A DNA stretch of 35,133 bases, from NCBI GenBank assembly GCA_946404585.1, contig CAMJEC010000004.1:1-35133 (forward strand), read 5' to 3'. This document shows positions 1 to 35,133 of this stretch, one piece after another. The translations under genes and the position numbers were made by a program. The DNA is from an uncultured Caryophanales bacterium. GTDB taxonomy: Bacteria > Bacillota_I > Bacilli_A > RFN20 > CAG-826. A model generated the notes under the pieces. It made no database searches. It had not been told where the DNA came from and saw nothing but the letters and a program-made list of their open reading frames with translations. Position 1 is the first letter of the stretch, and every line of letters begins with the position of its first letter.

Positions 1-39
1 AGCCTTATTAAAGATTGGAAAGACTGAGGTTGTCCTTTA

Positions 40-1080
40 ATGTTTAATAATATTTTTAAAGTTACCTCTCCTGGTGTCATTGAAAAGTTCATCGACACTG
101 TGGAAGACATGGATAATAAGGTCTTAGTTAGAATAGACACTATGGCCATCTGTAAAGCGGATATCCGTTACTTTTTAGGTAACCGTGATATCAACGTTTT
201 AAATCATAAATATCCACTAGCCCCAATTCATGAAGCGGTTGGTGAAGTGGTTAAAGATCCAACAGGCACATATAAGAAAGGTGATAAAGTTATCTTAGTG
301 CCTAACTCATTTGATGATAAATTCTATAGTGATAACTCCAACCGTAGATGTCATAGAAAAGACTTAGGTGATAACTATTATCCTAAAGCTGTTTTTAGAA
401 GTTCTACAGCGGATGGTTTTTTAAGAAACTACTACACGTGTAGCCCGGATTTACTAGTTAAGTATGATGAATCCATTGCTCCAAGTATTGCGGTTTTCTC
501 CGAATTATTAAGCGTCGCGACTGCGGCATTACGTAGAATAGACTTTAATGAAGTCGAGAAATTAGCGTTATTCGGTGATGGCATTATGGCCTATATCGTT
601 TATATCATGCTTAGATATGATCATCCTGATTTAGATTTAACAGTCTTTGGTATTGATGACCATAAATTAGAATCTTTTAAGAACGCGAAAACTGCGAAGT
701 TTGAAGAGTATAAGGGTGAGAAGTTTGACACTCTTATCGAAGCGGTTGGTGGCAAGTTCTCCGCGGATGCGATTAACAATATGATTGATTTATCAATCCC
801 AGGCGCTGATTTAATCTTAATGGGTGTCAACGAAGAGAAATCCCCTATTAATACTAGATTAGTGTTAGAAAAAGGCTTATCGCTTAAAGGTGTTACAAGA
901 AGTACAAAGCAAGACTTTGAACATGTCGCTAAGGCATTGAACGATAAGAAAGTACAAGAAGCTTTATCCATTATGGTCTTATCAGAGAATAAGATTAATA
1001 ATGTTGGTGATATTTATAGATGTTTTGAAGCAGATATTAATAACAAAAAAGAAATCGGTAAAAACTTAATGCATTGGTGA
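40..1080 (+). CDS. Zinc-type alcohol dehydrogenase-like protein, TarJ-like ribulose-5-phosphate reductase
   Basis: Full-length ORF; MDR-like N-terminus 'ICKADIRYFLGNRD...YPLAPIHEAVGEVV' and Rossmann segment; adjacent to surface polysaccharide genes. Confidence 0.7.
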   Translation: MFNNIFKVTSPGVIEKFIDTVEDMDNKVLVRIDTMAICKADIRYFLGNRDINVLNHKYPLAPIHEAVGEVVKDPTGTYKKGDKVILVPNSFDDKFYSDNSNRRCHRKDLGDNYYPKAVFRSSTADGFLRNYYTCSPDLLVKYDESIAPSIAVFSELLSVATAALRRIDFNEVEKLALFGDGIMAYIVYIMLRYDHPDLDLTVFGIDDHKLESFKNAKTAKFEEYKGEKFDTLIEAVGGKFSADAINNMIDLSIPGADLILMGVNEEKSPINTRLVLEKGLSLKGVTRSTKQDFEHVAKALNDKKVQEALSIMVLSENKINNVGDIYRCFEADINNKKEIGKNLMHW

Positions 1081-1175
1081 ATTCACGGTCATTTTACTTT
1101 TTAAGCTTTTACATATTTTCAAATTACGTTGAAAAAAACAATTGTAGCAGAATACATTTTTGAAAGGAAAACAAT

Positions 1176-2213
1176 ATGAGCATCTTTAAAAACAAGATTT
1201 TAATGATTACCGGCGGAACAGGATCGTTCGGTTCTACTGTGTTAAATCGTTTTTTGACTACTGATATCAAAGAGATTAGAGTGTTTTCTCGTGATGAAAA
1301 AAAGCAAGATGATTTACGTCACGAATTGCAAATTAAATACCCTATAGAATCTGAAAAAGTAAAATTTTATATAGGCGATGTTCGTTCTTTAGAATCTGTA
1401 AGAAGCGCTATGCATGATGTAGATTACATTTTCCATGCTGCAGCTTTGAAGCAAGTTCCTTCTTGTGAATTTTTCCCAATGGAAGCTGTGAGAACTAACA
1501 TTATTGGTACTGATAATGTTTTAACTGCCGCTATTGAAGCTGGAGTTAAAGCGGTTATTTGTTTATCAACGGATAAAGCGGCATATCCAATTAACGCTAT
1601 GGGCAAATCAAAAGCCCTTGAAGAATCTGTGGCTATTGCAAAATCAAGAGAATCTAAAAAAACTAAAATATGTTGCACTAGATACGGCAATGTTATGTGC
1701 TCACGAGGTTCTGTTATTCCTCTTTGGATTGACCAAATTAAATCAGGCAACCCAATAACTATTACATCTGGTGAAATGACTAGATTCATTATGTCTTTAG
1801 AGGAAGCTGTTGATTTAGTTATGTTTGCCATGGAATATGGTGAGAATGGGGACTTATTAATCCAAAAAGCACCAGCATGTACAATTCAAACACAAGCTGA
1901 AGCAGTGTGTGACCTTTTTGGCGGCAAAAAAGAAGATATCAAAGTCATTGGCATTAGACATGGCGAAAAGATGTTTGAAACATTATTAACCAACGAAGAA
2001 TGTGCTAGAGCCATTGATATGGGCAATTATTATAGAGTCCCTTGTGATAATAGAGGACTCAACTATGATAAGTACTTTACAAAAGGTGATTCTGCTAGAA
2101 ACACTCTTACAGAGTTTAATTCAAACAATACAGAATTGCTAAACGTTGAACAAGTCAAAGAAAAATTGTTATCTTTAAAATACATTCAAGAAAGATTGGC
2201 AGAAGGCAAATAA
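1176..2213 (+). CDS. Polysaccharide biosynthesis SDR, UDP-GlcNAc 4,6-dehydratase/5-epimerase (CapE/FnlA-like)
   Basis: 'ITGGTGSFGSTVLNRFL', 'AALKQVPSCEFFPMEAVRTNIIGTDNV', 'STDKAAYPINAMGKSKALEE'; good RBS (gaaagga). Confidence 0.85.
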   Translation: MSIFKNKILMITGGTGSFGSTVLNRFLTTDIKEIRVFSRDEKKQDDLRHELQIKYPIESEKVKFYIGDVRSLESVRSAMHDVDYIFHAAALKQVPSCEFFPMEAVRTNIIGTDNVLTAAIEAGVKAVICLSTDKAAYPINAMGKSKALEESVAIAKSRESKKTKICCTRYGNVMCSRGSVIPLWIDQIKSGNPITITSGEMTRFIMSLEEAVDLVMFAMEYGENGDLLIQKAPACTIQTQAEAVCDLFGGKKEDIKVIGIRHGEKMFETLLTNEECARAIDMGNYYRVPCDNRGLNYDKYFTKGDSARNTLTEFNSNNTELLNVEQVKEKLLSLKYIQERLAEGK

Positions 2214-2214
2214 T

Positions 2215-3069
2215 ATGAAGTTTTTGATTTGTGGTTGTAATGGTATGGCGGGGCACACAATAGCCCTATATTTAAAGGAACAAGGTCATGAAGTCTTCGG
2301 CTTTGATATTAGAAAATCAGAATTAATCGACTCTGTAGCAGGTAACGCTATGGACAAGGACTTTGTTGCTAATCTTATTAAAGAAGGTAACTATGATGCA
2401 GTTATCAATTGTATAGGCATTCTCAATAAAGCCGCTGAAGATCATAAAGCGTTAGCAACATATCTAAATTCCTATTTTCCACATTTACTAGCAGAATTAA
2501 CCGATGGAACAAATACCCAAGTAATCCATATGTCAACAGACTGCGTTTTTTCTGGAAAAAAAGGTGAGTATAAAGAATTAGATTTCCAAGATGGTGAAAC
2601 TTTCTATGATAGAAGTAAGGCTCTTGGCGAACTAAATGATAATAAAAATATCACATTGCGTAATTCCATTGTAGGACCAGATATTAATCCTAAAGGCATT
2701 GGTTTATTAAACTGGTTTATGCAACAAAATGGTGAAGTCAATGGTTACACAAAAGCAATGTGGACTGGCCAAACAACATTGCAGTTAGCAAAAACAATGG
2801 AATATGCCGCTAAAACTAGAGCACATGGTTTGGTTAATGCTGTTCCAGATAGATCTATTTCAAAATACGAATTACTGAAGTTATTTAATAAATATATGAG
2901 AAATGATGAATTAGTAATTAATCCTATTGAAGGAATAAATGCTGATAAGAGTTTGAAAAGAACTAATTTTGAAATGGACTATATTATTCCTGACTATGAA
3001 ACAATGGTTAAGGAATTAGCGATTTGGATGAAAAAGCACAAAGAGTTATATCCACACTATAAACTTTAA
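2215..3069 (+). CDS. RmlD-like SDR sugar-nucleotide reductase (probable partner of the CapE-like dehydratase)
   Basis: 'CGCNGMAGHTIALYLKEQGHEV', 'INCIGILNKAAEDHK', 'STDCVFSGKKGEYKE'; 1 nt after the preceding stop. Confidence 0.75.
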   Translation: MKFLICGCNGMAGHTIALYLKEQGHEVFGFDIRKSELIDSVAGNAMDKDFVANLIKEGNYDAVINCIGILNKAAEDHKALATYLNSYFPHLLAELTDGTNTQVIHMSTDCVFSGKKGEYKELDFQDGETFYDRSKALGELNDNKNITLRNSIVGPDINPKGIGLLNWFMQQNGEVNGYTKAMWTGQTTLQLAKTMEYAAKTRAHGLVNAVPDRSISKYELLKLFNKYMRNDELVINPIEGINADKSLKRTNFEMDYIIPDYETMVKELAIWMKKHKELYPHYKL

Positions 3070-3086
3070 TAGAGGGGGCTTTAATT

Positions 3087-4211
3087 ATGGCAAAACTTAA
3101 ACTAATGACGATTGTTGGCACAAGACCAGAAATCATTAAAATGTCAGCAATAATTAAAAAATGCGATAAGTATTTTGATCATGTTTTAGTTCATACTGGT
3201 CAAAATTATGATTACCAACTAAATCAAGTTTTCTTTAATGATTTAGGATTAAGAGAACCAGATTACTATCTGGGTGTTGTTGGCGATAATCTTGGGCAAA
3301 CAATGGGCAACGTTATTGCTAAATCCTACGAATTGATGAGTAAAGTCAAACCAGATGCTATTATCGTTTTAGGTGATACAAATTCTTGCTTATGCGTTAT
3401 TGCTGCAAAACGTTTACATATTCCCGTATTCCATATGGAAGCTGGCAACAGATGCAAAGATGAAAATCTTCCAGAAGAAGTCATTAGAAGAATTGTTGAC
3501 GTTACTTCCGATGTTAATCTATGTTATTCAGAACATGCTAGAAGATATATTCTCGATAGTGGCGTTAGACCAGAGTACACATTTGTGGTTGGCTCACCAA
3601 TGAGAGAAGTTCTAGATGGATGTAAAAAAGAAATCGAGAACAGTAAGATTCTTGAAGAACTCAAACTAAAGAAAAACGGATACATCTTATTATCTGCTCA
3701 TAGAGAAGAAAACATTGATAATGAAGGCAACTTCATGAGTTTAATGAATGCTGTTAATTCTATGGCGGAGAAATATGATATGCCAATTCTCTACTCTTGC
3801 CATCCACGCTCTAAAAAGTATATTGAAGCAAGAGGCTTTAAATTTGACAAGAGAGTCATACAACATCAACCATTAGGATTCTTTGATTACAATAAATTGC
3901 AGCAAAACGCTTTTTGTGTAGTCAGTGATAGTGGAACAATTCCAGAAGAGGGATCATATTTCAAATTCCCTGCTGTTAGTGTTAGAACATCAACGGAACG
4001 TCCAGAAGCTATGGATAAAGGCGTGTTTGTTATTGGTTCCATTACATCTGAGCAAGTTTTACAAGCTGTCGACCTAGCTGTCGAAATGCATAAAAATGGC
4101 GATGATGGATTAACTGTTCCTTCTTATGATGATGAGAACGTATCCACAAAAGTTGTCAAGATAATACAAAGTTATACTGGCATCATTAATAAGATGGTGT
4201 GGAGAAAATAA
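3087..4211 (+). CDS. wecB: UDP-N-acetylglucosamine 2-epimerase (WecB/CapG-like)
   Basis: 'TIVGTRPEIIKMSAIIKK', 'HTGQNYDYQLNQVFF', 'HMEAGNRCKDENLPEEVIRRIVD', 'VVSDSGTIPEEGSYFKFPAVSVRTSTERPEA'; RBS gagggggct. Confidence 0.88.
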   Translation: MAKLKLMTIVGTRPEIIKMSAIIKKCDKYFDHVLVHTGQNYDYQLNQVFFNDLGLREPDYYLGVVGDNLGQTMGNVIAKSYELMSKVKPDAIIVLGDTNSCLCVIAAKRLHIPVFHMEAGNRCKDENLPEEVIRRIVDVTSDVNLCYSEHARRYILDSGVRPEYTFVVGSPMREVLDGCKKEIENSKILEELKLKKNGYILLSAHREENIDNEGNFMSLMNAVNSMAEKYDMPILYSCHPRSKKYIEARGFKFDKRVIQHQPLGFFDYNKLQQNAFCVVSDSGTIPEEGSYFKFPAVSVRTSTERPEAMDKGVFVIGSITSEQVLQAVDLAVEMHKNGDDGLTVPSYDDENVSTKVVKIIQSYTGIINKMVWRK

Positions 4212-4222
4212 CGAAACAGTAG

Positions 4223-4459
4223 GTGGCTCGCATTGCTACTGTGTGCGCAACACTCGCCGAAAAGAAAACCAAAGGCGTTAAAGTTATTATCTATGAACCA
4301 ACATTAGAAAATGGTTCAGAATTCTTTGGCAGTAAAGTAGTTAATAACTTAGAAGAGTTTAAGAAATTATCTAATGCAATTATTGCTAATAGATATGATA
4401 GTTGTTTAGATGATGTTCAAAATAAAGTATATACAAGAGATTTATTTAGAAGAGACTAA
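4223..4459 (+). pseudogene. C-terminal fragment of a UDP-glucose/nucleotide-sugar 6-dehydrogenase
   Basis: '[62 protein letters not shown]' matches only the C-terminal end of Ugd-type enzymes; no N-terminal Rossmann or catalytic part upstream. Confidence 0.8.
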
Positions 4460-4484
4460 CTGTTAACTAAATCAATTGTAAAAT

Positions 4485-4510
4485 AGCGCTGCCGAGAGGT
4501 GGCGCTTTTA
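4485..4510 (+). terminator. Rho-independent terminator
   Basis: AGCGCTGCC-GAGA-GGTGGCGCT followed by TTTT; 9-bp stem with wobble pairs. Confidence 0.75.
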
Positions 4511-4588
4511 AATTGCTTACAAACCATCACATATTTATTGTTGCTTGATTCTATTCAAGATATTATAGTTATAACGCAATTATCGTTT

Positions 4589-5629
4589 ATGAATAACTTT
4601 GAGTCATTTTTACAAGAAACGAAAAATAATAGATCCGTTGAAATCAAATCCGTTCAAAATAAGGGCTATTCATCAAATAGTAAAGAATATAAGTTTTTTG
4701 ACTACTTTTCCGTCAAATATTTAGAACGAGAATATAAGTTTTCGTTGTTTTTAAATAATAATGAGGCAAATTTTCTTATTGTTGAAGAATACTGTGATGA
4801 GCATAACAGTGTTATAAAAAAACGCTCGAAATACTATTCGATGATAGCACTATTTGAAGAGGTAATATCTCTAGATAAAGATAAAATGTTTCTTGATGCT
4901 ATTTCTAATGGGGAACGTGAGACAATAAAGATGGAGTATCGTGGATATTTGTACGCTTTAGAAATCCCGATGATTAGTAAAAAGAATCGCCGAAAGCTAA
5001 TCAAGGCCAACTCAAATCTTGTTGGGTTATTTTTACTGTTTTCGCTAATACAGAATAAAAGCAATTGTATATTAAAGCGGCAACCTGAATACCAAGATGG
5101 TATTTATAGATTTTTTCAAGTTTATTGTGATTATAGATATGACAACGAACCAATGAAAAAAAGAGGTTGGACGATAGAAAAACAAACATTTATATATAAA
5201 ACTTATTTCCCTATTAAAATGATTAGAATTGAGTTTAGTGGAAAAGAAGAAATGAAAGAGGAAAGGATCTTTTTTGAGAAACTGAAAACAGTTAACAGCG
5301 AAGAAGACTCTATAAATGTGTTCCTCGATGAGTTCAACAAGAAGAATGGAACAACTATTCTTAAAGAAAATATTGATTCCTTTCCAATGCTATCAACAAA
5401 AGAACTAGAACAAAAGGAAATTCAAAGATGTACAAACATGACGTCTTTTATGGCGGATTCAAAAAAAGATAGATTTTATACAAAGAAACCAATTGCGCTA
5501 GGTATTAATAGAAGGTCATACATTTTTATTATCGAAAAATTCAACAAAAAATACTATTTGACCGAAGAAGAATTAAATGAAATAATTAAAATTGACCCTA
5601 GAAAGTCTTCCGCTGATGGCGGGAGCTAA
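4589..5629 (+). CDS. Hypothetical protein (about 346 aa) immediately upstream of the RT module
   Basis: Long ORF; the track start at 4499 is a GTG inside the terminator hairpin, so ATG 4589 is preferred; no recognised domain. Confidence 0.65.
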   Translation: MNNFESFLQETKNNRSVEIKSVQNKGYSSNSKEYKFFDYFSVKYLEREYKFSLFLNNNEANFLIVEEYCDEHNSVIKKRSKYYSMIALFEEVISLDKDKMFLDAISNGERETIKMEYRGYLYALEIPMISKKNRRKLIKANSNLVGLFLLFSLIQNKSNCILKRQPEYQDGIYRFFQVYCDYRYDNEPMKKRGWTIEKQTFIYKTYFPIKMIRIEFSGKEEMKEERIFFEKLKTVNSEEDSINVFLDEFNKKNGTTILKENIDSFPMLSTKELEQKEIQRCTNMTSFMADSKKDRFYTKKPIALGINRRSYIFIIEKFNKKYYLTEEELNEIIKIDPRKSSADGGS

Positions 5630-5750
5630 GGAAGCGCTTTCCTTAATAACAATTAATAAATTCGTTTTGTTTCCAACTTGCTCGGCCGCATAGGCCTCGC
5701 TGGCGCAGGAAGCAAATCGAAAGTATGAATTCTTATGTGGGGTCTTTTTT
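5590..5750 (+). ncRNA. Candidate retron/DRT-type structured RNA upstream of the reverse transcriptase
   Basis: GC-rich segment in AT-rich DNA with stems CTTCCGC/GCGGGAG (5607-5625), TAAGGAA/TTCCTTA (5627-5645) and a long imperfect hairpin GTTTCC...GGCC-gcata-GGCC...GGAAGC (5669-5713); outer GACCC (5594-5598) / GGGTC (5740-5744) pairing, then the RT start at 5763. Confidence 0.5.
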
Positions 5751-5762
5751 TGAACAATAATT

Positions 5763-7709
5763 ATGAGTAAATATATAATCAAAAAAACAGTTGAGATTTC
5801 AAAACCATTGGTATTTTTGTGTGGCTCTTATTACAACTCAGACAATAAAGAGGACAAGAGAGGAATAACCTGTGACTATTTGAAATACCGTTCCAGCGGA
5901 AAATTATACCCATTGATAGTTGATAACTTTTTAGATCTTGATGCTATCGAGAGTGTAGATTTTTCAATTGAAAAATATGAAGAATTAATATCAAATATCT
6001 CGGTACTAAATATTATTTATTTAGAATCATTTTCAAGTGCTTCTGAATTGGGACTGTTTACCAGCAATACATCCACAACTAAAAACCTGGTATTTTATCC
6101 AGATAGTTCTAACCTTATTCTAAATAAAATCGGCTATTTTATCAGAAATGGTGTCTTTGATGGAAAAAGCGAAATGATTGTTCATCACCCATATTTGGCG
6201 CTTGTAGAGCGATACGCTCACGGAACAGATTATGTTGACGAATACTATTACTTTCTGAAAAACGAAATTCCTGATGAACTAAAGCCTATTCTTAATGAAG
6301 AAATTGATGCTGTCGCTAGTAAAGAATACTCTCCGGAGTTTTTGCTTGATGAAACTATTCCGAAAACACTCGGCATGATGTCTTTCTTAATTAATGTTTC
6401 GCTCGAAAAGGTGTTTTTTTCAGCTCAAACTGCCTTTTATATGCTTTATGCAATAATTGTTAGAAATAACATGTTGGACAGCATTCTCACTCTTGACCCG
6501 GATACTGAATGCTTAAAGTGTTTAAAATCATTAGAAGACAGCATATTTAATACTATTGAATTCGGTAAAATCTTAGAAGAGTGTGAAAATTATTCATTAG
6601 AAATACTAACCTTCAAGGAACCGCTCGAGTTTATCAAATATGCGCTATTCTTTATTAAATATCTCACAAGAGAGATGTTTAGCAAAAACAAAAAAATGGT
6701 TTCCAAAGCTTTAATTACAAAATCAGATGATATCTTCTATTGTTGTGATGATTATAAACTTTTAGAAAGCAAGCTGATGCCTTTTCATGAAAATATTAGT
6801 GGAATTGCAAAAACAAAAGGCATTAAACGCTTTACCCTTTATAAAAATCATAGAAGTAGGAGCATTATTGCCTATTCAGATGATGAAAGCGGTGAAGAAT
6901 TAAGGAAGGCACATCAAGTTATAAGTGATGGTCTTGCTAAAATATCGAAAGATTTTTCTTTATTTTCTTCGTACTCTTATGCATACAAAGATGGGAAAAA
7001 CACTCTCTTGTGCATCAAAAAACACATCAATTCCTCTTACTTTTTGAAAATGGATATTCACAAATTTTTTGAAACTATGAAACCAACGATATTTTTGAAG
7101 AAATTGATGGATGCTTTTGAAAAGACAACAGAATATAAGACGATGGATGATAAACAAAGGAAAAGATTTGAATCAAAACTCAATTCTTATATCAACTTGA
7201 TAACTATTTCTGGTTCTTTTCCGGTCGGCTTTGTTTCATCTCCGATTGTCTCCGAAATATATTTGAACAAATTTGATAAAAAAATAACTACACTTCTTGA
7301 GGGAGGAGGAATCTTTTACACAAGATATGCAGATGACATGCTCTTTTCTTCTAGCGAGAAATTCGATCATAATAAAATAATTGAATTGGTTAAAAATATG
7401 CTTAATGACGAAGAACTTAGCGTTAATGACGAAAAAACGATGTATAAAGAATTGAAAAACGTTGGTGATTCAATAAGGTTTGTTGGATTGAATATTGTAA
7501 AAACGCAAGAGTCTAATTCGATTACTATTGGCAATACTTACATAAGACGCTTGGCAAGAATGAAAGCTTTCTCTTCTGGTGGAGAATATGATTCAAAAAA
7601 AATCACTGGTTTAGAAAACTATTTAAAATATAACGACCCTGCTGGATATAAAAAGTATCTTAATGTAGTAGATGTTTACTTAAAAACTAACAATTTAAAA
7701 AAACAATAG
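5763..7709 (+). CDS. Reverse transcriptase with N-terminal nucleoside-deoxyribosyltransferase-like (retron effector-like) domain
   Basis: RT motifs 'SSYFLKMDIHKFFETM', 'GSFPVGFVSSPIVSEIYL', 'YTRYADDMLFSS', 'IRFVGLNIVKT'; N-terminus 'PLVFLCGSYYNSDNKEDKRGITCDYLK...LNIIYLESFSSASELGLFTSN...NLVFYPDSSN'. Confidence 0.85.
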   Translation: MSKYIIKKTVEISKPLVFLCGSYYNSDNKEDKRGITCDYLKYRSSGKLYPLIVDNFLDLDAIESVDFSIEKYEELISNISVLNIIYLESFSSASELGLFTSNTSTTKNLVFYPDSSNLILNKIGYFIRNGVFDGKSEMIVHHPYLALVERYAHGTDYVDEYYYFLKNEIPDELKPILNEEIDAVASKEYSPEFLLDETIPKTLGMMSFLINVSLEKVFFSAQTAFYMLYAIIVRNNMLDSILTLDPDTECLKCLKSLEDSIFNTIEFGKILEECENYSLEILTFKEPLEFIKYALFFIKYLTREMFSKNKKMVSKALITKSDDIFYCCDDYKLLESKLMPFHENISGIAKTKGIKRFTLYKNHRSRSIIAYSDDESGEELRKAHQVISDGLAKISKDFSLFSSYSYAYKDGKNTLLCIKKHINSSYFLKMDIHKFFETMKPTIFLKKLMDAFEKTTEYKTMDDKQRKRFESKLNSYINLITISGSFPVGFVSSPIVSEIYLNKFDKKITTLLEGGGIFYTRYADDMLFSSSEKFDHNKIIELVKNMLNDEELSVNDEKTMYKELKNVGDSIRFVGLNIVKTQESNSITIGNTYIRRLARMKAFSSGGEYDSKKITGLENYLKYNDPAGYKKYLNVVDVYLKTNNLKKQ

Positions 7710-7712
7710 CCT

Positions 7713-7822
7713 ATTCCTCTATCTATTTTTAAAATGCACTTTATGAAAAAGCTTAATTGTTTTATTGCTACGCTAGTAGGTGCTTTTATTATTAGGCGTC
7801 GTTTCATAACGGTGCTTTTTAT
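7713..7822 (+). pseudogene. Truncated lipoprotein 5' end (paralogue of the 14904 lipoprotein gene) fused to a terminator hairpin
   Basis: 'MKKLNCFIATLVGAFII' at 7743 versus 'MKKISCFIATLVGAFTIGLIGC' at 14904; near-identical DNA 'cactttatgaaaaag.tta.ttgttttattgctacgctagtaggtgctttta'; followed by GCGTCGTT-TCAT-AACGGTGC-TTTTT (7796-7820). Confidence 0.75.
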
Positions 7823-7892
7823 AATATGAATCTTTTGTTTGCTTTTTAATCTTTTTATGGCGAAGCATTTAGATGATTTATAAAATAAAACT

Positions 7893-10800
7893 ATGAGCAA
7901 AACAAAAGTCACAAATACTGCTATTGATATTATTAAAAACTTTGATACAACCGATCTTCTTGCAACGCTGGGCGGTATTAATCTTTCTTTTGATAATCAA
8001 AACAAGAACTACGCCACCTCCTATTATTCTACATTTATACTTTTTAATCAGAACAATGGAAAACCAAAACCGAGTAGAAAAACTTTGATTCAACTGGTAG
8101 AAGAATTAAATAAGAGTGGGATTATCTATACGATGCAAGATCCACCAGAAGCTCCTTTCTTTCAAAAGATTATGTTTGATAGGGATTATGCTGTTTTTAA
8201 TGGCGTTGATCATCATGCGGCATTTTTCGTTTCGCGTTTATGTGAGTTGTTATTATTTGGTGATGAAGAATTACTACCTAAAGAGTTCTTGCTTCTTCTA
8301 ACGAGAATCATTAAAGCGGTTTTGAGCATCTTGGATAAAATCTATGGGTCACTCAAACCAAAATACGATGATGTGATGGAGTATTCTGGGGATCGACCAA
8401 TATTTCTTCCATCAAATATCGAATATTTAAAAACATTATTATTTTTCGATAAGAGTGATTTTTATCAATTGGGTCTGTCCGAAGAAGAAATACAAAGATA
8501 TTTGGTCTTTCATAAGTTTTCTTCTTTGAACGTTAATGAATACTTGGGAAAGGGAATCCCTTACTATTGCAAGCGACCTTTTCTTGACTGTGGAGAAAGA
8601 CTGCTATTGATTGATCCAACTTCTATTAACACTTACATAAGAATCATTTCTATAGAACTATCTGAGTTGTATAAATGTAAAGAGCAATTTATCGATATGA
8701 TTAACTATACCTTTGCAGATTGGGGCATGTGGTGTATTAGAAAAAATATTATGAATTATGCTAACGAGGATAAGGTTTTTTCTAATTTCAAATATGCAGA
8801 CACTCCTAATTACAAAGAAGCAATTATTCAGTTTTCAAAAAGCAAACTAATCGTTTATTCTGCTTGTTTTGATAACAATTTAGAAGGAAAGCATACAAAG
8901 ATAGATGTCGACAAGCATCTTTCTTTGATTAAAAAGCAACTGGATGAATTGCCATATAATTACAGTGTGATACATGTTGCTCTTTGCTTTTCATATGGAG
9001 CGGGCCTTGATGTCCGTGAATCATCGGTTTTTAAAAATAGCAGTATAGTGCTAGCTTTTGATGAATTCGAAAGTTTTACCATAAACGAAAAATATAAGCC
9101 GTGCGCTTTGTTTGATGCTGTAAACTACATTCAAACCACGAAACATATCTTTCCACCTACAATGGGTGCTATTAATCGAATTGCCTTCCTACATTCGAAA
9201 GACTATGACTTTTATTTAGACAAGAGAGCAGATGCCTATAATACAAATCTTTTCGTTGGGTTTGAATTCACTTACTCTTATCGCACTTTAGCTGCAACAG
9301 AGGAATGGTTGTTTATTGCACCATTTTACAACCAATTTGTTTTGTTGGAAAAAGATTCTGACAATCTTTATTACTCGAGCAATAGATTCTTTGACAATAG
9401 TAAAGTAATAACGTGCAATAGGTATCCTAGTGGAGCAGTTTGGGTTTATTCAAGGCAATTTGATTACAATTTGGTAACGTTTATAGGCATGGTTAACTAT
9501 TGGCTCACCAAACTAAAAAACTTATTAGCCAAGACAATAGATAGATATTTTTACATTGAATTGGAGCTTAATTCTAAAAGCGATACGGTAGTTAAGCTTA
9601 TAAATAAGACGTGTTTACTCAATATAGTTCCAATATTGAAGTCTGTCAGCAACGGAGCTTCATTTGATGAGATATCATTAATTAAAGATATTCTCAGTAG
9701 AATAGGTCTTTTGTTGCCATCGGTTAATAGCTATTTAAGCGAAGCATCTTTGGACCCTAACAAAAGGTACAATACGCCATTAAGTACAGACCAAATAATG
9801 TTAATTCCTTTTCAACGGCAGCTACGACCTGTTTTTGTTAACAAATATCATTCTTCTTTGTTTGATGACGCAATTGGAAGAGATTATGCAATTGATAAAT
9901 GCAAACTTACACCTGGAAGTATTATCCCTAATGCTGATGCGTTTTTGAAGGGAGCGGTGGAAAAACTCTTTAATGATTTGGATAAATGTGCAAAGAAATT
10001 CGATTGGCTTTTAGCGGTTAAATTTATCTATGAATACCAGGAAGACTATTTGCAAAAACTGCTAATAAATAAAAGGAATTTCAAAATAAAATACTCACTT
10101 TATGACAACCACATCAGAGAGATTAACCAGATTTATTATGATTTGAATAACGCTTCACCTTGTATTAGGTTCTTACTTCAATATTTCTCGACGATGCAAT
10201 ATGGAGGCAAACAAATTATGGATGAGTGTGATTTAGAGATTCTAGTCACCCTTACAAACAAGATTATCCATTTTGCAAACATTGATGATGGAATTGTTTT
10301 CAAAATATTGCCAGACAAGATGGTTTTCTTAGATTCCAAAAGAATCGATATCGAATTAACGAATTTAGAAAAATTCAATAGATTTATTGCCGGAGAAATG
10401 ATAAACGATTTAATCGGAGAAGATATATCTCTGAGCAATAATAAGTGGCCATTCAATAAAGAACTCAATGAAGCATATTTAGATGAATATGGGTTCACTT
10501 TTGAACAAATGTCTCAAGTGATAGCTTTAATTCTTGCGATTGGGCAAGAGCAAGAAGATGAAATTAAAGAAGCTTCTATCAGTGATATTTTAAATCGTTT
10601 TCATGAAGTTAACAGTCCAGAAATAAAGATTGATGAAAAAACCATTTTGCTTGTCGTTAACCACCTTTCATTAATGAAAAGAAGCGTGTTTTTCGATTCA
10701 ACTATCGGAAATTTTAGAGAACTATATCCTTGGCGATTTAATCGAAAGGAATCTATCACTAGAAAGCCTTTGATTAAATTTAATGATAAGTTGTTGTGGG

Positions 10801-11399
10801 GCAACAGAACGCTGTATCAATGTTTTGTTTTTACTTTAGATCATATTTATGATGGTAGCGCCCCTACAAAGAATCATAGTAGTGGCAAGATTAAAAATCT
10901 TAATGGGAAAGTATTGAGACTTAAAGGGGAATGCTTTAATGATGTTGCCCTAGACCATTTATCTAAAATAATGCCTGATTTGCATTTCTTCAAAGGTATT
11001 AAATCTTTTAATAACAGAAGAATAAGCAATGATAAAGGAGAATTTTTAGGCGACATCGATATATTAGGTATAGACGAGGAAAAACAAAGAATATATTTGA
11101 TTGAGGCGAAAAATTATCAATACTCGAAAAATATGGCGGAGTTTGGATTTGAGCTAGGCGAGTTTTTTGGCACCAAGAAAAACAAAGGATTCATTCAAAA
11201 AGAGATGAATCGGGTTAATTGGGTCAAAAACCACATAGACGATGTGAAGAAAGAATATAAATTAAAAGGTGATAGCTGGAACGTTCTATATACCTTTTTA
11301 TCAGATAAACCTTTGCTTTGCTCTATATTTGGTGAAGCGACATTTAATAATGTTTCAATTGCGAAAATAAACAAAAAATATTTGAACTCATTAAAATAA
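7893..11399 (+). CDS. Large (1168 aa) protein with C-terminal PD-(D/E)XK nuclease-like motif
   Basis: C-terminus 'NDKGEFLGDIDILGIDEEKQRIYLIEAKNYQYSK' has the D...ExK layout of PD-(D/E)XK nucleases; the rest not recognised. Confidence 0.7.
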   Translation: MSKTKVTNTAIDIIKNFDTTDLLATLGGINLSFDNQNKNYATSYYSTFILFNQNNGKPKPSRKTLIQLVEELNKSGIIYTMQDPPEAPFFQKIMFDRDYAVFNGVDHHAAFFVSRLCELLLFGDEELLPKEFLLLLTRIIKAVLSILDKIYGSLKPKYDDVMEYSGDRPIFLPSNIEYLKTLLFFDKSDFYQLGLSEEEIQRYLVFHKFSSLNVNEYLGKGIPYYCKRPFLDCGERLLLIDPTSINTYIRIISIELSELYKCKEQFIDMINYTFADWGMWCIRKNIMNYANEDKVFSNFKYADTPNYKEAIIQFSKSKLIVYSACFDNNLEGKHTKIDVDKHLSLIKKQLDELPYNYSVIHVALCFSYGAGLDVRESSVFKNSSIVLAFDEFESFTINEKYKPCALFDAVNYIQTTKHIFPPTMGAINRIAFLHSKDYDFYLDKRADAYNTNLFVGFEFTYSYRTLAATEEWLFIAPFYNQFVLLEKDSDNLYYSSNRFFDNSKVITCNRYPSGAVWVYSRQFDYNLVTFIGMVNYWLTKLKNLLAKTIDRYFYIELELNSKSDTVVKLINKTCLLNIVPILKSVSNGASFDEISLIKDILSRIGLLLPSVNSYLSEASLDPNKRYNTPLSTDQIMLIPFQRQLRPVFVNKYHSSLFDDAIGRDYAIDKCKLTPGSIIPNADAFLKGAVEKLFNDLDKCAKKFDWLLAVKFIYEYQEDYLQKLLINKRNFKIKYSLYDNHIREINQIYYDLNNASPCIRFLLQYFSTMQYGGKQIMDECDLEILVTLTNKIIHFANIDDGIVFKILPDKMVFLDSKRIDIELTNLEKFNRFIAGEMINDLIGEDISLSNNKWPFNKELNEAYLDEYGFTFEQMSQVIALILAIGQEQEDEIKEASISDILNRFHEVNSPEIKIDEKTILLVVNHLSLMKRSVFFDSTIGNFRELYPWRFNRKESITRKPLIKFNDKLLWGNRTLYQCFVFTLDHIYDGSAPTKNHSSGKIKNLNGKVLRLKGECFNDVALDHLSKIMPDLHFFKGIKSFNNRRISNDKGEFLGDIDILGIDEEKQRIYLIEAKNYQYSKNMAEFGFELGEFFGTKKNKGFIQKEMNRVNWVKNHIDDVKKEYKLKGDSWNVLYTFLSDKPLLCSIFGEATFNNVSIAKINKKYLNSLK

Positions 11400-11640
11400 A
11401 CAGCACTCTTAGTGTATATTCAGTAAAGTTCTAAACTCTTCTTTCATGTACTCGCTGTTTTGGATGGCAATTAAAGTTTATCACACACGAGATGGAACTG
11501 TAGGTATCATATCGTGTTCATTCCCAAATATCGTAGGAAAGATATATGGGTAGTTACGTTCTGTTATAGGACAAATATAAGGCTAAATATTTAGTGCTAT
11601 CTTCAGTAGAATTGTTATTATATTACTGGTGGTATCTATT

Positions 11641-12468
11641 ATGAAAATCAAAGCCAAACAATATCGTGAATTCTATTTGGGCTGTTTAAGACTCTATGGT
11701 CTAATTGATTCCAACAATGCTTTTATTGTTTTTAAACATTATTATCCTGACGCTAAGAAGATGGATTTTATTAATGATTTAAAAAGTAGATTATTAACTT
11801 TTTCTCAAGATTATTGTATATGGAAGACCGCTAAAAGGAATGTATATCTCATTACTTCCGCTATTACTGACGAAGAAGAAATAGAAAACTTAATAAGTTT
11901 GCAAGGAGATAAGCCATTTTATATTCCTGATAATTATGATGATTTTTTAAATTGTGCTTCGTATCAAAGTTTTAAAAAGGAAAATGAAAAAGATGTAAAC
12001 GTATTACTTAACGTTTTAAAGAAGTGTCATAAAGATAAAAGCTTATTACAAGCTGAAATATCGTTAAGTATTCTTTATGAAGATATTAGAGATGCCGATA
12101 TTGTTCCTGATATAGATCCAATAACAATGGCGTTAAAAAGGCTTCTTGTTTGGGGCTATGAGATTAACAGACAACAAATAGAACAGATTGCAAGTTATCT
12201 TATGAAATTATTCAATAATATGAGGCATTACGCTAATCGTGGCTATACTCCAAATGAAATGAAAAAGTTGTCTAAGCCTTTTAAGAAAGACAACGTAATA
12301 ATGACCATTGGACCAAATATGCGAAAGATGTTTGAAAGTGGTGAAATGAACGCTAAAGAATATCTTGATGAAATTATTAATAGTGATTTGCCACCAGTAA
12401 CTAAGAAATCATTAATTAGTGAACTGAAAAAGATAATTGATGATATTGATAGTATTCCTAAAGCATAA
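11641..12468 (+). CDS. Hypothetical protein with 'NNMRHYANRGYTPNEM' segment, reminiscent of SEC-C-associated proteins
   Basis: Complete ORF; track start 11629, ATG 11641 equally possible. Confidence 0.6.
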   Translation: MKIKAKQYREFYLGCLRLYGLIDSNNAFIVFKHYYPDAKKMDFINDLKSRLLTFSQDYCIWKTAKRNVYLITSAITDEEEIENLISLQGDKPFYIPDNYDDFLNCASYQSFKKENEKDVNVLLNVLKKCHKDKSLLQAEISLSILYEDIRDADIVPDIDPITMALKRLLVWGYEINRQQIEQIASYLMKLFNNMRHYANRGYTPNEMKKLSKPFKKDNVIMTIGPNMRKMFESGEMNAKEYLDEIINSDLPPVTKKSLISELKKIIDDIDSIPKA

Positions 12469-12557
12469 CGAGAGCGCATCAAATAATCGCAATAATTAGA
12501 GAGCCTATAACATAAAAAGTGGATTTAAGTAGTGATACCCAACTAAACCCACTTAGG

Positions 12558-12930
12558 CTACAACATTAAAAGTGGAGACCCTTTCACGCGTTGTGTGAGA
12601 GGGTCTTTTCTTTTACCTAAAACTAATAGAACTCTCTTCCTAAATCTTTCGAAATTTCGATATCCATTTGCGTCCTTGATAAGTGTTTTAATTGCATTAT
12701 TTAATCCTTCAGCAGAGCCGTTTGAATAACGTTTTCCATTCTCATTTCTTACTGCAATAGCGTTTGCAATTTCTATTTTCCATTTATTGTACGTATTAGC
12801 GACTCTAACAAGCCCTTCATCTTCAGTCCTTTTTAACTGGTTGATAATCTTTTCGAAGAATTTTTACTATTTCGTTTGTATATGCTTGTGCTTCATAAAA
12901 TGTTTTTTTGGAGTTAAGGCCATATAAATA
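12558..12930 (-). pseudogene. ISL3-family transposase remnant (C-terminal part, frameshifted)
   Basis: Minus-strand translation '...FEKIINQLKRTEDEGLVRVANTYNKWKIEIANAIAVRNENGKRYSNGSAEGLNNAIKTLIKDANGYRNFERFRKRVLLVLGKRK', typical ISL3 'YSNGxxEGxNNxIKxLKRxxxGYRNFxxFRxR'; 'YGLNSKKTFYEAQAYTNEIVKI' lies in another frame upstream. Confidence 0.8.
12577..12609. terminator. Hairpin terminator GACCCTTTCAC-gcgttgt-GTGAGAGGGTC-TTTTCTTTT
   Basis: 11-bp stem with one wobble followed by a T-rich tract. Confidence 0.6.
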
Positions 12931-12982
12931 CAAGAAAAAGATACATTTTTAATGAATATAAACAGAAAAAGTGTCTATAAAC

Positions 12983-13010
12983 TTGAAAATGATTAAAATT
13001 ATGCTATTAT
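12983..13010 (+). promoter_or_regulatory. Promoter for the AAA ATPase gene
   Basis: TTGAAA (12983-12988), 16-nt spacer, TATTAT (13005-13010); RBS aaaggagag before ATG 13047. Confidence 0.55.
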
Positions 13011-13046
13011 ATCTTTGCTGTTATTTGAAAAAGGAGAGTATACGCC

Positions 13047-14192
13047 ATGAAGCTTTTGAAATTAAAAGTTCCAAGAGGATACAAAATGTTGTGTAAAAAC
13101 TTTGAGATTAATTTTCTTACAAAAACAAGAGTTAACAAGTCTGCTAATAACGATGATTTAATCGAATTGGAGAATGATTTTTATTATCCAAAAGAAACCG
13201 CGTTTATTGGCAAGAATTCATCTGGAAAGTCAACAACGCTAGAATTAATACATATCTGCTTATATTTATTACAATTCGGTAGAATACCTGCAGCTTTTTT
13301 TGACGAAGATGATAGTTTTTCCCTTGAAGTTATTTTCTTTGAAAAAGGCAAAATCTACAAATATTGTGGCGACTATATTTGCAATAAATTAATTGCGGGT
13401 GAATATTTGGCAATCGTAAGTGAAGATTTGAATCGTGGTGACTATAATTCAAATACAAGGAAAGACCTTTCAAATATTAATTTTACTAGAGTCAAAGATT
13501 TTATTGAAAAAGCAAGTCCTGACACTTCTTGTATCCATAAGTACGTAAACGATGGACTTACGCATCTTTTTGTTAATTATTTCGAGGATAACGTTGATAT
13601 GTTCGTGCCATTCTATTCAATTATCGATGAAAATTATGGCAAAGGCTCTTTCATGAAACTTGTTTATCTTTTTGATGATAGCATAGAAAAATTGGCTCCA
13701 AATTTTGATAAAAAAGGCAAAAACGATGGCTTTATTTTCAAAAGAGTTAATTGGAAGGAAAAGATTGTTTCTGATGGGTACTTAAAAAACAATCTTTCTT
13801 CTGGAACCATTCGAGGCATTAATCTATATGGCGCGGCTATCGTGTCTTTTGTTCATGGTTCACATCTTCTTGTTGATGAATTAGAAAAGAATTTTAACAA
13901 GAACCTTATTGGCAACCTTATACAAATGATTAATGATCCAACCTTAAATAAAAATAACGCTACTTTGATTTATACAACACACTATTCTGAATTATTAGAT
14001 GAAACAAAGCGTTGCGATAATGTTAATGTTTTACATAGAGAGCAAGACATTATTACTTTAAAGAATATGTGCTTAGACTATACACAACGCACTGACATGC
14101 TCAAGAGTAGTAGTTTTGATCAAAATGCTTTTGATACGACCCTTAATTACAATCGTTTAATGGACCTTAAAAGGATGCTAAGAAGATTATGA
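13047..14192 (+). CDS. AAA/ABC-type ATPase (SMC/OLD/AAA_15-like), putative defence ATPase
   Basis: Walker A 'FIGKNSSGKSTTLE'; 'LLVDELEKNFNKNLIGNLI' Walker B-like; 'LIYTTHYSELLD' H-loop-like. Confidence 0.8.
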   Translation: MKLLKLKVPRGYKMLCKNFEINFLTKTRVNKSANNDDLIELENDFYYPKETAFIGKNSSGKSTTLELIHICLYLLQFGRIPAAFFDEDDSFSLEVIFFEKGKIYKYCGDYICNKLIAGEYLAIVSEDLNRGDYNSNTRKDLSNINFTRVKDFIEKASPDTSCIHKYVNDGLTHLFVNYFEDNVDMFVPFYSIIDENYGKGSFMKLVYLFDDSIEKLAPNFDKKGKNDGFIFKRVNWKEKIVSDGYLKNNLSSGTIRGINLYGAAIVSFVHGSHLLVDELEKNFNKNLIGNLIQMINDPTLNKNNATLIYTTHYSELLDETKRCDNVNVLHREQDIITLKNMCLDYTQRTDMLKSSSFDQNAFDTTLNYNRLMDLKRMLRRL

Positions 14193-14698
14193 AAGTAGCA
14201 GCATGTGAAGGAAAAAGTGAATTAAGATTAATACTTCAACTTCTTGAAAGAGGCATCTTTTTTGCAAAGGCAGAAGAATTAATTGATGATCGCCCTATTC
14301 ATATGCGCCAATTAAAAGAAATAGCTACTTTGATTAATACCTTGGATATTGATGAAACAATAGATGTTTATCGAATTGGTGATACACAAAAAGACAACTA
14401 TGATTTATCCGGATTTGAAGCCAGAAAAAGCAAGATAACTATTTATAAAGTGTGTACAAAGCCAGAAATTGAGATACTTGTAATTATCAGCGAAGGATTG
14501 TATAAGGATTTTTGTAAAAAACATCGTGAGCATAATATTTCACCAAAAGAGTATTTAAAAATTTATGTTAAAGGGTATTCATCTGTTGAGAAATATATTG
14601 AATCTCATGATATTGTTCCGGCAATCAAAGAGTATAAAAGAATCAAAAAGCACAAAGATGATGAACTCTATCTTGCTGATTTAATTAACGATGAATAA
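14189..14698 (+). CDS. Small protein with TOPRIM/RloB-like motifs, partner of the AAA ATPase
   Basis: 'VAACEGKSELRLILQLL' start and 'VYRIGDTQKDNYDL'; 4-nt overlap (ATGA) with the ATPase gene. Confidence 0.6.
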   Translation: MKVAACEGKSELRLILQLLERGIFFAKAEELIDDRPIHMRQLKEIATLINTLDIDETIDVYRIGDTQKDNYDLSGFEARKSKITIYKVCTKPEIEILVIISEGLYKDFCKKHREHNISPKEYLKIYVKGYSSVEKYIESHDIVPAIKEYKRIKKHKDDELYLADLINDE

Positions 14699-14750
14699 AT
14701 TGCATCAATCGATAACAAGGTCTTCCAAGAACTGAACCACATATTAAATT

Positions 14751-14777
14751 AGCCGCCTCAATTGGTGGCTTTTTCTT
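14751..14777 (+). terminator. Rho-independent terminator
   Basis: AGCCGCC-TCAATT-GGTGGCT-TTTTCTTT. Confidence 0.75.
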
Positions 14778-14903
14778 TATTTATGCATATTCTTCTATCT
14801 ATTTTCTAAATACATGCTATTATTAGGCTATAACCATCATATACGTATAATTTGAATCAAATAATAAATATTGGTTCCAGGGAGTTTTTTAAAAATACAC
14901 TTT

Positions 14904-17018
14904 ATGAAAAAGATTAGTTGTTTTATTGCTACGCTAGTAGGTGCTTTTACTATAGGATTAATTGGTTGTGCTCCTAAATTACCAACCACTAATTATGAGA
15001 AGGTGAAGTTTGCCTTTAATGGTGTGGAAAAATCATTCAAGAATAAGAAGGCCTCAAATAAGGCTCTAATGGTGCTTCCTAAATCTAAGATAGGGGGATC
15101 TAATCCTTCAGGAGCGTTAGATACTATCTTTAATCTATATACTGAAGAAGATAAAAGAGATGATTTCTTAGATGATATTTCCTATAACGAACCACCGATG
15201 ATTCAGTTCCAATATGTTAAGAAAGTATTAGAAAAGATTGGTAATGGGTATGAGTTTAATAAGAAATACTATGACACCATCACTGGTGAGATGTATCTAG
15301 ATATTGAAACAGGACTTAAACAAGATAATAAAGATGAATATAAATATGACTATACCTTTATTTTAGGTATGAGTATTAATATCGATGATACTGATTTAAT
15401 TACCGCGGATGTATCATTCGATATTAATCTATCTAAGGGTAATAATACTTATAAAACAAAATGGTATGTAGGAATAGAACTAGATTATGATATGACTAAC
15501 AATTCTCCTAACTATACAATGACTATGGTCACGGAGAACGATGAAAGAGAATTACCATATTATAATCGATATACATATGAATATGATTATGTAGAAGTAA
15601 AGGACTCCTCTATTAATGAATGGAGAAAGTTCTGTATGGATAATGATCATAGATTATATAAAGATGATAACCATCAAGACTTTAATAGTTATATTAATGA
15701 AGGATGTAAATATAAAGTAGATGCTTGTTCTTGGTTTAAAAATGGCACTTACTATAAGAGTAAGAAAACAAGACAAGAAGGTCAGTACGCTGATACAGTA
15801 GCAAATGCCTTATTTAAAGATTTGGGAATGAACGCTAATGAGATTGATGCTGATACATTCTTTGATAAAAGTGGTACACAAAATAGTGTTATTAAAACTT
15901 GTTATAATGACTTCACTAAAATAAGAAAAGAAGACATCATCTATGACTTAGTGTGTAAAGATGAAAATCATGATGAAGATAAAGTAGCAACATCTATTAG
16001 AGCCTTAAATAGTGATTTAACCGGAGGAGCGGGTGGTTATCAAGTTCCTGGTAATACATCTATAAGACAGTTATTAAGTAACTTTAAAGATAACTTTAAT
16101 GAGAATGTTATCATCCATCTATATTATCTTGATCAACATGAAGGTAGATTATCTGAAATCACTGATTTAAGTTCATTAAGATATTTTCTAAAAGAACAAA
16201 ATAAAGAAGAAAGTATAGAAGTCAATCTAGATGAATCACTATATGATGCAGTAGTAAGAGGCAACTTCCAACAAAGAGAACTATCTTTAGCATTCTTAGA
16301 TAATAACTTTATCGGTGGTTATATGGATTTCTACTACGCTGGTGAATTCCCATCACCAAGCTATGTTAAACCAGAATTCCCTAAAGTACTTAAAGATTTA
16401 GGTGTTCCTGAATATGAAGGTGAAAAATATACATATGGTGATAATAGTGTTCTAGATAAAGCACCATATAAATTAGAGATAAGAAACACCAATGGTAATG
16501 AAGAAGCTAACTATAGAACAAAACTATTAAAAAATGGTTTTGAAGTAACTGAACTATTTGGTTATAAAGAATATAAGAAACAAGTTAATGCAAAGATGAT
16601 TAGTATTAGTATTAACAATGCTCAAATAGATAATGGATATCTAACAATCACTATTGGTGTTGAAGATGCTCCAACTGTATTAGAAGTTACTTCCATCTCC
16701 CTAGTGGGTTCATTTAACGATTGGAATGTAACCACTAACTGTATTGAATTTACAAAAATTAATGAAGATAATTGGAGATTAAATGAACAACGCCTAGATG
16801 CAGGCGCTAAATTCAAAATAGTTATTAACCATACATGGGAAATCCATGGTGGTTATGGTTATAACGATATATTTGGTATAGAACAATTTGGAAAACTATT
16901 AACATCCGCAGACGCTGAGAATAATATCAAAGTAAATGTGGCGTGTGTCATTAGCATTGTTGCACAAGTAGACGAGAATAACGTTAGCTTCTTTGTTGAA
17001 AATGCAATACAGGAATAG
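14904..17018 (+). CDS. Lipoprotein with C-terminal carbohydrate-binding-like repeat ('VGSFNDWN')
   Basis: Signal peptide and lipobox 'MKKISCFIATLVGAFTIGLIGC'; C-terminal 'SLVGSFNDWNVTTNCIEFTKINEDNWRL' resembles SusE/CBM-like modules; ATG 14904 preferred over track start 14871. Confidence 0.75.
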   Translation: MKKISCFIATLVGAFTIGLIGCAPKLPTTNYEKVKFAFNGVEKSFKNKKASNKALMVLPKSKIGGSNPSGALDTIFNLYTEEDKRDDFLDDISYNEPPMIQFQYVKKVLEKIGNGYEFNKKYYDTITGEMYLDIETGLKQDNKDEYKYDYTFILGMSINIDDTDLITADVSFDINLSKGNNTYKTKWYVGIELDYDMTNNSPNYTMTMVTENDERELPYYNRYTYEYDYVEVKDSSINEWRKFCMDNDHRLYKDDNHQDFNSYINEGCKYKVDACSWFKNGTYYKSKKTRQEGQYADTVANALFKDLGMNANEIDADTFFDKSGTQNSVIKTCYNDFTKIRKEDIIYDLVCKDENHDEDKVATSIRALNSDLTGGAGGYQVPGNTSIRQLLSNFKDNFNENVIIHLYYLDQHEGRLSEITDLSSLRYFLKEQNKEESIEVNLDESLYDAVVRGNFQQRELSLAFLDNNFIGGYMDFYYAGEFPSPSYVKPEFPKVLKDLGVPEYEGEKYTYGDNSVLDKAPYKLEIRNTNGNEEANYRTKLLKNGFEVTELFGYKEYKKQVNAKMISISINNAQIDNGYLTITIGVEDAPTVLEVTSISLVGSFNDWNVTTNCIEFTKINEDNWRLNEQRLDAGAKFKIVINHTWEIHGGYGYNDIFGIEQFGKLLTSADAENNIKVNVACVISIVAQVDENNVSFFVENAIQE

Positions 17019-17031
17019 GAACAAACAATAT

Positions 17032-17108
17032 CGTGAGAAAAAATCTCACGGACTATTTACATAAAGTTTTATAAGTGTCATAATATCTATGAGAAAAAAT
17101 CTCACGGA
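17032..17108 (+). repeat. Two direct copies of a hairpin sequence TGAGAAAAAATCTCACGGA bracketing a promoter-like sequence
   Basis: CGTGAGA-AAAAA-TCTCACG at 17032-17050 and ATGAGAAAAAATCTCACG at 17089-17106; 19-nt identity, 56-nt period. Confidence 0.85.
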
Positions 17109-17116
17109 GTTGTTTT

Positions 17117-18394
17117 ATGCTAAAAGAATTCAGGGTCTCTAACTTCAAATCAATTCAAGAAGAGCAAACTTTTACCATGGAAGCTTGCCCAAAGACTGTT
17201 GTGTCTGAATATCCAGAACACGTTACTAACATTGGTGGAGAAAGATTATTAAAAGTTTCATCCATCTATGGTCCTAATGGCGGTGGTAAATCTAATTTAT
17301 TTAAAGCGCTTAATACTTTTGGATTAATTGTTTTGCAAATGCAAGTATTAAACGATTCAATTAAAAACGAGAACTATTTTCCTAACTTATACACAAATGA
17401 AAAAAATACCAGTTTCACAATGTTTATCGTCAGAGATGGATTTGAAATTGGTTATTCTTTGATTGCTAATTTGAATAACGTACAACAAGTTGTTGCTTCT
17501 GTTTTCTCACTCCAATATGTTTGGGCGATTGATGTTTCAATTGTCGAGGAAGAATTAACTTGTCGTAAAATAGGTGAAAGCACTTTTAAAACGGTCTTTA
17601 AAAGAAATAAAGATGGAAGTGTAGTTTCTGATGCTTTAGATGACATCGATTTAATTAAAAATCAGAGATTATTATCTAAAAACCAAACTTTTATTAAGTA
17701 CTTCAAAGATTCTTTTGTTAGAGGGAATACTGAATCTGAAGTTACTCCATTATTCTTGTTTTATGATGAAATCGCTTCATATGTTTGGGCAAGAAGAGAA
17801 TTAAGAACATTTAATTATTTACAAGACGCTGTTAGTTTATTAACTCCTTGCTTAAATAAAGCTAGAGAGATGCTTAATGCATTAGATATGAGAATCACAA
17901 AGCTCTATTTCAAGGAAAAAGACCCAGGTGTGTATTACTTATATATTGAAAGAAAGACTGAAGATGGCAAAACCATTTCTATTCCATTAGCCAATGAATC
18001 TAGTGGCACCATTAAAGCGGTCAATATTATCTTTGATATTCTTGTTTCTAAAGAAGAAAGCGTCTGCATCGCAGATGACTTTGATGCGCATTTACATCCA
18101 AAGCTTATTAAAGCAATCGTGGAATTCTTTGCCTGTGAAAATAACAAAAAGAGACAACTTATTTATAACTCTCATGACATTACTAATATGAGCAATAAAC
18201 TTTTTAGAAGAGATGAGATTTGGTTTGCTTATAGAGATGATAATTACGCTACTCAATATGTCCCATTATCAAATATTGTTAACTATAAAGGTGAGATGGT
18301 TAGAAAAGACGCCGTGTATGGTAAACAGTATCTTGAAGGTAGATATGGTGCAGATCCATTCATTAAGAAAGGCTTAGGGTGGTGCAATGATTAA
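17117..18394 (+). CDS. AAA_15-type ATPase, RloA/AbiLi-like
   Basis: 'LKEFRVSNFKSIQEEQTFTMEA', Walker A 'YGPNGGGKSNLFKAL', 'SVCIADDFDAHLHPKLIKAIVEFF', 'LIYNSHDITNMS'. Confidence 0.88.
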   Translation: MLKEFRVSNFKSIQEEQTFTMEACPKTVVSEYPEHVTNIGGERLLKVSSIYGPNGGGKSNLFKALNTFGLIVLQMQVLNDSIKNENYFPNLYTNEKNTSFTMFIVRDGFEIGYSLIANLNNVQQVVASVFSLQYVWAIDVSIVEEELTCRKIGESTFKTVFKRNKDGSVVSDALDDIDLIKNQRLLSKNQTFIKYFKDSFVRGNTESEVTPLFLFYDEIASYVWARRELRTFNYLQDAVSLLTPCLNKAREMLNALDMRITKLYFKEKDPGVYYLYIERKTEDGKTISIPLANESSGTIKAVNIIFDILVSKEESVCIADDFDAHLHPKLIKAIVEFFACENNKKRQLIYNSHDITNMSNKLFRRDEIWFAYRDDNYATQYVPLSNIVNYKGEMVRKDAVYGKQYLEGRYGADPFIKKGLGWCND

Positions 18395-19079
18395 ACTACG
18401 TGGTAGAAAGAACATACCCCTAACACTTATGGCTTTTGGTAGGCACTTAGTCTACGCCGAAGGAACAAAAACAGAGCCGCTATATGTGGAAGATTTAAAA
18501 CTATTTGTTTCTGAGCAATTAAATGTTTCAAAAGAAGACATTGAAATAGTGCCAGTTAAAACCAATAAAAGTCAGCATACTGTTGAACTAGTTCAATATG
18601 CAATTAAAGATGTTGAAAAGCGCTTAAATAATCAAGAAACAATTAATTACGTATGGATTTTCTATGATAAAGATGACTATCAGGATTTTGATAAAGCATA
18701 TAAATTAATCAAAAAGCAAAATAAGGTAGGCTCTGATATTGAATGGAAAGCGTGTTGGTCAAATGAATGCTTTGAAGTATGGGCTTATCATTATTTTGAA
18801 AATTTAGAATCACAAATTGATAGAAAACTATATATTGAGAAGATTAATGATTTCTTAAAGAAAAATGGCTGTAAAGAGAAATACAACAAAACAAGAAAAG
18901 ATATACATCACTTTCTAACAAACAATGGTGGCGATATAAGATTGGCCACTAAATATATGAAAGCAAAAGACACTAATTCTGATAGCAAACCAAATCCATC
19001 AAGTGGAATATATCAATTCGCGGAATATCTATTGGTCTATATTGATAACGAAAAAGCAAAAACCAAAAGAATGAATTAA
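18387..19079 (+). CDS. RloB/AbiLii family protein (TOPRIM-like)
   Basis: 'HLVYAEGTKTEPLYVEDLK', 'NYVWIFYDKDDYQDFDKAYKLI', 'WKACWSNECFEVWAYHYFE' typical of RloB; overlaps the RloA-like gene by 8 nt. Confidence 0.88.
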   Translation: MIKLRGRKNIPLTLMAFGRHLVYAEGTKTEPLYVEDLKLFVSEQLNVSKEDIEIVPVKTNKSQHTVELVQYAIKDVEKRLNNQETINYVWIFYDKDDYQDFDKAYKLIKKQNKVGSDIEWKACWSNECFEVWAYHYFENLESQIDRKLYIEKINDFLKKNGCKEKYNKTRKDIHHFLTNNGGDIRLATKYMKAKDTNSDSKPNPSSGIYQFAEYLLVYIDNEKAKTKRMN

Positions 19080-19111
19080 ATAGGAATTAATCCATCAAGA
19101 ATTCTATATAT

Positions 19112-19137
19112 GCGCCTCTTTAAACGGAGGCGCTTTT
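19112..19137 (+). terminator. Rho-independent terminator
   Basis: GCGCCTC-TTTAAAC-GGAGGCGC-TTTT. Confidence 0.75.
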
Positions 19138-19150
19138 AAAAGAATAATCT

Positions 19151-19178
19151 TTGAATAATAAAAAAGAGTTTGTATACT
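19151..19178 (+). promoter_or_regulatory. Promoter placing the predicted transcription start at or next to ATG 19185
   Basis: TTGAAT (19151-19156), 16-nt spacer, TATACT (19173-19178), then 6 nt to ATG. Confidence 0.6.
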
Positions 19179-19184
19179 CTTCTT

Positions 19185-20336
19185 ATGAAACCAATATCTA
19201 AGCTCATTACTAATATGAAGCCTTCTGGCATCAGAGAGTTCTTTAACTATGCTTCTGAAAGGCCAGAGATTACATCGTTGGGTGTGGGGGAACCAGATTT
19301 CACAACACCCCAACCAATTATTGATGCTGCTGAAGAGAGTTTGGATAAAGGCAAAACATTCTATACCTCTAACCAAGGCTTACCATCTTTAAGAAAGAGA
19401 ATTAGTAAATACTTACAAGATAGATTTGGAGTAGACTATAACTCCGATGCAATGATATTAACTGCTGGATCGTCACAAGGCATCTTAGCGGCTTTAATGG
19501 CAATTATTAATCCAGGTGATGAAGTCATCGTTACTGAACCAACATATATCTGCTATATCCCAGATATTGAAATGTGTGGTGGTAAAGCAGTAGTGATTCC
19601 TTTAAAAGCGGAGAATAACTTCAAACTCACAAAAGAAGAACTTGCTTCACACATCACTCCAAAGACTAAAGCAGTCTTCTTATCTTTCCCTAATAACCCA
19701 ACTGGGGCAATTATGACCAGAGAAGATTTAAAAGAAATAGCGCCTTTAATCTTGGATAATGACCTATACGTTATTAGTGATGAAATATATGCTGAATTAA
19801 CATATGGTAGAAAGCATTGCTCAATCGCGGCCTTGCCAGGCTTTAAGGAAAGAACCATCTTAATAAATGGCTTCTCTAAAGCTTTCGCTATGACTGGTTG
19901 GAGATTAGGCTATGTATGCGCTCCTAAAGAAATACTTGATCAAATATTAAAGATTCAACAATATATCATGCTCAGTGCTCCTACAATGGCGCAGTATGGT
20001 GCGAAAGCCGCATTAGATTACTGTATACCTGATATGGAAAACATGGTCGCGGAGTACAATCGTAGAAGAGAATACCTATTAAAGTCATTTAAAGAACTCG
20101 GTATAGATTGTTTTAACGCTGAAGGTGCATTCTATTTATTCCCGTCTATTAAGAAGTTTGGAATGTCTTCTAGAGAATTCTGCTTAAAACTATTAAATGA
20201 ATATGATGTCTTAGTTGTTCCAGGAACAGCATTTGGTGATAGTGGTGAAGGCTATATCAGAATTAGCTATGCTGCGAGTATGGAAAAAATAGCATCTTTT
20301 ATTGATGCGTTGAAACAACTGTGTGATAAAGAATAG
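19185..20336 (+). CDS. Class I/II PLP-dependent aminotransferase
   Basis: 'SLGVGEPDFTTPQPIIDAA', 'SFPNNPTGAIMTREDL', 'LINGFSKAFAMTGWRLGYVCAP'. Confidence 0.92.
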   Translation: MKPISKLITNMKPSGIREFFNYASERPEITSLGVGEPDFTTPQPIIDAAEESLDKGKTFYTSNQGLPSLRKRISKYLQDRFGVDYNSDAMILTAGSSQGILAALMAIINPGDEVIVTEPTYICYIPDIEMCGGKAVVIPLKAENNFKLTKEELASHITPKTKAVFLSFPNNPTGAIMTREDLKEIAPLILDNDLYVISDEIYAELTYGRKHCSIAALPGFKERTILINGFSKAFAMTGWRLGYVCAPKEILDQILKIQQYIMLSAPTMAQYGAKAALDYCIPDMENMVAEYNRRREYLLKSFKELGIDCFNAEGAFYLFPSIKKFGMSSREFCLKLLNEYDVLVVPGTAFGDSGEGYIRISYAASMEKIASFIDALKQLCDKE

Positions 20337-20365
20337 AGTATTTAGACATTTAGTTACAATTACTT

Positions 20366-21115
20366 ATGACAAACCAAAACGATAATCCTTCCTTAATTAA
20401 TCGCGATGTTCTTGCTGAAGTTCTTTCTAATTTTATTGATGCATTAAAAAAAGCAGAAGATGACTTCTCAACTTCTTTGTTTAATACATTCAACAACCTA
20501 GTTGAAATCTATAAAGACTCACAAATATCGCAGGAAGAAAAAGAACGAATTTTAGATTTATCCAGAAAACTTGCGGATGAGCAAATGATTGCTACTTTAG
20601 ATGAAGATGTTGCTTTTTTTGAAAATTTTAAATGCACATCAAAGAACATAAAAACTTTCTATAATCGTTATTCTAAAGGAGAAGAATTCTCTTATTTGAT
20701 TAGCGAATTAAAAGAATCCGAGAAGATAGATAAACGATATTTACTGGAGGCTATCAAAAACTATAAGCACAAAAGCTACATGTCATGTGCAATGCTTCTG
20801 CTATCTATCATTGATGCCCGTTTTCTTTTGACGAGTGAAGACGAGAATGGTTTAAAAAGAAAACTAACAAGCACGTTAGCGTTAGAAAAGTTAGAAGAAA
20901 TAAAAGAAGAAAAAACATTAGATTTCGTTTTTTTAATAGAAACAAATACGTTGTTTATTCTATGCAATATGTTTAAGCACGCTCATAATTTCAAAAAAGA
21001 ACCTGATTACATAAACAGGAATTTCCTTTTTCATGGGCTTTCCAAAAGAAGAATTGATAAATATGACTGTATAAAACTTTTTATCATATGCTCATATGTG
21101 AATTATCTATTTTAA
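20366..21115 (+). CDS. Putative HEPN-domain protein
   Basis: C-terminal 'DYINRNFLFHGLSKRRIDKYDCIKLF' contains an R-N-x3-H HEPN-type motif in a helical protein. Confidence 0.55.
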   Translation: MTNQNDNPSLINRDVLAEVLSNFIDALKKAEDDFSTSLFNTFNNLVEIYKDSQISQEEKERILDLSRKLADEQMIATLDEDVAFFENFKCTSKNIKTFYNRYSKGEEFSYLISELKESEKIDKRYLLEAIKNYKHKSYMSCAMLLLSIIDARFLLTSEDENGLKRKLTSTLALEKLEEIKEEKTLDFVFLIETNTLFILCNMFKHAHNFKKEPDYINRNFLFHGLSKRRIDKYDCIKLFIICSYVNYLF

Positions 21116-21204
21116 ATATTTGTAAGATATGTGCTTCTAATATTTGTTTGACGATAACTAATTTTTTTATTACCATATTGTTGTTTAGTATTCGGCTATT
21201 TTAG

Positions 21205-22488
21205 ATGGGCACAATTAAAGAATTCTACAAGAGCAGACCACATTTTTTTAAGATGATTGATGATTCGACGTTTCTTTTTTGTGTGCTGAAGAATATTGAT
21301 TATAAAAAAGAAGAAGTTGAAGTAGAAAAATACTACGTCGCTCAAAGAGAATATAACATCTTTAAAAATAAAGTATTTAATGGATGTGTCGATGGTAAAA
21401 TCGACATTCCTAAAATAGGTCATTGTGCGAATACCTTATCGTTCAGTTCTTTTTTTGATATTTTTAATATCAGCATTAAAGAAGCGTCTTTGAACAATAA
21501 AACAAGTGTTATAAATGAAATAAATGCTCAATTATCATCAATTGCCCTTACGGTGAGAAAAAGTAAATATGTAAGAATAAATGACTTTGGAAAATTAAAC
21601 GAAGAGCTCGAAAGAGTATTTCGTGAAGGCAGTAACAACATTGAGGAAATAAAATGGCTTCCTGATGACGGAAAAGAAAAGTTCTTAAGACTATTCAATG
21701 TCGGACAAGCGAATTGCTCAGCTCTCTATTACGATAAAAAAGTGGTTTCATTTTTTGATTTAGGAAACAAAAACAGAAGAAATGGAGAGCCAGTAGCAGT
21801 GTTAAAAAGAAGTCTTAGCAATAATGAGATGCCTGTATCTATTATCATATCTCATTTCCATGATGATCACGTGAATTTGGCTAACTATCTACCTTTCAAA
21901 AAGTTTGGACAAGTTCTGTTTATCTTTCCGTTTGTAAAAAACCCAAATAACATATGCTATAAAGCTAGATTTTTAGTTCTTGCTGCTCATGCGTGTCCTT
22001 CAAAAATATATTTTGTTAAGGAAAGCGTCCCTGTTCCATTAATTGTTAACAACATCAAATTATATAAGGGCCGCAACATGGGCGATACTCTTGAAAATGA
22101 CATAGTTAATGCGGAAGGGATTATTTCATCATTCAACCTAAACGGAAAGAAAGTTGTAATTCCCGGTGATTCTTATTATGAAAACTGGCCAACTAAACTT
22201 GATGCTGATTATCTTGTTATTCCTCATCATGGAAGCGAATACGTTGGTGATTTAAGCAACATTAAAACGGAAAAAGTTAAGAAAGCATTTATTTTTTCAA
22301 AAAGAAATAGTAAATACCACCACCCAAATTTAGTTCACGCTAAAAAATTTACTAGGGTTGAGTTATTTTCGAACAGTATTAAAAATGGCCAAAACGTAAT
22401 GTTTGATAAAAGTGAAATGATTTACGAAGAAGACTTACCACATGGAATCTTTTTCAAAAATAACTCGCGACATACAGACTGGGAGTAA
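21205..22488 (+). CDS. MBL-fold metallo-hydrolase (ComEC/Rec2-like metallo-beta-lactamase domain)
   Basis: 'LFNVGQANCSALYYDKKVVSFFDLG', 'IISHFHDDHVNL' (HxHxDH), 'VVIPGDSYYENW', 'YLVIPHHGSEYVGD'. Confidence 0.85.
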   Translation: MGTIKEFYKSRPHFFKMIDDSTFLFCVLKNIDYKKEEVEVEKYYVAQREYNIFKNKVFNGCVDGKIDIPKIGHCANTLSFSSFFDIFNISIKEASLNNKTSVINEINAQLSSIALTVRKSKYVRINDFGKLNEELERVFREGSNNIEEIKWLPDDGKEKFLRLFNVGQANCSALYYDKKVVSFFDLGNKNRRNGEPVAVLKRSLSNNEMPVSIIISHFHDDHVNLANYLPFKKFGQVLFIFPFVKNPNNICYKARFLVLAAHACPSKIYFVKESVPVPLIVNNIKLYKGRNMGDTLENDIVNAEGIISSFNLNGKKVVIPGDSYYENWPTKLDADYLVIPHHGSEYVGDLSNIKTEKVKKAFIFSKRNSKYHHPNLVHAKKFTRVELFSNSIKNGQNVMFDKSEMIYEEDLPHGIFFKNNSRHTDWE

Positions 22489-22512
22489 TAGATAATCTCC
22501 ATTATCTTTATT

Positions 22513-23343
22513 GTGAGCAACAACATTATGGATACGAATGAATTAAGTAGAACCAAATTATACGAATACGCATCTAAGAATATACGAAAGATTGATATTT
22601 CTTTTAACTCTGTTGATGTTGTTTCAAATGTTTTGTCTCAGAGCTCTTTATTTCTTAATAAAATCGAGCCAATGGTTCGTCAAGACAAAACTGCTGAAGA
22701 TTTTGACAAGATTTTTGAAGAAAGCTTAGCGGCAATTAAGGATGAAACCATGAAGGAGAGACTTAATTCATCATTCCTAGAGCGCAAAAAAGCTATAGAA
22801 AAGAAAAAGCCTAAGTCTTTTGAGTCTTGGTTTGCGATTGTTTTGAACGCCCTTATTGATTATCAAAACAAAATAATTGAAGAGCAATACATATTTTCTG
22901 AAAAACTAAATAAAACAGTAGGAGATGGCAAGAATAGGAAAAAGACTTTTTTATCCTATGCCTTTGAAGATAAGGGGCTTTCTCTCTCCCTTTATATTTA
23001 TTTTCATCTACATGGTGGATTTTTATATGTTGACTGGATGTGGAACAAGGCAATTAAAAAATGCTCTCTTCTAAAAAGTATTATCAACAAAGAATTGAAA
23101 ACTTCTGCTCAGTTATTATTTTTAAGAACAACTACTAGCGAACTCAAAATTCAAGGTAACCACACGATAAGACAATGGTGCTCTTGGGAAATAGGTAACT
23201 TCTATACAAAAAGACCTAACGAAAAATTCATTTTAGATTTTTATTCCACGGCAAGTAACAATTTCTTTTTAGAAACATTCAAAGTTATGAAAAATGTTGT
23301 GAAAGGAAGAATTGTTGAAAAGAAAAACAATATAGGAGATTAA
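22513..23343 (+). CDS. TIR-like domain protein
   Basis: 'KKTFLSYAFEDKGLSLSLYIYFHLHGGFLYVDWMW', 'AQLLFLRTTTSELKIQGNHTIRQWCSWEIGNFYTK'; GTG start, ATG 22528 alternative. Confidence 0.7.
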   Translation: MSNNIMDTNELSRTKLYEYASKNIRKIDISFNSVDVVSNVLSQSSLFLNKIEPMVRQDKTAEDFDKIFEESLAAIKDETMKERLNSSFLERKKAIEKKKPKSFESWFAIVLNALIDYQNKIIEEQYIFSEKLNKTVGDGKNRKKTFLSYAFEDKGLSLSLYIYFHLHGGFLYVDWMWNKAIKKCSLLKSIINKELKTSAQLLFLRTTTSELKIQGNHTIRQWCSWEIGNFYTKRPNEKFILDFYSTASNNFFLETFKVMKNVVKGRIVEKKNNIGD

Positions 23344-23345
23344 GT

Positions 23346-24077
23346 ATGGGGCACAAGATATTCATAAGCTATAAATTTCATGACACACATGTCTATCAAG
23401 AAGTTAAACATGATTTGTTCGAAGCTAGAAAAGTAGGGGAAAGAACTCCAAGAGAGTATGTTAATGTTTTGGAAACATATATAAAAGAACATTCTGCCCA
23501 TTATTATAAAGCTGAAGAAGATAACGAACCGTTAGACGGAAAAACTGATGAGCAAATATGGGAATTTCTTAAAGACAAGATGTTCGATTCCACGATGACG
23601 ATTGTTTTAATTTCGCCATGTATGAAAGAAAACAAAAGAGAGAAAGATCAATGGATACCACGTGAAATACAATATTCTTTAGGTATTCAAACAAGAAATA
23701 ATGCGAGTGGAAATCCAGTTAGAAGCAACACAAACGCTATGATGGCAATAGTTCTTCCTGACGAAAATGGAAAGTACGATTACTATTTCGAAGATAAGAA
23801 GTGCTGTCCAGATGGATGCCGTGTTAATAAAACAAGCACATTGTTCTACATACTTAAGAAAAACGTTTTTAATTTGAAAGACGGTAATAGTTTTCGCATT
23901 TGTGAAAAAGAATCAAAAATTTATTCTGGCGGCAACCATTCATTTATTCCATTTTACAAATGGTGTGATGTCAATAATGAACAAAAGCTCGAGAAAGCAA
24001 TTGAACATTCTTTTGAAATATTAAACAATAGAGAAAAATACGACATTTGTCATGAAATAGAACCAAGGAGTAATTAG
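23346..24077 (+). CDS. TIR domain protein, ThsB-like
   Basis: 'GHKIFISYKFHDTHVYQEV', 'IWEFLKDKMFDSTMTIVLISPCMKENKREKDQWIPREIQYSLG'. Confidence 0.82.
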   Translation: MGHKIFISYKFHDTHVYQEVKHDLFEARKVGERTPREYVNVLETYIKEHSAHYYKAEEDNEPLDGKTDEQIWEFLKDKMFDSTMTIVLISPCMKENKREKDQWIPREIQYSLGIQTRNNASGNPVRSNTNAMMAIVLPDENGKYDYYFEDKKCCPDGCRVNKTSTLFYILKKNVFNLKDGNSFRICEKESKIYSGGNHSFIPFYKWCDVNNEQKLEKAIEHSFEILNNREKYDICHEIEPRSN

Positions 24078-24079
24078 AT

Positions 24080-25420
24080 ATGAGCATGCGTGATAACTAT
24101 TTGCTTAAAAGAACAGAAATACTTATTGTTTTTGCCAACAATGAAGAATTTAAAGGTTTTAAGGAATTTATTAGTGGAAAAACATCAATTAAAGTTGGAA
24201 ATACTTTTTTTGTAGCGGGTCGAGAGATTACCCCAATTATTGCTTACAACTATCATATTTGTTGCTTTTTGACTTCGTCGCCGGTAGGTGGATTAAGTAT
24301 CAGTGCAGAATTAAATAATGTTGCTAATTATTTTGAGAATCTAGCTTATATAGTCAACATAGGTTGTTGTGCCACAGCAAAGAAAAAAGTCGAAAAAGAC
24401 GTTATTTTTGCAGAAAAAATATTTGATGCTGATTTAAAAAAAGAAGAAAAACGTGGGACAAAATACTATTGTTCAGAGAATAAACATCTACATTTTGACA
24501 ATGCAATAAAAGCCTTTGTGGATGGTTTTAAGTGCCAAGATTTTAAAGCCATGTATGAGCCAATTATTTCGAGTTCATCTCTTGTTAGAAATTTTTGGAA
24601 GAAAAGGAGCTATTTGAAACAATATCCCACTGGTAAGGGCATTGAGATGGAAGGCAAAGCCGTTTCTGATTATGCTCTTCAAAGAGGAATCGAATGGATG
24701 CTTATAAAGGGAACAAGCGATAACGCTATCAAAAAGGATAGTAGTGCATTGCAAAGACCAATGACAAAATATGCAACGCAATTATTTTTTGGATTGCTAA
24801 AGAAAGAATTATTGAAAAGAAAAAGGCTCCCTGTGTTTGTAGGAGGCGCTGTTGCCCCAGGCTGTGAATTTAATGATAGAGATAGTTATATCAATGTAGA
24901 AAACGATTCTTTTGAATTGGGTAAGACTCTTTACGAAGCAAATTACAAAGTGGTAAATGGTCTAGGCCTCGGAGTTGGCACGAGTCTACTTGCTTCGGCA
25001 TATGACTATTGTATAAGCAATAGCATTAATGAAATTTCTGAATGTGTGGAAGTGTTTCCATTTCCTAGAATGATTGGACAGAAAGTTAACAATTTAAGTG
25101 AGTTTTACAGAAAACATAGAAAAATGATGATTGATAAATCTCTTATAGGCATATTTATTTTTGGCGATAACAGCAAAAAAGGAAAAAGCAATGGACTTCA
25201 AGAAGAATACGATGAATGTGGTGCGTCTATGTTGCCAAGGTTTGTCATACCAACCGAAGGATATTATTCTTGCGATTTGTTTGATAGCCACAGTTATAAA
25301 GGGATGAGTGATGTAATCGCAAAAAACTGTAAAAAGATTAAGAAGGAAAACAGCTTTTCAAATAACTTGAAAATTATTATGAAATCTATCCAAGACTTGG
25401 ATGAGTATTTTTACAATTAG
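24080..25420 (+). CDS. Nucleoside phosphorylase-like domain fused to a C-terminal SLOG (ThsA-like) domain
   Basis: N-terminal half 'PVGGLSISAELNNVANYFENLAYIVNIGCCA...GIEMEGKAVSDYALQRGIEWMLIKGTSDNA' (PNP/MTAN family); C-terminal half 'VFVGGAVAPG...VVNGLGLGVGTSLLASAYDY...EVFPFPRM...YRKHRKMMIDKSLIGIFIFGDN...GLQEEYDECGASMLPRFVIPTEG' (SLOG as in ThsA). Confidence 0.8.
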   Translation: MSMRDNYLLKRTEILIVFANNEEFKGFKEFISGKTSIKVGNTFFVAGREITPIIAYNYHICCFLTSSPVGGLSISAELNNVANYFENLAYIVNIGCCATAKKKVEKDVIFAEKIFDADLKKEEKRGTKYYCSENKHLHFDNAIKAFVDGFKCQDFKAMYEPIISSSSLVRNFWKKRSYLKQYPTGKGIEMEGKAVSDYALQRGIEWMLIKGTSDNAIKKDSSALQRPMTKYATQLFFGLLKKELLKRKRLPVFVGGAVAPGCEFNDRDSYINVENDSFELGKTLYEANYKVVNGLGLGVGTSLLASAYDYCISNSINEISECVEVFPFPRMIGQKVNNLSEFYRKHRKMMIDKSLIGIFIFGDNSKKGKSNGLQEEYDECGASMLPRFVIPTEGYYSCDLFDSHSYKGMSDVIAKNCKKIKKENSFSNNLKIIMKSIQDLDEYFYN

Positions 25421-25460
25421 TTTGATTATCGAAGATTGTGTAATTAGAGGAGGAATATTT

Positions 25461-26054
25461 ATGGGACACAGAGTTTTCGTATCGTACAAGTATAGTGATG
25501 CAGTTAACACAAGAGAAGAGATAAGAAAGAAGTTGGGCGATGAAGGACAATACTACAATGGAGAAAAAGGATTTGTAGCATTAAACAATGCCGATTCTAC
25601 AATCAAAGAGTATCTTAAAGAGATGATTTTTGGTACCTCTGTGACAGTTGTTATCATTTCTCCGCAAGTTGTTTTTAGTGAGTGGGTGGACTGGGAGATA
25701 AGATATTCTCTCAGACAACAATCAAGGTTTGATTCTACCTCTTTTAGAAATGGCATAGTTTGTGTAATACAGAGCCAAAAAGATTGGGCTGGTAATGAGA
25801 ATTGTCAATGGGCGTTGGATTCAAACGGAAAATATAAGAGAAACATTTTTCCACAAGCGATTTTAGATAATATGCAGACATATTTTAATGAAAATGCTTA
25901 TTTAAATGCACTATTTGGACTTAAAACAGATTGCGCCAAAGACTATTGCGTCTTAGTTAGCGAAGCATCTTTTAAGAAAGATCCGACAAAATATATTGAA
26001 GAAGCATATAGGCGAGCTCATGATGGTAGCTATGAAGTGGTTGTCAACAAGTGA
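25461..26054 (+). CDS. TIR domain protein, ThsB-like (second copy)
   Basis: 'MGHRVFVSYKYSDAVNTREEIRKKL', 'IKEYLKEMIFGTSVTVVIISPQVVFSEWVDWEIRYSLRQ'; RBS agaggagg before ATG 25461; track start 25401 overlaps the upstream CDS. Confidence 0.82.
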   Translation: MGHRVFVSYKYSDAVNTREEIRKKLGDEGQYYNGEKGFVALNNADSTIKEYLKEMIFGTSVTVVIISPQVVFSEWVDWEIRYSLRQQSRFDSTSFRNGIVCVIQSQKDWAGNENCQWALDSNGKYKRNIFPQAILDNMQTYFNENAYLNALFGLKTDCAKDYCVLVSEASFKKDPTKYIEEAYRRAHDGSYEVVVNK

Positions 26055-26097
26055 GTACGTTAAATAATTGTGCTGTTTTGTGTGATATACTATGAAT

Positions 26098-27309
26098 ATG
26101 AAATGCACAGAACTTCAAAATAGCTTCAGTCTTTATAAGATTTCTCACCTAAACATTTCCATGGCCCGTGGTAAACCTTGTCCTGAGCAACTAGATTTAT
26201 CTATTCCTATGTTAGACATCTTTAACAGTAATTCAAATCTAGTTATAAATGACATTGATTATCGTAACTATGGCATATTAGATGGTATCCCTGAATGTAA
26301 AAAAATGTTTTCTTATATTACAGGTTTAAAAGAAGAGAATATTATTGTTTATGGCAATTCATCGCTTAGTATCATGGCGTCCCTCCTAGATAAGAGCATG
26401 ATCCATGGTGTTAATGGAGGTATTCCATTCTCTAAACAATCTCATATTAAATGGTTATGTCCTGTCCCAGGATATGATAGACACTTTACTATATGTGAAG
26501 CATTAGGCATTGAAATGATTAATATACCTATGCATGAAGATGGACCAGATATGGACTTAATAGAAGAATATATTAAGGATCCAGAAGTTAAAGGCATATG
26601 GTGCGTACCAAAGTACTCAAACCCAACAGGTAATACATATAGTGATGAAGTTATTAGAAGATTCGCTAGATTAAAACCAGCAGCATCTGACTTTAGAATC
26701 TACTGGGATCTAGCGTACCTCCCTCAATCAACATTTGATGGTAACTATGAACCATTGCTTAATATCTACGATGAATGTGTAAAGAATAACAACGAGGATA
26801 TTGTGTATATATTCACATCTACATCTAAGATGACTTTCCCAGGCAGTGGTGTTGCCATGTTAGGGGCATCACCAACTAACTTGAAAGACATCAAAAATAC
26901 ACTTAAATATCAAACCATTGGTTATGATAAGTTAAATCAATATAGACATGCTTTATTTTTAAAAGATGAAAAGACTATTAGAGAACATATGAATAAACAT
27001 GCTGCCATATTAAAACCAAAGTTTGATTTAGTTTTAGACATATTTGAAAAAGAAATAAAAGACATCGCTAGATGGAGTAAACCTAAAGGAGGATACTTTA
27101 TATCCCTTTATGTTAAAAACGCCTCAGAAGTCGTAAAAACATGTAAAGAATTAGGAGTAACACTTACTGATGTCGGTAGTGCATATCCTTATCATAAAGA
27201 TCCTGATAATGAACATATTAGAATATGTCCAAGTTATCCATCATTAGGAGAGTTGAAGACCGCTAGTGAAGTTATCTGCTTAGCGGTCAAGATGGCTTAT
27301 AACAAATAA
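26098..27309 (+). CDS. PLP-dependent aminotransferase (putative aspartate aminotransferase, class I/II)
   Basis: 'SMARGKPCPEQLDLSIPMLD', 'GIWCVPKYSNPTGNTYSDEVIRRFA', 'FTSTSKMTFPGSGVAMLGAS'; ATG 26092 or 26098. Confidence 0.88.
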   Translation: MKCTELQNSFSLYKISHLNISMARGKPCPEQLDLSIPMLDIFNSNSNLVINDIDYRNYGILDGIPECKKMFSYITGLKEENIIVYGNSSLSIMASLLDKSMIHGVNGGIPFSKQSHIKWLCPVPGYDRHFTICEALGIEMINIPMHEDGPDMDLIEEYIKDPEVKGIWCVPKYSNPTGNTYSDEVIRRFARLKPAASDFRIYWDLAYLPQSTFDGNYEPLLNIYDECVKNNNEDIVYIFTSTSKMTFPGSGVAMLGASPTNLKDIKNTLKYQTIGYDKLNQYRHALFLKDEKTIREHMNKHAAILKPKFDLVLDIFEKEIKDIARWSKPKGGYFISLYVKNASEVVKTCKELGVTLTDVGSAYPYHKDPDNEHIRICPSYPSLGELKTASEVICLAVKMAYNK

Positions 27310-27436
27310 AAAGAAATCGTTCCATTTCCGGAACGATTTTTCGTGTACCGACCAGAGCAGTTAACATTCTGGAACACCGTACCCACTCATCTCTAAGCGC
27401 GTCGTGGTCGTGCACTGATTCTCCACCTTCGGCACA
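27309..27436 (-). ncRNA. Candidate orphan small RNA with own promoter, closing stem and terminator
   Basis: Minus-strand TTGAAA (27463-27468), 17-nt spacer, TAATAA (27440-27445); 8-bp closing stem TGTGCCGA/TCGGTACA (27429-27436 with 27344-27351); internal CCAGA/TCTGG stem; terminator at 27314-27343; GC-rich versus flanks; no ORF. Confidence 0.55.
27314..27343. terminator. Bidirectional rho-independent terminator
   Basis: AAATCGTTCC-ATTTCC-GGAACGATTT with T runs on both strands. Confidence 0.8.
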
Positions 27437-27505
27437 TATTTATTATAAATTATTTTTATATTTTTCAATGAGTGATATTATTTTTTCATAAAGAAGGTCT
27501 CATAT

Positions 27506-28852
27506 ATGTATAAGAGTGAGTATTTAAACCGTATTTTAGACGAAGTTAGAGCTAAATACGCTGAACAAAAAGAATTTATCCAAGCGGTAGAAGAATTCCT
27601 TGATTCTATGGATTTCATTGTTGATAAGGATCCTAGAATTGAAGAAAACGCTATTTTGGAAAGATTAGTGGTTCCAGAAAGAATTATTCAATTTAGAGTG
27701 CCATGGGTTGACGATAATGGCAAAATTAGAGTCAATACTGGCTATCGTGTCCAATTTAATTCCGCGATTGGTCCATATAAAGGCGGTATGAGATTTGATA
27801 AGTCTGTTAATTTATCAATTCTTAAATTCTTAGGTTTTGAACAAACATTTAAGAACTCCTTAACTGGTTTACCAATGGGTGGTGGTAAAGGTGGTTCTGA
27901 TTTTGATCCACGCGGTAAGAGTGACGCTGAAGTCATGAGATTCTGCCAATCCTTTATGGCGGAGCTCTTCCGCCATATTGGTCCAGATACCGATGTCCCT
28001 GCTGGTGACTTAGGCTTTGGTGCTAGAGAAATTGGTTTTATGTTTGGCTATTATAAGAAACTTAGAAATGAATGGAGTGGTGTCTTTACAGGTAAGAACA
28101 TCTCCTATGGTGGTTCCTTATATAGACCAGAAGCCACAGGCTATGGTTTATTATACTTTACTGAAGAAATGTTAAAGGCCTACTTTAATGATTCTATTAA
28201 AGGTAAAAGAGTTATCGTCTCTGGTAGTGGTAAAGTCGGTTCAATGGCCGCGCTTAAGGCTAAAGAATTAGGCGCTACTATCGTTGGTATGTCTGATATC
28301 AATGGTTGTGTATCTGATCCTAAAGGCTTAGATGTTGATTTAATCTTAGAACTCGCTAAAGCTAAAGGTGAATTTGTTAACGACTATGTTAAGAAATATC
28401 CACAAGTTAAATATAGTAAAGTATCTAGAGATTTATGGAAAACACCATGTGATATTGCCTTACCATGCGCAACACAAGGTGAAATCAATTTAGAAAACGC
28501 TAAAGAGTTAAAAGCTAATGGCTGTTACATGTTAGTGGAAGGCGCTAATATGCCATGTGACTTAGAAGCTATTAGATTCTTTAATGAAAATGATGTCATC
28601 TTCTCACCAGGTAAAGCCAGTAATGCTGGTGGTGTTGCGGTCTCTGGTTTAGAAATGAGCCAAAACGCTATGCACTTATCTTGGACAGCGGAAGAAGTTG
28701 ATGAAAAACTTAAAGGCATTATGAAGAACATCTTCAAACAATGCTATGAAACCGCGAAGAAGTATGGTGAACCTAAGAACTTAGCGTTAGGCGCTAATAT
28801 CGCAGGCTTCTTAAAAGTCTACGACGCTATGCTTGCTGAAGGTATTGTGTAA
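27506..28852 (+). CDS. gdhA: NADP-specific glutamate dehydrogenase
   Basis: 'QFRVPWVDDNGKIRVNTGYRVQFNSAIGPYKGGMRFDKSVNLSILKFLGFEQTFKNSLTGLPMGGGKGGSDFDPRGKSDAEVMRFCQSFM'; RBS gaaggtc. Confidence 0.97.
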   Translation: MYKSEYLNRILDEVRAKYAEQKEFIQAVEEFLDSMDFIVDKDPRIEENAILERLVVPERIIQFRVPWVDDNGKIRVNTGYRVQFNSAIGPYKGGMRFDKSVNLSILKFLGFEQTFKNSLTGLPMGGGKGGSDFDPRGKSDAEVMRFCQSFMAELFRHIGPDTDVPAGDLGFGAREIGFMFGYYKKLRNEWSGVFTGKNISYGGSLYRPEATGYGLLYFTEEMLKAYFNDSIKGKRVIVSGSGKVGSMAALKAKELGATIVGMSDINGCVSDPKGLDVDLILELAKAKGEFVNDYVKKYPQVKYSKVSRDLWKTPCDIALPCATQGEINLENAKELKANGCYMLVEGANMPCDLEAIRFFNENDVIFSPGKASNAGGVAVSGLEMSQNAMHLSWTAEEVDEKLKGIMKNIFKQCYETAKKYGEPKNLALGANIAGFLKVYDAMLAEGIV

Positions 28853-28876
28853 TATCTTATTAACAATTAATAAAAG

Positions 28877-28899
28877 AACCGCTTAAAAGCGGTTTTTTT
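28877..28899. terminator. Rho-independent terminator of gdhA
   Basis: AACCGCTT-AA-AAGCGGTT-TTTTTC. Confidence 0.8.
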
Positions 28900-29139
28900 C
28901 TATTTGTCTTCCTTCTTATCTTCAGTAGGTGCTTGATAAGGAGTGCCTATCTTTGAAGCAAAGTATTGATTATTTATATTAGGGGGTATCTCTGTACTAA
29001 ATGGTATCTTCCCATTTATAATGCACTGATAAAAGAATAGGCTAACTGCTTGGGACATATCCATACCCATGTTCTCAAATAACTTAGCGGCCTCTTCTTG
29101 AAGCTTAGAATCAATCATGAAATATATAGGTGTAATCAT
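28900..29139 (-). CDS. RelB/DinJ-like antitoxin without an adjacent toxin
   Basis: 'MITPIYFMIDSKLQEEAAKLFENMGMDMSQAVSLFFYQCIINGKIPF' follows the RelB/DinJ ribbon-helix-helix pattern. Confidence 0.7.
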   Translation of the reverse strand: MITPIYFMIDSKLQEEAAKLFENMGMDMSQAVSLFFYQCIINGKIPFSTEIPPNINNQYFASKIGTPYQAPTEDKKEDK

Positions 29140-29280
29140 ATCTACATAATAAAACAAAATAATAAGAATTTAATAATAAATCTATTTAAAGTTCATTTTA
29201 GTTTTACCTTCTAATATGCCGTTGTAAACTTTTCTTACAATCTTGGTAAACATATTTATATGGCAAATCTTTGGAATGCA

Positions 29281-29308
29281 TTATAACAAAGTTATAAGTA
29301 CTATAGTA
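29281..29308. promoter_or_regulatory. Two adjacent palindromes upstream of the XRE-GlmM promoter (operator candidates)
   Basis: TTATAAC-AAA-GTTATAA (29281-29297) and TACTATAGTA (29299-29308), upstream of TTGACA (29330-29335) N16 TATTAT (29352-29357). Confidence 0.45.
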
Positions 29309-29405
29309 ATAATAGTAAGTAAAGCAAAGTTGACACAAAATAGTTTGCTTTTATTATAAAAAATACATTATGATAAGACAGCAACAACAAAAGGGAGGTC
29401 TCTTT

Positions 29406-31049
29406 ATGACCATTGGTGAAAAAATCGTTCACTTGAGGATAGTGAACAATATTTCTCAAGAAGAATTAGCGAAGATCTTAAAAGTCTCTAGACAGTCTAT
29501 GTCTAAATGGGAAAATGGTGAAAACCTTCCTCCATTAACAGCGATTAAAGATCTATGCGCTATCTTCAAAGTAACTGCTGATGAATTAATTGATGATAAC
29601 ATCGTTATTCATAAAGGTTACAAATTAGAATTACCAAATGAACACATTAAAACCAAATACTTTGGTACAGATGGTTTCAGAGGTGAGGCTAATGAATTAT
29701 TAAACTCAGATAGAGCGTATAAGATTGGTAGATTCCTTGGTTGGTTCTACTCTAATCCTAAATACAATATGCAAAAGCCAGGCTATAGAGCCAAGATCGT
29801 TATTGGTAAAGATACAAGACGTTCTTCTTATATGCTTGAATATGCTGTTGCAGCAGGTGCAGCATCATCTGGTGCGGACGTTGAACTTCTCCACGTTACA
29901 ACCACTCCATCTGTCTCTTATATCGTGAGACAAGACTGCTTCGACTGTGGTGTGATGATTACTGCTTCTCATAACCCATTCTATGATAATGGTATTAAAG
30001 TCATTAACGGTAATGGTGAAAAGTTAGAAGACGCAGTGGCGTATCTCGCTGAAGCTTATTTAGATGGTGATTTCAAAACCTTAGGTTTAGAAGAAGGTGA
30101 AACTGATTTACCATTCGCGAAACGTAGTGATATCGGCACAATTAATGACTACTCCAGTGGTAGAAATAGATATATTGGCTATCTCATCTCTTTAGCCAAA
30201 CACTCCATGAAGAAATTAAAAGTGGGCTTAGATGCCGCGAACGGTGCTTCTTGGATGATTGCTAGAAGTGTATTCGAAGCACTAGGGGCTCAAGTCTTTA
30301 TCATTAATAACCATCCAGATGGTTTAAATATTAACTTCAACGCTGGTAGTACACACATTGAAAACTTCTGTAAATACGTTAAAGACAATAAGTTAGATGT
30401 TGGCTTTGCCTTCGATGGTGACGCTGATAGATGTATCGCTGTTGACGAAAACGGTAAAGAAGTTGATGGTGATAAGATCATGTACTTATTAGCCTGTAAG
30501 TTACAAAACGAAGGCTCTTTAGATAAGAACACCGTCGTGGCCACAATTATGTCTAACAGTGGTCTTGCTAAAGCCTTAAAACAAATTGGTGTTAATTTAG
30601 AAAGAACCCAAGTTGGTGATAGGTTCGTCTTTGAAAGAATGGTCAATGAAGGCTATGTCTTAGGCGGTGAACAATCTGGTCATATCATCATTAAGAAATA
30701 CGCTACTACTGGTGATGGTGTTTTAACCGCTATCATGGTCGCAGAAGAAATGCTTGAAAGAAAAGAAGCATTATCTAAACTCGTGGCCCCAGTTAAAGTG
30801 TTACCACAAAAACTTAAAAACGTTAGAGTCACTGATAAAGCTGCAACTGTGGAAGATGAAGTCGTTAAAGCGAAATTTGACGAAGTTAATAAAGAAATCG
30901 GTGATAACGGTAGAGCCTTATTAAGACAATCTGGTACCGAACCAGTTGTTCGTATCATGGTGGAACTTGGTTCTCTTGCGGAATGTGATAAATATATCGA
31001 CGCGATTTATAACGTCATTAAGAAGAGAGGTTATGTCATCGATGAATAA
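29406..31049 (+). CDS. glmM: XRE-family HTH domain fused to phosphoglucosamine mutase (GlmM-like)
   Basis: 'IGEKIVHLRIVNNISQEELAKILKVSRQSMSKWENGENLPPLTAIKDLCAIFKV' then 'TKYFGTDGFRGEAN...VMITASHNPFYDNGIKVINGNGEKL...FAFDGDADRCIAVDENG...RQSGTEPVVRIMVE'; RBS gggaggt. Confidence 0.9.
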   Translation: MTIGEKIVHLRIVNNISQEELAKILKVSRQSMSKWENGENLPPLTAIKDLCAIFKVTADELIDDNIVIHKGYKLELPNEHIKTKYFGTDGFRGEANELLNSDRAYKIGRFLGWFYSNPKYNMQKPGYRAKIVIGKDTRRSSYMLEYAVAAGAASSGADVELLHVTTTPSVSYIVRQDCFDCGVMITASHNPFYDNGIKVINGNGEKLEDAVAYLAEAYLDGDFKTLGLEEGETDLPFAKRSDIGTINDYSSGRNRYIGYLISLAKHSMKKLKVGLDAANGASWMIARSVFEALGAQVFIINNHPDGLNINFNAGSTHIENFCKYVKDNKLDVGFAFDGDADRCIAVDENGKEVDGDKIMYLLACKLQNEGSLDKNTVVATIMSNSGLAKALKQIGVNLERTQVGDRFVFERMVNEGYVLGGEQSGHIIIKKYATTGDGVLTAIMVAEEMLERKEALSKLVAPVKVLPQKLKNVRVTDKAATVEDEVVKAKFDEVNKEIGDNGRALLRQSGTEPVVRIMVELGSLAECDKYIDAIYNVIKKRGYVIDE

Positions 31050-31713
31050 GAAAGCTGTCTTAACTAAAGATCTCTTCGATTGTAGTAGTGATTTCCTTAG
31101 AGAATATTTTGATAACTCAACCTATCCTTGGGAATTACTTCCTCAAATTAAAGAAATTATTAAAAAAGTCTTAGAACAAGGCTTACCAGGTTATACCTTA
31201 CTTAAAGAAGGTGTCCTCGTAGGGGAAAATGTTAGCATTGCACCTACCGCGACAATCATTCCTCCAGCGATTATTGGTAATAATACAGAAATTAGACCAG
31301 GCGCTTATTTAAGAGGTAATGTCATTGTTGGTGATAACTGTGTTCTAGGTAATTCTTGTGAATTTAAAAACTGTATCCTCTTATATCACGTCCAAGTCCC
31401 ACATTATAGCTATGTTGGTGATAGTGTGCTTGGTAACTACGCTCATATGGGTGCGGGTAGTATCTGCTCTAACTTAAAGAGTGATGGTAAGAATGTCGTT
31501 ATACACGGTGATAAGGATTATGAAACAGGATTAAGAAAAATAGGCGCTATCTTAGGTGATTATGCTGATATTGGCTGCCAATCTGTTCTTAACCCAGGTA
31601 CAGTCATTGGTCAACACTCTCAAATCTATCCATTATCTATGGTCAGAGGTGTTGTCCCAGAAAATAGTATTTATAAAGCAAAAGACAATATTGTCGTAAA
31701 GGAGAAAAGATAA
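31034..31713 (+). CDS. Left-handed beta-helix acetyltransferase, GlmU C-terminal-domain-like
   Basis: Hexapeptide repeats 'VGENVSIAPTATIIPPAIIGNNTEIRPGAYLRGNVIVGDNCVLGNSCEFKNCILL'; overlaps the glmM 3' end; ATG 31034 or 31043. Confidence 0.8.
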
Positions 31714-31715
31714 TT

Positions 31716-32438
31716 ATGAAAGTCGTCGTTGGCACAAACGAAGAAATCAGCAAATTAATCGCTGAAGAATTTATCAAACAAGTTCAAGCTAAACCAAATA
31801 GTGTTCTCGGTTTAGCAACAGGTACATCCCCAATTGAAGTGTACGCTAATATGATTAAGGCTAATAAAGAAGGTCGTGTATCATTTAAAGATGTCGCGAC
31901 ATTCAACCTTGATGAATACATCGGTTTAGAAGGAACACATGATCAATCATATCGTTACTTCATGAACAAATACTTATTCGATGGTTTAGATATCGATAAA
32001 GCGCGTACACACGTGCTTAAAGGTGTCGGTGATTATTTATCCTATGCTAATCAATACGACGCTCTAATCGCCTCTTTTGGTGGCATCGACCTTCAAATCT
32101 TAGGTATTGGTAGTGATGGTCATATCGCTTTCAATGAACCAGGTACTCCATTTGATTCCTTAACCCATGTCGCTGAATTAACAGAACAAACAATCAAAGA
32201 TAACTCAAGATTATTCAATGATATCTCTGAAGTTCCTACAAAAGCGGTCACCATGGGCTTAAAGAGCATTATGAATGCAAGAAAGATTGTTTTAATCGCT
32301 ACTGGTAAAAACAAAGCACAAGCTATCTATAACTTATTAAAAGGCCCAATGACTGAAGAAGTTCCATGCTCCATCCTTCAAAAACACCCAGATTGCACAA
32401 TCTATGTTGATGAAGATGCATATAGCTTAGTAAAGTAA
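31716..32438 (+). CDS. nagB: Glucosamine-6-phosphate deaminase
   Basis: 'VLGLATGTSPIEVYANMIK', 'TFNLDEYIGLEGTHDQSYRYFMN', 'GIGSDGHIAFNEPGTPFDSLTHVAELTEQTIKDNSR'. Confidence 0.96.
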   Translation: MKVVVGTNEEISKLIAEEFIKQVQAKPNSVLGLATGTSPIEVYANMIKANKEGRVSFKDVATFNLDEYIGLEGTHDQSYRYFMNKYLFDGLDIDKARTHVLKGVGDYLSYANQYDALIASFGGIDLQILGIGSDGHIAFNEPGTPFDSLTHVAELTEQTIKDNSRLFNDISEVPTKAVTMGLKSIMNARKIVLIATGKNKAQAIYNLLKGPMTEEVPCSILQKHPDCTIYVDEDAYSLVK

Positions 32439-33134
32439 TTAGATTTTAATTAACTTATTACACTTAGAACATTTTAAGCCATTAGGCACAATAGAGAGTA
32501 TGCCCCCACAGTCGGGGCATATTTTCTTTTCTATCGCTATTCTTAACTTCTTTTGATATTCTCTTCTATCTTTAGTGATCTTCTTAATACTTTCTAAATG
32601 CATCTCATCATTCACGTAAGCTTCTTTATCTAGAAGTGTTTGATAGATTGATTCAATGACTTCTTTAGATAATGGTTTATCACTAGTGATTAAATTAATT
32701 CTTTTCAAGATATCGTTAGGGCCACAGACATTAAATAAATCTAATTCATCTACGTTACTACGTACAAACACCACAAAGCAGTAGATAGGGTAGTCCTTAC
32801 CTAGTGTTCTTTTGATAATTCTTATATGTGATTGATTTTGTTTAAGGGGATTATGGAATGTTTCAGTTTTCACTCTTCCTTTATATGGATATGTCTTTTT
32901 CCAATATGAATCATCTTCCAAACCAGTGATACGACCAAAGTGATTCTTTGTCTCAATAACAAAAATACCATTTTCTCTAACGAGAATATGGTCTATTTGA
33001 TGAGAGACATTATTGTCCCCTAATAACACTAGATTATTGATTAAACGATGAAAGGAGGAATCCTTATCCAAAGTAAGGGATACCAGTTGTTCTCCTTCTT
33101 CTCCGCGTTTCAGTTTTCTAGATGTTTTCTGCAT
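32439..33134 (-). CDS. NERD (nuclease-related) domain protein with C-terminal zinc ribbon
   Basis: 'QIDHILVRENGIFVIETKNHFGRITG'; C-terminal 'CPDCGGILSIVPNGLKCSKCNKLIKI'. Confidence 0.88.
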   Translation of the reverse strand: MQKTSRKLKRGEEGEQLVSLTLDKDSSFHRLINNLVLLGDNNVSHQIDHILVRENGIFVIETKNHFGRITGLEDDSYWKKTYPYKGRVKTETFHNPLKQNQSHIRIIKRTLGKDYPIYCFVVFVRSNVDELDLFNVCGPNDILKRINLITSDKPLSKEVIESIYQTLLDKEAYVNDEMHLESIKKITKDRREYQKKLRIAIEKKICPDCGGILSIVPNGLKCSKCNKLIKI

Positions 33135-33549
33135 TAAGAATTGGTGTTAATAATTTAAGAGTGTCTTCGTTTAATAAGTCGTTCATTAAGTAGGCAAATG
33201 TATTCATGACCTCTTGTTCGTCTTTTAAACAAATCGCTGTATAGTGGAGTTCTAAATAATCTTTATCTTTGATGTTAGTGATATACGCTCTAAACCAAGG
33301 ATTGTTATCATTAAAATGATTGATGAGATACAAAGTATCATATGTTCTTTCAGAGACATCAAATGTTAAGAATAAATGAATTGTGCCCGCTTTATAGACC
33401 ACAAATCTTAGATAGACAGAATTAGTAAAATATTTCTTCGCGGTAATTTGACTATGAACAGTTAAAGATTCCGCTGTTTCTTCATCGACTTGTAAGCCAA
33501 TTTTTTCACCGTATTGTAATAGTTGTTCTTTTAATTTTAAAAGATCCAT
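33118..33549 (-). CDS. Hypothetical protein, co-transcribed with the NERD gene
   Basis: Complete ORF overlapping the downstream gene by 17 nt; RBS aaggaga upstream on the minus strand. Confidence 0.7.
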   Translation of the reverse strand: MDLLKLKEQLLQYGEKIGLQVDEETAESLTVHSQITAKKYFTNSVYLRFVVYKAGTIHLFLTFDVSERTYDTLYLINHFNDNNPWFRAYITNIKDKDYLELHYTAICLKDEQEVMNTFAYLMNDLLNEDTLKLLTPILNAENI

Positions 33550-33595
33550 AGAGTATATCTCCTTAATTAGAGTGTAGTTATTATAACATAATTAT

Positions 33596-33623
33596 TTGAA
33601 TAATTAGTGTATGTGTGTAAAAT
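33596..33623 (+). promoter_or_regulatory. Promoter very close to the GT2 start codon
   Basis: TTGAAT (33596-33601), 16-nt spacer, extended -10 TGTAAAAT (TAAAAT 33618-33623), 8 nt to ATG 33632. Confidence 0.55.
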
Positions 33624-33631
33624 AAGTGGGT

Positions 33632-34345
33632 ATGAAATTAAGTATCGTTGTTCCTTGCTATAACGAAAGTAAGGATATCGCTAAAAATAGCGAGATTATC
33701 AAAAACTATTTAGAGTCTATTAAACAAGACTATGAATTAATCTTAGTCAATGATGGTAGTAAAGATAACACTAAAGAAGTGATAGAAGCTATCCCAGGTG
33801 TTAAGGCTTTATCATATGAACCAAACCGTGGTAAAGGTGGAGCGGTTAAATATGGTATTGAAAATGCCACTGGTGACTATGTCTTATTTATGGACGCTGA
33901 TTTATCTACAGACTTAGAGGCTATTGATAAATTTATTAAATTAGCCCCTAACTATGATATGGTCATTGGCAGTAGGCACGCTAAAGATAGTGTCATTAAA
34001 AAGAAACAACCAGCCTTAAGAGTGTTTATTGGTTGGTGCTGCCGTAAACTTGTTAATATGAAGTTCCACTTCAAATATAAAGACACACAATGTGGCTTTA
34101 AAGCGATGAGAACAGATATCGCTAAAAAGATTGTCTCTAAACAAGTCGTTAATAACTTCGCCTTTGATGTTGAATATCTATATATCGCTAAATTAAACAA
34201 TTTATCCATTTATGAAATGGGTGTCATCTGGGCGGATGATCGTGGTAGTACTGTTTCACCATTAAAATCATCCATTAAGTTCTTTAGGGATTTATCATTT
34301 ATTAAAAAGCATAAAAAGACTTATCTATTTGATGAAGAAAAGTAA
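33632..34345 (+). CDS. Glycosyltransferase family 2, dolichyl-phosphate glucosyl/mannosyltransferase-like
   Basis: 'LSIVVPCYNESKDIAKN', 'LILVNDGSKDNTKEVIE', 'YVLFMDADLSTDLEAIDKFI', 'TQCGFKAMRTDIAKKI'. Confidence 0.92.
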   Translation: MKLSIVVPCYNESKDIAKNSEIIKNYLESIKQDYELILVNDGSKDNTKEVIEAIPGVKALSYEPNRGKGGAVKYGIENATGDYVLFMDADLSTDLEAIDKFIKLAPNYDMVIGSRHAKDSVIKKKQPALRVFIGWCCRKLVNMKFHFKYKDTQCGFKAMRTDIAKKIVSKQVVNNFAFDVEYLYIAKLNNLSIYEMGVIWADDRGSTVSPLKSSIKFFRDLSFIKKHKKTYLFDEEK

Positions 34346-34426
34346 GAGCTTTTGCTCTTTTATTTTTAAAATAAATAATACTATAAACTTGCAAATGCAC
34401 TCTAAATATAGTAAAAAAAGGTGCAA

Positions 34427-35044
34427 ATGAAAGAAAATACTAACTATTCAAAGATTCAAAAAATATTTAAAAACAATGGTGGCTTTATCACCAGAGCAGA
34501 TATTGATGCCGCTGATATACCATCATGGTTTCTTTCTGACTTTGTAAAAAGAAATAACCTGATAAAAGTAGCGCCTGGTTTTTATGCCTCTAACGATTTC
34601 CTAGTTGATGATCTGTTTGTTCTTCAAAAGAGATTTTCAAAATACATCTTTTCAGGAATAAGCGCTCTATATCTACATGGTCTTACAGATAAGATTCCTA
34701 TTGAAATAGAAGTTACTGCACCTCAAAACTACAACCCATCTAGAAAGATAATTAGCAACCTCTCTATCCACAAAATATCTAGTGACGATAGATATTGTCT
34801 TGGAATAGAAGAAGTAAAAACAATGTTTGGTAACATCGTTAAAGTATATGATGCAGAGCGAACAATATGTGATGTTATAAAATATCGTGATAGATATGAT
34901 TCCGAAACCTTTGTTAAAGCGGTTAAGTCATATATTAAAAAAACAAATAATCAAATCAAACTCTTTAGGTATGCTAGAGAACTTGGAATAGAAAAGAAAG
35001 TTTATGAAGTAATGGAAGTCTTTACTGACGCTTTTAACTTATAA
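34427..35044 (+). CDS. AbiEi-like type IV toxin-antitoxin antitoxin domain protein
   Basis: N-terminal winged helix 'GGFITRADIDAADIPSWFLSDFVKRNNLIKVAPGFYASND' and 'YIFSGISALYLHGLTDKIPIEIEVTAPQNY'. Confidence 0.82.
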   Translation: MKENTNYSKIQKIFKNNGGFITRADIDAADIPSWFLSDFVKRNNLIKVAPGFYASNDFLVDDLFVLQKRFSKYIFSGISALYLHGLTDKIPIEIEVTAPQNYNPSRKIISNLSIHKISSDDRYCLGIEEVKTMFGNIVKVYDAERTICDVIKYRDRYDSETFVKAVKSYIKKTNNQIKLFRYARELGIEKKVYEVMEVFTDAFNL

Positions 35045-35089
35045 TCAAATCAATAAGCGAACTATCACTTAATAAATCAAACAAATCAT

Positions 35090-35116
35090 CCTCGTTATTA
35101 ATGACGAGGTTTTTTG
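35090..35116 (+). terminator. Rho-independent terminator
   Basis: CCTCGTTATTAATGACGAGG followed by TTTTTTG. Confidence 0.7.
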
Positions 35117-35133
35117 TTCTATCATAATAATGA

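Follow-up and report, generated by a model that had tools for sequence, protein, structure and literature searches.

What does a TIR alarm switch on when the protein that carries the ThsA sensor does not carry the ThsA NADase? The question is raised by a single open reading frame in the window, by which we mean the whole 35,133-nucleotide stretch of DNA, from a gut-type bacterium, that was analyzed. We consider it probable that this frame belongs to a Thoeris-like anti-phage operon in which the SIR2 NADase of ThsA has been exchanged for a STALD-gated, MTAN-type nucleosidase that would be activated by a TIR signal. The genes and domains concerned are as follows.

19170 to 20336, forward strand: aminotransferase, a core gene and the left border of the slot (family scan and genome comparison).
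20366 to 21115, forward strand: 249-aa protein with no assigned family, located within the variable slot; operon membership doubtful.
21205 to 22488, forward strand: MBL-fold hydrolase, ComEC-nuclease-like, 427 aa (metal-ligand motifs).
22513 to 23343, forward strand: TIR2, with an unassigned N-terminal domain of its own (about residues 1-135) and a TIR-like domain with a WCSWE motif (E226; PADLOC ThsB 3.7e-8).
23346 to 24077, forward strand: ThsB-type TIR protein, 243 aa, with a catalytic-type Glu, E107 (PADLOC PDLC00428, 3.3e-58).
24080 to 25420, forward strand: nucleosidase (MTAN/PNP fold)-STALD fusion effector, ThsA-like, 446 aa (family scans, ThsA structure matches and an AF2 model).
24080 to 24817, forward strand: N-terminal MTAN-type nucleosidase domain of the effector (catalytic positions E23, E189-M190-E191 and S213-D214).
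24818 to 25348, forward strand: STALD (ThsA SLOG) predicted ligand-sensing domain of the effector (residues 247-423, PF18185).
25461 to 26054, forward strand: second ThsB-type TIR protein, 197 aa (PF08937 1.9e-10, PADLOC 7.7e-41).
26092 to 27309, forward strand: aspartate aminotransferase type Ic, a core gene and the right border of the slot (NF053594, 1.4e-164).

The effector gene encodes a two-domain protein, in which an MTAN-type nucleosidase fold makes up the N-terminal half and a STALD domain the C-terminal half. All the motifs that had been quoted for it in the initial annotation are located within the reading frame, with VGGLS (69-73), NIGCCA (93-98), GIEMEGKAV (187-195) and IKGTSDNA (209-216) in the N-terminal half and GLGLGVG (294-300), PFPRM (327-331), YRKHRKMMI (343-351), GIFIFGDN (357-364) and EEY (375-377) in the C-terminal half. 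The latter had been read as the SLOG sensor of ThsA, and this reading is borne out by a Pfam scan, which returns STALD (E 3.1e-20, 73 bits against a cut-off of 24) as the only family and no TPALS SLOG domain (PF18178). PADLOC ThsA STALD models also match this half, down to 5.6e-27, and it aligns to the solved ThsA structures 7uxt (1.8e-13), 8wc0, 8bto and 6lhx. In BcThsA the ligand 3'cADPR is coordinated by R371, K388 and E403 (PMC10022894). Two of these three pocket residues are kept in the effector, R371 as R347 and E403 as E376, and K388 is replaced by N364, a position that is a Lys in the sister protein of RUG14382, described below. Because of this replacement, the ligand of the effector may be one other than 3'cADPR.

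The N-terminal half had been described as PNP/MTAN-like and not SIR2, and both parts of this description hold. Family scans return no SIR2 match, and the NCBIfam MTAN model NF004079 matches residues 14-221 at 7.8e-7, with a score of 28.8 bits that lies far below the curated equivalog cut-off of 169. A two-row profile of this half, searched against the PDB, retrieves MTANs, related nucleosidases, and PNP/uridine phosphorylases (best 1zos, 1.5e-4). Aligned by hhalign with three Bacillota MTANs, the domain scores 93.9% (1.6e-7, 195 columns), against 0.3% in the control alignment with the SIR2 half of ThsA. Structure prediction, which the initial annotation had proposed as a check, points the same way: an AF2 model of the effector from a 12-row alignment (pLDDT 81.9, pTM 0.86) has MTANs as its top Foldseek matches (best E 1.9e-14, TMt reaching 0.79) and also matches ThsA 7uxt (1.7e-12). 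This model leans on the MTAN rows of its alignment and is not independent of them, since AF2 gave a pLDDT of 40.3 from the two fusion proteins alone and the MTAN rows were required for a confident model; the profile-profile comparison with MTANs and its SIR2 control are independent of those rows.

Positions that are invariant between the effector and housekeeping MTANs include E23, N93-I94-G95, S165, E189-M190-E191-G192 and S213-D214. Among these, we take E23 to be the catalytic Glu (E12 type), M190-E191 the Met-Glu ribose clamp, and D214 the catalytic Asp of MTAN. As the Glu and Asp of hydrolytic nucleosidases are thus kept, nucleosidase is a better name for the domain than phosphorylase. The earlier wording, nucleosidase/phosphorylase, can therefore be narrowed: its first term suits the MTAN-like fold and the hydrolytic residues, whereas the phosphorylase reading, which fits less well, was downgraded because hydrolases are the nearest relatives and the Glu of MTAN type is conserved. 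The purine-binding loop differs from that of MTANs, in that the motif SGDxF reads SSSSL, and this change argues that MTA and SAH are probably not the substrates.

The order of the operon is MBL gene, TIR2, ThsB, nucleosidase-STALD and second ThsB, with gaps of 24, 2, 2 and 40 bp, respectively. The initial annotation had set the effector between two ThsB-like TIR genes; it is indeed flanked by TIR genes, of which there are three and not two. TIR2 and the co-conserved MBL-fold hydrolase belong to the operon, and the system is larger than was first described. The ThsB that precedes the effector shares 37-46% identity with ThsBs that are paired with SIR2-STALD ThsA, and on plasmids of Paenibacillus and Cupriavidus members of its family are encoded next to proteins annotated as SIR2. 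For the second ThsB, the listed start of the reading frame at 25401 is too early, because a Shine-Dalgarno sequence, AGGAGG, precedes an ATG at 25461, which is the likely start. The MBL-fold protein has its metal-ligand motifs SHFHDDH (216), IPGDS (319) and PHHG (340) and is a candidate for either a co-conserved accessory or a second effector. Scans of the operon genes found no protease family, including trypsin-like proteases, and neither a CD-NTase, as in CBASS, nor a phosphorelay partner, as in Detocs, lies beside the effector, whose neighbors are TIR and MBL genes. The gene at 20366-21115 was not adopted as a member of the operon because it is absent from the RUG14382 copy. An Rfam scan of the window gave no match, and hits to consensus promoters and terminators were no more numerous than in shuffled sequence.

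The search for further PNP-STALD copies and their neighbors, also proposed at the outset, returned one more, in the uncultured Erysipelotrichaceae MAG RUG14382 (CADBXE010000001.1, L002/L021), which falls in the same genus as the MAG of the window. Its gene order is MBL, TIR2, ThsB and effector, followed by the same aspartate aminotransferase, and identities to the window are 39% for MBL, 47% for TIR2, 69% for ThsB and 43% for the effector. In both copies the effector lies within a few bp of ThsB. No second ThsB follows the effector in RUG14382, and another ThsB-type gene is found further upstream (PDLC00430, 1.2e-40). With the architecture confirmed and both known copies linked to TIR genes, the original proposal of a TIR-associated fusion effector stands.

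The fusion is rare. It is present in 2 of 224 family genomes, namely that of the window and RUG14382; the 395-genome class sample added no further genome, a single-protein scan of 85,462 genomes gave no match, and no full-length fusion was seen in the plasmids, phage records and viral contigs searched. Plasmids searched with the fusion matched through the STALD half only, and among the matches listed the proteins are annotated as SIR2 where named. The viral contigs searched with an alignment of the nucleosidase domain and with TIR2 gave no match, and neither did the plasmids searched with MBL. The fusion is known from two copies only, both in uncultured genomes of one genus. Weak full-protein matches (L004-L007, L011-L020) were rejected as radical-SAM/MTAN fusions, where read, or as reading frames of housekeeping-MTAN size. 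Within this set, L004, L005 and L007, from family genomes, are reading frames of ~830 aa in which a C-terminal MTAN domain is apparently joined to a membrane portion and to a cysteine motif resembling that of radical-SAM enzymes.

The two aminotransferase genes border the cassette in the window and in RUG14382 alike, and in the window this interval is 20337-26091. The same genes are 174 bp apart in a related genome, G136, with nothing between them; elsewhere they enclose one 286-aa membrane-type gene (G144) or a Fic gene (G141). As the interval may be empty, hold other genes or, in both copies, hold defense cassettes, it is regarded as a variable insertion slot. It is this genomic context alone that speaks for an anti-phage role, and the window as a whole reads as a defense island.

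Several other genes of the window deserve a brief description. An AbiL-like pair at 17117-19079 consists of an AAA ATPase (AbiLi, 9e-66) and an RloB-like protein; at 13047-14698 another AbiLi-like ATPase gene is followed by a small gene. A 648-aa reverse transcriptase at 5763-7709 (best PADLOC match RT_I-B, 6e-35) has a long N-terminal part of ~350 aa without a family assignment. The 1168-aa protein at 7893-11399 matches PADLOC Upx (8e-16) in its C-terminal part. Finally, the phosphoglucomutase/phosphomannomutase at 29370-31049 has an in-frame N-terminal Cro/C1-type HTH domain, an unusual arrangement.

How the operon relates to Thoeris can be judged from its relatives. The intact STALD proteins read elsewhere are all SIR2-STALD proteins, usually with an adjoining TIR gene. 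A Leuconostoc plasmid (L064) encodes a TIR2 homologue (27.7% over 93%), a SIR2-STALD ThsA (PADLOC 4e-184) and a ThsB; its TIR proteins are of the same families as the TIR2 and ThsB of the window, and its operon is the same system with the canonical effector. In genome G075, one operon (L092, 3822-7477) contains a TM-macro ThsA (PF20016, 8e-26), a ThsB, TIR2 (38%) and MBL. TIR2 is thus kept in RUG14382, in G075 and in the Leuconostoc Thoeris plasmid, and it adjoins MBL in all three TIR2-bearing genomes of the 146-genome family sample. The MBL homologues of L090 and L091 have no recognized TIR genes nearby. Because TIR2 and MBL are found together with both the nucleosidase-STALD effector and a TM-macro ThsA, they suggest a portable accessory module able to accompany Thoeris effectors of more than one kind. 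This, together with the SIR2-STALD make-up of the other intact STALD proteins, is the reason for regarding the operon of the window as Thoeris-like with a swapped effector. A prophage-borne type I Thoeris was also observed on a viral contig (L063, 1-2010), where a SIR2-STALD ThsA and a ThsB lie beside portal- and terminase-like genes.

Since the sensing half and the TIR partners are kept and the NAD-destroying part is replaced, the cell is probably shut down in another way in response to the same alarm chemistry. The explanation builds on the architecture, on the retention of the catalytic and most pocket residues, and on the linkage to TIR genes within an operon, which is seen in both of the divergent copies; from these we infer the identity of the signal, the activation, the substrate and the anti-phage effect. 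Infection would be sensed by the TIR proteins, that is, by ThsB with TIR2 and the second ThsB as further sensors, which would convert NAD+ into an ADP-ribose-type signal. Binding of this signal to STALD would activate the N-terminal nucleosidase, most likely via oligomerization, as in SIR2-STALD ThsA. The active enzyme would then hydrolyze some abundant purine nucleoside or nucleotide at its N-glycosidic bond and would thereby block the growth of the phage at the expense of the host cell. The substrate is not fixed by the sequence; the first candidate is ATP/dATP, by analogy with Cap17/Detocs, because Cap17, the nearest tested PNP-SLOG effector, degrades these nucleotides (PMC10952713, PMC12043709).

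The nucleosidase might instead, by releasing a base, produce a second signal or a modified nucleotide that acts on, for example, the MBL hydrolase, with no depletion involved. For the PNP-superfamily domains of conflict systems, Aravind and colleagues have predicted a role in producing second messengers through base release (PMC7159879), and the MBL gene is co-conserved with the cassette in both copies. However, MBL and TIR2 also accompany a TM-macro effector that has no nucleosidase, so the nucleosidase domain is not needed for their presence, and the degradation of (d)ATP by Cap17 is a further argument for destruction; we consider a second signal unlikely. Another reading makes the MBL hydrolase the principal effector, acting as a DNase like the MBL modules of Hachiman, Avs1 and Lamassu, and has the nucleosidase-STALD protein break down ADPR-type nucleotides, so that the signal is adjusted or terminated; this likewise seems improbable. 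The metal ligands of the MBL protein are kept, it accompanies different effectors, and defense systems are described as recurrently acquiring MBL-fold ComEC-like nucleases (PMC12799240). In that description, however, the MBL nucleases of Hachiman, Avs, Lamassu and DRT are partnered with trypsin-like proteases, which the operon lacks among its scanned genes. Moreover, STALD in known ThsA is an activating receptor and not a signal-hydrolase module, and no MBL gene is annotated in the SIR2-STALD operon of the Leuconostoc plasmid, which includes TIR2. The score below the MTAN equivalog cut-off and the altered purine-binding loop could also point to a catalytically dead relic that serves only as a platform for oligomerization or protein binding, a reading that is very unlikely given that every catalytic or ribose-binding position checked is retained in both copies, whose identity is only 43%. 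A housekeeping or metabolic enzyme placed beside TIR genes by chance has nothing beyond the MTAN fold in its favor and is hardly credible for a rare gene that, in each copy, lies within a few bp of ThsB, occupies a slot that a close relative leaves empty, and carries a domain whose other bearers read here are Thoeris-type defense proteins.

If the STALD-gated nucleosidase is indeed the effector, the operon represents a natural domain swap, in which the same STALD receptor and TIR families are wired either to SIR2 or to a nucleosidase. Two questions would then be open to direct test: does the gating by STALD depend on the enzyme to which it is fused, and does depletion of any central nucleotide, rather than NAD+ specifically, stop phages? 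The TIR2 and MBL module, being shared, connects type I-like with type II Thoeris operons and points to an accessory component that is not in the literature searched. Only tentatively, and with considerable doubt, can one go as far as a Thoeris class not yet described, whose TIR alarm would drive two output enzymes, a STALD-gated nucleosidase that destroys a purine nucleotide pool, not NAD+, and a co-encoded MBL-fold hydrolase, with a TIR2-MBL cassette portable across Thoeris effector types.

Whether a PNP-SLOG class is already in print had been left undecided in the initial annotation. A PNP fusion to a SLOG domain is published in Cap17 (PMC10952713), where the SLOG family is TPALS and the systems are others. 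No PNP-STALD or nucleosidase-STALD Thoeris was found in the open-access literature searched. For type VI Thoeris, a 2026 preprint (PMC13232231) cites a preprint of December 2025 (Yirmiya et al. 2025, 10.64898/2025.12.03.692087), and there is a real chance that the nucleosidase-STALD variant is already listed in the latter.

With respect to known systems, the N-terminal half shares the fold and catalytic residues of MTAN, but differs in its fusion to STALD, its score below the family cut-off and its changed SGDxF loop, and a housekeeping role is unlikely. The MBL-nuclease/trypsin modules of Hachiman, Avs1, Lamassu and DRT resemble the operon in their upstream ComEC-like MBL hydrolase; in contrast, the window has no trypsin-like protease, and a Thoeris-like partner is not listed among the acquirers in the accessible part of their description (PMC12799240). 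Cap17 and other PNP-TPALS ATP nucleosidases of CBASS, and Detocs, likewise couple a PNP-superfamily effector to a SLOG-type sensor in phage defense, whereas the sensor here is STALD and TIR proteins stand in the upstream position of the CD-NTase or phosphorelay. Type II Thoeris, as in G075, can have the TIR2 and MBL genes of the window and a ThsB in one operon, although its effector is a membrane-macro protein and its published ligand His-ADPR. Type I Thoeris has the same C-terminal STALD on its effector, the same ThsB and TIR2 families and the same operon layout, as seen in Leuconostoc; the window departs from it in having an MTAN-type nucleosidase and not SIR2, an MBL gene, an extra ThsB and a replaced pocket Lys, and it is for want of the N-terminal SIR2 NADase that the operon is not filed as canonical type I Thoeris.
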